DNA from: Notolepis coatsorum
Lineage: Eukaryota > Chordata > Actinopteri > Aulopiformes > Paralepididae
Reading direction: 5' to 3'
Length of the DNA: 64,000 nucleotides
Assembly: GCA_963971535.1 (NCBI GenBank)
Contig: OZ020592.1
Location: 122,923,465 to 122,987,464 of the forward strand
A model generated the notes under the pieces. It saw nothing but the letters and a program-made list of their open reading frames with translations. It had not been told where the DNA came from and did not search any database. Positions 1 through 64,000 of the stretch are shown piece by piece (position 1 is the first letter of the stretch; every line of letters starts with the position of its first letter). The position numbers and the translations under genes are program-made.

Positions 1-212
1 TTTTTTTAATAGCTATTTTTTTGGCATCCTCTGTTATTTTACTTTATTTTACTTGTATTTTATTAATGAGGTTGGAACATCGCAGTAGTCGCCCCTTGGT
101 GTAAACTCAGTCAAACCCTAAGTTAAATGGGCACTTCACCAAAAAACAATGCTGATTTATTTTGCACATAATCTCACACACATCAAACAGTTTGATGTGT
201 GTAAACAGTTAT

Positions 213-400
213 GGCCACCAGTGATGTCATCTGGGACATTTAATCCCTGTGTTGTGTTAATTACAGCTCCATGAAATTAGTTAGTAGTTAGTAGTTGACA
301 AAATAGCAATACCTCGTCTTGTAGGGACTGCAATAATTTTATGGAGCTGTAATTAACACAACACAAGGATGCAATGTCCTCAATGACATCACTGGTGGCC
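213..400. repeat. MITE-like inverted repeat
   Basis: Two arms of about 60 bases (213-272 and 341-400) are reverse complements with only a handful of mismatches, separated by a 68-base loop. No ORF lies inside. The structure fits a non-autonomous palindromic DNA transposon, but no target duplication was identified, so the superfamily is unknown. A small perfect hairpin (about 175-201) lies just upstream. Confidence 0.6.
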
Positions 401-774
401 AAAGAAGGAATGTTCCATCAACAGCTTGTTATTTTTATTTAATATAGATTTTTTTATGTGAAGCAATGTAGACCATTCATGTCACAAACTCACTTACTCG
501 CTCACACATAAACTCAGTCAGTCAGTCAGTCACCCTGCCTCGAGTAGCGGCCACCTTATCCCAGTATTTCCAATAATAATAAACATTATTTCTATAGCAC
601 CTTTCATACTAGAATTGCAGCCCAAGGTGGTTGTGTGCTGATAAAACAAGATGCTTCATAAACCTGCTGTACCGTCCGCTGTACCGTCCGAGTAAATGAC
701 ACCCGTTAGTCCATCAGCCTCTCTAATTCCGTCAGTCACAAATCACTCTGGTCCCTCACAGCAAACCCTGGGCA

Positions 775-1106
<332 letters not shown>

Positions 1107-1193
1107 GACTGTACCTGTATGTATGTGTCAACTTCTCTGTCTCTCTTGCCTGTCTCCTAATCTCTCTTTTTATCGTGCTCATCATCTATCCTA

Positions 1194-1195
<2 letters not shown>

Positions 1196-1266
<71 letters not shown>
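1196..1266. repeat. (TC)n microsatellite
   Basis: Pure TC dinucleotide run of about 70 bases, followed by imperfect pyrimidine-rich sequence. Confidence 0.97.
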
Positions 1267-1268
<2 letters not shown>

Positions 1269-1416
1269 TCCCTCTCTTTTTCTCTCTTTCACTCTTTCTC
1301 AGCAGAAATGGAGACAGGCATAAAACGAGCATACAATTTACAGAATAAAAGTGGTGCAATAAAATACCTCTCATTTGCAATGAAATAGCTCATTTACAGA
1401 ACAATAATCATAATGG

Positions 1417-2209
1417 ATGATAACAATATTCACCTCCATAGCCATGAAGTGCTTTGAGAAGCTTGTGAAGGGCTACATCTGTTCTTCCCTCCCCAGACTC
1501 AGTCGTAAAAAAGACGAAGCAGCGCCTCTACCACCTGAGACAGTTAAGGAAGTTCAGAGTATCTGGGAAGATACTCCAGTCCTTCTACTCCGGAGCTGTA
1601 GAGAGCATCTTGACTGGAAACATCACTGCCTGGTATGGCAACAGCACGGCACAGGACAAGAAGGCCCTACAGAGAGTGGTGCGCTCAGCCGAGCGTACCA
1701 CGGGTATTGCACTACCAACCCTGCAGGTCCTATACAACAAGAGGTGCAAATCCAGAGCCTGCAGGATAATGAAAGACCCTCACCACCCCAACAACAGCCT
1801 GTTCATGCTGCTGAGGTCAGGCAGACGCCTGCGAACACCAGCTACTAGGACAGAGAGACTTAGGCTCAGCTTCTTCCCACAGGCCATCAGAGCCTTGAAC
1901 ACTGAACTCTCCACGCACAAGCACACATGAGCACACACACAACACACATACTGTACATGCTCACACACTAGCAGCCACTTTAACATGAGCACACACACAC
2001 TCATGCTGCACACGCTCACACTATGGACACTTTACAGAAGGAAAGATCACTTTAAGAATAGTATAGCTTGAGATTGTATAATATAGCATTGTATAGCAGT
2101 GTACATAAAGACCCAATGCCTCATCCGTAGCTAACAGTGTACTGCACTGCCACAGGACCTGTGGCATGCTCTGTAAATAGCTCTTGTACAGATACCGATA
2201 TGCCTAGTT
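1417..2209 (+). mobile_element. 3' end of an L2-like LINE (ORF2 C-terminus plus 3' UTR)
   Basis: Two overlapping frames (1417-1848 and 1610-1930) encode the post-reverse-transcriptase region of a non-LTR retrotransposon, including ESILTGNITAWYGNSTAQDKKALQRVV-type sequence (split here across a frameshift) and the closing SFFPQAIRALN motif. The same segment occurs on the minus strand at 22612-23100. The copy is strongly 5'-truncated and frameshifted, so it encodes no working protein. CA-rich 3' UTR sequence follows to about 2209. Assignment to the CR1/L2 group rests on motif recognition only. Confidence 0.75.
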
Positions 2210-2490
2210 TAAGTTTCAAGTTTCTTTAATAGTTGTCATACAGAAGTACAGAATACTTTTATACAAAATGCTTCTTACTGTTACGCTCCAGAGACTGTGC
2301 TAGACAAGATAAGTATGAAATAAAATAGTATAGCATGTAAAATAGAAGTAAAAATAGAGGTCACAGTGTTCAGTATAGACATATGTACAATGTTCGATGC
2401 AGAATAGAAGTAACTGAGTTACCATACAATATACAATATACTATGCAATGTACTAATAGTGCAAAGCAGAAATGGGATGAGGTACAATTT
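2210..2490 (-). mobile_element. LINE 3' tail fragment
   Basis: The left edge reads, on the minus strand, as a tail containing AATAAAG/ATTAAAG followed by AAACTTGAA, as at the plus-strand LINE end near 8470-8497. A second partial copy lies at 40158-40260. Noncoding. Confidence 0.55.
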
Positions 2491-2598
2491 ACTTTACTTT
2501 ACTTTACTTTGTTTACTTGTTTATTACACTATGTCGCTCTATTGGTTGGACTCTTATATTATTACTTGTATTATGCACATCGTATCTTGTATCTTGTT

Positions 2599-5465
2599 TT
2601 ATTTTAATTTTTTTTATATATATTTATTTTTTATAATTTTTTAAACATACACATAAACATAACAACATAAAATTAGATATAGAAGCATTAATTAACAGTA
2701 CACATCCAATGAAATCACCATTTAAATAAATGTATTATACGAGATATACAACTAATACTTGCTATCTAATACCCTACACACATATGCTCTCGCTCGCTCC
2801 CCCCCCCCCCCCCGGACCCCCACTTGGATAATCCATCCATTATCATTCGCTCCTAACCAGGCACTACAATTCATATGCTATCTTTTATTCTCTCCACCAC
2901 TTCTAACCACATTGCAATTTTGGATTCACTGACACCTAAAATTCTTGCTGTAGATATTTCTAGATAAATCACATCGAGATATGTAAGAATCCAAACCTTC
3001 CGACACATTTTTTCCGGTTGAAACCATCGTGATGCTATCAGCTTTTTAGCCGCTGTGATACCAGATAAAACGAATCTCTTTAGCTGTATAGGGACTGCAA
3101 ACTCAAAAACATCATTCAACAGCAATACAGAGGGGTGTACAGGTATATTCAGAATTAAGAAATTTGATAATTGCTGGGACACTTCTTTCCAGAATATCTT
3201 AACTGGTGGGCAATCCCAGTACATGTGCATACATGTACCCTCATCCCCATTTGTACATAAGGAGCATCTGGAGTCTTGTTTAAGTCCCATTTTGTTCAAT
3301 CTTATAGGAGTCAGGTATGTCCTATGAATATAGTTAAGATTAATTTGTTGATGGTCCGGGTTACGTGACGCAAGTCGAACGTTTGCCCAGGCTTCTTGCC
3401 AATCAAAATTTATTTCCAGGTCTGGTATATCCCTCCTCCAGACTGAGTCTAGGGGGAGGATTTCATACGAGGACGTTAGTAATTGATGATAAAAATCTGA
3501 TACAAAACATCTCGATGTCTCTCTTTCATAGAAGAATTTGTGGTATCTGTGGTGTTCAATTGGTATCCTTAATGGGACTCCATGAGCCTTCAAACATGCC
3601 AATAACTGTGCGTAAAAATAATATGTGGAACTGGTGAGATACAATTTTTTATGTATGCCTTCATATCTACAAAAACCCTGTTTGTTGAAAACATCTCCTA
3701 ATGTGTGTATGCCCTGCTTTTCCCATTTAGGGTATCTTATAGGTCGTTTTCCAATCAGGAGTGCATTGTTATTGAATAGGGGAGTATGACTATGCCATTT
3801 ATGTGAGTTAGAATATTTTTTTTGTGTTTCACGCCATATCCGGATCGCATGAGTAATAATGGGGCCAAATTTAAATTCGCATTGCTTAATTGATAATATG
3901 GTGTATACTATGTCCTGCAGTCTATGTGGTGCTACTATATTTACTTCAAAATTTCTCCAGGATACTGATGCTTGGGAATCAAACCAGGTTGTCAGTGGTC
4001 TTAAAGTGTACGCCTTAAAATAGTGGTAAAAATCTGGAAATGCCATACCTCCGTCGGCTTTGTTTCTCTGTGCGGTGGATCTTTTTATACGTGGTGGTTT
4101 GTTATTCCAAATAAATTTGTATGCGGTAGAGTGTAATTTTTTCCAGTAACCATCTGGAGGGGGTAACGGTAGCATTGAGCTAATGAAATTGATTCTAGGT
4201 AGGACATCCATCTTAACTATTGATACCCGTGCCTGTACTGAGTTTGAGTACTGAGTATTTGATCTTATCTTGGATTTTTATGTAATTGTACTTCACCGTT
4301 TGGCTTATAGTAGGGAATACTTCAACTCCCAAACATCTAAAGTGTTTAACCATTGGTATTTCTTCTGGAAGGAGTATATTTTTTGCAGGGGCATTAAGTG
4401 GAAGGAAAGCCGACTTTGGCCAATTTATCCTAAATCCCGATAGATTGCCAAATTCCTCAATCAACTTGAGAAGATGAGGCATTGCGGTGTTAGGGTTTTG
4501 CATGAACAGTATTACGTTGTCCGCATATAAACAAATTTTATGTTGTGTGCCCTTGATTGCGATTGGTTCTATGGATTGGGATTGTCTTATATATTGTGCT
4601 AAAGGCTCTAATGATGAATCGAATAGTCCGGGACTAAGAGGGCAATCCTGTCTAGAAGAGCGTGATACCGGAAAGATTTCGGAGGTGATTATACCTGTTG
4701 TAATCATGGCCGATGGGTCTTTGTATAATACTTTAATCATATCGATAAATCCTTTTCCTAACCCCATCTTTTCTAATACTGCCCATAGATAAGACCATTC
4801 CAACCTATCAAAAGCTTTCATCGCATCCAGGGACAGCATCGCCTTAGGTGTGGTGTCATCCTTGTTCGCATCTAGTACGTGTAGTAATCGTCTTATATTA
4901 TCCGTGATCAAGCGGCCTCTTATGAAGCCAGTCTGATCCGGATGAACTAAAGACGTCATATGCTTTTGAAGTCTGATGGCTAATACCTTAGAGTACAGCT
5001 TGATATCGGTTCCGAGGAGGCTTAAGGGTCTATAACTACCGCAATCGGTGGGGTCTTTGTCTGTTTTAAGGAGGACTGTTATGAGTGCAATATTGTCGTT
5101 CTAATGGAAGTTCCCCTCCTTGATTGAGTATAAAATCATATTAAGTAATAGGGCTCCAATTACGTCCCAACATGAGAGGTACATTTCTGGTGGGATACCG
5201 TCTCTTCCAGGAGCCCTACCACTTTGCATTTCAGATATGGCCTCCCTAAGTTCATCTAGTGTGATGGGTGTTTCTAACTGTTTAGCGTCATCCTCTGATA
5301 GTTTAGGGAGGTTAATTTGATTTAGATATGTCCATTTTGTTTTGATCGAAGGTCGTTTCTGATTTATACAAGTTGGAGTAGAACTCTTTGAATGTCTCGT
5401 TGATTTTTTTAGGGTCTGTAACAAGTCCTTGTTGTGCTTTAATGGTAGTTATATCTGCAAATCTT
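2599..5465 (-). mobile_element. 5'-truncated Tx1-type L1 LINE (copy A)
   Basis: The minus-strand element is flanked by a perfect 17-base direct repeat (2582-2598 and 5466-5482), which is a target-site duplication. Its 3' end (left side) has an A-rich tail seen as T-rich plus-strand sequence at about 2599-2645. Its 5' end stops inside ORF2 upstream of the reverse transcriptase. A run of C (about 2799-2813) lies in the 3' UTR. It is closely related to copy B at 17145-21676. Confidence 0.88.
2871..5424 (-). pseudogene. Tx1-type LINE ORF2, reverse transcriptase to C-terminus, broken
   Basis: Three consecutive minus-strand frames (5424-5101, 4959-4213, 4211-2871) together cover the pre-RT linker, the reverse transcriptase and the C-terminal domain of an L1-like ORF2. 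Visible motifs are GRAPGRDGIPPEMYLS, SLDAMKAFDRLEW with the first catalytic Asp, and a damaged active-site box: YADNVILF instead of YADD. The QGCPLSP box is also altered to QDCPLSP. A CCHC-type motif (CSLC then H and C within the next 20 residues) lies near the C-terminus. Frame breaks near 5100 and 4212 and the missing endonuclease make it inactive. Confidence 0.88.
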
Positions 5466-6074
5466 GTATCTTGTATCTTGTTGTAACAACCTGGACCCCC
5501 TGCAATTTGCATACAGCCCCAACAGGTCCACGGAGGATGCCATAGCCCATGTGCTGCACACAGCAGCATCACACCTGGACAAGAGGCAGGGGAACTATGT
5601 GAGAATGCTATTCATCGACTACAGTTCAGCATTCAACACCATAGTCCCCTCCAAGCTCGTAGCCAAGCTCAGAGACCTGGGCTTGAACTACGACATCTGC
5701 CAGTGGGTCTTGGACTTCCTGACGGGAAGACCCCAGGTGGTGAGAGTATAGTAGATAAGAGCTGTCTTTAGCTCATTGTTTAAAGGAGACGTCAGAACAC
5801 AGGACTTAATTGTAACAGCCGCGGATGACTCATGTTTATTGCATCAAACAACACAACCCAGAAAATCCTAAAGTCCAAAACTAGCATCCTCTCTTTTATA
5901 CTGCCTATGACGACATAACCTACGTCAGACCTACGTGTTTAAATTGTTTACCAAAATTGGCACACAAAGTGTGTGCAAAGGACTCTATGCTGGTGTATGT
6001 TTGTGTGTGAGTTCACGTGTGTGTGTGTGTGCTCGTGTATTTGCGTGCGTGTATAAAGGTGTGTGTGCTGGCGC

Positions 6075-6915
6075 CAGGGCCGGACTGGGGAAATAATTCA
6101 TACCGGGAGATATAGCGCGAAATATAGCCCCAATCTGGCCACTTTTTAAGCGGGGGGTCTGGGGGTCCCCCACCAGGACATTTTTTGTTACAAATACTTA
6201 ATTTCCTGCATTCTGGTGAATTTTAGTGCATGTGAATCACAAACTAATGAGCCAACAATTGCTTAGTACAATGTACTGTTATGGACCTCAGATAAAACTG
6301 TTGTGGCACTAGCAATGCTACTCTCTCCACCTTCAAAAAGAAAAAAGCAAGAGGACAACATATTTTTCTATTTACTATTATAATACAGTTAACCACTCTC
6401 TCCTGTAAGGGCCTTTCTTTTTCTTTGTTTTATCCCTCTCTCCTCCACCCTTTCTCTTTCTTCCACTGTCCATCTTGACATCAACGTTAATTGACTTTCG
6501 CTCTACTGTATCTCTCCCGAGTCCCTCACTACCTGGCTCACTGCCTGGCTGTTATTCTGCATCTGAGTGCCGTCTGCCATTCCATTCGCCGCCTCCGCTG
6601 TCAATCAGTTGTATCGCCTGGTCCCGCCTCCACCAATCACAAGCGGCAGCACGGCTCCATTGTGTGTGTGTGATCCGCGTGAGGGAGAGTCAGATAGTTC
6701 TCCAACTCTGTCACAGACACTGAAATCCTGGTTGTTCCCCACCCACCTAGGTTATCTAACTATCAATGGCCTGGCAAAAAAAAAGAAAAAAATAATAATA
6801 AAAAAAATAAAATTTATTAATTTCCTTTTTTTTTTATATAATATTTTTTTTTAAATCTGTGCAGGCCAGGCCACCGGGAAAACTCCCGGTGCTCCCGATG
6901 GCCAGTCCGGGCCTG
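6075..6915. mobile_element. hAT-type non-autonomous element
   Basis: The termini are inverted repeats, left CAGGGCCGGACTGG and right (reverse complement) CAGGCCCGGACTGG. They are flanked by a perfect 8-base duplication GCTGGCGC (6067-6074 and 6916-6923). An 8-bp duplication with CAGGG-like ends is diagnostic of the hAT superfamily. The 841-bp body has only short frames without transposase motifs. Confidence 0.88.
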
Positions 6916-7158
6916 GCTGGCGCTAATGTTATGTAATATATCCTTCTATTGTGTAGTTTATCAAATCCTTACTCCACCTTGAGACTGACTGTCTCCTCTT
7001 AGTGATTGCACCTTAGTTCACACAACAGTGGGTCCATTTACTTAAATATAGCATAGTTCATAATTATAGCCCTACAGTATTACAGTATCCTATAGGCCTC
7101 CCTCTGTTCTTACATATAGCTGATCAGAGGCTTACCGGCATATGGTGCAAAAGACCGT

Positions 7159-7500
7159 ATGTCAACGTGTGAGTGTGTACGTGTCAACGTGTGTGTGTGT
7201 GTCAATGTGTGTGTGTGTGTGTGTCTATGTATGTGTGTGTGTGTCTATGTGTGTGTCTATGTGTGTGTGTGTGTCTATGTGTGTGTGTGTGTGTGTGTGT
7301 CTTACTGGCGTCTAATGTCTCTCTGATATTTCCTGTTAATTAAAGGCCACCTTACATAACTGGTCAAAGTATGTATAACGTGTATGTGTGTGCATGTGTG
7401 TCAATGTGTGCGTGTGTGTCTATGTGTGTGTCTATGTGTGTGTGTCTATGTGTGTGTGTGTGTGTCTATGTGTGTGTGTGTATGTGAGTGTACACATGTG
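7159..7500. repeat. (GT)n / TCTATGTG microsatellite cluster
   Basis: Two blocks of GT repeats (about 7159-7301 and 7384-7500), with interspersed TCTATGTG and TCAATGTG variants, are separated by about 80 bases of unique sequence. Confidence 0.9.
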
Positions 7501-8497
7501 TGTAAGGGTCATTATGACCGGAGCTCAGTGTTCCTGTCATTTCCAAAGCACTTCCTGCCTTGCTCTCATCGCCAGTGAGAGCAACATTTATTAAATATAT
7601 TACATATATATATAAGCATTTTAAAGTGTATTTTCCACTACAAGAGCAGGCAACTGCACCTCCTAATCCATCACCCTCAACACAGGGGCCCCCCAGGGCT
7701 GTGTTCTGAGTCCCCTCCTCTAGTCGCTGTACAGTACACACATGACTGTGTGGCACAGCGGAACAACAACACAATCATCAAATTTGCTGACGACACAGTA
7801 GTGGTGGGCCTGATCTCTGCAAACGACGAGAGGGCCTACCTGGAAGAGGTAGAGGATCTGGTGCGGTGGTGTCAGGAGAACTGCCTCTCCCTGAACATCA
7901 GCAAAACAAAATAAATTATTGTGGACTTTAGGAGGTCAGGGGCCAGGGACTACAGCCCCCTCAGCATCAATGGGGCACCGGTCGAGAGAGTGAACAGTTT
8001 TAAGTACCTCGGAGTCCACATATCCGAGGACTTGACATGGACCACACACATTGACAGTGTAGTTAAGAAGGCACGGCAACGCCTCTACTTCCTTAGGCGC
8101 CTAAGGAAGTTCAAAGTGAGCCCGAAGATCCTTAAGAACTTCTACTCGTGCACAATAGAGAGCATCCTGACTGGTAACATCACCTCCTGGTTTGGGAATA
8201 GCACCGCACAAGACCGTAGCAGACTTCAGAGAGTGGTCCATTCAGCCGAACGCACAATTGAAGGTGGGCTTCCCACTCTCCTCACTGTTACCCTTTTTTT
8301 TACTCTGTATTATATATTGTATATATGTATAATTGTATATTGACTGAACACTTTTTGCTTACATACTTTTGACTTTCTGTTTTTATACTTTTTTATCTAT
8401 TTTTATCTAGCACACTCCCAGAGGCTCATACAGAAAAAACCATTTAATGGAAAAGTATTCTGTATTTTCTGACAACTAATAAAGAAACTTGAACTTG

Positions 8498-9038
8498 ATA
8501 ATTCATTAATATTGTTATGGATGATAATGAATTTTGCTTATCTATTACCTAAGGAAGGAGGCAACTGTTGCCAAGGAATGTTCTCCTTAAATCACTGCTC
8601 AGTGACATTCAGCCTCTTTCTATGCAAATCTTCTTTAATAGGGGTGTGTGGGAATGAACTGTGGCAGGGTGCTTTGTGAACCTGCATTGTTTGTTTGGGT
8701 TCCTCTAATATAAAATACGAATGTCAGCTGACAGTATATTGTTACACTCTGTCTCACATAAACAGACCTCTCTCCACGCTAGGTAATGCCTGTGCAGCAC
8801 AGGAGACATTTATAACCTGAGTGTAACGTTAACGTTGTTGTAACGTTAGCTCTAGCGTCGCTACCGTGGGAAACTGCAACACGTTGAAAGCGATGCACGG
8901 AGGGTTGAAGCAAATGCTTGGTCATATTGGTGGCGCTTCCTTGATGCACTGCACGTGTTGCATTTTGCAATATTCCATATTTTTTTGTGAAGAATCAATT
9001 GTTCAAGCGTTTGCTGCTGTTAGCTGTTCCAGGAAAAA
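8498..9038. other. Noncoding stretch, nothing recognised
   Basis: A/T-rich sequence with a cluster of AACGTTA motifs near 8825-8850. Only short frames are present and no repeat family was recognised. Confidence 0.5.
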
Positions 9039-9935
9039 GTATGACAACGCCTGCACTGTCGAGCATCATATGACAACGCCTGCACTGTCGAGCATCATAT
9101 GACAACGCATGCACTGTCGAGCATCATATGACAACGCATGCACTGTTGAGCATCATTCAAATTTCTCGGCACCCACATAAGCAATAACCTCAAATGGAAA
9201 ACCAACACAGACCACATCCACAAAAAAGCCAATCAAAGACTCTTCTTCTTCCGCCAGCTCAAAAAATACAGAGTCAGAAAACATCTCCTGCTCCGTTTCT
9301 ACCAGGCCATCATTCAAAGCATCCTCACCTTCTCCATAACAGTTTGGTACAGCAGTCTGGACACTCACTCCAAAAACAAACTCCAAAGAATAATCAATAA
9401 ATCCTCCAAAATAATCCGCACCCCCCTCCCATCTCTCGAATCACTCCACCGCCAAAGCACTATAAGAAGAGCTAGAAAAATTATCTCTGACCCCAATCAC
9501 CCAGCACACCACATCTTCCAGCTGCTGCGCTCCGGGAGGCGCTACAGATCCCTGACCACCAAAACATCCCGCTTTAAAAACAGCTTCTTCCCCACTGCCA
9601 TACGGACACTGAACTCCCTGTAACAACCCCCCCCCCCCGCAACCCCCCCTACCTCTGTTGCTATGGACATGGACATAAACCTTGATATTGTGGTCTTGTA
9701 ATTATGTATTTATGTATTTAACTGCATGTAGTATGTACGTATTGTAAGTGATGTTATATGTTCTATGTTCTATGTTGGAACAATGCTGTAACAATGCTGC
9801 ACTGAAAACAAATTCCACCAGCCTGGCTGGGTGGTCATTAAAGAATCTAATCTAATCTAATCTAATATGACAACGCCCGCACTGTCGAGCATCATATGAC
9901 AACGCCTGCACTGTCGAGCATCATATGACAACATT
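9039..9935. repeat. 29-bp tandem repeat split by a LINE insertion
   Basis: The unit TATGACAACGCCTGCACTG + TCGAGCATCA is repeated about four times at 9039-9157. After the LINE at 9158-9866 it resumes for about two and a half more copies at 9867-9935. The LINE therefore landed inside a pre-existing minisatellite. Confidence 0.85.
9158..9866 (+). mobile_element. 5'-truncated L2/CR1-type LINE with (TCTAA)n tail
   Basis: One plus-strand frame from about 9159 encodes FKFLGTHISNNLKW, then RLFFFRQLKKYRV, then a QSILTFSITVWY motif and finally SFFPTAIRTLNSL before a stop near 9622. This is the C-terminal part of a LINE ORF2, and the family differs from the other L2-like copies in this window. A poly-C stretch and a 3' UTR ending ATTAAAGAATCTAATCTAA follow. 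The simple tandem TCTAA tail is typical of CR1/L2-group retrotransposition. Confidence 0.82.
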
Positions 9936-10594
9936 AGTTTAACTTTCTTCTGGACCATCATCTTCTACAAGTTACCAAAGATGTTTCTTATAACTGGAGA
10001 AACGTGCCGTGGCTCCTCCTCTCGACATGATGCTGAAACTACTGGTTTGAGAGGGAAGGGCGGAGTGCACCGATGTGAAGGAAGGGTGCTCTGCATTTAC
10101 AACACAGGACAGAATGAGAGCTCTGTTGCTATGCACCAATGGACACAAATGCAGTCAATAGTACAGGGAGTTGGCCGACTGTCAACCGACACAGAGTGGT
10201 TACAATACCCCACTTATTTACCACTTAAACATAACAAACAAAGTATTCCGCAGACCTGCCTTCTTTTCAAGAATCACTCCTTTGTTTGTGATTCAACCCC
10301 CTCTGTGCATTGCAATGATTTCCATCAAATGGACACAGGGGTGGAGAGTGGCTTTTTACGACAAACAGAGAAGTTCTTTATGGAAAGAGCTTCAAACGCG
10401 ACCACTGTCAAAGAACAAAGAGCAGGGCCTGCTGTTTGAAGTTTGGCACGATCCCTCCTGCAGTAGAAAATGACAATGACCTTTCACTAAAAGCATCGAC
10501 TGAGCCAAGAGACAACAGCCCCTGTGTCTGTCCCTCTCTTTATCTCGGTCTGCCTCATAGAACTATAGCAAACCTGGAAGACATGTATAGGGTT
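9936..10594. other. Noncoding stretch, nothing recognised
   Basis: Two overlapping frames (9981-10439 and 10171-10473) show no domain, repeat-family or splice evidence. I do not call a gene. Confidence 0.4.
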
Positions 10595-10945
10595 GGCTAC
10601 CGTTCACATTGGAACCGATACCGGTACTATTTCCTGGAATTCGGTATCGGTACCTTTTTCCGGTAGTTAACTCTCTGTATTAAAAAAATAATAATTCAGT
10701 TGAAAAAAAAAGAAAGAAAAAAAGGCAAAACTTCTCAATTCCAACATTGTTAACTCTTTAAAACATGTTGTTATTTATTGTTGTAACGCACCATACAAAA
10801 TTAATCGCATGATCATGTATTCTATTTTTTTTATGTTTAAATAATATATATATATATATATATTTGTGGAAGAGGCTCCCTCTTGTCTAGTATATTACAC
10901 TCTTGTACTTTATACTAAACATTTAAAGGTACCGAAATTTGGTAC
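10595..10945. repeat. GGTACCGAT-type inverted-repeat fragment
   Basis: Short palindromic motifs (ACCGATACCGGTAC, GGTATCGGTACC, GGTACCGAAATTTGGTACC) sit at both edges of an A/T-rich core. A related pair of motifs recurs at about 24337-24400. This suggests a degraded DNA-transposon family, but the ends are not resolved. Confidence 0.35.
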
Positions 10946-12016
10946 CTGTTACGAGTGGTGGGGTAGTGAGGGAAGGCGATGAGAACTCAGTTTGCGGACA
11001 GGAATGGATGAGGCAGAGATGGCAGGGTAACATGTATATACAGACTTTACTAGACGACACATAAATAGACAGCCGTGCTGGCGCTAATACAAAACGAACT
11101 GAAGACACGATAAAACAAAGATGCACAAAAACGGAATACTAAATCTACTTACAACTCTTAATACAAAACAGCAAGGCAAGGGAGAGACGACAGGAGACAC
11201 GACGGGCAAAGGAACACAGAGGTAACTGGAGGTAACACGGAGGGATGACGCCACAACGGGAAGCAGACCTGAACCACCCTTAAATACCAAGGCTAATACT
11301 AATTGGAACCAGCTGGCGAACCAGTCCAAAACATAGAATAAACAACTAGACACAAAAGCATAATACAAAACAACACTAGCCAGGGGAACCACATCACACC
11401 AGGGAGATGTGACATCCCATTAATTATCCCATTAATTAAAGTAAACATATGAGTTAAGAAAGGTATAATCAAAGTTTGCACCATCTGCTGGTGACCACTA
11501 GAGGGTGGTATGAGACTGGAGGAAGGTAGGCCTCCAATGTTCCTTCTCCCCTCACAGCCCAACAGAGAGAAACAGGGACCCGGAGAGGGGAGCTGGACCC
11601 GGGGACCGAGTCCCGACGAGGGGGAGTGGGGACGGGAAAAAAGGCCCGGAGAGGGGAGGCGGGGAGAGAAACAGGAAGCCGGTCAGGGAGCCTGGAGCCA
11701 AGGACCGAGGGTAAGGACCCCGGAGCAGGATCCCGGACGAGGGACCCTCCAGCTGCAGGACTAGGGACCGGATCAGGAGAGCCGGAACGGAGGTGCGGCG
11801 GCGACGACCCCCGGAGCAGGATCCAACGTAGACCACGGCGAAGACCACGGCGAAGACCACGGCGAAGACCACGGCGAGGACCACGGCGAGGACCAGGGCG
11901 CCGATCATGGCGTAGGACTGGACCAGAGGGGAAGCCAGGACCAGAGGTAGAGGACCAATGTTACTCCTCCCATCACAGCCCAACCAAGGGCTGAGTATGG
12001 GATCGTTACAGGTAGT
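10946..12016. other. Unclassified repeat-like noncoding DNA
   Basis: The right half (about 11500-12000) is purine-rich and G-rich. It begins and ends with related segments containing TCCTTCTCCCCTCACAGCCC and TCCTCCCATCACAGCCC, suggesting an internal duplication. The Arg/Pro-rich frame across it is a product of a 12-bp repeat. Confidence 0.4.
11826..11905. repeat. 12-bp minisatellite
   Basis: The unit AGACCACGGCGA is repeated about six times, drifting to AGGACCACGGCG near the right end. It reads as Arg-Arg-Pro-Arg repeats in one frame. Confidence 0.85.
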
Positions 12017-12020
12017 CAAG

Positions 12021-12379
12021 TGTGGTATAATATAATGTCCTCATGTAAATATACTCCCCTCCCCTGTGTCCCCCTTACCTGTGCCCCCCCCCTCTCTGTG
12101 GAATAAGACATTCCCCTCCCCTTTCTCCCCAAACCTGTACCCCCCCCCCCAATTGACCTATCAAATGGGACCACACACCCCCCCCTTGTTGAACTATATA
12201 GGGCTCCTCCCGACCACAATCGAGGTCTTTTACCTGGGTCATTTCAGCTGATCACCTGGGGGAAGCCCTCAGCCATTCTCTCTATGTAATCTATCTGTTT
12301 GGTTAATAAACCTTTGTTATTATCCAAACCTCGGTTGACTGAGAACATTCTTCATCAGGATATCCACAAATATCCCACA
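12021..12379 (+). repeat. 5' LTR
   Basis: The LTR has TG...CA ends. It contains a TATATAG motif near 12195, an AATAAA signal near 12304 and several poly-C tracts. It matches 21856-22212 almost base for base. Confidence 0.88.
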
Positions 12380-12381
12380 AT

Positions 12382-12395
12382 TGGCGTCTACAAAC
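12382..12395 (+). promoter_or_regulatory. Primer-binding-site-like sequence
   Basis: TGGCGTCTACAAAC begins two bases after the 5' LTR. It starts TGG, as expected for pairing with a tRNA 3' CCA end. I could not assign the tRNA. A splice-donor-like AAAAGTGAGTATA lies downstream near 12450. Confidence 0.6.
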
Positions 12396-13885
12396 TTGTG
12401 ACGGACTCTTGCGTCCTACCGGCGTGCTGTATCATTTCAGCTATACAGAGAAAAGTGAGTATAATAGATGGTCGACCAAAAATGTATGGCAAGGAATTAA
12501 AACCTTCCCGCTTTTCTCTGTGCCAGGTGAATATTACAGAATGTTGTCAAATATTGAGATCATGGCTGAGTAAGAATAATGTGCATTAATATATCTGATC
12601 TGTATTGAGAATCGTTACCAGGGCGCGCGTGCACCTGGGTCCTTATCAGGCGGTTCTGTGAGGATGGGTTATATGTGCTATTCCCAAAAGTTTAGGCACA
12701 AAGGTTGAAGTGCTATTCCAGGTCGAGTTGGAGCCGACCAAAAGCTAAGGCACACAAAATAAGGTTGTTGGATTGCTAACCCAAGTCTAGCTGATGCAGA
12801 CTAAAATATAGGCAACAAGGCAAGAAACGTGGGCTTATTAGATGTGATATCCTTGAAAACGCTACTCTGTTAAAAACGTTCTGTGATTCCTTTGCAAAGA
12901 GGCGGGAAGTTAGGACCGAGAAGCTGATGGAATCATAATTAGAAATTACCAGAGTAGCGTCATAATATTCATTGTTTCAACCTCAAACTAAGCCCACAAT
13001 CTCTTCCATTCCCGAAAACGATGTATTTGGATTAAATTAACCAATTGATCATACAGATAAGCGGGACGCTGATTACGCGATGTCCCGGTGTAGTACGCCA
13101 TACTACACTAAACGGGACATTAGTCGCGAGTTGAAGAGACCGAGAGTATGATTAAACGGTATATTCACATCTAATATATCGCTGGTAAATTTCGAAGTCA
13201 GGTTCGGTCGTTATGACTTTAATAACGATGTATAGTTATGTCAAGGGATAAATGCCTTGTCGCAGCAGATGCTGGTCGACTAAACGAACAGCGATCCAAT
13301 ACAGTCAGATATACACACACGTTAACTTATATGTATTAATGTTTGTTTGTCTGTTTTAAGTCTCGTTTGTATGTGCACAGTATAGAACCCGCCGCGGTGC
13401 TGTATTGAGTAAAGAAACCGACGGATAGCGCGACGAGCATAGGGAGACGAGTACCGTTATACAGAGGATAACATTGAGGTGCAACTCACGGGACAAACTA
13501 GGATAGTAATTTCCGGAATCAACAAAACCGGCCCACGGGAACGACCATTTGGGGAAGTATAGTTTTATCGTTTCAGTTTGTTTACGTTTCACATATGCAC
13601 AGGCGCGTTCATTCGGTAACAAAACGCTGGTTTAGGAATTCCAGGCTATTGAGAGCTCGTAAAAAAAATACTGTATGAATTGCAAAGCGTTATTTCCGAG
13701 ATGAATGGGAACGCGTGAACGTCGCATGGACTGATGACGTCATACAAAAGTGCAATATGAAACTATCATTGGGCGAACGGTAAGGTTTAATATGCCCGAG
13801 GCCGAAGGTATATGAAATCCACGTATAATATACGACGTCAACACAACAGCTTTCCCCGGTGAGTATGAAAATCATAAATATAGAT

Positions 13886-14340
13886 GCTTTGATTGATTGA
13901 TTGAAAACTTTATTAACAGATTGCAGAATGGGTACAATACAGTACAGCTCAATACACACAATTGTTAAGGGGATGCAGACCAGAGAAAGACTTTCGTCTT
14001 GTTTACATCAGGGTCCCCCATTTTCAATTCATCAGGACATATATGACATACATGACATACAGATAGTCAGTACTGCTACATCTATACATTTATGACATAC
14101 CAGAATTGCAAATTCAGTACTGTTTGTGTTACAAAAGGAGTCAAGAAAAGAGAGTATATACATTTGACGTAGAAACTGTACATACACAACTATCATCTCA
14201 GTTACAGTAAATTACAACTATCTCAGATCACTTGAGTGTTTATGTTGCTTTAATTTACACATTATAAGTCACATAAAGCTAGTTTTAAATAGGATTCTAA
14301 TCAACACAACCCAGACAGTCAAAGAGGATTCACTAACATA
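13886..14340 (-). mobile_element. Probable LINE 3' tail
   Basis: The left edge (GATTGATTGATTGAAAACTT followed by TATTAACAG) reads on the minus strand as TTAATAAAG then (TCAA)n, a LINE-style 3' end. The body is noncoding and its right boundary is uncertain. Confidence 0.4.
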
Positions 14341-14904
14341 TTTTTGTGTTTACAGGAAGCAAGCAGACAATCAGGAGAGGCAGACGGATTTAACTCTAAA
14401 TTGAATTACAAAGCAGTGTTTAAACACACCTGTATCACAAAAGACGGAAACTCCAATGATTTGCATCTGAACGCAGACAATCAAGAGGCAGACTGAGTTA
14501 ATCAACATTTGAACACAAAGCAGTTTGGAGCTAAAGGGAAATCAATTGTGAGACGATAGCAGACACTATTCAGGATGGGTACTTAAAAACAAAGGGCAGG
14601 AGCAGACAAAGCTATGCAACAGCATGCACTCTGACCACAGACTTGGTGGACCAACAGAGAACCACTTAGTTAACATGAATCAGACACGGGTGAAGAATTT
14701 GCAGTCATGAAAGACACCATATTTCCCATACTAACAAAATAACATAACTTGCATGCTATCCCCTCCTTCTATTCTCTGCTTATAACCAATAACATGCATG
14801 TTTCTTTTAACAAACTAATACATTTCCATGACTGCAAAATATCAACCACCAAAATTGCAGCACAATTATCTAAATGTACAAGATATACAAGTACATTGAT
14901 CATT

Positions 14905-15062
14905 TAGCTGACACTTTTATCCAAAAGCGACTCACAGGGTCTGTATGACAGGACATCAAAAAGGGCACAACTCTATCAGCTGAGTAACAATGGTCATCAA
15001 AGAGTTGAGTGCTACAGTGTAGGTTAGTTTATTAGGACAAATGCATCACAGTAAGGTTAGCT
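14905..15062 (+). repeat. Dispersed SINE/L2-tail repeat
   Basis: It begins with CATTTAGCTGACACTTTTAT, CCAAAAGCGACT, a common teleost repeat end. The following ~120 bases recur in inverted orientation at 45041-45175 with high identity, including CACAACTCTATCAGCTGAGT. Confidence 0.7.
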
Positions 15063-15904
15063 AGGGTTAGAATTATTTGTATCAGTTGAAAGCAGGATAA
15101 TCATTTACACAATGATTATCAAAATGCACAAGGTATATTAGAGGTAATTAAATTAATACTACTTAAGAGTAGACGAGAAAATGAATGATTGTTTTTCATG
15201 CAAAATTAACTGGCTGCCTAGATTTTATGTTTTTTCCCCATGCTAAATTATGACGAGCCACACTGAGACGTGAAGAACGCCAGAGAAGGCGTGACGAGGT
15301 AAGTATCCTGAGGCACACCCATCGCACAGGTAAGATCAACTTCAATTTAACATCACAGACTATGAAGAAAAAGAGCTATTTTATCTGATTCAAGACTTTG
15401 GCCATTCATTTACAATTTTATTTAAAGCCTAATGCTGTAAGATCTAGTTAGATACAAGATCTGATAAGATTGTAGTGAATGTGACCTTCTTAACATAAGG
15501 AATCACTGCTAATGCAATTGGCTTGCATTTCCTATTTTCAATTAAGTGATTTTATTTACAATTAATTGAATTAATCCCAAAATGATTTTCTTCTTTAGCA
15601 GAAAGGCGTTGAATCATTTATGTGAGGAGGTTTTCTAAGGCAGTTTTCATCATCCTCAGATCATGAATTGGTGAGAGGACAGGACGAGTGAGACGACGCG
15701 TGACCTGAACCACGAACAACAGCAGAGGACCACGAAGGACACCGTCAAGGAGCTGCGGACGCAACCAGGGCGACGACAACAACCGTGGGAGAACCACCAG
15801 CACACACAACACAGGCGACCCCAAAGGAGGGGGAGCAGAGACAGAAAGGACGACATGCTGCGCCACCCCGACAGCCTACGACAAACCAAGGCCAACGCCA
15901 TGTA

Positions 15905-16180
15905 TCTCCACCATCCGTGTGAGAGAGAGCGTCCTACTGACTAGCCACTACACCGGCGGGCCCTCGCCCTCCATCAAGTGGTACCGCAATGACGAGGAGA
16001 GGACAGCGAAACCAGCACAACACATTAAAAAACGACCTGACCACCATGTCTCTGGGCCTGATGGGGGCCAAGCATGAGCACAGTGGCGGATGTGTGGTGG
16101 TGATGGAAAGCAGCACAGGCTCCAGGAAAAGAGTCTGCAAGGCCACTATAGTTGACCGCCCCACTACAGGTGACCCTTGA
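15905..16180 (+). pseudogene. Broken immunoglobulin-like (I-set type) segment
   Basis: In one frame the sequence reads VRESVLLTSHYTGG then SPSIKWYRNDEE, which resembles strands A' to C of an I-set Ig domain, with the core Trp in KWY. A different frame then supplies LKNDLTTMSLGLMGAKHEHSG and a VVVMESSTGS-like end, resembling strands E to G. The frames do not connect, and the usual Tyr before the F-strand core residue is missing. Such domains are typical of giant muscle proteins such as titin or obscurin, but I cannot name the source. It lies inside the LTR element, so capture of host sequence is possible. An unrelated repeat translating this way is less likely given two consecutive matching blocks. 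Confidence 0.45.
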
Positions 16181-17126
16181 CAGAGAATGGACGGCGACCA
16201 GTGAATGTTCCCGACTGCATCGTCAACAAGAGACACATCATCAGAGACCTGTGAACCAAGAGACTTCTGAACACACAGTGTCCACATTGTTATGTATTTA
16301 TTTAATTTTTATGTGTTACTGTTTGGCCCTGCCACACGACCGACAGAGAACACCTTGACAAACAACGACGCAACATCATTCAGATTAATACCTTCACAAG
16401 CAGGAAACTTTTCACACAATTGTATGTATCTGCAAAACGATGAACTAGGGATGTGATGAAAAGAAATCAATGAGAAAGCATTAACAATGGTTAGTAATAA
16501 TGAGCTAAAATGTATTGCTGAAGGAAGAAGTGGTCACATGATCACATTACATCACATTTGAATTACTTAAGTTACAAAATTGCCTGATTCTAAGTAAAGA
16601 TCAATCTTTAAATCACAGATGAAAGTGACACTCAAACTCAGGTTAAATACAACTGGATCCTAAGTAATTTCATCAAGAATCATTATAAAATTTGCATATA
16701 TATATATTTTTGAACAGTTTCCCATAATCAATCATGTTAGTTTAATTAACCACCAGGTTAACGGTTGTTAAAATGTTTTTGTACACATTAGCCTTATGTG
16801 TAAATCCTATTCCTAATAATCATGCACACAATTTTGTTTTTCACCCTGTGCACTCTGACCACACAGAGACAGTGCATGTATTTAATTGGTTTATTACGAT
16901 GCCTGTATGTACAACCATCACATTAGCTCCCCTGAGTCACGACATGAACGACTGAAGGTATGCCAAGATATATGTTAATTATTGTTTGATATCAGAGTTG
17001 AGGACCACTCATTGATATAGATATTTTGAGCGATAAATAAAAGAAAAGGGTGATATCTATTCCCACATCTCTGATATCAAAATAACACAGACCGCAGTCC
17101 AGTCGATCATGTCATGAATCATATAT
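16181..17126. other. Noncoding stretch of the LTR element
   Basis: A/T-rich, with short frames only. Its right edge is the first copy of the 18-base target duplication of the nested LINE (17127-17144). Confidence 0.5.
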
Positions 17127-20100
17127 GTAAATAATTCTATTTTAGGAGTCAAGTATGTCCTGTGAATATAGTTAAGATTGATTTGTTGATGATCCGGGTT
17201 CCTTGATGTAAGTCGGACATTTGCCCAGGCTCCTTGCCAATCAAAGTCATTTTCCAGGTCTGGTATATCCCTCCTCCAGACAGAGTCAAGTTGGAGGGTT
17301 TCATACGAGGACGTTAGTAATTGATGATAAAATTCTGAAACAAAACCTCTCGATGTCTCTCTTGAGTAGAAGAATTTGTGGTATCTGTGGTGTTCAATTG
17401 GTCTGTCTAATGGAACACCGTGAGACTTCAAACATAGCTCTAACTGTTTGTGAAAAAGCCATGTGGACTTGGTGAGATTAAATTTTTTGCGTATTTCTTT
17501 ATCACTACAAAAACCCTGTTTGTTAAAAATATCCCCTAATGAGTGTATGCCTTGCTTTTCCCATATAGGGAATCTTATAGGTCGTTTTCCAATTAAGAGA
17601 GCATTGTTATTGAATAAGGGAGTATGGTTGTGCCATTCTTGTGGGTTAGGATTTTTTTTTTGTGATTCACGCCATATCCGGATCGCATGAGTAATTATGG
17701 GGCCAAATTTTCGTTCACAGTGCTTGATTGGTAGTTTAGTGTGTGCTATGTCCTTCAGTCTATGTGGGGCTACTATGTTTTCTTCTATTTTCCTCCAAGA
17801 TGCTAATGCTTGGGAGTCAAACCATGTTGTCAATGGACTTAATGAGTACGCCTTAAAATATAGGAAAAAATCTGGAAATGCCATGCCACCATCTGCTTTA
17901 TTTCTCTGTGCGGTGGATCTTTTTATACGTGGTGGTTTGTTATTCCAAATAAATTTGTATGTGGAGGAGTGTAATCTTTTCCAGTAACCCTCTGGAGGGG
18001 GTAACGGTAGCATTGAACAGAAGAAGTTGATTTTAGGTAGTACATCCATCTTAACTATTGATATCCGTGCTTGTACTGTGTTCTTAAGTTTTGCCCATCT
18101 ATCAAGGTCGTCTTTGATTTTGTTTTGGATTTTTGTGTAGTTGTGCTTCACCGTTTGTCTTATGGTAGGGAATATTTCCACTCCCAAGCATCTGAAATGT
18201 TTTACCATCGGTATCTGTCCTGGGAGGGTTGTATCTTTTTTTGCAGGGGTGTTAAGTGGAAGGAAAGCCGACTTCGGCCAATTTATCTTAAATCCCGATA
18301 AATCACCAAAGTCCTCAATCAACTTGAGCAGATGAGGCAATGTGGTGTTGGGGTTTTTCATGAACAATATTACATCGTCCGCATATAAACAAATTTTTTG
18401 TTGTGTGCCCTTGATTACGATAGGTTCTATGGATTGGGATTGTCTTATATATTGTGCTAACGGCTCTAATGATAGATTGAACAGACCGGGACTAAGAGGG
18501 CAACCTTGTCTGGCTGAGCGCGATACCGGAAAGATATCGGAGATGATTGTGCCTGTTATAATCATGGCCGATGGGTCTTTGTATAATACTTTAATCATAT
18601 CGATGAATCCTTTTCCTAACCCCATCCTTTCTAGCACTGCCCACAGATACGACCATTCCAGCCTGTCAAAGGCCTTCATAGCATCCAGGGACAGTATCGC
18701 CTTAGGTATGGTATCCTCTTTGTCGGCATCAAGTACGTGCAGTATACGTCTTATGTTCTCAGTGATCAGGCGGCCTCCTATGAAGCCAGTTTGGTCCGGG
18801 TGAACTAAAGACGTCATATGCTTTTGTAATCTGATGGCTAATACCTTAGAGTACAGTTTGATATCTGTTCCGAGGAGGCTTACAGGTCTATAACTACCGC
18901 ACTCGTTGGGGTCTTTGTCTTTTTTAAGGAGGACTGTTATGAGTGCAATATTGTCGGTTTTATGGAAGTTCCCCTCTTTGACTGAGTATAAGATCATATT
19001 TAGTAATAAGGGGCCAATTATGTCCCAACAAGAAAGGTACATTTCTGATGGGAAACCGTCTCTTCCTGGAGCCTTACCACTTTTCATTGCGGTTATGGCC
19101 ATCTTGAGTTCCTCTAGTGTGATCGGTATTTCTAACTGTTTAGCGTCATCCTCTGAAAGTTTAGGGAGAATAATTTGATTAAGAAATGTGTCCATTTTGT
19201 TTTGATCGAAGGTCATTTCTGATTTATATAAATCGGAGTAGAATACTTTGAATGTATCGTTTATTTTTACCGGATCTGTTACAAGTACTTGTTGTGCTCT
19301 AATGGTAGTTATATCTGCAAATGTTGCATTAATTCTTAATCGCATGGCTAATAGGTGGCTGGGTTTGGAACCATGAGAGTACTGCTGTTGTCTTGTGCTG
19401 CGTATTTGTATTTCCGATTGTTGTCTGTATATGTCATTGATCTCTATTTTTAGTACGTTAACTTGATTTTCTAGTCGAGTTGAGTTGTTGTATTTCAGAG
19501 AATTAAATAACGTTGAGTAAAGCGTTTCCAGCTCATCCAGTTTTGTGTTTTGATTCTTGCGCATTTTGGAGGAAAAGCTATCCGTGAAGTCTTTGATCAT
19601 TCCCTTTACCGACATCCATATTATTCTGGGGTCTTGCACCGAGTTTGCATTCTCCCGTTGGAATACTATAAGAGCTTCTTTGAGTTGTGTAATGAATTCC
19701 TTGTTGTTAAGCAGCAATGAGTTAAATCGCCATCTTGGGGCTCGGGAGGATAGTATACCAAATGTACCTTTAAGGAGTAAATAACAGTGATCTGATAGTG
19801 CGTTGGGTATCATTTCCACTTCATAATTATCAAATAGTTTCTGTGATGCAAAGACATAATCTATTCTGGATAGTGTCTTATGTCTTGCAGATCGACAAGA
19901 GTACTTTCGGGTCGTGGGGTTAAGTAACCGCCATAAGTCCTTTACACCTGTAATCTTTGACCAATCCTTTAATGCCTTCGATGAATTCTTTTGTTCGCTG
20001 GAAAAGGCGAGGTAAGATTTGTCTATCCTTGGGTTCCAGATGGCATTAAAATCCGCTCCTATTATAAATGAGTAATCGGGAATGTCTAACATTGCATTGG

Positions 20101-20473
20101 TTAGTGTAGTGAAGAAATCTTCTTCGTACAAATTTGGGGCGTATACCGCTATCAACGCTATTTTCCTGTTCTTATGTTCAATCTTAGCTATAGTTATCCG
20201 ACCTTCTACATCAGACCATACTCCCTTTAGTACAATATTCAACTTACGTTTAACGACTATTGCTACACCCCGAGTTCTCGTACCAATAGAGGAGTGACTG
20301 ATATTATGGTATATGTTGTCCGCTAATTTACCTATGTCTTTCCCTAGAATGTGTGTTTCGCTTAGCAGAGCAATGTCCACATGTTCTTTTTTCATCAGTG
20401 TGAGCACGCTTTTGCGTTTAAGTTGGTTATTTATTCCCCCGGTGTTCCATATCATTATATTCAAACTAGCCAT
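17057..20473 (-). CDS. Tx1-type LINE ORF2: AP endonuclease plus reverse transcriptase (C-terminally truncated)
   Basis: The 1138-codon frame is uninterrupted. It opens with an apurinic-type endonuclease: MASLNIMIWNTGG at the start, a catalytic Glu at about residue 39 (LLSETH), the DFN motif at about 141-143, RIDYVFAS at about 203-210 and SDH at 227-229. The reverse transcriptase follows: YRPVSLL near 528, SLDAMKAFDRLEW with Asp about 597, ARQGCPLSPG near 654-663 and YADDVILF at about 697-704. All catalytic residues I can check are present, unlike in copy A. The last ~30 codons after YLTP come from flanking DNA because the LINE ends at 17145. The CCHC motif and C-terminal domain seen in copy A are therefore missing. 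Endonuclease and RT look intact, but full retrotransposition competence is unlikely. Confidence 0.92.
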   Translation of the reverse strand: MASLNIMIWNTGGINNQLKRKSVLTLMKKEHVDIALLSETHILGKDIGKLADNIYHNISHSSIGTRTRGVAIVVKRKLNIVLKGVWSDVEGRITIAKIEHKNRKIALIAVYAPNLYEEDFFTTLTNAMLDIPDYSFIIGADFNAIWNPRIDKSYLAFSSEQKNSSKALKDWSKITGVKDLWRLLNPTTRKYSCRSARHKTLSRIDYVFASQKLFDNYEVEMIPNALSDHCYLLLKGTFGILSSRAPRWRFNSLLLNNKEFITQLKEALIVFQRENANSVQDPRIIWMSVKGMIKDFTDSFSSKMRKNQNTKLDELETLYSTLFNSLKYNNSTRLENQVNVLKIEINDIYRQQSEIQIRSTRQQQYSHGSKPSHLLAMRLRINATFADITTIRAQQVLVTDPVKINDTFKVFYSDLYKSEMTFDQNKMDTFLNQIILPKLSEDDAKQLEIPITLEELKMAITAMKSGKAPGRDGFPSEMYLSCWDIIGPLLLNMILYSVKEGNFHKTDNIALITVLLKKDKDPNECGSYRPVSLLGTDIKLYSKVLAIRLQKHMTSLVHPDQTGFIGGRLITENIRRILHVLDADKEDTIPKAILSLDAMKAFDRLEWSYLWAVLERMGLGKGFIDMIKVLYKDPSAMIITGTIISDIFPVSRSARQGCPLSPGLFNLSLEPLAQYIRQSQSIEPIVIKGTQQKICLYADDVILFMKNPNTTLPHLLKLIEDFGDLSGFKINWPKSAFLPLNTPAKKDTTLPGQIPMVKHFRCLGVEIFPTIRQTVKHNYTKIQNKIKDDLDRWAKLKNTVQARISIVKMDVLPKINFFCSMLPLPPPEGYWKRLHSSTYKFIWNNKPPRIKRSTAQRNKADGGMAFPDFFLYFKAYSLSPLTTWFDSQALASWRKIEENIVAPHRLKDIAHTKLPIKHCERKFGPIITHAIRIWRESQKKNPNPQEWHNHTPLFNNNALLIGKRPIRFPIWEKQGIHSLGDIFNKQGFCSDKEIRKKFNLTKSTWLFHKQLELCLKSHGVPLDRPIEHHRYHKFFYSRETSRGFVSEFYHQLLTSSYETLQLDSVWRRDIPDLENDFDWQGAWANVRLTSRNPDHQQINLNYIHRTYLTPKIELFTYMIHDMIDWTAVCVILISEMWE

Positions 20474-21557
20474 AGTCTATACATGTTGCATTGTAATTTT
20501 TGGTAATGCTTCTAGAGTGCGAGGCAATACTAGATATACATCCCACTAGTGAGGTCCCGTTGAGAGCCGAGCTTAAAAACATACATATATACAAATAAAA
20601 ATCCCCTACCCTTCCCTCCCACCGAGAGTCGTACAGGATTGTGTTCCATGAACACAACCTTTGCGTATGACTCTCTCCCTTGCACCACCGGATATCCCAG
20701 AATGATCCAATTATCCTTAACATTCCTATGTATACCATAGGATCTAACACTCTAAATTCTACCATAAGTAGAATGTCGACTGTGGCTTGGCCACTTACCC
20801 GTAAAAAATAAATAAATAAAAATTTAAATGAGATAAACTAAAAATAAAGACCATAATTAAGCTTCAATTGTCATGCCTTAATCACTTACATTTTATATAA
20901 ACTTGTAATTTATAGTAATTTATAGTTTATAGTAACCCATGAATAATATGAAGGTATTGAACTGAAGAGAGAGCCTCAATAAATCAGAGAGAGCGGATGA
21001 AAAAGAAAGGAAAAAAAAAACAAGTAAAAGGAAGAGAACATTAACTTAGATCTTAAAAGAGCATTGCTATGCTTAAACATCTAAAGTATTAATTGGAGAA
21101 GTAGTGAAATTATTTCCCATTAATAAAAAAACAATTTTTAAATACGTATATGCAGCATTTCCCCCGACCGGGGTGGGCGATGATCGTTGTGTAGAGTGAT
21201 CTTTCAGCCGGCCGGCTATGATGGCTCTGTGGTTTTGCATCTAGATAGCTGTTGATTATTCCCCCGAGGGGCTTCTGGTAGAATGAATGACCACGTATTG
21301 CTGATATTCCAGAATGTTCCATATATCAAAGAATGCTTCGATGTTCTAGATTATTCCAATATGTCATTTTTACATTGTCTGAATGTTCCAGTATGTTCTG
21401 GAGTGTTCCAATCTTAAATCCAATATGTCCGCAATAATATACACGTCGGGGAAAGTATTCAAAAACTCTGAGCACGTAGGTCTCTCTGTCCCAAATCCTT
21501 GATTATTAAAGGTTGTACTATATGGTGACCTTGCATAACTGAGATTTAAAAGGCCAT
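20474..21557 (-). other. Inter-ORF spacer of LINE copy B
   Basis: About 1.1 kb lies between the ORF1 stop and the ORF2 start. It contains repeated GAATGTTCC/GGAATATT motifs near 21310-21420 and purine-rich runs near 20990-21040. No convincing coding frame was seen; the 99-codon frame overlapping the ORF2 start has no known features. Confidence 0.55.
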
Positions 21558-21676
21558 TTATACATTAATCTGCTCCTGTTCAGACAGGAATTTGGCTGCC
21601 TCTTCAGGCGATTTGAGGAGAACTTTTGCTCCTTGTTTGTCGACGGCGCGAAGTATTGCAGGGTATATTAGTAGGG
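21558..21676 (-). CDS. C-terminal end of LINE ORF1 (partial)
   Basis: The minus-strand frame ends at a stop at 21558-21560. It encodes YPAILRAVDKQGAKVLL, then KSPEEAAKFLSEQEQINV. The YPA-x-LR start, a short strand and the SPEEA-x-x-FL helix match the C-terminal domain of L1-type ORF1 RNA-binding proteins of fish Tx1-group elements. The upstream part is lost through 5' truncation. This supports the ORF1-ORF2 order of the element. Confidence 0.7.
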
Positions 21677-21855
21677 GTAAATAATTCTATTTTAAACTGT
21701 TATGCCAACCAACATCACATCGGCCAACATTTTTATTATTTTAATTGTTTTCTATTTTATTCTTGTACCATACCTATCCACTTTTACCTGTTCCAAACAA
21801 TCCTGGTATATTATACATTAATCTCACCCACATTATAAGAAAGAAAAGTGAGTAT

Positions 21856-22212
21856 TGTGGTATAATATAATGTCCTCATGTAAATATACTCCCCTCCCCT
21901 GTGTCCCCCTTACCTGTGCCCCCCCCTCTCTGTGGAATAAGACGTTCCCCTCCCCTTTCTCCCCAAACCTGTACCCCCCCCCCAATTGACCTATCAAATG
22001 GGACCACACCCCCCCCCCTTGTTGAACTATATAGGGCTCCTCCCGACCACAATCGAGGTCTTTTACCTGGGTCATTTCAGCTGATCACCTGGGGGAAGCC
22101 CTCAGCCATTCTCTCTATGTAATCTATCTGTTTGGTTAATAAACCTTTGTTATTATCCAAACCTCGGTTGACTGAGAACATTCTTCATCAGGATATCCAC
22201 AAATATCCCACA
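21856..22212 (+). repeat. 3' LTR
   Basis: This is the direct repeat of 12021-12379. I count about one clear substitution (ACATT versus ACGTT) plus small poly-C length differences. It is followed by the CAAG duplication and then by the tail of an L2-like LINE. Confidence 0.88.
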
Positions 22213-22216
22213 CAAG

Positions 22217-24325
22217 TCAAGTCAAGAGTTTTATTTGTCACGGCATACCAGTATACAATGAAATGCGGGTGGTCTTGCCCGCAACGATGTGCAATACAGT
22301 AGTACAACATATAATAGAATCCAATAGACAACATTGTGCAATAAACAGTTAACATAGTGGGACATCACAGTATTTGTACATAGTTATTTACAGAGCATGA
22401 AGGACATGCTAGGTCCCTATGTAGTGCAATACACTGTTACTATACTATTTTTAAAGTGACCTTTCTTTGTGGCCATAAGTGTGGGCGTGTGCAGCATGAG
22501 TGAGTGCTTTCTCATGTTAAATTGGCTGCTAGTGTGCGAGCGTGCACAGCGTGTGTGTCGTGTGTGTGCTAAAGTGTGCTTGTGTGTGTAGGTGTCAGTG
22601 TTCTGTGACCCTCAGTGTTCATTGTTCAAGGCTCTGATGGCCTGGGGGAAGAAGCTGAGCCGAAGCCTCTCTGTCCTAGTAGCTGGTGTTCGCAGGCGTC
22701 TGCCTGACCTCAGCAGCTGGAACAGGCTGTTATTGGGGTGGTTAGGGTCTTTCATTATTCTGCAGGCTCTGGATTTGCACCTCTTGTTGTATAGAACCTG
22801 CAGGGGAGGTAGTGCAATACCCGTGGTACGCTCGGCAGAGCGCACCACTCTCTGTAGGGCCTTCTTGTCCTGTGCCGTGCTGTGACCATACCAGGCAGTG
22901 ATGTTTCCAGTCAAGATGCTCTCTACAGCTCCGGAGTAGAAGGACTGGAGTATCTTCCCCGATACTCTGAACTTCCTTAACTGTCTCAGGTGGTAGAGGC
23001 GCTGCTTCGCCTTTTTTACAACTGTGTCTATGTGTGTTGACCATGTCAGGTCCTCTGAGATGTGGACCCCCAGGTACTTAAAGCTGCTCACCCTGTCCAC
23101 GGTGGCCCCGTTTATCCTCAGTGGTGTGTGTCTCCTGCTGTCCTCTCCTATAATCCACGATCAGCTCCTTGGTTTTACCAATGTTCAGGAGCAGGCTGTT
23201 GTCCTGGCACCAGCGTTCCAGTACCTCAACCTCCTCCCGGTAGGCCTTCTCGTCGTTGTCCGAGATCAGCCCCACCACCACTGTGTCGTCTGCGAACTTC
23301 ACTATGGAGTTGGAGCTGAACTTGGCCACACAGTCGTGTGTGTATAGTGAGTACAGCAGGGGGCTCAGAACACAGCCCTGGGGGGACCCGATGCTCAGGG
23401 TGATGGTGTTGGAGGTCTGACCCCCCACCTGACCGCCTGGGGTCTTTCACTCAGAAAGTCCAGTACCCAGGCGCTCAGAGCGGAGCTCAGACCTAGCTCG
23501 ATCAGCTTGTCCACCAGTCTGGTGGGGACTATGGTGTTGAACGCTGAGCTGTAGTCAATGAACAACAGTCTCACATAGCCCCCCTTCTGACGGTCCAGGT
23601 GGGAGAGGGTGCTGTGCAGTACTTGGGAGACCGCATCGTCAGTGGACCTGTTTGGCCTGTATGCAAATTGCATAGGGTCCATATCGCTGGGGAGGGAGGC
23701 ACAAATGTGATCCTTGACCAGCCTCTCGAAACATTTCATGGCCAGGTGAGTGCCACCGGTCTGTAGTCATTGAGACCTGCTGGGGAGGGTTTCTTTGGTA
23801 CTGGGATAATGGTAGACATCTTGAAGCAGGCAGGGACCACTGACTCCTTCAGGGATCGATTAAATATGGTGATGAACACAGGGGCTAGCTGGTTAGCACA
23901 GGACTTGAGTATGCGTCCTGTTATTCCATCTGGGCCAGCCGCCTTCCTGGTGTTCACCTGCATAAATGCTCTTCTCACACTGTGTACCGTCAATGAGAGA
24001 GCGTCCCCGCCCCCCCGCGGATGCCCCCCCCCCCCCTCCACAACAGCCGGCGCACCAGTGACGTCACTAGCCGTTGGGCTAGCAGTGCCACTGTTTGCAC
24101 CAAACCGCGCGTAGAAGGTGTTGAGCTGGTCCGCAAGGGAGGCGTCGTCGCTCCCCATTGAGGGGGCGCTGACTTTGTAGTCCGTTATCGTCCTCAGTCC
24201 CTGCCATAAGCCTCTTGTGTCATTCTGTGCCATTTGTGCCTCCATCTTGTCGGCATACGTCCTCTTAGCAAGTTTAACAGCCTTGCGCAGAGTGTATACT
24301 GTTGTCTTGTACTCTTCCATGTTTC
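22217..24325 (-). mobile_element. 5'-truncated L2-like LINE
   Basis: The 3' end is on the left, with a TTGAC-type repeat tail (CAAGTCAAGTCAAG on the plus strand), then a noncoding 3' UTR to about 22612. ORF2 follows up to 24320. The endonuclease is absent. The LTR element ends exactly at its tail. Confidence 0.82.
22612..24320 (-). pseudogene. L2-like LINE ORF2 reverse transcriptase, frameshifted
   Basis: Four minus-strand frames follow one another: 24320-23736 (pre-RT linker, RKAAGPDGITGRILK, VPVPKKPSPAGLNDYRPVAL-like), 23739-23395 ([31 protein letters not shown]), 23428-23078 (GSPQGCVLSPLLYSLYTHDC, FADDTVVVGL) and 23100-22612 (SFKYLGVHISEDLTW to SFFPQAIRALN). Both catalytic motifs, FxDYSSAFN and FADD, are present. 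Frame changes near 23740, 23420 and 23090 break the gene. It is the longest L2-like RT in the window and the best reference for the fragments at 1417 and 5483. Confidence 0.85.
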
Positions 24326-24806
24326 CTGACTCCTGAGGTACCGATTGATCTAGCGTGAATCGGTACGCAGCAGTACTGATGTCATTCGGTCGGTACCCTT
24401 AAGTAATGCATATTATGATACTATTTGATTGTGACTAAAGTGTAGGTTATAATCAATAAACGAATGCGTTACGAGCAACGTCACATAATTGTTGGCCCTA
24501 CCCATTCGAAATGCGTTCCGCCGCCCATGCGCTGGGCCCTATGTGTGCACAGGCCCGCGTTCTTGCAGTTGTAAGCTATGCATTTCACTCCTATAGCAGC
24601 AAGCCATGATGATTGCAGACATCCAGGAATCAATTAGCTTGATACTATCTGACATGATCCAATCGTAGGCTACTTACTTTTCAACTGCAAAAGCATGAAG
24701 GACATCAGCTGTCCTGAAGCAGCTTAATACATAATGAACTGTTTCAATTTCAAATCGATCTGGGTGGAGAGGGAGTGGAATCTGCCAGAGACAACTTGTG
24801 AGGTGT
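24326..24806. other. Noncoding stretch with GGTACCGATT motifs
   Basis: The first 75 bases carry GGTACCGATT and GGTCGGTACC in opposite orientation, resembling the fragment at 10595-10945. The remainder is unique-looking DNA without a gene. Confidence 0.35.

Positions 24807-24872
<66 letters not shown>
24807..24872. repeat. (TCAA)n microsatellite
   Basis: About 16 perfect tandem copies of the tetranucleotide. Confidence 0.96.
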
Positions 24873-25627
24873 TCTCAACGTCGAGTTTAAAAGGCAAAAT
24901 GATTCACACTAGCTGGAGAGAAATCTGTGGAGAGGTTTGGATGTCTTGTCATAATGTGACTCAGATCTTATTTCTTCATGTTTTTTCATAACCTTGTGAA
25001 CAAAGAAAATATATATATATATATATATAAAAAATACATGAATAATGGGATCTGAGCAATACATATTAAACTCCAAAATGGTTGTGAAGGTTGCGGCAAA
25101 CCTGCCGAGCAGACTGTGATTGGCTGCTGGGCCAGGCCATGTACGTGTTCCTTTCCTTTGATCATCTCAGGAGCTCGGTCAGAGCATAGATATAATTATA
25201 AAGACTAGATGACTCACCCGCACTGCTGGCCAACGGAGACCGACGTTGCCACATGGTGGCCATCTTGCTACAGGGTAGCACGCCCACTCATAACATGAAT
25301 GTCTAGTGCATGTACCATTGAAATAACCATAGCTTGCTCAATGTTCAACCGTTCAGTTTGTTAAAAACGTCAGAGATGTAGTTATCATACTGCATACTTA
25401 TAATGGACTTTCATATGAATTTTTTTTTTTAATAAAAAATCTTCCAAGCTAGAATCATAGCAACGTTTGTAATAAACCAAACCGTTTGTAAATCCGTCAA
25501 GATTTCAGCGAGTTAAGAGTATTTTTGTTTGTGTAGATCATCACCTTAAAGCAGTAGTCCACTCAAGCAACATGGCCGCCGGTGAACTACGCGGGAGACT
25601 CCGCCTTGAGCCATCTAGTCTTTATAT

Positions 25628-26421
25628 TAGGGATGTTCGATATTGGCTTTTTTACCGATATCCGATATACCGATATTGTCCACCTCTTAATTTCCGATAC
25701 CGATATCAACCGATACCGATATTTGCGGGGTTTCCCCCCCAAAAAAAAGGAATCATTTCAGGTAATTAAACTTTACATATCTCTTGTCGTGGAATTAACA
25801 CAACATTATGCATACTTTTCACAATAAATAAAATAAGTGGCGCAGTCGGCAAGGCGCTCGCCACTAACGCAGGAGATGCTGGGTTCAAGCCCACCTCTCG
25901 GCATTGCTACCAGCTTGGCTGGTCGTTCATACTAACACAATTGGCAGTGTTAGGGGTGGGAAAGCTGGTGGGTGGGGATTGGACGTTGTGGACAGTGACT
26001 CCTACAGGTCGGTTGGTGCGCCTGTACAGCAGAATCAGGAAGTAACGGGGGCAGCGTGAGCCTCCCACGCGTTACTCCTCGCCACTGAGAGATCGCGCTG
26101 TACAGGTGAAAAGATGCGACAGCTGCCTCCTCGTGTACCACCAGTGGGAGGCATAGTCTAGCAACGTTCGAGACAGGGGAGGGGAGAATTGAAGGGAGAA
26201 TAGGCAAGGCGAAATTGGGATGGGAGAAAAATTGAAAAAATAAGGAGAAAAAGTGGATCAAAATTTTTTATTTGTTCTTACTTGCTTGCCTGGGTAAATA
26301 AAGGTTAAATAAAAATTATTATTATATATTTTTTTACCGATACCGATAATTTCCCGATATTACATTTTAATGCCAATATCGGTCGATAATATCGGTAGGC
26401 CGATAATATCGGACATCCCTA
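25628..26421. mobile_element. hAT-type non-autonomous element
   Basis: The ends are TAGGGATGTTCGATATTGGC and its imperfect inverted copy ...GATAATATCGGACATCCCTA. A perfect 8-base duplication CTTTATAT (25620-25627 and 26422-26429) flanks it. Both subterminal regions are packed with CCGATA/TATCGG motifs, likely transposase-binding repeats. A tRNA-type SINE is nested inside. Confidence 0.85.
25837..26310 (+). mobile_element. tRNA-derived SINE, copy 1
   Basis: The head reads GTGGCGCAGTCGGCAAGGCG (A-box) and GGGTTCAAGCCC (B-box), a tRNA-like internal pol III promoter. The body (ACACAATTGGCAGTGTTAG, CGCGTTACTCC, AATTGGGATGGGAG) matches copy 2 at 26804. The tail is A/T-rich and its end is uncertain. 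Confidence 0.8.
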
Positions 26422-26803
26422 CTTTATATATATCTATGGGTCAGAGTGTTCCATCATCAATCGTAATTAACTACATCACAAACCTGGACCAAAATCTAAG
26501 ACAGACTGGGGAAGTCTGAAAATATTGCCATTTGTATAACACAACGCGGCACAGCCACCTAGTGGTCCGGTGGTGTACTGCAACGAGCGTGTTGAACTGA
26601 CGTGGAAGTCGGTCTTGCTCCCACGCGCAAAGTATCGATGGCAGCTATCTGTAGATATCTGGGTCTGACGCAGCAATGCGCTGCGTCTTGGCGGCTCCAG
26701 ATGTCTTGATATCATCCCCCCAGCTGCACGTCACGTTCATTTCAATTCTTCACATTCTTTCAAACTACCGCAATGTATACAATCAAATTGAAGCTTAGAA
26801 TCA

Positions 26804-27250
26804 GGGCGGCTGGGTAGCGCAGTGGAGAATGCACTCGCCTACCACCGCAGAGACTCTGGGTTCAAATCCAGCTGGCAGCGGTACCTCCGGCTTGGTCAGT
26901 CGTCCCTACTAACACAATTGGCAGTGTTAGCGGGTGGGAAGCCGGTAGGGTATGTGTCCTGGTTGTTATAAACTGCGGTTCCTACTGGTCGGTCGGGGCG
27001 CTTGTTCAGCAGGGAGGGGATCTGGGGGAAATAGCGTGAACCTCCGCACGCGTTACATTCCCCCAGTGAGACTCCTTGCTGTCAGGTGAAAAGAAGCGTC
27101 TGGCTGACTCCACACATGTATCGGAGGTGGTAGTTCTACACCCTCCCTAGGCCGACAGTGGGGCAATGCGCGCAACGACCAGGAAGGGAATTGGCATAAC
27201 GACTAAATTGGGATGGGAGCAAAAATACAGAAGAAGTGAGAAAAAAAAAT
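26804..27250 (+). mobile_element. tRNA-derived SINE, copy 2
   Basis: It starts GGGCGGCTGGGTAGCGCAG and has the B-box GGGTTCAAATCC. It shares the full body order of copy 1 and ends in an A-rich run (GAGAAAAAAAAATT). Divergence from copy 1 indicates an older or different subfamily. Confidence 0.8.
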
Positions 27251-28079
27251 TATTAATAAACAATTTTTTAAAATAATCTGTAGTTCCTAGTTGGATGTGT
27301 TCATTTCCTTTATTAAAATAATAATAATTATTATAATGATAATAATAAAAAAAATATGATAAAAAGTCATTCCATTTAGTACACACCATTGCAAGGTTAT
27401 TTGCTAGATTCTGTGGACCTCTCCTCAGCAGCATCCAGCAGAGAGTCGCAGCTGGAAGCCTCATCTGACAGGTGGATTTCTTTCAAACCCTCATGAACAA
27501 TACATCACAATGAAGCTTTGATGAAGGTTAATGGCCTCCCAAATGGCCCCCGACTGACGCGCAAGAATTTAATAATAATAAAGTTCATAAGAATAATATT
27601 ATTAAAGAAATAACACTCAAGGCTGCAACCCACTATTTCCCCCCCAATAGGTTCTCTCTCCCGCTGTCTCAACCTGCTCTCTGCAGTAGGCACTGCATGC
27701 AGGCCCGGCGGGAGCTGTCCGTGGTGCTGAAAGAGATCACCACATCTCTGCCAAACTTCTCTGGAAACTTAACAAAAGACTTTTTAAGAAGTCTTTATTC
27801 GGCATGCAGTGACACACACATGAGATGGGCGGCACACACAGGAACACACACACATGCAATTTTTCTTTGTTGGGTTGCCGATGCGATTGAGTCTCTGCAC
27901 TTGACCCATCCCGTGGTCTTTCCCCCCAAAGGCAGCCGGGAGCAGATAGGGGCTGCGGCGTGGGAGCGCGCCCCGGGGACCAATCCAAGTGCTCCTGTCT
28001 GTCTTCGTCATGGACGCGACAGCGTTAGCGATCTGTTGTGCATGTTTTTCCATTGGGTTTATCTTATCGGGAGGGGAAA
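27251..28079. other. Noncoding stretch with possible exon-like sequence
   Basis: A/T-rich to about 27600. A good 3' splice-like pyrimidine tract ends CTCTCTGCAG at about 27686, followed by an open frame (QARRELSVVLKEITTSLPNF). No donor site follows and no family was recognised, so it is not called as a gene. 27790-28000 is repeat-like. Confidence 0.35.
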
Positions 28080-28250
28080 CCCTTGAGAGCACGGGGAGAG
28101 AACATGCAAACTCCACACAGAAAGGCCAGGGAGATACCCCACCTGGGTACCTGGCAACGCGGAAACCTGGTCCCCATGTGGGAATCGAACCCTGGACCTT
28201 CTAGCTGTGAGGCAGCAGTGTTAACCACTACACCACCACGCTTGGTAAGA
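28080..28250 (-). mobile_element. tRNA-derived SINE (minus strand)
   Basis: On the minus strand it begins CAAGCGTGGTGGTGTAGTGG, TTAACACTGCTGCC (A-box region), then GGGTTCGATTCCC (B-box). TGTGTGGAGTTTGCATGTTC follows, a signature of a widespread teleost SINE family. The 3' end is truncated or unclear. Confidence 0.75.
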
Positions 28251-28689
28251 AACTTGTACCAGCAGCAGTAGTTTCAGACACTTTTCATTCCCAAGCAAAA
28301 TCATGGCATTGCTTTTGTCGTTAATTTAATAGTTATTGTGCCCTCAGGCCTCTCCAGCTTATGGCTGTGTGTTTGTGTATGGGGTGTATATTAAAAAGGA
28401 TTAAAACCTCATAACTTTGTTTTCCGCTTTAACCACTTTATGATTATTATTATTAGGTCATGTTAACGACACAGTTATTGCTAAATGTTGTTGTCTTTTT
28501 TGTATGTACTTTTTTTAAGATTCTGATGTGACGAAGATTGACTTAAAAATGTTATATGGCTTAATTTACTGTATCTCATGTAAGGTATCTTAATGTACAG
28601 TAAGGTTCTTTTCCCAGATATTTATCTATTTATTTTACCATGTCAGATATGGATTTGCTTTTTCCACTCATGGCCATTCCAATATTGTC

Positions 28690-28855
28690 TGCACTGTTCT
28701 TTCAGCACCACAATTGCACTCCCTCCCTCTCCCATCTGGAAAGCAGCACTGTTATCATGTCTGCGCCGTTCTTTCAGCACCACAACTAGACTCCCTCCCT
28801 CTCCCATCTGGAAAGCAGCACTGTTAGCATGTATGTGCTGTTCTTTCAGCACCAG
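28690..28855. repeat. 72-bp tandem duplication
   Basis: A unit containing CTTTCAGCACCACAA and TCCCATCTGGAAAGCAGCAC recurs with a 72-base period, about 2.3 copies. Confidence 0.8.
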
Positions 28856-29006
28856 GAATGGCACTGGTATTTTTAAAGCTATTTTACACACAAACATGTT
28901 TTTTCTTAACTTTTGATTTGGTGGGCAAGACATACATGTAGTTGGGCTGAGCCCACCGCTGCCCATAGCCTGTCTTGTCCTGTCTGTCTGTCTCTGTCAT
29001 TGTCTC

Positions 29007-29208
29007 TCTCTCTGTCATTGTCTCTCTCTCTCTCTCTCTCCCTCTCTCTCTCTCCCTCCTCCCCAGTGCAGTGTCCTCACAGGAACCCTCACCCCGAGGT
29101 GAGCAGGATCGAGGAGTGAGTTGTTCCTCTCAATGACTCACTCCAATCCCTTGATCCAAGGTGAGTGCTCTCAGTCTGCCGCGGAGGGCAAGGGCAGAGA
29201 GGGAGTCT

Positions 29209-29300
<92 letters not shown>

Positions 29301-29464
29301 TCTCTCCTCCCTCTGCTTTCCTACTTTTTCTCTCTATCTCTCTATCTCTCGCTCTCCCTCTCTCTGTCTTTCCTTCTTTTTCTCTCTAACTCTGTCTTTC
29401 CTTCTTTTTCTCTCTCTTTATCTCTCTATCTCTCTCTCTGTCTTTCCTTCTTTTTCTCTCTATC
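29007..29464. repeat. (TC)n microsatellite cluster
   Basis: TC runs at about 29007-29057 and 29213-29296, then degenerate TCTCTATCTC and CTTTCCTTCTTTTTCTC blocks to 29464. The two runs are separated by about 155 bases of ordinary sequence. Confidence 0.92.
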
Positions 29465-29524
29465 TATCTATTTGATTAAATCGCATTGTGCTGCCCTCAC
29501 TATATGTTCCAGTTATATAAATTG

Positions 29525-30359
29525 ACAGCCAGATAAACGCCCTCTTGACACCACGACTCTGAAGACACTTGAATCCTTGTCCACAGGTTTAATGATGTTG
29601 CAAGGAAGGGTAAAACTGAAACATACAAACATTTACATAATCAATAATATGCTTGCTTTATGAAACATACAAAATGTACATAATCAATATTACAAACAAA
29701 ATTTCCCTTATCTTCAATACGAACTAAATCCCATATTTTACTATGTCTTACAAGTTATTTATCGAATACGTATTTTAACCTAATTGTAACATATTGCATC
29801 CTTTTTAATATGTACAATAGCCTATCAAATGTACATGCATTTATGTTTAGTTTTTATTCTGGAATGGACTAATGACAGTGTGGGACTAATGACATCATCA
29901 GTAATACTACTCAACAGACCTAATTACACAAAAAGTTTTCATATTTTCCTAAATAATGATCTGCAATCATACATAGCACTGTGAAGAACAAAAACATACC
30001 CAAGATGCTACCACAGGGCATAAGATGTCGGTAGATGTCACTGGATTAGCTCAGAAGAACAATAAGACGTATTTATCCATGAGATTAATTTCACTTCCTG
30101 ATTCTCTGTGAGATTCATTCACTTCCTGTTTACCGAACGCTACCTGTCACTGAAATTACCTCACTTCCTGTTACATCCTGTGATTCTTAAAGTGACCATG
30201 ACAAAAATGCAGAAACACAATATATTACTTAGAAAAATGATAAACAAGACTTCTACTTGAACTTAAAGTAGACTAGTTAACTTAGTTGTAACAAAACACG
30301 CATCCTTTTTTTTGAAGTTATATAATTGCACAGGCTGACATTGCACTAATCGCGCAGCA
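29525..30359. other. Noncoding stretch, nothing recognised
   Basis: A/T-rich, without frames above 60 codons, repeats or splice-site pairs that I can support. Confidence 0.5.
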
Positions 30360-30935
30360 CTAATATCCGTCTACCTTTGCCAAGTGCCATCGCCTGGGCG
30401 TGGCTGCTAGCACCTCTTCTGGGGGAACGGGTATGCTAAGTATCGCTACATCGCAGGCAAAGCGAACCCTGTTCTGAGCCAGCGGGGGTGTCCCGACCAG
30501 GGAGATGTCATATGTCCTCGTCAGATGGCTTAGCCGTGGGCAGGCCATCCGAGCAGCCTCCTTCCTTTCACGCCTGACCTTACCTTCTTGCATGATCGGC
30601 CTTGTTTGGGCTCCATCTGGCGCCTGACACAAAGGGTGGCGATACACAAGCGTCTGACGGTACCGCTAGACAAGGGGTGCATAGAGTTTGTGCGGTAGGG
30701 TTGTGCACACACTTTGAGTGGGTTTGAGCCCTCTGGTGCCAGTGACGTCTCGTTCGAATGCCAGGGACATACGGACCCTCGGGAGTGCTTTGACATGTCC
30801 ACACTTGTCTGTCCTGTCTCCTGTATGTACCTATGGGATATGCAACTTGGTGGAGAGATGGTCTCAATGCGATAGAGAACGTTGTAACCTCAGTTCTCTG
30901 AGTGAAGAGAAGAGACTATCTCTCCACGTCGAGAA
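30360..30935 (-). repeat. Possible DIRS-type terminal fragment
   Basis: The right edge contains GTAACCTCAGTTCTCTGAGT + GAAGAGAAGAGACTATCTCTCC. Its inverted, diverged counterpart (GATAATCTCTTCACTCAG, AGAACCAAGG) lies at 34600-34640. The G/C-rich body has short minus-strand frames without recognised domains. The style resembles ends of DIRS-type elements, but no internal complementary region was found here. Confidence 0.35.
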
Positions 30936-30983
30936 CGCTTTGAAACCCGTTTACAATCTACGTCAACCAGTGAGTCCATGCCT

Positions 30984-31012
30984 TGATGATGATGATGATG
31001 ATGATGACGACG
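30984..31012. repeat. (GAT)n microsatellite
   Basis: About eight GAT units ending in GACGAC, with an aspartate-repeat reading in one frame. Confidence 0.9.
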
Positions 31013-31129
31013 AAGACTTTATTTCATTCCTATAATGGATGATTGGATTGATATTATTTATGATATTTTTAAGATGGAAAGAATAACTTTTTCTTTTAGA
31101 CTGCAACAGGACACGTTTTGGAAGAAATG

Positions 31130-31860
31130 GGAAAGATGGATAATAATCAACTTTATTTGTATAGCACTTTTCATACAGAAGTTGCAGTTCAAAGTACTTC
31201 ACAACAGTAAAAAATACAGGCATAAGCGAGCATAAAAAAGATAGAGAGGTAGCAAGGTAAGGTAAATCACAGTGTTTCACATTAGGATCTAGCATCCCAA
31301 TAGGCCTTTCTGTTTACAGTTTCATTCAGTAATACAAATAATACAAATAGAATAGACAGAGTAAAAACAAAGTGCGGTTGGATTCAGTTTAAAAATAGGC
31401 AAACAATTATAAAATAGAACGGACATACAACAGGGTATTTAACATACAACAGAGCAGTGCATCAGTAAGAAGTAAAAAGTGTGATAAAATAGTTCAATTT
31501 TGAATTACAACAGAGCAGTGCTCTTAAAATTACAGTGCATAGAACCGACACATGAATTTGATAGGAAGTGTAGGTAGGGTAAGAATAGTGCAGGTGAAGT
31601 ACAATTTATGTCAGGATATCCCTCATGTTTCATTGAAATGCCTGAGCAAAGAGAGGTTTTAAGCTGTCTTTTGTAGATGTCTAGCGAGTTGGCTTCCCTG
31701 ATGTTTTGGGGCAGTTTGTTCCATAGTTTTGGGGCATAGTTGATAAAGGCTGCATTACCGATCCTCTTTTGACTGTTTCTGGGAGCCTCTAGTAGTCCAG
31801 CAGCTGATGATCGCAGTGTTCTTGCTGGCCTGTAATTTACATTACACCGGTACGCTCTTC
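31130..31860 (-). mobile_element. LINE 3' end (ORF2 C-terminus plus tail)
   Basis: On the minus strand, about 31830-31645 encodes SAAGLLEAPRNSQKRIGNAA followed by FINYAPKLWNKLP and NIREANSLDIYKRQLKTSL. The LWNxLPxxIR...F/YKxxLKT pattern is the usual extreme C-terminus of many animal LINE ORF2 proteins. The left end reads CTGTATGAAAAGTGCTATAC, AAATAAAG, a typical LINE 3' tail. Confidence 0.65.
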
Positions 31861-32189
31861 ATTTGTTTAATGTGTATAGCTGCGTCCTTTCGGGTAAATT
31901 TTTAAGTGAACCTCGTGTAAAGGGAGTTGAGTGTCGGGAAGACGCACCCCAACATAATATTTTGTTATTTTTGGTTATGGTTTTTGTTTGTCTAGAAAAA
32001 AAGAAGTATAGGATATTATATTGACTGTATTGGTCCTCATGTGTGTACTTGTACTTCTGCACTTTAACACATAGTTATTAACAATGGATGCAAATTGTAC
32101 TACAGAAGTCTGGGATAAATTAATGTGAAGTCATGACATTGTTTGTATGGACCCTGGAGAAAATTGATAAAAAGATTAAAAAAAAAAGA
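31861..32189. other. Noncoding stretch, nothing recognised
   Basis: A/T-rich with only short frames. Confidence 0.45.
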
Positions 32190-33177
32190 TAAAAAATAAT
32201 ACTTTATTTCAGACTCAAGGTCCATATTACACATATAAAAAAAACAACAACAAGAATACAATAACAAAAGAAACAAGGCCAACAACATAGATTAAGATAC
32301 ATAAAGGCATCGATTCCATGTTTCCACAAATCAGAGGAGTACCTTGTATCACTTTGTTTGACATCACTAATGGCACCTATTATCCAGTTTTTTTACTCTA
32401 TCACTCTAATAATCGACACATACATTTAAACGTCAAGTTCTTCAGCAGAGCATGGAAGGTGGGGACATTTTTTGTCACAAACAAAATGGCTTGCACTAGT
32501 CCGTCTTGGGGGCTTAAGGAGGATCCTAAATGCATCATGCTACCTGCAGTTTTTTTAATTTTTGCTGTGCTATAATTACTGTACACCAGAGGTGTGCAGT
32601 ATAAAATGGAGTACAATATTCTCTGAACAGGCTTATTTTCACATTGTCTGTACACTTTTTTCGTGCCAGCATATTGGCCTGTGCATACAGTCTGCAGCAC
32701 TGGCGCTGCACATCAGCATCATCACGCATGTCATCAGTGATATTGTGACCCAAATATCGCACACTCTTCACCACATCTAGAGCGCAGTCAGACATATCAT
32801 GATATCATGTTGTATACCATACACAGATCAGACTTTAAGCAGTTGCTGTAAACCAGCACTATAGGGGCCCAGTATGACTAAATCATCAGCATAGATCAGG
32901 TGATTGATAAGACTCTCCCCCACCATGTATCCAGTCTTACATTCCCTTAGTTTAGTGGAGAGGTCATCCATATATACATTGAACAGGAAGGGAGACAAAA
33001 TCCTGCCATGTCTTACTCCGTTACCCACATTAAAATGAGCTGACATCGAGTTACCTCATTTAACTTGTATAAGCTGATGGGCATACCAGAACGCTAAAAT
33101 CCTAACTATAACCTTAGGAACCCCTCTTTGGGACAGTTTATGGAACAGTATGTTATGGTTTATTCTATCGAATGCCT
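32190..33177 (-). pseudogene. Non-LTR retrotransposon RT fragment
   Basis: Minus-strand frames from about 33177 downwards encode AFDRINHNILFHKLSQRGVP, then GVRHGRILSPFLFNVYMDDL, NHLIYADDLVILGP (an intact YADD box) and, after a frame break, SVRYLGHNITDDMRDDADVQ and ARKKCTDNVKISLFREYC. The order matches the RT palm and thumb of a LINE different from the L2-like and Tx1 copies here. The usual RQGGILSP box is damaged to RHGRILSP. An AATAAAG tail lies near 32195. The 5' side was cut by the palindromic MITE. Confidence 0.75.
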
Positions 33178-33403
33178 TAAAGGAACACGGCAACATTTTG
33201 GTAAATTAGCTTACCGTCTTCTCCAGAGAGAGACAATAAGATAGATACCAGTTTTCTCTCTGTGCGTTCAGTAGAAAGCTATCTGGCTGCAAGTTAGCCT
33301 AGCTTAGCACAATGAATGGAAGTGGACATGGCCGGTTAGCCTTTGGGAGAGGTGTTAGTTGGACAATAACGTGCAGCCAGATAGCTTTCTACTGAATGCA
33401 CAG

Positions 33404-34407
<1,004 letters not shown>

Positions 34408-34501
34408 ATGCACAGAGAGGAAACTGGTATCTATCTTCTTGTCTCTCTCTGGAGAAGACCATAAGCAAATTTCCCAAAATGTTCGCGTGTTCCTTTAAGG
34501 C

Positions 34502-34958
34502 CCCGTGCTTGGGCCACATAATGGTGTGTCTTAAAGAGATATCCACATCAACCGGCCCTGTGGAGTCGGTCCCTGTACAATGGAACATGTAACTGGGTGG
34601 GGAGATAATCTCTTCACTCAGAGAACCAAGGTTACAATGTAACCGAACGATGATGGCTATTACTGTATGTGGAATACATGCTGTGTATGGAATATCAGCC
34701 TTTCTCAAACACAGCCTCTTTTCATCATCATCATGATCTTTGTTTTACGTCCCTATTTTCCTACTACAGTGAGGTTGGACGGGGCGATGACTCCACGCCA
34801 CTGGGCACGGTTTTGTGCCATGTCTTCCATTTGCAGTGGTTGTAGTGTCATCGTTTTTGGTTTGTGGCTAGTTTTATACCTTGGATGCCCTTCCTTACAG
34901 GTAACCCCATTGTCGGTGAGGACCTAGCCTTTGCGTATTCCTACACACACAAGGCAAG
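34502..34958. other. Noncoding stretch with an inverted DIRS-like end motif
   Basis: 34590-34650 is the inverted, diverged counterpart of 30880-30935. The rest has no gene. The first base of the DIRS-type element follows. Confidence 0.4.
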
Positions 34959-34980
34959 TTCTGTATCGTATGGCTCTCGC

Positions 34981-35143
34981 TCAGCGTCACTCATGCACTG
35001 TCCTCGCACGTGCACGCGCACTGAATAAAAGACCACAATGTACCTTTATATCCCAATATTTGTCTGACCACACCCCTATCAGCTTCCCATATAAGCAGGG
35101 GTGGGGCCACCCCCTCGCCTCCTTTCTCGCTTCACCACAAGGA
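34981..35143 (+). repeat. Left inverted terminal repeat of the DIRS-type element
   Basis: Contains CACTGTCCTCGCACGTGCAC, TTTATATCCCAATATTTGTC and CCACCCCCTCGCCTCCTT, all found inverted at 39949-40112. Confidence 0.8.
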
Positions 35144-38100
35144 AGTGCCTCGATAGCCCCACTTGACGATGTTGTTAGTAGGAGAAAGTTGGAAAACAAG
35201 AGTTACGTTGACATCATATCTTTATTTTCTCTCTCACTATATTCGAGAAAATACAGCGATATTGTCTTCGTACTGGAGTGTCTGGAAGATGATGATCATT
35301 CTACACCTCCGTCGGGTTTCGTATTGGGAGTTTATGCCGCTACATGCCTCTCAACTGCAGTCCTCCTTGCTGTGGCTGGTTGCGGTAAAACCTTCCAGCG
35401 ACACAGCTGGACTGTAGGACGCGCCGCTGTTGTGAGAAGCGGTGGGTTCCAGGTTGGTGAGTAATGTTTTGCTTGCAAGCTCCACTTGTCTGTTAGTGCT
35501 ATGGGGGCTAGCTGACAATGTTTACGAAAACCGGCCCCAGATTAGGGTTCTTTGTTCAGCCTTTAGGCGACGGCGGAGGATCCTGGTTTGAAGCCCATTA
35601 TAGCAACTAGTGGGCCACACGACCAGTAACTGGTGATCCCAGGATCTCTGGACGCGTGGGTACTTCTCTGTCACCGTATAAGGCCCCGTCTTTCATATAC
35701 AAATGAGAGTATACCCTAAACGAGGAAATGTGAGCATGGATGATCGTTATCGGAAAATCCATGTTCAAGTCGGATACAGCCCAGATGGGACTTGTACCGG
35801 CTCCGCCGGATGGTAAAATCACTGTTGTAAAACTGTGTTAACATCTCGTTTCTCTTCTCTCTTAAAAGGTGAGGAGGGTTTCAGAACGGCGGCCTGTCTG
35901 AGTGTGACTTGTTATATCGTTGTGTACGAGTTCAGGTGATAGCTGCTTAGCTTGCGTGCTAGTTGTGGCCTACTGTGTTAGCCAGTCAGCTGTTAGCTGC
36001 GGCGCTAGCTCGCTGTGTTTACCAGGAGCCTGTTGTGTCACTAGGCTAGGTAACGTTAGCTTGCTGCTATCGGCCGAGTGCGGCCGTTGGCTTAATGCTA
36101 CACTGTTGAACGTTCTGAGACTATAACATGCTTAAACACTCTGACTACGACGTCATCTTTGACAGAGGATGTTAGTCGAACCTACCCTGGGGCCAGCCGG
36201 CGAGGACTGCGTCAACAAGGGGGACCGTAGCGGCGGGATGGAGCGGCGATGCTGCCCAGGTCGACAACACAGGACGGCTGTGTTTACTACGGTGCCTTGT
36301 TAGAGACTGCAGTTTCGCTTGATCTGCGCTCACGGTAGGAAGGGTCCTGACCAGACCTTGAACACTTCTTCTTGCTTTCCCTTCTAAATGTTTTGTAAAT
36401 AACGATGTTTTCCAAAACGAGTGTTGCTGCACTACATTTAGGATACGACACGAGTTATGTGTGAATTGTCTTGTCACTGGTCTCCATGCAAATCGGGTTA
36501 TTTGTTACAGATGTGAAAATGATCTGGTTTGTTGTGTTGAGACACATTGTGTGTTCATGTACCGTGTACTCACAACTAAGGGGGTTAAACTAACCTATAA
36601 AGCTATGCTTAGTGACATATGAGTAAAGAATGATTATTTTCTCAGCCTGTAATGACAATGAACAGTGTGTTCACATATTAACAGGTTACATGTTTAACTG
36701 GCCGTATTAAGGGTAAAGTAGGAGGGGTGTTTTTTCCCCCCGGTTCCCTGGGGACTTCCTCACCCTCCTCTCAGACATGTTGTTACACTATATTGTGTCA
36801 CTGTGTGGTAGGGATACGATGTAACCCTTAGCTTAGTTGTTGGGGTTGTGCTAACCGCTTGAGAAACTATATTTTCCTAAAGAAAAGATTGTTTGGTAAC
36901 TTTTTCGTGTGTGCTTAGCAAGGCCTGTGGCCGATACTAATCGAGAATTATGTATTCTCTCATTATGAAAATGTGTTTTTGCCATTTTTTGTAGGTGATA
37001 AAGGGTTGTGTGTGTTGTTCGACCTACAACTGGGTTGGGTTGGCCACAGAAGCACATGTGTAAGTCTGGTACCGGGGCTCTTGAGAGGGCCCTCTCTATT
37101 CTGTGTTTTTTCCTTAGTAAAAATCAGATGGCAGGTTAGTACATGCTCTGTGTGAAGCTGTTAGACGCTTCATGGAGCTGACTATGACTGCGTCATACTC
37201 TTTTTTGTCATTACATCGTAGCATGGGTGTGGGGTCGTAAAGGGGTGAACTGGTAATCCTTTTCTCCCCTTCTTTGATGGGCAGGGGTTAAAACCGCCTG
37301 TCCTTCAAGGTTCCTGTCACGTTGCTGTTCGGCACGTTACAGGGTAAGACGGGGGGGGGGGGGGGGAGTTTCCTGGTCCCACGCCCTGGAATATTGGGCG
37401 TGTGCACCGCAGAAATTCCCCCGCCATAGAGTACGTCACTGTGCGCGTCTCTGTTGGTAGGACTTCCGTGTGCTGTTCGGGTCCATATGATGGATCTGTT
37501 TCGGGGGGTGGTCAGGGCTCCTCCTCACGAAGCTCCTATTCGGGCCTTCTGTGAGTTGGGACTCTCCTTCCATGTGAGGGAGCCTCCTCAGAGTACAGAG
37601 CCTCCTCCTCAGATTGTCAAGGTGAGTGGCACCTCAAGAAGGAGTCCTACTCTATTGTGTGTGTATTCGATTCAATTCGATTATTGAGTGTGTATGGGTT
37701 CAGTGCCTCCTCCCCGGAGAGCCCTAAAACCAAACTTTTACATGGCTCAAGGTGCAATATATTCTTTTCAATCTGTACAGCTCGCGTGGGAAGTCTCTCT
37801 GGGGATTTCCGTCTCCTCTCTATGGGAGGGTGGTGGAATGTAAAAATGTAAACAATTTTTACCCCCGGCTGTGTAGACTGGGATACATGCTGTTGGTGCT
37901 TCCTTCTTTTCTATTAAAAAGAGTTGGAGTTAGGAAGCATCACACCCCTCTTGTCGTTCCCCTGGGCGCCTTGGGAATTCAATGACAGGTCTAAATAGCC
38001 TGTTCATTGATGTGGTTGTGTCCCGACGCATGCATAGTGCTAGCTTGGGGTGTTCTGTTGAAGATCAGGCGAATGACTGGCACGCCTTGGTTGCTTGAGG

Positions 38101-38561
38101 TTAAAACAGCGTTTTTATAAAGCAACTGGGATGGAGGTTTTTCCTCTTCCGACGACCGGTGTTGGTTGTCGACGGATTCTCGTTCATATCTGGGGGATGA
38201 TGACGGAATGGATCTGAACATATGTAGAGGGGTCTCACGCCCTGGGGGTGGGCCACCGGGCGCGGTTCGCACTGAACGTCTGGGTGGCGCCTTCTTTTCA
38301 TGTTTAAGATCAACACGCATATCTGCCCCTTCTCCTGGAGTAGGCATGTCGGCGTGGTTAGGGCACGGGACTGGTTCTGGTCACGCTGGTCCGGATCAGT
38401 TAAACCCGTTGTCCGCCGGGGATGCAGATCTGCTGTTCTGGTACCCTGAGGGACTTGGGCTTTTTTCAGGGGGAAAAATGCCAGGTCGGTCCGGGTGTCA
38501 CAGGGTTAAGCGCTATGGAGACCCTGGTTGGGTACATTTTGTACTCTGCACTGTCGTAATG
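35144..38561 (+). other. DIRS-type element interior, no intact gene
   Basis: G/C-richer than its surroundings, with many short frames on both strands. No conserved motif was identified with confidence. A splice-donor-like AAG|GTGAGTGG follows the frame ending at about 37620. Confidence 0.4.
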
Positions 38562-38680
38562 GCTTACGGCCATGCCAACCTGTACACGCTCGATCTCGTC
38601 AGATCTCGGCCGCTACGCAGGTTGGTCCTGGTTAGTACTTGGTTGGGAGACCGCCTGGGAATACCAAGTACGGTGTGCTT
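38562..38680 (+). pseudogene. 5S rRNA-derived sequence
   Basis: The 119 bases align end to end with vertebrate 5S rRNA: GCTTACGGCCATGCCAACCT at the start, GATCTCGTCAGATCTCGG, the internal promoter region GGTTAGTACTTGGTTGGGAG and ACCGCCTGGGAATACCAAGT near the end. Differences in helix II are paired: CCAACCTG on one side and CAGGTTGG on the other form a perfect helix, where the usual form pairs CCACCCTG with CAGGGTCGG. The terminal helix is weaker (GTGTGCTT). No T-run terminator follows directly. It could be a transposed 5S copy, part of a 5S-headed SINE, or a diverged 5S variant. Confidence 0.8.
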
Positions 38681-39832
38681 GGGGCTGGTTCTCCATTCTT
38701 TTCGCTCCTCTCTCACGCATGGCGAAGAGGGGCCTGTTGGGGTGGTCTTTGACCTCCTCTGGTGACCCTGTGCTTCCCGTATCGCCGGGCCCGGTCCGAA
38801 GTAATGTTTCGTCCACCCGTAGGCCTGGGATAACCCTTTTTTGAAAACTGAAACACTTGTACTGCGGTGTAGCCAGTGTATACCCGCAGGTGTGTTTTGG
38901 AGTTTTTTCTTGAGGGGTTATAACCACCGCATTGGGTAACGCCAAAGTGGTTGATTCCCTGGTGTGTTGGAGCAGTGTCAACTCCCGGGTTACCCGGTTG
39001 AGGGTGCCACTGCACGTTCATGACGTCTGCCAAGCATGTCAGCCTTCTCTGCCTCAACCCCTCTGGGTGGATTTTTTTTAAATGGAGGCTTGGTCATGCA
39101 ACAACGCCAGCATACGCCCCTTCCGCCGGGGGGGCTGTTCTCAGCTGACTCCTTTGGCGCCTGTCCCGAGCAAGGCTCCAGGCTCGGGTTACAGCCTGTT
39201 GCCTGGTTTTCCCCGGTGCGCTGCCTGCTTCCGTTGGTTAACCCTTTTTTGTGTGCTTACGGCCATGCTGACTGCCTGTTCTGCAGGGTCAGTGTGCCAG
39301 GCGGTGTGCTATTGGGGGGAAAGGGCCCGCTCTTGGAGAAGAGGGGCCTTATCCGAATACGCTGGCGATGTGGGGGGCGGTGTCACTAAGTGACCGCCTG
39401 GTGGGGTCTTGATGCCTGGCGTCATTGACCTCTCCGGGCCCCCGTTTTCCAGGGGATCCAGTCCCTTCAGTGGGTCTGGGTCTTCCTTCGCGCTCCGCTG
39501 CTACGGCCTTGCCACGGGGTTGGGTTTGCCCTTGACCCCGTGATTCTGGGGGCAGTAACGAGGTTGTTCCCTCCGTTCGTTCCCGGGTGGCATGCGGGTT
39601 GTGCGTGTGTGTAGTCGTGGGGTCAGGCCACGGTCTGCTCACCCTGTGCGTTGAGTTGCTTGAGTGCCTCTTCGCACGGTCGGGTCCGTCGCCCTCCTGG
39701 GAACCTCCAATAGGGGGGGTGCCCTCCATTAGGGGGGGTCGGGGGGGCTCGGTCCTCCCTGATCTGATGGTTGTGGGGGGCCTTCAGCGGGGTGTATTTG
39801 TCGGCCGATGGCTCTCGCTCGGCCTCCCTTGT

Positions 39833-39915
39833 GCATGAGTGACGCCGAGCGAGAGCCATACGATACAGAATGTTAGGTTATGACTATAACCAAGTTCTGT
39901 TAGTAGTGGTGACGC
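39833..39915. repeat. Internal complementary region of the DIRS-type element
   Basis: 39833-39871 (GTGACGCCGAGCGAGAGCCA + TACGATACAGAA) is inverted relative to the left end. 39873-39915 (GTTAGGTTATGACTATAACC...) is inverted relative to the right end. The junction gives the expected circle-joint sequence. Confidence 0.75.
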
Positions 39916-39948
39916 TCGGCGTCCGACGCCGCTGCAGCCCTTGATCTC

Positions 39949-40112
39949 GCCTTGTGGTGAAAGCTTGGGAAGGAGGCGAGGGGGTGGCCCCACCTCTGCT
40001 TATATGGGAAGCTGATAGGGGTGTGGTCAGACAAATATTGGGATATAAAGGTACATTGTGGTCTTTTATTCAGTGCGCGTGCACGTGCGAGGACAGTGCA
40101 TGAGTGACGCCG
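39949..40112 (-). repeat. Right inverted terminal repeat of the DIRS-type element
   Basis: Reverse complement of 34981-35143 with few mismatches. Confidence 0.8.
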
Positions 40113-40157
40113 ACCGTCACCACTACTAACAGAACTTGGTTATAGTCATAACCTAAC

Positions 40158-40260
40158 GTTTCTTTATTAGTTGTCATACAAAAATACAGAATGCAGAAAT
40201 GGGATGAGGTACAACTTAGGGTAAGGTGCAATGAGGTATGAGTTCTAGTGCAAATCTCTT
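40158..40260 (-). mobile_element. LINE 3' tail fragment
   Basis: Matches 2216-2480 in order: TTTCTTTATTAGTTGTCATAC, then AGAATGCAGAAATGGGATGA. Noncoding. Confidence 0.55.
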
Positions 40261-40442
40261 TACTACTAAATATAAAGTGTCTAAAGTGAGTAAAGTGGGT
40301 GCTACAGTGATTTGTTTATTTAAAGTGTTTATTTAAAGGCAGTGCGGTTTTCTTTCAGGGTTTTCTCCCTTAGCCTTTGCGTTAATCGCAGAGACGAATC
40401 GCATCGGCGATCCTACAGAGACAATGCATGCGTGTGTGTTCC

Positions 40443-40478
<36 letters not shown>
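40443..40478. repeat. (GT)n microsatellite
   Basis: About 16 GT units. Confidence 0.95.
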
Positions 40479-40521
40479 GAGGATAATTGCATGCCAATTA
40501 AAGACCTCTGCGCAGGTCCTG

Positions 40522-40638
<117 letters not shown>

Positions 40639-41104
40639 CCCTACGCACACACACAAGGCATTGCGGTACCCTGCATCCCTAGGTGGACCCTCAGACTAGT
40701 GGAGGGAAGGAGTTGTCTTAATTCTCCATTCTAGTTTGGCTTCCGCTAGAACTAGCCACTTCCCCACAGCTTCTTTTCAAGTATTCAAAAACATAGTCTC
40801 ATAGATTAATGGGTTCACTCAACAGACTCCATTTCACTGTGCAAACGTCAGCGCTGCGGCGAGCACAACATCTAGGAGCGAGGCTTTCACAGAGTGAGGC
40901 CCGTTGGGAGATACAGCGCCGTAGCAAGCGTTGCTTTAATTACCTTGCGGTCTAACGTGTCTTCGTAATGCGATACTTTGTCAATTTGCCTGTTCTTTGT
41001 TTAACTCACTGAGTCAGCGCTTCTCTTATCAATTAATGTCTTTACGACACAGCTGTGTTTTGTTAGATGTTTAATTAATGCCTCAGGGTTCGTTAGGGTT
41101 AGAT
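40639..41104. other. Noncoding stretch, nothing recognised
   Basis: No supported gene or repeat. The last 40 bases (TTAGATGTTTAATTAATGCC...) are echoed on the far side of the hAT at 41491-41520. Confidence 0.5.
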
Positions 41105-41487
41105 CAGGGGTTCTCAAACTTTTTTATACCACGACCGCATTTTATTTAGGATTATTTTTGGCGACCCCCACACTTTTAATGTATCGCATAATTTCAACGT
41201 GGAATTAATTAAGGAATATCAAAATAAAAGCACACGTTGTTGAAATTGATCATGCATATTTATTAGAACATTTTATTACAGCACTATGTTATCAATATGC
41301 ATTTATAAAACGAGGCATATTTAGCCTAACATTGTATTTATTATTTAGCTTAAAATTATTTATTTTATTTAATATGTTGCCAGAACATTAAAAAAAATAT
41401 ATATTTTTTTTTATTTACTTGCCAATGCCCACTGTCACCTACCCACGACCCCACTTTGGGAGGCGACCCGTAGTTTGAGAACCGCTG
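41105..41487. mobile_element. hAT-type MITE (CAGNGGTTCTCAAAC ends)
   Basis: The left end CAGGGGTTCTCAAAC and right end (inverted) CAGCGGTTCTCAAAC match the termini of the vertebrate Charlie/MER5-like hAT group. The flanking 8-mers GGTTAGAT and GGTTGGAT agree at 7 of 8 positions. The A/T-rich 383-bp interior has no coding frame. Confidence 0.82.
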
Positions 41488-41636
41488 GGTTGGATGTTTA
41501 ATTAACACCTCTGGGACTCGACACAGACTGTACGGTATTTGGGGAAAGATTCTGCCCTTCCAGATTTTTTCTGCCTGTATTTGGATATAACCAACGAAGG
41601 CAGTAGGCTACAACGTGCATGCACACACAAAATGCA

Positions 41637-41705
41637 CATGCACGCACGTACACACATAAATACACACACACATGCATGCATGCACACACACACACACACA
41701 CACAC
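41637..41705. repeat. CA-rich microsatellite
   Basis: Imperfect CA repeats with CATGCATGCATG and CACGTACACA interruptions. Confidence 0.85.
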
Positions 41706-41984
41706 TGCAGCATTCGATTATCTGTCCGTTGTCAAGGATGTTTTAAAGGAGCACCATAATTCTCAAAACCAGCTGTCTGTAGAATGTTCACAGCTCTCAA
41801 AACACTGGAAGTAATTTGATGAGAACTCCACACCCTCCGGTGCCCTGAGGAGAGCAAGAGAAAACCTGGTGATTGATTTCCTGGTTGTTGTTTTTTTGAA
41901 ACAGCTGTTTGCATGCAGAGCAACGTCCTCGGAGCCATAATGCAGGTGGAACAGCTGGTGGAACAACAGGAAATAGTAACTATT

Positions 41985-42255
41985 ATTCTTCTTCTTCTTC
42001 TCTTCTTCTCTTCTTCCCCCCTTTCTTCCTCCTCCTTTTTCTCCTCTATCAACTCCTCATGTTCCTGATCCATCTTTTATCTTTCCTTCTCCACTATACA
42101 CTATTGCCCCCCTGCTATCCTCTCTCTCCTCTCCCCTCTTCTCCTCTCCTAGTCTCTCTGCTCCTCTCTCCTCCTCTTCTCCTCTCCTCTCCTATTCTCT
42201 CTGCTCCTCTCTCCTCCTCTTCTCTTCTCCTCTCCTCTTCTATTCTCCTCTCTAC
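41985..42255. repeat. Pyrimidine tract (CTT / CTCCT repeats)
   Basis: Plus-strand C/T content is near total, built from TTCTTC and CTCCTCTCC units. Confidence 0.92.
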
Positions 42256-42261
42256 ATGGCA

Positions 42262-42512
42262 AATGTTAAATGGCTGCTTTTTTATATAACGCTTTTATCC
42301 AAAGCGCTTTACAATTTGTTACTCACATTTGACACATTCACTCACACATTCACACACCGACGGCGGAGCCAACCATGCAAGGTGCCAACCTGCTCATCGG
42401 GAGCAATCAGGGGTTAAGTGTCTTGCTCAAGGACACATCGACACGCTGCCCGGGAGGAGTGGGAATCGAACCGGGAACCTCCGGATTGCCAGACGACTGC
42501 TCTACCTCCCTG
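42262..42512 (-). mobile_element. tRNA-derived SINE with L2-type 3' tail
   Basis: The minus strand reads AGGGAGGTAGAGCAGTCGTC (A-box region), CCCGGTTCGATTCCC (B-box), TGTCCTTGAGCAAGACACTT and finally AAGCGCTTTGGATAAAAGCG with TTATATAAA. The last part is the tail shared with L2 LINEs, implying mobilisation by L2 machinery. It sits between pyrimidine tracts. Confidence 0.85.
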
Positions 42513-43285
42513 TCGCCCCTATTCTCTCTGCTCCTCTCTCCTCTACTTCCCTCTCCTATCTTCTCTTCTCTCCTCCTCTTCTCTCTTCTCCCCTCTTCTA
42601 TTCTCCTCTCTACTCCTCTCCTCTCCCCTCGTCTCCTCCCCTCCCCTATCTTCTCCCCTCTCCTCTCCTCTCCCCTCTTCTCCTCTCTCCTTCCCTCTCT
42701 ATCTCTTCTCCTCTCCCCTCTTCCCTCCTCTCCTCCCACCATCATGTTGTGGATGCTGTTATCTGAAAGCCTTACCTCCGCACAGTATAATAAATATATA
42801 ATAAATATATAATACATATATAATAAATATATAATAAATATATACATGTTCAGCCCAGATGGCCATAGTGGGAATTGAGCCCCTGGCTCTGGCACTGTGT
42901 CAAGCCCTACATATTTGGCTACGCAGGAACTCTCCTCTCCTCCTCTCCTTTCCTCTCCTCCTCTCCTTTCCTCTCCCCCTCTCCTTTCCTCTCCTCTCCA
43001 CTCCTCCTCTCCTCGCCTTGCTTCTCCTCTTCTCTCTTCTCTCCTCTCCACGTCTCCTCTCATCTCCTCCTCTCCTTTCCTCTCCTCCTCTCCTTTCCTC
43101 TCCTCTCCACTCCTCCTCTCCTCGCCTCTCCTCTTCTCTCTTCTCTCCTCTCCACTTCTCCTCTCATCTCCTCCTCTCCTTTCATCTCCTCCTCTCATTT
43201 CCTCTCCTCTCCTTACCTTGCCTCTCCTCCTCTCCTCTCCTCTCCCCTCTTCTCCTCTCCTCCTCTCCTTCCCTTGTCTCAAATC
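42513..43285. repeat. Pyrimidine tracts with an A/T-rich island
   Basis: CTCCT-type tracts at 42520-42740 and 42928-43280 flank a TATAATAAATA tandem island (about 42786-42845) and some unique sequence. The second tract contains a roughly 120-base higher-order repeat (CTCCTCTCCTTTCCTCTCCT blocks). Leu/Ser and Arg/Glu frames are translations of the repeat. Confidence 0.9.
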
Positions 43286-43444
43286 CATATGACATTTGAT
43301 GGGGAGCACGTTCAGCCATAGACACGCCCCCCCAGGACACGCCACTAACCACCTCGGCCAGTCCTTTGTACCAGTAGCCATCCGACTCCACAACGATAGG
43401 CACAGACTCCTGCCAAGTGCTGGAGCTAATGGCTGGTGAAAATG

Positions 43445-43812
43445 AGAACTGTTAGGACTATCTGACTCTTAATAATAAACACTGTTAGGACTATCTGACT
43501 CTTAATAATAAACACTGTTAGGACTATCTGACTCTTAATAATAAACACTGTTAGGACTATCTGACTCTTAATAATAACCACTGTTAGGACTATCTGACTC
43601 TTAATAATAAACACTGTTAGGACTATCTGACTCTTAATAATAAACACTGTTAGGACTATCTGACTCTTAATAATAAACACTGTTAGGACTATCTGACTCT
43701 TAATAATAAACACTGTTAGGACTATCTGACTCTTAATAATAAACACTGTTAGGACTATCTGACTCTTAATAATAAACACTGTTAGGACTGTCTGACTCTT
43801 AATAATAAACAC
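43445..43812. repeat. 33-bp tandem array, about 11 copies
   Basis: The unit ACTGTTAGGACTATCTGACT + CTTAATAATAAAC is repeated with very few substitutions. Because 33 is a multiple of 3 the minus strand stays open as an 11-residue repeat (FIIKSQIVLTV), but there is no other evidence of coding. Confidence 0.95.
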
Positions 43813-43959
43813 TACACAAACTCTGGTCTACGGACCATGTATACCATCATCACTGTTACTACTGTCTGACTAAATCCTGCCACTCATTACTGTTATATTC
43901 TGATCTACTGTAATTGTATTTCCTATATTTATGTTGTTCTATTATTACCCTGCCCATAC

Positions 43960-44312
43960 CTGTACCTCCCTCCCCCTCCCCCTCCCCCATCTCTCCCCTC
44001 CTCTCCTCTCCTCTCCTCTCCTCTCTTCTCCTCTCCTCCCCCTCCCCTATTCTCCTCATCTCTCCTCTCCTCTCCCTTCCCATATTCTCCTCATCTCTTC
44101 TCTCCCCCCTCCCCTATTCTCATCATCTCTCCTCTTCTCTCCTCTCTCCCCCCTCCTCTTCTCTTCTCTCCTCTCGTCATCTCTCCTCTCTCCCCTCCTC
44201 TTCTCTCCTCTCCTCTCCTCATCTCTCCTCTCCCCTCCACTATTCTCCTCATCTCTCCTCTACCCCTCCTCTTCTCTCCTCTCCTCTCCTCATCTCTCCT
44301 CTCCTCCCCCCA
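43960..44312. repeat. Pyrimidine tract (CTCCT repeats)
   Basis: Nearly pure C/T on the plus strand over about 350 bases. Confidence 0.92.
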
Positions 44313-44414
44313 CTGTAAGAGTATGAAATCATACATTTGCAGTGGATGAAACTCCTGCGCATTTAGTTGCATGAGACGACTCTCATTCCTCCTCCTCCCC
44401 TGCCTATCCTCCTC

Positions 44415-44970
<556 letters not shown>

Positions 44971-45040
44971 TGCAAGCACGTAAACACACAAAGACTGGTG
45001 GGTTAGAGATCATCAAAATCATCAGAATGACAAAATAAAA

Positions 45041-45175
45041 CCTAACCTTACTGTCATGCACTTGTCCTAATATACTAACCTACACTGTAGCACTCAACCC
45101 TTTGATGAACATTGTTACTCAGCTGATAGAGTTGTGCCCTTCCTGCTGACTTGTCGTACAAAATGTGTAAGTCGC
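45041..45175 (-). repeat. Dispersed SINE/L2-tail repeat (inverted copy)
   Basis: Reverse complement of 14935-15062, about 90% similar by eye. Confidence 0.7.
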
Positions 45176-45502
45176 TTCTCCTCTCCTCTCCCTCCTCTCT
45201 TCTCCTCTCCCCTCCTCTCTCTCCTCTCCCCTCCTCTATTCTCCTCTCCTCTCCCTCCTCTCTTCTCCTCCATCCTCTCTTCTCTTCTCCTCTCCCTCCC
45301 CTCCTCTCTTCTCCTCTCTTCTCCTCCTCTCTCTCCTCTCCCCTCCTCTCTTCTCCTCTCTCTCCTCTCCCCTCCTTTCCCATCCTCTCTTCTCCTCTCT
45401 TCTCCTCTCCTCTCTCATCTCCCCTCCTCTCTTCTCCTCTCCCCTCCTATCTTCTCCTCTCCCTCCTCTCTTCTCCTCTCCCCTCCTCTCCTCTCTCTTT
45501 TT
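45176..45502. repeat. Pyrimidine tract (CTCCT repeats)
   Basis: Nearly pure C/T on the plus strand, ending in a T run at about 45497. Confidence 0.92.
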
Positions 45503-45853
45503 TTAATATATAATAGAAAATGCATGTTTTGATTGTGCCGTGGTGCCTTCTCTCATCATGACCTCGACCGCAGTATTCAGGCGCAGGTTGGATGGAGGGA
45601 GACGTAACTTTCCTGCTTGTTGTTGTTGATTATACTGATGAGAGAGAGCGGCCTTTTAGCCGTGGGTCTGTTTTCAACGACGGGAAGGCAGGTGAGTGAA
45701 GATGCTGTTCGCGGTTTTGACAGATGAAGAGGAGGCCTTGAAGTTTAGTTTGTCAGTGGATGAGAGGCATTTGAAGATCCCAGAATGATTTTGACAAAAC
45801 GAAAAATGGGTCCTTCAGTTTTTCTTTTGGCTGCTGTAAGGCATGTTCATAGG
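45503..45853. other. Noncoding stretch before the satellite
   Basis: Unique-looking DNA. Includes GGTTGGATGGAGGGAGACGT and a CAGGTGAGTGAAGATG donor-like site, but no exon that I can support. Confidence 0.45.
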
Positions 45854-48726
45854 CAGTTGGCTCTAAGCAGTTCAGCGCAGGTTAGAAGAGACAGTTGGCT
45901 CTAAACAGTTCAGTGCAGGTTAGAAGAGACAGTTGGCTCTAAACAGTTCAGTGCAGGTTAGAAGAGACAGTTGGCTCTAAACAGTTCAGCGCAGGTTAGA
46001 AGAGACAGTTGGCTCTAAACAGTTCAGCGCAGGTTAGAAGAGACAGTTGGCTCTAAACAGTTCAGTGCAGGTTAGAAGAGACAGTTGGCTCTAAACAGTT
46101 CAGTGCAGGTTAGAAGAGACAGTTGGCTCTAAACAGTTCAGTGCAGGTTAGAAGAGACAGTTGGCTCTAAACAGTTCAGCACAGGTTAGAAGAGACAGTT
46201 GGCTCTAAACAGTTCATCGCAGGTTAGAAGAGACAGTTGGCTCTAAACAGTTCAGCGCAGGTTAGAAGAGACAGTTGGCTCTAAACAGTTCAGCGCAGGT
46301 TAGAAGAGACAGTTGGCTCTAAGCAGTTCAGTGCAGGTTAGAAGAGACAGTTGGCTCTAAACAGTTCAGCGCAGGTTAGAAGAGACAGTTGGCTCTAAAC
46401 AGTTCAGCGCAGGTTAGAAGAGACAGTTGGCTCTAAACAGTTCAGCGCAGGTTAGAAGAGACAGTTGGCTCTAAACAGTTCAGTGCAGGTTAGAAGAGAC
46501 AGTTGGCTCTAAACAGTTCAGTGCAGGTTAGAAGAGACAGTTGGCTCTAAACAGTTCAGCGCAGGTTAGAAGAGACAGTTGGCTCTAAACAGTTCAGCGC
46601 AGGTTAGAAGAGACAGTTGGCTCTAAACAGTTCAGCACAGGTTAGAAGAGACAGTTGGCTCTAAACAGTTCAGCGCAGGTTAGAAGAGACAGTTGGCTCT
46701 AAACAGTTCAGTGCAGGTTAGAAGAGACAGTTGGCTCTAAACAGTTCAGCGCAGGTTAGAAGAGACAGTTGGCTCTAAACAGTTCAGCACAGGTTAGAAG
46801 AGACAGTTGGCTCTAAACAGTTCAGCGCAGGTTAGAAGAGACAGTTGGCTCTAAACAGTTCAGCGCAGGTTAGAAGAGACAGTTGGCTCTAAACAGTTCA
46901 GCGCAGGTTAGAAGAGACAGTTGGCTCTAAACAGTTCAGTGCAGGTTAGAAGAGACAGTTGGCTCTAAACAGTTCAGTGCAGGTTAGAAGAGACAGTTGG
47001 CTCTAAACAGTTCAGCACAGGTTAGAAGAGACAGTTGGCTCTAAACAGTTCAGCGCAGGTTAGAAGAGACAGTTGGCTCTAAACAGTTCAGCACAGGTTA
47101 GAAGAGACAGTTGGCTCTAAACAGTTCAGCGCAGGTTAGAAGAGACAGTTGGCTCTAAACAGTTCAGCGCAGGTTAAAGGAGACAGTTGGCTCTAAACAG
47201 TTCAGCGCAGGTTAGAAGAGACAGTTGGCTCTAAACAGTTCAGCGCAGGTTAGAAGAGACAGTTGGCTCTAAACAGTTCAGCGCAGGTTAGAAGAGACAG
47301 TTGGCTCTAAACAGTTCAGCACAGGTTAGAAGAGACAGTTGGCTCTAAACAGTTCAGCGCAGGTTAGAAGAGACAGTTGGCTCTAAACAGTTCAGCGCAG
47401 GTTAGAAGAGACAGTTGGCTCTAAACAGTTCAGCGCAGGTTAGAAGAGACAGTTGGCTCTAAACAGTTCAGTGCAGGTTAGAAGAGACAGTTGGCTCTAA
47501 ACAGTTCAGCGCAGGTTAGAAGAGACAGTTGGCTCTAAACAGTTCAGTGCAGGTTAGAAGAGACAGTTGGCTCTAAACAGTTCAGCGCAGGTTAGAAGAG
47601 ACAGTTGGCTCTAAACAGTTCAGTGCAGGTTAGAAGAGACAGTTGGCTCTAAACAGTTCAGCGCAGGTTAGAAGAGACAGTTGGCTCTAAACAGTTCAGT
47701 GCAGGTTAGAAGAGACAGTTGGCTCTAAACAGTTCAGCGCAGGTTAGAAGAGACAGTTGGCTCTAAACAGTTCAGCACAGGTTAGAAGAGACAGTTGGCT
47801 CTAAACAGTTCAGCGCAGGTTAGAAGAGACAGTTGGCTCTAAACAGTTCATCGCAGGTTAGAAGAGACAGTTGGCTCTAAACAGTTCAGTGCAGGTTAGA
47901 AGAGACAGTTGGCTCTAAACAGTTCAGCGCAGGTTAGAAGAGACAGTTGGCTCTAAACAGTTCAGCGCAGGTTAGAAGAGACAGTTGGCTCTAAACAGTT
48001 CAGCGCTGGTTAGAAGAGACAGTTGGCTCTAAACAGTTCAGCGCAGGTTAGAAGAGACAGTTGGCTCTAAACAGTTCAGCGCAGGTTAAAGGAGACAGTT
48101 GGCTCTAAACAGTTCAGCGCAGGTTAGAAGAGACAGTTGGCTCTAAACAGTTCAGCGCAGGTTAGAAGAGACAGTTGGCTCTAAACAGTTCAGCGCAGGT
48201 TAGAAGAGACAGTTGGCTCTAAACAGTTCAGCGCAGGTTAGAAGAGACAGTTGGCTCTAAACAGTTCAGCGCAGGTTAGAAGAGACAGTTGGCTCTAAAC
48301 AGTTCAGCACAGGTTAGAAGAGACAGTTGGCTCTAAACAGTTCAGCGCAGGTTAGAAGAGACAGTTGGCTCTAAACAGTTCAGCACAGGTTAGAAGAGAC
48401 AGTTGGCTCTAAACAGTTCAGCACAGGTTAGAAGAGACAGTTGGCTCTAAACAGTTCAGCGCAGGTTAGAAGAGACAGTTGGCTCTAAACAGTTCAGCGC
48501 AGGTTAGAAGAGACAGTTGGCTCTAAACAGTTCAGTGCAGGTTAGAAGAGACAGTTGGCTCTAAACAGTTCAGCGCAGGTTAGAAGAGACAGTTGGCTCT
48601 AAACAGTTCAGCGCAGGTTAGAAGAGACAGTTGGCTCTAAACAGTTCAGCGCAGGTTAGAAGAGACAGTTGGCTCTAAACAGTTCAGCGCAGGTTAAAGG
48701 AGACAGTTGGCTCTAAGCAGTTCAGT
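45854..48726. repeat. 38-bp satellite array, about 76 copies
   Basis: The unit is AGAAGAGACAGTTGGCTCTA + AACAGTTCAGCGCAGGTT. Variation is confined to a few positions: CGC/TGC/CAC before AGG, rare TTCATCGC, one GCTGG, and AAACAG/AAGCAG. The rare variant AGGTTAAAGG starts at 47171, 48083 and 48691, exactly 24 and 16 units apart, so the array shows no net indels over that span. The first and last units share the AAGCAG variant. It is not a CRISPR array: units abut without spacers. Confidence 0.97.
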
Positions 48727-48872
48727 TTGGAAGCCACGCAGTCCTGTGATTCAGCTGATATTGCTGACAGAGGCCAGAGGCTAGAGGGCGCCATCGAGCA
48801 AGGCCAAAAAATACGAATTTGTGTGAAAAATAATATTCTCCTACCTACGATCGTGGGTGTCCCTTCCTTCCT

Positions 48873-48925
48873 TCCTGACTGACTGACTGACTGACTGTCT
48901 GACTGGCTGGCTGGCTGAATAATAC
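48873..48925. repeat. Short (CTTC)/(GACT)/(GGCT) repeats
   Basis: Three consecutive tetranucleotide blocks lie between the satellite and the LTR element. Confidence 0.85.
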
Positions 48926-48945
48926 AATAGGTCCCATCTTTCCCT

Positions 48946-50092
48946 TGTAGTGGAATAATTGTGATCGCATATCAATTAATATGCTTGCTATACACACCTA
49001 AAGAACACATTGGCCTTGACACTAAACAATACTGTGTCTGCCTTCGTGACATCTTGGCTTCCTGTTTTATCATGTGACCTCGACACGACCACAGGGTCTG
49101 ACTTCGTTTACATCACCTTGACCATGTACCATATCTGGGACCTATCTGTTTACAATTCGTATGACACCTCAAATGAGATAAACCTTTGATATACAACTAA
49201 ATACTGTGTCCATAATGACCGCATGGCCCATTGTAATGTCTGTGACCAAGGTCTGTTTTATATTCACATGTTAAACACATAATCACCTTTTGTTTCCAAA
49301 GGCCTGATATATGTCCCAAGAGTTTCAAACTGATGACACATTGCGACACAAAGGAGACAATTGACCCTTCTGTGGACTCACATTACAACACAAGGCAGAC
49401 TTGACCTTCTTACAATCTCTGCCGGCAGAAGCATTCTACGAAACCCGCTGACTATAAGTGTTTTTACGACCCTCCAACTGTCAAGTTCATAGCTTTCACA
49501 TTTGGGCCACCTTCACTTCCTGAAAACACACACACATAGACACACACACATAGACACACACACATAGACACACACACACATAGACACGCACACACATGCA
49601 TGTGCACGACAATTGACCCTTATGCGATCTCTGACAAACAGGGACTTCCTCTAAGAAACTAACTGACTACAAGTGTTTTACGGCATGTCAACTGTCTCAA
49701 GTTCACAGGTCGAGTGATGTTGCAAGACAATGCAACACCTCACTTCCTGAAAACACACACACACACACACGCCCACGCATAGGTAAGCACACACACATAG
49801 CCGTACACACACGCACATACATACACAAGCACACACATGCACGTGTAAGCATAACACACACACACACACACACTTTCACTTCCTGAAGTCACACTCACAC
49901 ACACACAACACTGACGGAGAATGCTATATAAACCCTGAAACTCCATCTATCGTGGCACATGTTGGCATCTTGTTTTGCTTTACTGTCAGTATGTGTCCAG
50001 CCATGTGGGGCTGCTCAAATTAAACCCAACGAACAACCATTTGTTTCCGTGTTAATCTTTATTTCAACAGCTACACTTAAATTTCCAATACA
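48946..50092 (+). repeat. 5' LTR (1147 bp)
   Basis: TG...CA ends, a TATA box (TATATAAA at about 49925), an ATTAAA signal near 50018 and CA microsatellites. An internal imperfect duplication pairs GACAATTGACCCTTCTGTGG with GACAATTGACCCTTATGCGA, and CTATAAGTGTTTTTACG with CTACAAGTGTTTTACGG. Confidence 0.93.
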
Positions 50093-50093
50093 A

Positions 50094-50112
50094 CTTGACG
50101 TCACGACAGGAT
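50094..50112 (+). promoter_or_regulatory. Primer-binding-site-like sequence
   Basis: CTTGACGTCACGACAGGAT follows the LTR. It resembles retroviral PBS sequences of the TGGCG...ACAGG type, with A in place of the second G of TGG. It also resembles the site after the other LTR element's 5' LTR. A donor-like CCG|GTGAGCTG follows near 50289. Confidence 0.5.
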
Positions 50113-51566
50113 ACATTGCACTGGATTCAGACGGGACCGGCCGAACGGAGGTGCAAGCAGGCCTGCCAATCTCTACCTCGACACCAAAGCCTGTCCGAGA
50201 AGAGGGATCACTCATCCGAACGACCGGGCCGTCTGACGACAGCGCACTTGTATCGAACCAGAGGACACCTCTTTGAAACCTCGACCTCCGGTGAGCTGTT
50301 GAAATTCAGATCTTACTAAAAACGTATTAAAAAAAATATATATTCAAATTTTTTTTGGGTGGATAATAACATAATAACTTATAATCTAACCTAATAAATG
50401 CTCTATGTTCCTATTTTATAATCTTTTAAAAACGCACTAACCTCACCACTGAGAAAGGGTGCCGTCTTGCTGGAATCTCATTATCTCACAAAGATTCCCG
50501 CTGGAGGAGTGAAGTTTACCAGGGTGGGTATCCCACAGTTTTCAAGGTTTTGTGTAAAAAACAACAACCAGTTGATATTACGCTGTCAAGGTTTTGTGTT
50601 ACAAAGACAACCAGTTGATATTGCAGTTTTCAAGGTTTTGTGTAACAAACAACAACCAGTTGATATTGCAGTTTTCAAGGTTTTGTGTAACAAACAACAA
50701 CCAGTTGATATTGCAAAAGGTCGCGGTCAGAACAAATATACGGTGTACATCGCTTGCTGTTTCCTGACAGAAGCCGACAGTTTTTCCTGACATTTGTACT
50801 AAAACGAAATTTCAGACTCAGATAGACGTATCTGTTTAAAGTATCCGTGAACACGAAGAATTGGCTTTTGCACAAGTACGTGGCAAAAGCAGGGTAAAGA
50901 TGCTTCAAACTCCTCCAGTGGAACCCTGTGCGACAAGAGATGTTCATTCAATTAAAGGGGCAACATCGTATTTAGTTTGATTACTGTTCAAAACACAGAA
51001 AGCGGGAAGAGGGACTGTGACGCGAAAGGGAGCAGTGAACAAACGTTACGGGTGTGGTCGGTAGCGAGTGAATGTTTGATGCATGTTCCTTATTGGTCAG
51101 AGAAATGTGGTTTTCCAGCAAACGGCTCTTTCTCGTTAAATCAGATTGACACACCAGACATGAAATTAACGGAAGGAGGTGACAAATTGATGACAAACGG
51201 AAACAATTTGGACTCTGTTTACAGACATAAAAACTAATTAAAAAATTGTTTAAAAATATTTTGTTCTCTCATGGTGGGACTATCTGCCTATGCTTTGGAC
51301 CTCAATAGAATAGTATTAGATAGATTAAACATTGCTGGCGTTACAATTCATGTTCTTATCATGGTGTTGTTGTCACTGATATAATGCTGTATGTTTTTTA
51401 TCTTTGGATTATTTTATTTTCTTGCTTACTCTGTGGTTTTATTGTTTTTTGTTTCTGTTTTCTATCTAGTCTTTTTTAAGACAAGATTTGCTATTAAGGA
51501 CACATGAATATGTCAGAATTTACACATAGCTACTAATTAAATTTACGGACGGGCGCAAAACAAATT
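50113..51566 (+). other. Leader region of the LTR element, no gene recognised
   Basis: An open frame starts in the LTR just after the TATA box (49959) with a hydrophobic N-terminus and ends at 50276. It has no further support. The rest is A/T-rich, with a tandem repeat at 50538-50718. Confidence 0.45.
50538..50718. repeat. 45-bp tandem repeat, about four copies
   Basis: Unit: TTTTCAAGGTTTTGTGTAAC + AAACAACAACCAGTTGATATTGCAG. The last two copies are nearly identical and the first two diverged. Confidence 0.9.
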
Positions 51567-51803
51567 ATGAACGAAAATCAGACTACGCAGACAGGCACCT
51601 CATCTCTCTGTGACGTGTGTGGAAGAACAGACCCCGGCTGTGAGCAGGGACCCACAGAAACCGAGTTAAAATTAAGAAGATTAAACGCGCAATTAGAACG
51701 AGAGTTATCTGACAGAACCCGCGAGTTCATGAACATCGATGACGAACACTGGGAAGTGTTGGACATGTTGTCACAGGTGCTCTTCCGTTTAACGGGAGAA
51801 TAA
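51567..51803 (+). CDS. Small ORF in the LTR element, 78 residues, novel
   Basis: The frame starts at an ATG after an A-rich leader and ends with TAA. The N-terminal part contains CDVCGRTDPGC, a CxxC-type metal-binding candidate. The C-terminal two thirds are highly charged and leucine-spaced (ELKLRRLNAQLERELSDRTR), predicting a short coiled-coil helix. No signal peptide or membrane segment is seen. I do not recognise a family. The clean acid/base composition and position between the LTRs suggest a real accessory protein, but coding is inferred, and expression would need splicing or a subgenomic transcript. Confidence 0.45.
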   Translation: MNENQTTQTGTSSLCDVCGRTDPGCEQGPTETELKLRRLNAQLERELSDRTREFMNIDDEHWEVLDMLSQVLFRLTGE

Positions 51804-51919
51804 CAAGCCTACAAAAACATATATACATCATTGTCAAAGTGACAGACACTACGTTTAAACACTCCGGTTTCAACCTACCATATCACAGACAAGGCGCTTG
51901 ATATAGGGGACACGTAATT

Positions 51920-52114
51920 ATGTCAGAATTGACATTCAAAGCCATCACAGATAGAACAGTAAAACGTGATGAATGGAAATCATTAAGAGATTTTATAAAT
52001 GCTAACAAGAGGCTAGGATACGTACACCACTGTTTTGGGACAAATTCCGGAATCGAAACCATTAGACTCTCATGTGACATGACACTGGTTGCCCTATCAA
52101 TCCTGAAGAAATAA
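51920..52114 (+). CDS. Small ORF in the LTR element, 64 residues, novel
   Basis: It starts ATGTCAGAATTGACATTC (MSELTFKAI...) and ends with TAA. The protein is mixed, with no signal peptide, and contains DEWKSLRDFINANKRLGYVH. A second, truncated version of its start (GGACACATGAATATGTCAG, then AATTTACAC) lies upstream at about 51498 but hits a stop after eight codons. This suggests a local duplication of a 5' segment. No family recognised. It sits 134 bases before the Spindlin-like start, with an acceptor-like site at 52176 in between. Confidence 0.4.
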   Translation: MSELTFKAITDRTVKRDEWKSLRDFINANKRLGYVHHCFGTNSGIETIRLSCDMTLVALSILKK

Positions 52115-52156
52115 ATTAGAACTAACAGCCGACGGTACATTCAAATCCCTGTACTT

Positions 52157-52176
52157 CTCTCTCTCACTGCCTTTAG
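52157..52176 (+). promoter_or_regulatory. Candidate 3' splice site
   Basis: The tract CTCTCTCTCACTGCCTTTAG is followed by AGGAGCC. It lies about 70 bases before the first ATG of the Spindlin-like frame and could join a leader donor (near 50289) to the gene. Confidence 0.45.
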
Positions 52177-52247
52177 AGGAGCCGGGTCTCGGCGTCTTGC
52201 CCTCCCTAACTCGACCCTCACATCCTGGCCTGCTGGAAACCACTCCG

Positions 52248-53107
52248 ATGACACGGTGCAGAAAACGCAGCAGCAAGGAGCTGAGGCCCTCGACCCTCAT
52301 CACCCCAGCCCCCGACCCCGATAACATGCTGGGCAGAAGGATCGCCCACGGGTGGTGGGAGGAAGGCAACGTGACCAAGTGGAAGGGCACGGTTCTGCAG
52401 CACCTCACGATAGCTGCCTCTACATGGTCAAGTACGACAAACGCGACTGCGTCTACGGCATCGAGCTGTTCAAAGACGAGCGCATGTCCAACCTGGAGGT
52501 GCTGGCGGAGAAAGTCGTGAACAATAAGATCAAGGTGCCCCCCGGGGTGGAGGAATTGGTGGGGCGAACCGTGGACCACCTCTTCGAGGGAGATGACGGG
52601 GAGAAGAACGCATGGAGGGGCATGGTCCTGTCCCACGCCCCCGTCATGACACAATGGTATTTCATCACCTACAAAAACGATCCGGTACTGTTCATGTACC
52701 AACTCTGGGACGACTACAAGGGCGGAGACCTCCGCATCCTGCCTGAGTCAGAATACAGACATCTGCTGCCAGAGGACGGAGAACCGGACGACGGAGTAGT
52801 GGGCCTGGTAGGGAGGAGAGTGGACTACCAGGACGGCACCGTGAGGAGGACCGGCTTGGTGATCTGCCAAGTCCCAGCCAAACCCACAGTATATTACATA
52901 ATGTTCGACGGGGACTACCACATCTATGTCTACGACCTTGTGAACTCACATGGAGCCCCTGAACAATACGTCTACGACCTTGTGAACTCACAGGAAACCA
53001 CTGACCAAAAAGAAATGCTCTCCCACGCGCAAAACACACCGAAAGAACAATCTAGGAGGAAAAGAAAAGAACGGAAAATTCTCTACCACAACAAGACAAA
53101 GATTTGA
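52248..53107 (+). pseudogene. Spindlin-like gene inside the LTR element (one frameshift)
   Basis: The product resembles Spindlin (SPIN/Ssty family), a nuclear histone-methylation reader made of three Tudor-like repeats. Repeat 1: GRRIAHGWWEEGNVTKWKGT, then after a frame change VKYDKRDCVYGIELFKDERM. Repeat 2: VGRTVDHLFEGDDGEKNAWR through FITYKNDPVLFMYQL and GDLRILPE. Repeat 3: VGRRVDYQDG through DGDYHIYVYDLV. In repeat 2 the residues matching the H3K4me3 aromatic cage of SPIN1 (F, W, Y, Y in HLF, AWRG, ITY, FMY) are all present. The matching aromatic residues of repeat 1 (HGW, KWKG, KYD, VYG) are also kept. The C-terminus has a duplicated YVYDLVNS block and a basic RRKRKERK tail, unusual for the family. 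The frame shifts near 52400-52415, consistent with loss of one base, so a full-length product is not directly encoded in this copy. The start could also be a TTG-led frame from 52197; I chose the first ATG. No introns are visible inside the three repeats, as expected for an RNA-derived capture. Confidence 0.88.
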
Positions 53108-54261
53108 TAACCAAAGACTGTGGCCTGCCAAAGGTGGATTTCGTGGGGACAACAGAACATTTCGCTTGCCATGCCGGAGTGGGGGTCCGAGGGATGGATG
53201 GGACAGACGCATCGGGATCCGGCCTCCATCCACACAGGGAAGTAAAGCACACACACACACGTCCGGCTGCAGTAAAGAACAGCTTGTTGAATGGTTATAG
53301 CCTCTAACACAACAAAGCGCCTGATACAGTAGTAAATCGACACCGGCTGACCGACGCTATGCAAGATATAATTATTGTTTGATACATGACAAAGTTTGAA
53401 AATGTCTTACGGAATAGTTATACAATCACTATAGTTATACAATCACTATATGGTTTCATGAAGGTCATAGTATTTTCCTTTACAATATCACTATACAATC
53501 TATAAATGATTTAAATATTTTGTTCTGAAACATATCCTTTGAGTTTTATTTACCAACATCCATATATATATATATGTTATTGAAGCTATATACAAACTGA
53601 CATTTTGACCGTTTATCAGGGGTGACCATAGCTTTTCCCACTCCAATCCCACCCGGCCAGAGGTTTTCCTGGGCCCATGTGGACGAGGGGCCAGCAGCAC
53701 AGACAGTGACCACGACCGGAGGCTGCAAACCTTTCTGACCGCACCACCAGCCTGTCCGGCGTGAGACGAGAGAAACAGACCTACTGACACACTGGCACAC
53801 ATCCCCCTCAACACGCTGACACCCCCCCCTCTGTGTCCTATAGACACACACACACACCCCGCCCCGACCCAGGAGGACATTCCCCCCGCTGATTGTTGTG
53901 CCCCCACCCTGGCTCTCTCTTTCTCTGATAGAACACTGAACAATTTTCTCTGATAACGCACGTTGAACAATTGGCTCACTCTCTGAACGCTGCTACGGAG
54001 CCTGGACACTTCGCCCGTGTTTTCTCTATAGCTCTTTCTCTCTCTCGCCTACCCATTCAGAGGAAACATGCACGGATGAAGTGGACAACCGCGGCTCCTG
54101 CTACACACAACTGTCACTGCTGATTTACTACCCCTGCATTGCAGAGTTTTATACATACATGTATATTCTATTTCAAATTAGTTTGACGGCGCTTTTAATT
54201 GTCCGTTTCGGATTGTTATTTTTTTATATACAGAGAATTGCTTGGTTGCTAAGCCACTTAT

Positions 54262-54274
54262 AAAAAGGGTGAAA
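54262..54274 (+). promoter_or_regulatory. Second polypurine-tract-like site
   Basis: AAAAAGGGTGAAAT contains the same 13 bases as the tract directly before the 3' LTR (55141-55153). An internal second copy resembles the central PPT of some retroviruses, but could be a chance duplication. Confidence 0.4.
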
Positions 54275-54399
54275 TAATTGTCATACAATATGCATTCAAA
54301 ACGTGTCTGTAAGCATTATCTCAGACGCCGCTTATTTTTACTTTTATACATATAACTATATACACTGTGGACGATATGTACCTCGTGCCTTAGTTGTCA

Positions 54400-54745
54400 T
54401 GTTTTAATTTCCATTTGAATTTGGTGAGATTTAGCTTTGTTTTAGATGCCCCATTTGCCTTTTATTTTGATATGATTTACTTATTATTTTACTCTACTTA
54501 CCTATTAAATTTGATATGAATAACTTTTCCTTATTGTTTATCTTTCCCTCTTAGACTTCACATGCCCCATTTGCCTTTTATTTTTATATGATTTACTTAT
54601 TATTTTACTCTACTTACCTATTGAATTTGATATGATTTACTTATTATTTTACTCTACTTACCTATTGAATTTGATATGAATAACTTTTCCTTATTGTTTG
54701 TCCTCACCTCTTAGACCTCGCATGCCCCATTTGCCTTTTACTTTA
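54400..54745. repeat. Nested tandem repeats (A/T-rich)
   Basis: CCCCATTTGCCTTTTATTTT and TGATTTACTTATTATTTTAC recur two to four times. The arrangement is a longer unit of roughly 130-170 bases with an internal ~54-base duplication. Confidence 0.85.
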
Positions 54746-55140
54746 ATTACCTCTTACAGTTCTGTGTGACTGCTAATTTCTGTTTAGAAGCAATGTTTAG
54801 AGTCAATGCGATTTGTAGAGATCTTTTGTTTTACGTACTGTTTTATCTGAGATGTTCTTTTATTTCTGTATGCCTATTGAGTTATTTTTTTTTTGTATTT
54901 TATTATTACAATTTTTTTCTAGCTATTTCCCTGCCACAACATTCTACCTCAAAATTACCTCATTTTTAATGACTGTGACTTATCTTTGGATATTGGAGAC
55001 TATGTTTGATTGCGTTTGTCTTTATATGCTGTAGTTGATTAATCTTTAGGAACTATGTTTGAATTTTAATTTTTTTTTCCGCTGCTATGCTCACTCAAGT
55101 TCGATGTTATGTTCTTGGCATATTAATTCATATTTCGATC

Positions 55141-55153
55141 AAAAGGGTGAAAT
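55141..55153 (+). promoter_or_regulatory. Polypurine tract
   Basis: AAAAGGGTGAAAT is purine-rich and immediately adjacent to the TG start of the 3' LTR, the expected site for plus-strand priming. Confidence 0.65.
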
Positions 55154-56286
55154 TGTAGTGGAATAATTGTGATCGCATATCAATTAATATGCTTGCTATA
55201 CACACCTAAAGAACACATTGGCCTTGACACTAAACAATACTGTGTCTGCCTTCGTGACATCTTGGCTTCCTGTTTTATCATGTGACCTCGACACGACCAC
55301 AGGGTCTGACTTCGTTTACATCACCTTGCCCATGTACCATATCTGGGACCTATCTGTTTACAATTCGTATGACACCTCAAATGAGATAAACCTTTGATAT
55401 ACAACTAAATACTGTGTCCATAATGACCGCATGGCCCATTGTAATGTCTGTGACCAAGGTCTGTTTTATATTCACATGTTAAACACATAATCACCTTTTG
55501 TTTCCAAAGGCCTGATATATGTCCCAAGAGTTTCAAACTGATGACACATTGCGACACAAAGGAGACAATTGACCCTTCTGTGGACTCACATTACAACACA
55601 AGGCAGACTTGACCTTCTTACAATCTCTGCCGGCAGAAGCATTCTACGAAACCCGCTGACTATAAGTGTTTTTACGACCCTCCAACTGTCAAGTTCATAG
55701 CTTTCACATTTGGGCCACCTTCACTTCCTGAAAACACACACACACATAGACACACACACATAGACACACACACACATAGACACGCACACACATGCATGTG
55801 CACGACAATTGACCCTTATGCGATCTCTGACAAACAGGGACTTCCTCTAAGAAACTAACTGACTACAAGTGTTTTACGGCATGTCAACTGTCTCAAGTTC
55901 ACAGGTCAAGTGATGTTGCAAGACAATGCAACACCTCACTTCCTGAAAACACACACACACACACACGCCCACGCATAGGTAAGCACACACACATAGCCGT
56001 ACACACACGCACATACATACACAAGCACACACATGCACGTGTAAGCATAACACACACACACACACACTTTCACTTCCTGAAGTCACACTCACACACACAC
56101 AACACTGACGGAGAATGCTATATAAACCCTGAAACTCCATCTATCGTGGCACATGTTGGCATCTTGTTTTGCTTTACTGTCAGTATGTGTCCAGCCATGT
56201 GGGGCTGCTCAAATTAAACCCAACGAACGACCATTTGTTTCCGTGTTAATCTTTATTTCAACAGCTACACTTAAATTTCCAATACA
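55154..56286 (+). repeat. 3' LTR (1133 bp)
   Basis: Aligns throughout with 48946-50092. Length differences are confined to CA microsatellites. Confidence 0.93.
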
Positions 56287-56357
56287 CCCTGCTGCTGGCT
56301 CCGCCTTATCTTTACACACCCTGTTGTCTAGTCATCAACCGCAAAACAGACTTCAAT

Positions 56358-56553
<196 letters not shown>

Positions 56554-56659
56554 GCCGCCTGGGAGAAATGCGAGGCCCTGTGCGAGATTTAAACGCGAGG
56601 CCCCCCACCCCCCCCCCCCCCCCCACCCCCCAAAGGTTAAAAAAAAAAAAAAAAAAAAG

Positions 56660-56734
<75 letters not shown>

Positions 56735-56879
56735 CATACAGTCAACATATTCTTAAATAATAGCGCTGCCCGAGGCGGGGCATGATACAGTCAACATATA
56801 GCAAGAGAGAGAGCGAGAGAGAGCTCCCGTTCTACAGTCAATATACAGTGTACAGAGAGAGAGAGAGAGAGACACACTA

Positions 56880-57335
56880 GGTACAGACTCAGCAAGCACA
56901 GCCTAGCCATCGAGAAAGGCCGCCATAGGCAGACTGTGTGTGTTAGAAAGAGAGAGAGAGAGAGCATGTGTGTTTGTCGTGTGTGTGTGTGTTAGAGAGA
57001 GAGCATGTATGAGAGATCCAAAAGGACAAAGATCAACACTTAAATCCAAAGAGAGAGAGAGAGACACACATTGGAAAGAAATTGAAATGCTATTTGGCCC
57101 TAAACAGAGAGTACACAGTGGCAGAATACCTGAGCACTGTGACTGAAGATCCTTGACTATGTACAGACTCAGCGAGCACAGCCTAGCCATCGAGAAAGGC
57201 CGCCATAGGCAGACTGTGTGTGTTAGAAAGAGAGAGAGAGAGAGAGAGCATGTGTGTTTGTCATGTGTGTGTGTGTTAGAGAGAGAGCATGTATGAGAGA
57301 TCCAAAAGGACAAAGATCAACACTTAAATCCAAAG
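56880..57335 (+). repeat. Tandem duplication containing a LINE-like C-terminal fragment
   Basis: GTACAGACTCAGC-AGCACAGC to TTAAATCCAAAGAG occurs at 56880-57058 and again at 57157-57335 (period about 277). The segment reads in part VAEYLSTVT...MYRLSEHSLAIEKGRHRQ, which I recognise as a common C-terminal piece of teleost retroelement polymerase proteins. AG and GT repeats interrupt it. Confidence 0.65.
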
Positions 57336-58012
57336 AGAAGAGGGTCTATACCAGAGAAACCAAAGCAGCAAGGAGCCAATGGCCGACATCAGCTAAATAG
57401 GCTAGCCAGGTACTGTGACACCAGGCCACACACAGCTTTGGCCAACGGCCCAACGCTACCCAAGCTACACAAACGACCAAGACATTCACACACAGCACAT
57501 GTCGTATCTCCAAATGTTGTGAAGTAGCATATGTTTTGCCTGGAAAAAAACATCGTTATTAACAAAACATTCGGGAGGGGAAGGAAGGAAGAGTGGGGTA
57601 ATGTCATGACATTTTCATTAATCTTACCTGCACCAAGGAACGCAGGGCGAAAGGCCGCAACACAGGTCTCCACGTTGACGAAAGGCCTCTCGCTGGCTGG
57701 ACAAAAATAAGCCAGAACCCCCTGCTATTCTCACGGCTAATGTCAATGGTCGTAGCACAAGCTAACAGCTAACTCTAGCCTAGGCTAACTGATAGCATCA
57801 AACTAACGTTATGTGCGCAGCCGGCAGCTAACGTCGTAGCTAAACAGCTAACTGGCTAACACGGCTATCGCTAACCATTAGCTAACGCAGAAGCAAGCTA
57901 TGCTGTTACCACTGAAACTACAACATGAGAAAAGCAATACAGGCGCTGACACCAGGCCACACACCGTTAGCTACTAACTCCATACTACAACAGCTAGTCG
58001 ACCAGTTTCGCT

Positions 58013-58046
<34 letters not shown>

Positions 58047-58400
58047 ACGGCGGGAATATAATAGGTTGCATGAACTCACCATAACGCAGTATCAATGGTA
58101 AAGTTGGAAGGAGACTTTCTTGGCCCACGGTGTAATTTCTTCTGATCCATGCTGCTTTTGAAAAGACATCCACTTGCTCCTCTGAATAGCGCTGGATTAG
58201 ATCATCCCTGTACCTCGTGTGTCCGAGAAGAGCCCGGAAACACTATCCTAAAATCTGTAGAGCAGCAAAGCCGCAGAAACCGGAACACTGCTGCAGTCTG
58301 CAGAGCCGCAGAGGCAGGAACAAGTCAGACACATTCTACAAACGTGTCTAATGTGAAATATATAAGCATATAAGCAAAACTAGATTTTAGGTCTGTGATG
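57336..58400. other. hAT interior, noncoding
   Basis: Contains many GCTAAC/GTTAGC motifs (57740-57900) and an (AG)n run near 58015. No supported gene. Confidence 0.4.
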
Positions 58401-58405
58401 AAAAA

Positions 58406-58497
58406 GGGCCTCGCGGGAAGGGGGGCCTCGCAAAAAATTAAAATAATAAAAAAAAAAAAAAAAAAAAAATTGCGAGGCCCCCCTTCCCGCGAGGCCC
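58406..58497. repeat. Perfect 27-bp hairpin around a poly-A loop
   Basis: The arms 58406-58432 and 58471-58497 are exact reverse complements, starting GGGCCTCGCGGGAAGGGGGG. The loop is a 38-base A-rich run. It lies close to the right end of the hAT. Confidence 0.9.
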
Positions 58498-58729
58498 TGT
58501 GCGACCGCACTGCTCGCACACCCCCTGAGGCGGCCCTGCACACACACATACACACACACGCATGCACATGCACACACGCACACACACACACACACGCACG
58601 CACTTCCTTTAGCTAATGTTGGCGGGCAATAACCATAATAAGAAATGTTCTTATAATAATATTCCTAAATGTCAGTCTCCTGAGGTGATAGAGGCTTTGC
58701 TGGGCCTTTCTTTTACCACATGGCCGGAG

Positions 58730-59050
58730 TGACCTCTGCAGTCCAGCTTCTCTGTGATCTGACCTCTGCAGTCCAGCTTCTCTGTGATCTGACCTCTCCA
58801 GTCCAGCTTCTCTGTGATCTGACCTCTCCAGTCCAGCTTCTCTCTGATCTGACCTCTTCAGTCCAGCTTCTCTGTGATCTGACCTCTCCAGTCCAGCTTC
58901 TCTGTGATCTGACCTCTGCAGTCCAGCTTCTCTGTGATCTGACCTCTGCAGTCCAGCTTCTCTGTGATCTGACCTCTGATCTGACCTCTGCAGTCCAGCT
59001 TCTCTGTGATCTGACCTCTGCAGTCCAGTTTCTCTGTGATCTGACCTCTG
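58730..59050. repeat. 30-bp minisatellite, about 11 copies
   Basis: Unit GACCTCTGCAGTCCAGCTTC + TCTGTGATCT, with CTCCAG/CTTCAG variants and one 10-base slip near 58975. A multiple of 3, so a 10-residue repeat stays open, but it is not judged coding. Confidence 0.95.
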
Positions 59051-59180
59051 TTCACCCGCTCCACCGCGACCCCTTTTGACCCCCAATGTTGCATCACGTG
59101 AAAAGGACTTTCACAGGAAACAGTTAACCATTTCACTGCCACACGACAGCCCCGGTTAACCCTTTCACGGTGACAATACA

Positions 59181-59305
59181 GAAGGTTAGCCCTTTACTAT
59201 CACACAACCGACGGCAAATGCTCCATCATTAGCGCGGATGTGGAGCTATTGATGCTAATGATGGAGCATCGCCGTCGGTTGTGTGATAGTAAAGGGTTAA
59301 CCTTC
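59181..59305. repeat. MITE-like hairpin
   Basis: The arms 59181-59233 and 59254-59305 are inverted repeats (TTTACTATCACACAACCGAC and its complement), about 90% matching. The outer flanks (CACTGCCACACGACAG and CTGTCGTGTGGCAGTG) also pair, extending the palindrome to about 59135-59325. Confidence 0.8.
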
Positions 59306-59413
59306 TGTCGTGTGGCAGTGAAAGGGTTAAGAGACATAATGGACATACAGACAATAACATGAAACAGTTAAGAGACAAAATGGACAGACATACAGACAAC
59401 AAGAAACAGTTAA

Positions 59414-60253
59414 AGGGGAACTATCTTATAAATGGCCTTTTTGAGTGTTTAGCATTGTTTCCTAGCTATGTGAACTTATATTAAAGGGGAACTATTTTAC
59501 TATTTCTTTCACTATTTGGGCACTTTTACACAATTCCTGTGAGTCTATGGAACACCTCTGTAATATATATATTTTTTTTATTCATTGTTTTGTATTTCTA
59601 ATCAAGTCCTCAAAAACAGCATTTTTCTACCTCAAGATCTCGAGCTGTTTTGAGCCTGGGCTCCTAAACCACTGCGCCGGGCCGGCCGGCCTGAACATTA
59701 ACATGCAGCAGTGACTATATGACATCACATATAGGCACATTTTCAAATGACTCAGTTCAGTGAGGGTGAATATTGTGAGAGGAGAATTGGAAGAATGCGC
59801 CAATATGAGAATTTTGAGACATAGATCAGATTAATATAAGTTCACATAGCTAGGAAACAATGCTAAACACTCAAAAAGGCCATTTATAAGATAGTTCCCC
59901 TTTAATATGATCTATGTCTCAAAATTCTCATATTGGCGCATTCTTCCAATTCTCCTCTCACAATATTCACCCTCACTGAACTGAGTCATTTGAAAATGTG
60001 CCCTATATGTGATGTCATAAAGACACCGCTGCATGTTAATGTTCAGGCGAACACGACGCTGCACAGTGGTTTAGGAGCCCAGGCTCAAAACAGCTCGAGA
60101 TCTTGAGGTAGAAAAATGCTGTTTTTGAGGACTTGATTAGAAATACAAAACAATGAATAAAAAAAATATATATATTACAGAGGTGTTCCATAGACTCACA
60201 GGAATTGTGTAAAAGTGCCCAAATAGTGAAAGAAATAGTAAAATAGTTCCCCT
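59414..60253. mobile_element. piggyBac-type MITE, outer copy (interrupted)
   Basis: The ends AGGGGAACTAT and TAGTTCCCCT are flanked by TTAA on both sides (59410-59413 and 60254-60257). The empty site is preserved in neighbouring array units (AAACAG-TTAA-GAGACA). TTAA duplication is the piggyBac signature. Without the inner copy it is about 420 bp, and no transposase is encoded. Confidence 0.88.
59485..59901. mobile_element. piggyBac-type MITE, inner copy in opposite orientation
   Basis: Flanked by TTAA (59481-59484 and 59902-59905). Its sequence is the reverse complement of the outer copy. The outer copy's uninterrupted form, seen within the inner copy, has a TTAA at exactly the insertion point. 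Confidence 0.88.
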
Positions 60254-60474
60254 TTAAGAGACATAATGGACAGACATACAGACAACAAGAAACAGTTAAG
60301 AGACGTAATGGACAGACATACAGACAATAACATGAAAAAGTTAAGAGACATAATGGACAGACATACAGACAATAACATGAAACAGTTAAGAGACATAATG
60401 GACAGACATACAGACAATAACATGACAGCTGTCAAGATGATGGCAGGAAAGTATGGTGTGTTTAAACACATACT

Positions 60475-60625
60475 GTTTCACAAAATAAGTATCAGTCAGG
60501 ATTCAGAACCGCTCACTCCACGGACACATGTCTGATTGATCTTTTGGATCATGTAAAAATGGAGATAGATGAAGGGAATTACACCGGTATGGTCATGCTA
60601 TAGATCTTCAGAAGGCATCATAACA
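60475..60625 (+). pseudogene. Short LINE RT fragment
   Basis: After removing one in-frame stop the sequence reads SISQDSEPLTPRTHV, then LIDLLDHVKMEIDEGNYTGM and VML followed by a frame-shifted DLQKA. This is the YG/QFG-to-DLxKAF region of a LINE RT. Too short and broken to classify. Confidence 0.55.
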
Positions 60626-60628
60626 ACA

Positions 60629-61077
60629 CTGTAAACCCGCATGTTCAAAATAATTAATTAGATTGAGTAGGGTATACTCAATATTCTATGAAAGTTCTAC
60701 TAACTTGAATGTCTTGAGTTTGTGTTACGTGTTCTTATGTTTTGAGTAAATTAAACTCATCGTTTTTGATTGAATTGGAACTATTCACTTATTAAGTAAG
60801 TATAATGTAAAAGCATAACTTAAGTACAACTTAAAATAATTAAGTAGATACAGACTGTAAACTGCATGTTCAAAATAATCAATTAGTTTGAGTAGGATAT
60901 ACTCAATATTCTATGAAAGTTCTACTAACTTACATATGTTGAGTTTGTGTGACTTGTTCTTATGTTTTGATTAAATTAAACTCATAGTTTTTGATTGCCT
61001 TGGAACTATTCACGTATTAAGTAAGTATAATGTAAAAGCATACCTTAAGTACAACTTAAAATAATTAAGTAAATACA
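60629..61077. repeat. Tandem duplication, about 223-bp unit, two copies
   Basis: 60629-60851 and 60852-61077 share CTGTAAAC-CGCATGTTCAAAA, GGTATACTCAATATTCTATG, TATTAAGTAAGTATAATGTA and TACAACTTAAAATAATTAAG, with about 5-8% difference. A/T-rich, no coding evidence. Confidence 0.9.
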
Positions 61078-61079
61078 GA

Positions 61080-61133
61080 GTATTGGTGGTTCAGTGGTAG
61101 AATTCAATAAAGGAATATCTTATCTTATCTTAT
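61080..61133 (+). mobile_element. tRNA-Gly 5' fragment fused to a LINE-like tail
   Basis: GTATTGGTGGTTCAGTGGTA + GAATTC (61080-61105) equals the first 26 bases of tRNA-Gly except one base near the start, covering the D-arm and A-box. It continues directly into AATAAAGGAATATC + (TTATC)n, a LINE-style tail. There is no anticodon arm or B-box, so it is not a tRNA gene. Confidence 0.7.
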
Positions 61134-61724
61134 AAAAAATATATTTTCCACTCATTTCTATGTTTCAACATTACTGTCTGATGCAGTAACATTAGTGTGC
61201 TGATGTGTGCATGAAAACATGCAACCTGCATGTTTCCCAGATAGCAAAAGACATTAATTAAATGTTGGATTTTGGTCAGATTGGTTATTTTTGGTTGAGG
61301 TTGAAAAAGCTATGTTGATTCAATATTTAATTACAGATACCATTTCAACATTTGAAAAACGGTCATTGAATCAATTTAGTATAGATGATTGTTTTTCAAT
61401 GCTGAAATGCCCAACATTGAAATTACATGGTTATACGTGTAGCGCTGATATTGCAAATAGTATTCAAGTTCAAGTTCAAGTTCCTTTTATTGCCACACGG
61501 CCAGGCCGGTGGAATTCGCTACTGCATATTATTACAGTAGCTAGTATGCTAGCTAACGTTAGTCCGCCATTTTGTTTCGTGATTAAACTGTACGTTTTTA
61601 ATAGTCGCATAAGCATTGTTGTAACCAGTGTTAACAAAATAATACTTTATTATAGTTCAATTGTGTTAAACTTGGGACACAGCCATGGCTCTATATTTTA
61701 TTTCATTTTGTATGTGAGGCATTT
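61134..61724. other. Noncoding stretch, with a short LINE-tail-like motif
   Basis: CAAGTTCAAGTTCAAGTTCC + TTTTATTGCC at about 61467-61493 resembles the inverted end of a LINE. Otherwise nothing was recognised. Confidence 0.45.
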
Positions 61725-61933
61725 TAGCTTGAAGTTGTTGTGTTGCATTGTGGGTCTTCAGCTTGAAGTTGTTGTGTTGCATTGTGGGTCTTCAGCTTGA
61801 AGTTGTTGTGTTGCATTGTGGGTCTTCATCTTGAAGTTGTTGTGTTGCCATTGTGGGTCTTCAGCTTGAAGTTGTTGTGTTGCATTGTGGGTCTTCAGCT
61901 TGAAGTTGTTGTGTTGCATTGTGGGTCTTCAGC
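61725..61933. repeat. 34-bp minisatellite, about six copies
   Basis: Unit AGCTTGAAGTTGTTGTGTTG + CATTGTGGGTCTTC, nearly perfect, with one CCATTG insertion variant. Confidence 0.93.
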
Positions 61934-62858
61934 ACAAAGGAATCCCTTGCTGAGGGTAAGATGCTTTTCTGTCTGCTCAGACTCAGAATACTTAATTAAC
62001 ATGATCTGTGCTTCATAAAAAACAGATAATTGTTTATCTGGTTTTGGTTATTTTGCACAGTAAATACTTATTCAGGCCACCTACAATTCAGCATTTAATC
62101 CAGCAGGGTGGCAGTGATGTTCATTCTGCCTTTTGTTATATATAAAAAATGGGGCTTTAGAGGGAAGAGGTTATTATGCTATTTTGTAATGTTGTTTACT
62201 CTATTGTCTTATTTTAAGATACATGTATTTTATAAGTAAATGTTTTTATTTTTATTATTTGTATTTCTATCAGACTTTGTGTAAAACTAATTCCACTATA
62301 AAATCATCCATGTTTGATAAGTCTGTCAGCACACATGAATCCTTTGCTGATGGAGATGACCCAATGCTGTCTCTGTACCTTACAAGCTGTGGTTGTGTGT
62401 TCCAAATTATATACAGAATAAAACCACACTCTACTGCTCCAGCACCTGATTCCGTGTCGGTCCTTGATGAGACAGCAGGCAGGACAGAATAGAAGAGGTC
62501 ACACCAGCATCACTGTGAAGCAGTTTGTTCATTTAATAATGGTGAACTAACAATGCAGAGTGCATGGTGCTAACTCGTGCTGAAGCAAAACCAACCGGTA
62601 TCAATTCACTAGATTAATAGATATAGCTATGTGATTCTCTCAGCCACTCTTATTGTGTCTCCAGTCTGTTTCAATAGGTGGCGGTTGGATTACTAGTCCT
62701 GCCTTACTGGATACTTTACACTGACTGGAAATGTTAGTTAAATGGGTGGAAATGTAAAGTTAAGTGCATATACGAGTAGCTTATTCGGTGTCTCACTATT
62801 TTGCAATGAGAACTTGTATTTTACAGTGACTAATTACGGTTATTTTAATCCATTTCAG
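61934..62858. other. Noncoding or intronic stretch
   Basis: A 90-codon frame (62223-62492) lies here, but it has no recognised motif and no clear splice pair. It may be the intron upstream of the exons that follow. Confidence 0.4.
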
Positions 62859-63714
62859 GAGGGAACCACACCAAGTAAGGAATGGTATGTATTTTGTCCC
62901 TGAGTCAACAAGATCCTTTTTATACATTTGTGACTATTTTATTAGCCATCAGTTGCTGTGCCTTGGCTATTGTGCCATGACATACTGTAACTTATGAAAG
63001 ACTGACATATTTGAACTTCTAGCTCCTGCTACTTTAAACATAAATATATAATATACACAGTCTTGATAAATTGCATACAAGGTTTTTTGAATATTTTGAT
63101 CGTCTTCTTTATAGAATTTGCTGGCAATCATCACCACCCCCAAGGCTATCAAGGTGAGTTAACTAACACATTCTCAAATCATGTTTTGTTTTTACCACCA
63201 GACATGCGCTAGGTATATGGAGCTAGGTACACTTGCTACTGTATATGGTGCTCATTGATAACTACTTTGATGGTGCTTATTTTTCCTTATTTTGTTAATT
63301 ATGTCGCTCTTTCTCTAGGAATGCCAATGTATAACTCCAGCCCATACCACACTGCCATTGTCTCAGCTCAGTAAGTATTATCTTTCAATTCAATATTGTC
63401 TGTCTCTCTCACCCCCCACCCCACTTCAAACTTCACACCTTTCTCTGTGTTTTCATCTCTGTCTTTCTGTCTCTCTCACCCCGACCCCCTCCACTTCACA
63501 CAACACCTACATTGCCAAAACCTTTGTCATTTGAAGACACAGCAGTGCTATGTCTGTCTCTCTCTCCCTCTATCTCTGTCTCCCTCTCTCACTGGCATCA
63601 AAAATTGATTGTCGTATTCAATATTTCAGAGATTCTTCGCCAGAGGAACTTGAAGCCATTCCCGAATTACCACCAGAGACCAGCAGTTGCACGCAGGCCG
63701 AGACTGCCTGTAGC
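62859..63714 (+). CDS. Four consecutive exons of an unidentified host gene (partial)
   Basis: Exons 62859-62884, 63115-63153, 63319-63370 and 63630-63714 each have an AG acceptor after a pyrimidine-rich tract (CATTTCAG, TTTATAG, TCTCTAG, TATTTCAG). They have strong donors (GTATGT, GTGAGT, GTAAGT, GTGAGT). Joined, they keep one open frame across all three junctions: REPHQVRN, EFAGNHHHPQGYQ, GMPMYNSSPYHTAIVSAQ, then DSSPEELEAIPELPP and ETSSCTQAETACS. The product is hydrophilic and Pro/Ser/Glu-rich with no catalytic motif, most like a disordered or cytoplasmic tail. The first and last coding exons are not in view: upstream sequence is ambiguous and the gene runs off the right edge. I do not recognise the family. 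Continuity of phase through four small exons makes chance unlikely. Confidence 0.6.
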
Positions 63715-64000
63715 GTGAGTTGAATTTTATACACAAGTTCACTGGTGTTGATTCTTATATAAAACTTCACTAAAGAGGTATGTTTACCTTTGCATTGATT
63801 GGCGGATTTGTGACTGAAGACATTGGATCTTTCCTGCTCTCCCATTCAAGTCCCAGGTTGTAATGACGTAATCATGACACTTAGTTGATTCTGAGTAGAC
63901 AATTACTCGTTGCATCTGGGCTCATAGTCGTCTACCTATCTTACCATATAGGAATGACCGCTACACCGTCGCGCCAATAGCGGCCGAGGGAGGGAGAGTT
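63715..64000. other. Downstream intron or repeat sequence
   Basis: An acceptor-like CCATATAG precedes GAATGACC at 63951. Joining it in phase gives an immediate stop, and the local sequence resembles an inverted tRNA-like SINE head, so I do not call an exon. Confidence 0.35.

What the first reader, a model, noticed from the sequence alone, without database searches (positions are those of the whole stretch)
48946..56286. LTR retrotransposon that has captured a Spindlin chromatin-reader gene
The sequence shows paired ~1.14-kb LTRs with TG/CA ends, a 4-bp CCCT duplication, a PBS-like site and a PPT. Between them is a three-repeat Spindlin-like coding region in place of gag-pol. Spindlins read H3K4me3 and H3R8me2a. 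A mobile copy could let the element, or a helper virus-like relative, influence chromatin at its own insertions. LTR near-identity means it moved very recently.
Basis: partly seen in the sequence, partly recalled or inferred. Interest (0 to 1): 0.92.

Follow-up and report, generated by a model that had tools for sequence, protein, structure and literature searches.

The report
Defective fish retrovirus carrying host Spindlin
A family of virus-like jumping elements in a fish genome carries, in place of its core viral genes, a copied host gene that reads chemical marks on chromatin, has kept that gene largely intact while multiplying, and shares its genome with fuller viral relatives that could move it.

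Summary
Window 48946-56286 is one copy of a retroviral family (LTRs 1147 and 1133 bp, 3 mismatches, CCCT duplication). The genome holds 25 young copies with Spindlin (subfamilies A 7, B 18) plus older ones; LTR pairs were seen around 21 of 25. The donor is an intron-bearing host spindlin gene; homology starts at an inferred exon edge and stops 13 nt before its stop codon, as in capture of a spliced mRNA. Element Spindlins form one clade and evolved under purifying selection (A-B dN/dS 0.29), strictest in the H3K4me3-binding domain (0.16). The window copy is frame-shifted. Twelve further loci share the leader at 86-90% without Spindlin; pieces from three together gave gag, protease, RT, integrase and envelope frames of a class I retrovirus, the likely helper. 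Spindlin lies in its gag region. A conserved accessory gene lies upstream. Similar backbones carry divergent Spindlin cassettes, suggesting exchange. That Spindlin counters silencing is inferred, untested. Searches listed no Spindlin-carrying element.

The parts
48942..48945 (.). target-site duplication, left copy (CCCT)
48946..50092 (+). 5' LTR, 1147 bp; TATA-like box near 49925, ATTAAA at 50019
50093..50115 (+). PBS-like stretch; reads TTGGCGT in subfamily B and in the Spindlin-less relative, TTGACGT here; primer tRNA not assigned
50093..51173 (+). leader shared with the Spindlin-less retrovirus in the same genome (468-bp probe 86-90% at 12 loci; later parts 85-92% in L063)
50291..50292 (+). 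splice-donor-like GT (CTCCG|GTGAGC); GGTGAG kept in the 2 A and 3 B copies aligned
51567..51803 (+). smORF1, accessory gene under purifying selection (A-B dN/dS 0.12; 0.21 for the window copy); ends early here; similar to the N-terminal part of a 165-aa frame in another retroelement family
51920..52114 (+). smORF2, 64 aa, no clear selection; similar to the C-terminal part of the same 165-aa frame
52153..52176 (+). splice-acceptor-like pyrimidine tract and AG upstream of the Spindlin start; kept in the A (window, L040), B (2) and old copies aligned, missing in L002
52248..53107 (+). captured Spindlin gene, intronless, three Spin/Ssty repeats, frame-shifted near 52.4 kb in this copy (open pieces 52248-52520 and 52352-53107)
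52940..53107 (+). C-terminal tail with a basic stretch, absent from the host gene; no match in 57 database relatives beyond the shared Spindlin end and chance-level hits (E 5 or more) in P0047
53108..55153 (+). 3' internal region without gag, pol or env frames; in the old copy the matching region is collinear with post-gag, integrase-end, env-frame-start and PPT pieces of the relative
55141..55153 (+). polypurine tract
55154..56286 (+). 3' LTR, 1133 bp
56287..56290 (.). target-site duplication, right copy (CCCT)

Best explanation
This is one copy of a non-autonomous endogenous retrovirus family in a ray-finned (acanthomorph) fish. Shown: the element shares leader, U5 and PPT with a class I, envelope-bearing retrovirus present in the same genome, and an old copy keeps collinear scraps of that virus, so it is a deletion derivative of such a virus; it carries an intronless copy of the three matched exons of the host's C7 spindlin gene in the gag region; across its lineages this gene has been under purifying selection while the family multiplied. 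Inferred: capture happened through a spliced chimeric RNA packaged by the virus; a spliced LTR transcript expresses Spindlin; proteins of the fuller relative act in trans to move it. Preferred function (inferred, about 40%): the element's Spindlin binds H3K4me3-bearing chromatin, possibly with H3K9me3, at its own and its helper's proviruses and keeps them transcribed against silencing, much as HBV recruits Spindlin1 through HBx.
For: Multi-copy: 45 rows, 57 of 57 candidates scored; LTR pairs around 21 of 25 A+B copies; exact 4-bp duplications at 7 of 9 pairs inspected, the window included; LTR pairs identical in L033, L034, L035. Donor: host C7 exons; junctions at a splice-acceptor edge (C7:9276031) and 13 nt before the stop; tree 100/98 with host C7, element clade 93/76. 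Selection: A-B core dS 0.655, dN 0.190; over the full frames 0.33 with 0 of 1000 bootstraps at dN>=dS; TLD2 0.16, TLD3 0.33, TLD1 0.66. W62, W72, Y91, F141, W151, Y170 kept in all 10 element sequences aligned. Relative: 14 of 40 leader rows lie away from Spindlin copies; CCHC, RVP, RVT_1, RNase H, rve plus MLVIN_C, TLV_coat in pieces of three of these 14; collinear post-gag, integrase, env and PPT remnants in the old copy. Analogy: PMC10400593 (abstract and passages).
Against: No transcript, protein or movement data. Trans-mobilisation is not shown: only 3 of 14 Spindlin-less leader loci were examined, in pieces, and their U3 is only about 70% like the element's. Variation within subfamily B does not show selection (17 nonsynonymous, 9 synonymous, ratio 0.58) and some close A pairs have ratios of 1 or more on few changes. 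TLD1 is weakly constrained (0.66 A-B; 0.93 and 0.78 against the host); F94 is changed in all 10 element sequences and Y98 is Cys in B, so H3K9me3 or H3R8me2a reading may be reduced. PMC4161474 (abstract and passages) reports the opposite sign, Spindlin1 repressing HBV and HSV-1; a later correction of two of its blots exists (PMC7732092, listing only). The structure prediction for the Spindlin fragment failed (pLDDT 50.7).
Confidence: 0.8

Rival explanations
1. Spindlin is passenger cargo, like an accidental oncogene transduction: the elements spread because LTRs, leader and packaging signals are intact, and the gene does nothing for them.
For: Subfamily B variation shows no clear selection. 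Broken copies exist (window frameshift, L026 insertion, L028 and L030 truncated). Two close A pairs have ratios of 1.5 and 1.0 and a third has 9 nonsynonymous and no synonymous change.
Against: A-B divergence shows dN/dS 0.29 at dS 0.655, 0 of 1000 bootstraps with dN>=dS on the full frames; the histone-binding domain is most constrained; 16 of 18 B copies keep the 290-aa frame, though B is so young that this alone proves little.
Confidence: 0.15
2. Element Spindlin acts as a decoy or dominant negative that blocks host Spindlin-dependent repression, rather than as an activator.
For: Spindlin1 was reported to repress incoming HBV and HSV-1 (PMC4161474, abstract and passages). The partner-binding TLD3 evolves faster than TLD2, and an element-specific tail replaces the host C-terminus.
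Against: The five TLD3 groove residues named for HBx contact are kept except K216R in A. Decoy action cannot be read from sequence.
Confidence: 0.25
3. Spindlin serves against piRNA-directed methylation by competing with host SPIN1 for SPOCD1.
For: SPIN1-SPOCD1 directs methylation of young LINE1 in mouse (PMC11499256, abstract and other passages).
Against: The same paper dates the SPOCD1-SPIN1 interaction to early tetrapods; this host is a ray-finned fish.
Confidence: 0.05
4. LTRs merely flank a pre-existing host gene, or the gene is an LTR-driven retrogene fixed at one site.
For: Host genes inside LTR pairs are claimed for zebrafish (PMC8672886, abstract and other passages).
Against: 25 A+B copies at different sites, with their own target duplications at 7 of 9 pairs inspected, and an intron-bearing donor elsewhere.
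Confidence: 0.01

Closest known systems
Crocodilian endogenous retroviruses with captured KIT-ligand (CrocERV29) and nectin3 (CrocERV31), PMC4299795 (abstract passages, other passages and one section read)
   Same: Host mRNA captured between retroviral LTRs, several copies, intact frames, purifying selection reported.
   Different: Cargo there is a cytokine or an adhesion protein, placed between pol and env or in place of env; here the cargo is a chromatin reader in the gag region, no gag, pol or env frame remains, copies are very young, cassettes seem to have been exchanged, and fuller relatives are in the same genome.
Acutely transforming (oncogene-transducing) retroviruses (recalled) and the fish epidermal hyperplasia virus with cyclin genes (named in the PMC4299795 section read)
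   Same: A captured host cDNA joined to, or replacing, replication genes; defective ones need a helper.
   Different: Those are exogenous; this is a germline family of 25 young copies whose cargo stayed under selection.
Zebrafish ERVs with immune genes inside the LTRs (PMC8672886; abstract and other passages)
   Same: Host coding sequence lies between LTRs.
   Different: The passages seen name five single host genes under LTR control; they describe no intronless multi-copy capture.
Mammalian Spindlin-1 (solved structures)
   Same: Three Tudor-like repeats; key TLD2 cage residues kept.
   Different: Element form has altered TLD1 (F94, and Y98 in B), a new N-terminus and a C-terminal tail with a basic stretch.

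Membership tests
Endogenous retrovirus (class I), defective copy | Paired LTRs TG...CA with short target duplication | tested here: met
   7 of 9 inspected pairs have exact 4-bp duplications
Endogenous retrovirus (class I), defective copy | PBS complementary to a host tRNA | tested here: inconclusive
   PBS-like stretch present and close to that of the relative; primer tRNA not assigned; no tRNA gene in the window
Endogenous retrovirus (class I), defective copy | gag, pro, pol, env of its own | tested here: not met
   Seven further internal window frames scanned, no retroviral domain; membership rests on descent: shared leader, U5, PPT and collinear remnants with a relative that has these genes
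Endogenous retrovirus (class I), defective copy | Relative groups with gamma/epsilon-type retroviruses | tested here: inconclusive
   MLVIN_C and TLV_coat domains, best solved RTs are MMLV point that way; no RT tree was built
Spindlin (Spin/Ssty) family | Three Spin/Ssty repeats | tested here: met
   3 stretches in the window fragment, L032, L040 and L043 proteins
Spindlin (Spin/Ssty) family | Aromatic cage for H3K4me3 in repeat 2 | tested here: met
   F141, W151, Y170 kept in 10 of 10; Y177 is F in A and the old copy
Spindlin (Spin/Ssty) family | Binding to methylated histone H3 | not testable with these tools
   needs expressed protein
Helper-dependent transducing retrovirus | Captured host cDNA in place of viral genes | tested here: met
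Helper-dependent transducing retrovirus | Mobilised in trans by a helper | not testable with these tools
   candidate relative with gag-type, pol and env frames present, action unproven
LTR-flanked resident host gene (zebrafish class) | Gene at its ancestral site, single locus, with introns | tested here: not met

The most novel reading that the evidence does not exclude
A germline satellite retrovirus that weaponised a chromatin reader: it lives off a resident helper virus and in return supplies a Spindlin (with an orphan accessory protein) that keeps the proviral chromatin of both open in the germline. Diverging Spindlin cassettes are swapped between backbones, as expected if host silencing factors or Spindlin partners chase them.
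Probability: 0.3. Interest if true: 0.93.

Novelty: new variant of a known kind. Interest (0 to 1): 0.82.

Why it matters
Viruses such as HBV are known to hijack host Spindlin1 through a viral protein. It offers a natural experiment, with donor gene, capture junctions, two young subfamilies, old fossils and a likely helper all in one genome, to ask whether mobile elements can encode their own chromatin readers against silencing. It also supplies an orphan retroelement accessory gene under strong constraint.

Tried and rejected
Rejected: resident host gene flanked by LTRs; independent retrogene insertions (same LTRs and backbone in the copies examined); CpG decay as the cause of the excess A-B divergence in Spindlin (non-CpG divergence 16.4% in the core against 1.5%, 4.5% and 5.8% in three neighbouring parts); SPOCD1 competition (interaction dated to early tetrapods). 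I first suspected positive selection on Spindlin because it is more divergent than its flanks; dN/dS below 1 argued against it and the distance conflict pointed to recombination.

Led nowhere: structure prediction of the Spindlin fragment (pLDDT 50.7); smORF1 model, helices only, pLDDT 75 (not pursued); protein search with smORF1, no candidate by shared words, although a genome search later found distant relatives; solved-structure search with the 165-aa frame, best E 0.64; tRNA primer assignment; naming the species. Other fish genomes were not tested: no such collection was at hand.
Full report
1. What is there. The element lies exactly at 48946-56286. LTRs are 1147 and 1133 bp with 3 mismatches over 1133 aligned positions and two indels in CA-rich repeats; CCCT flanks both ends. 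The internal 5061 bp holds smORF1 (51567-51803), smORF2 (51920-52114) and a Spindlin gene. The three were scanned; seven further internal frames gave no retroviral domain. In this copy the Spindlin frame is shifted near 52.4 kb, so the window copy is a broken example of the family.

2. Copies in the genome. The window lies in a 3.42-Gb assembly. A protein search (57 of 57 candidates scored) gave 45 rows: element copies plus single exons of host genes. I sort the element copies into subfamily A (window, L002-L005, L028, L030; 7), subfamily B (L009-L026; 18) and older or intermediate copies (L006, L007, L008, and L027 with L029, a tandem pair on C9). LTR pairs were seen around 21 of the 25 A and B copies: 17, where 40 of 94 candidates were scored, and four more (L004, L023, L024, L026). 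The four without a shown pair are L005 (one LTR; an integrase-bearing element lies in its 5' part), L030 (5' LTR only), L009 and L017 (one LTR scored). No pair was shown for the older copies. Nine pairs were inspected at both ends (window plus eight): seven have exact 4-bp duplications, L040 has none, and L041 could not be judged. LTR differences: none in L033, L034 and L035; 1 mismatch in L031; 2 gap positions in L032; 2 mismatches and 2 gaps in L037; 5 mismatches and 4 gaps in L040; 6 mismatches and 22 gaps over 714 columns in L041. With an assumed neutral rate of 1e-9 to 1e-8 per site and year (recalled), the window copy is about 0.1-1.3 million years old and the B copies inspected are younger. 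L002 contains an insertion in its leader. Four LTR places without Spindlin show no leader after the LTR and look like solo LTRs; one, L059, has CTAT on both sides.

3. Gene integrity. 16 of 18 B copies keep a 290-aa Spindlin frame; L012 starts at a later Met (264 aa) and L026 is interrupted. Four of seven A copies keep 288-298 aa.

4. Donor and capture. Host spindlin exons lie spread out on C7, C4, C1 and C27. The protein tree (33 rows) puts the 10 element sequences used with host C7 (100/98) and together (93/76); host C4 groups with spiny-rayed fish Spindlins, from which I infer an acanthomorph host. The old copy L008/L043 is 96-98% identical in DNA to host C7 over 98 and 108 bp at the two ends of the captured stretch, with dS 0.094 over the core. 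Homology starts at a splice-acceptor-like CCCCACAG|GAAG in the host (C7:9276031; the exon edge is inferred, no transcript was seen) and ends 13 nt before the host stop codon. The flanking N-terminal residues and the C-terminal tail have no match in the host pieces fetched. Among 57 database relatives the tail matches nothing beyond the shared Spindlin end, apart from chance-level hits in P0047. This is what capture of a spliced mRNA looks like.

5. Selection. Core Spindlin, A (L003) against B (L010): dS 0.655, dN 0.190, ratio 0.29; over the full frames 0.33, with 0 of 1000 bootstraps at dN>=dS. By domain, A against B: TLD1 0.66, TLD2 0.16, TLD3 0.33; host C7 against A or B: TLD1 0.93 and 0.78, TLD2 0.25 and 0.22, TLD3 0.31 and 0.35. 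Cage residues: W62, W72, Y91, F141, W151 and Y170 are kept in all 10 element sequences aligned; Y177 is Phe in A and the old copy; Y98 is Cys in B; F94 is changed in all 10. W72, F141 and Y170 are described as needed for reading in a passage of PMC10400593; the other cage labels are recalled. Within B (17 copies), 17 nonsynonymous and 9 synonymous variants give no clear signal. Close A pairs vary: 0.31, 0.42, 0.85, 1.00, 1.52, and one pair with no synonymous change, all on few differences.

6. Cassette exchange. With A (L040), B (L032) and the old copy (L043) aligned, A-B is the smallest distance in both flanks (0.051 and 0.015 against 0.157-0.205) in 2000 of 2000 bootstraps, but the largest in the Spindlin core (0.227 against 0.164 and 0.169), smallest in 0 of 2000. 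CpG sites do not explain it. So parts of the A and B backbones share a recent ancestor while their Spindlin cassettes are much older; recombination during co-packaging is the simplest cause (inferred). Two cautions: the protein tree still joins A and B before the old copy (98/97), so the cassettes share some history after capture; and smORF1 shows synonymous A-B divergence of 0.27-0.36, between that of the flanks and that of the core, so the history is a patchwork. A strong local rise in mutation or in rate is not formally excluded.

7. Where the retrovirus went. A 3' internal probe (26 of 26 candidates scored) found only places that I assign to Spindlin copies, apart from a 49-bp piece at C8:61597703. 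A PBS-plus-leader probe (40 of 46 scored) gave 26 rows that I assign to Spindlin copies (one of them, C32:74687809, lies 17 kb from the Spindlin match of L006) and 14 rows without a Spindlin match nearby, 12 of them at 86-90%. Pieces from three of these 14 loci together gave a 670-aa open frame with a CCHC knuckle and a retroviral protease (C8), RT with RNase H (C46), integrase with an MLV-type C-terminal domain (C46 and C7), and an 831-aa open frame with a TLV_coat match (C7): a class I, probably gamma/epsilon-like endogenous retrovirus. That the pieces belong to the proviruses of the leaders rests on spacing: the shared integrase-env stretch starts 6.1 and 6.4 kb after the leader start in the C46 and C7 copies, and these two copies are 98.9% alike over 1748 bp, with LTRs 99.4% over 900 bp. 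Its RT has relatives of 70% identity and less in many fishes (only the 7995 candidates sharing most words were scored). Relation to the Spindlin element: later leader parts 85-92% up to about window 51173 (C8 piece), LTR end 95-98% with B, U3 about 70%. In the old Spindlin copy the sequence after Spindlin matches, in order, the stretch just after the gag-type frame, the integrase end, the env-frame start and the PPT region of this virus (70-76% identity, E 2e-11 to 6e-5). Spindlin and the smORFs thus lie in the gag region of a deletion derivative.

8. Accessory gene. smORF1 shows dS 0.27-0.36 and dN 0.03-0.04 between A (L003, L004) and B (L010), ratio 0.12, and 0.21 for the window copy. It is present in 25 places that I assign to Spindlin copies, without a stop in 23 (60 of 60 scored). 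Fifteen other places, 40-53% identical, carry open frames of 123-171 aa. In both of the two examined, one 165-aa frame contains smORF1-like and smORF2-like parts in order, about 1 kb upstream of RT-like sequence. Most simply, smORF1 and smORF2 are two parts of one older retroelement accessory gene; the reverse order of events is not excluded. It has no Pfam match and smORF1 found no database candidate by shared words. smORF2 itself shows no clear selection.

9. Likely working. A TATA-like box and ATTAAA in the LTR, a donor at 50290 and a strong acceptor at 52176 suggest a spliced Spindlin mRNA; this is read from motifs only, and L002 lacks the acceptor region. Genomic RNA would be packaged and copied by proteins of the fuller relative. 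Spindlin would then act in the nucleus. I favour anti-silencing because HBx uses Spindlin1 to turn H3K9me3-rich cccDNA into an H3K4me3 active state (PMC10400593, abstract and passages). PMC4161474 (abstract and passages; corrected later, PMC7732092, listing only) reports repression instead, so a decoy role is the main rival.

10. Known or new. Searches for Spindlin with retrotransposon, LTR, transposable element or endogenous retrovirus and for related captures listed no paper on a Spindlin-carrying element; the library is open-access PMC only and I saw listings, not every text. Host-gene capture by ERVs is known (PMC4299795). The cargo, its maintained histone-reading domain, the cassette exchange and the fuller relative in the same genome are new as far as these searches show.

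Noticed in passing
window 45854-48725: 38-bp satellite array, 75.6 copies at 97% match, ending about 220 bp before the element.
   Followed up: no
window 38562-38679: 5S rRNA match (70.2 bits), the only Rfam hit at gathering score in the window; could be a gene or a 5S-derived SINE.
   Followed up: no
window 17057-20473: 1138-aa LINE-type frame on the minus strand with endonuclease and reverse-transcriptase domains; similar-looking frames at 2871-4959.
   Followed up: partly
L068, L069 and 13 further places: A second retroelement family with a 165-aa orphan frame upstream of RT-like sequence, matching smORF1 plus smORF2.
   Followed up: partly
L036 (C9:123904857-123914800): Two Spindlin copies in tandem in an old element remnant, 99% alike over about 2 kb, apparently a later local duplication.
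   Followed up: partly
L042 and L032 flanks: Integrase and reverse-transcriptase frames beside or inside copies, apparently other LTR elements nested with these.
   Followed up: partly
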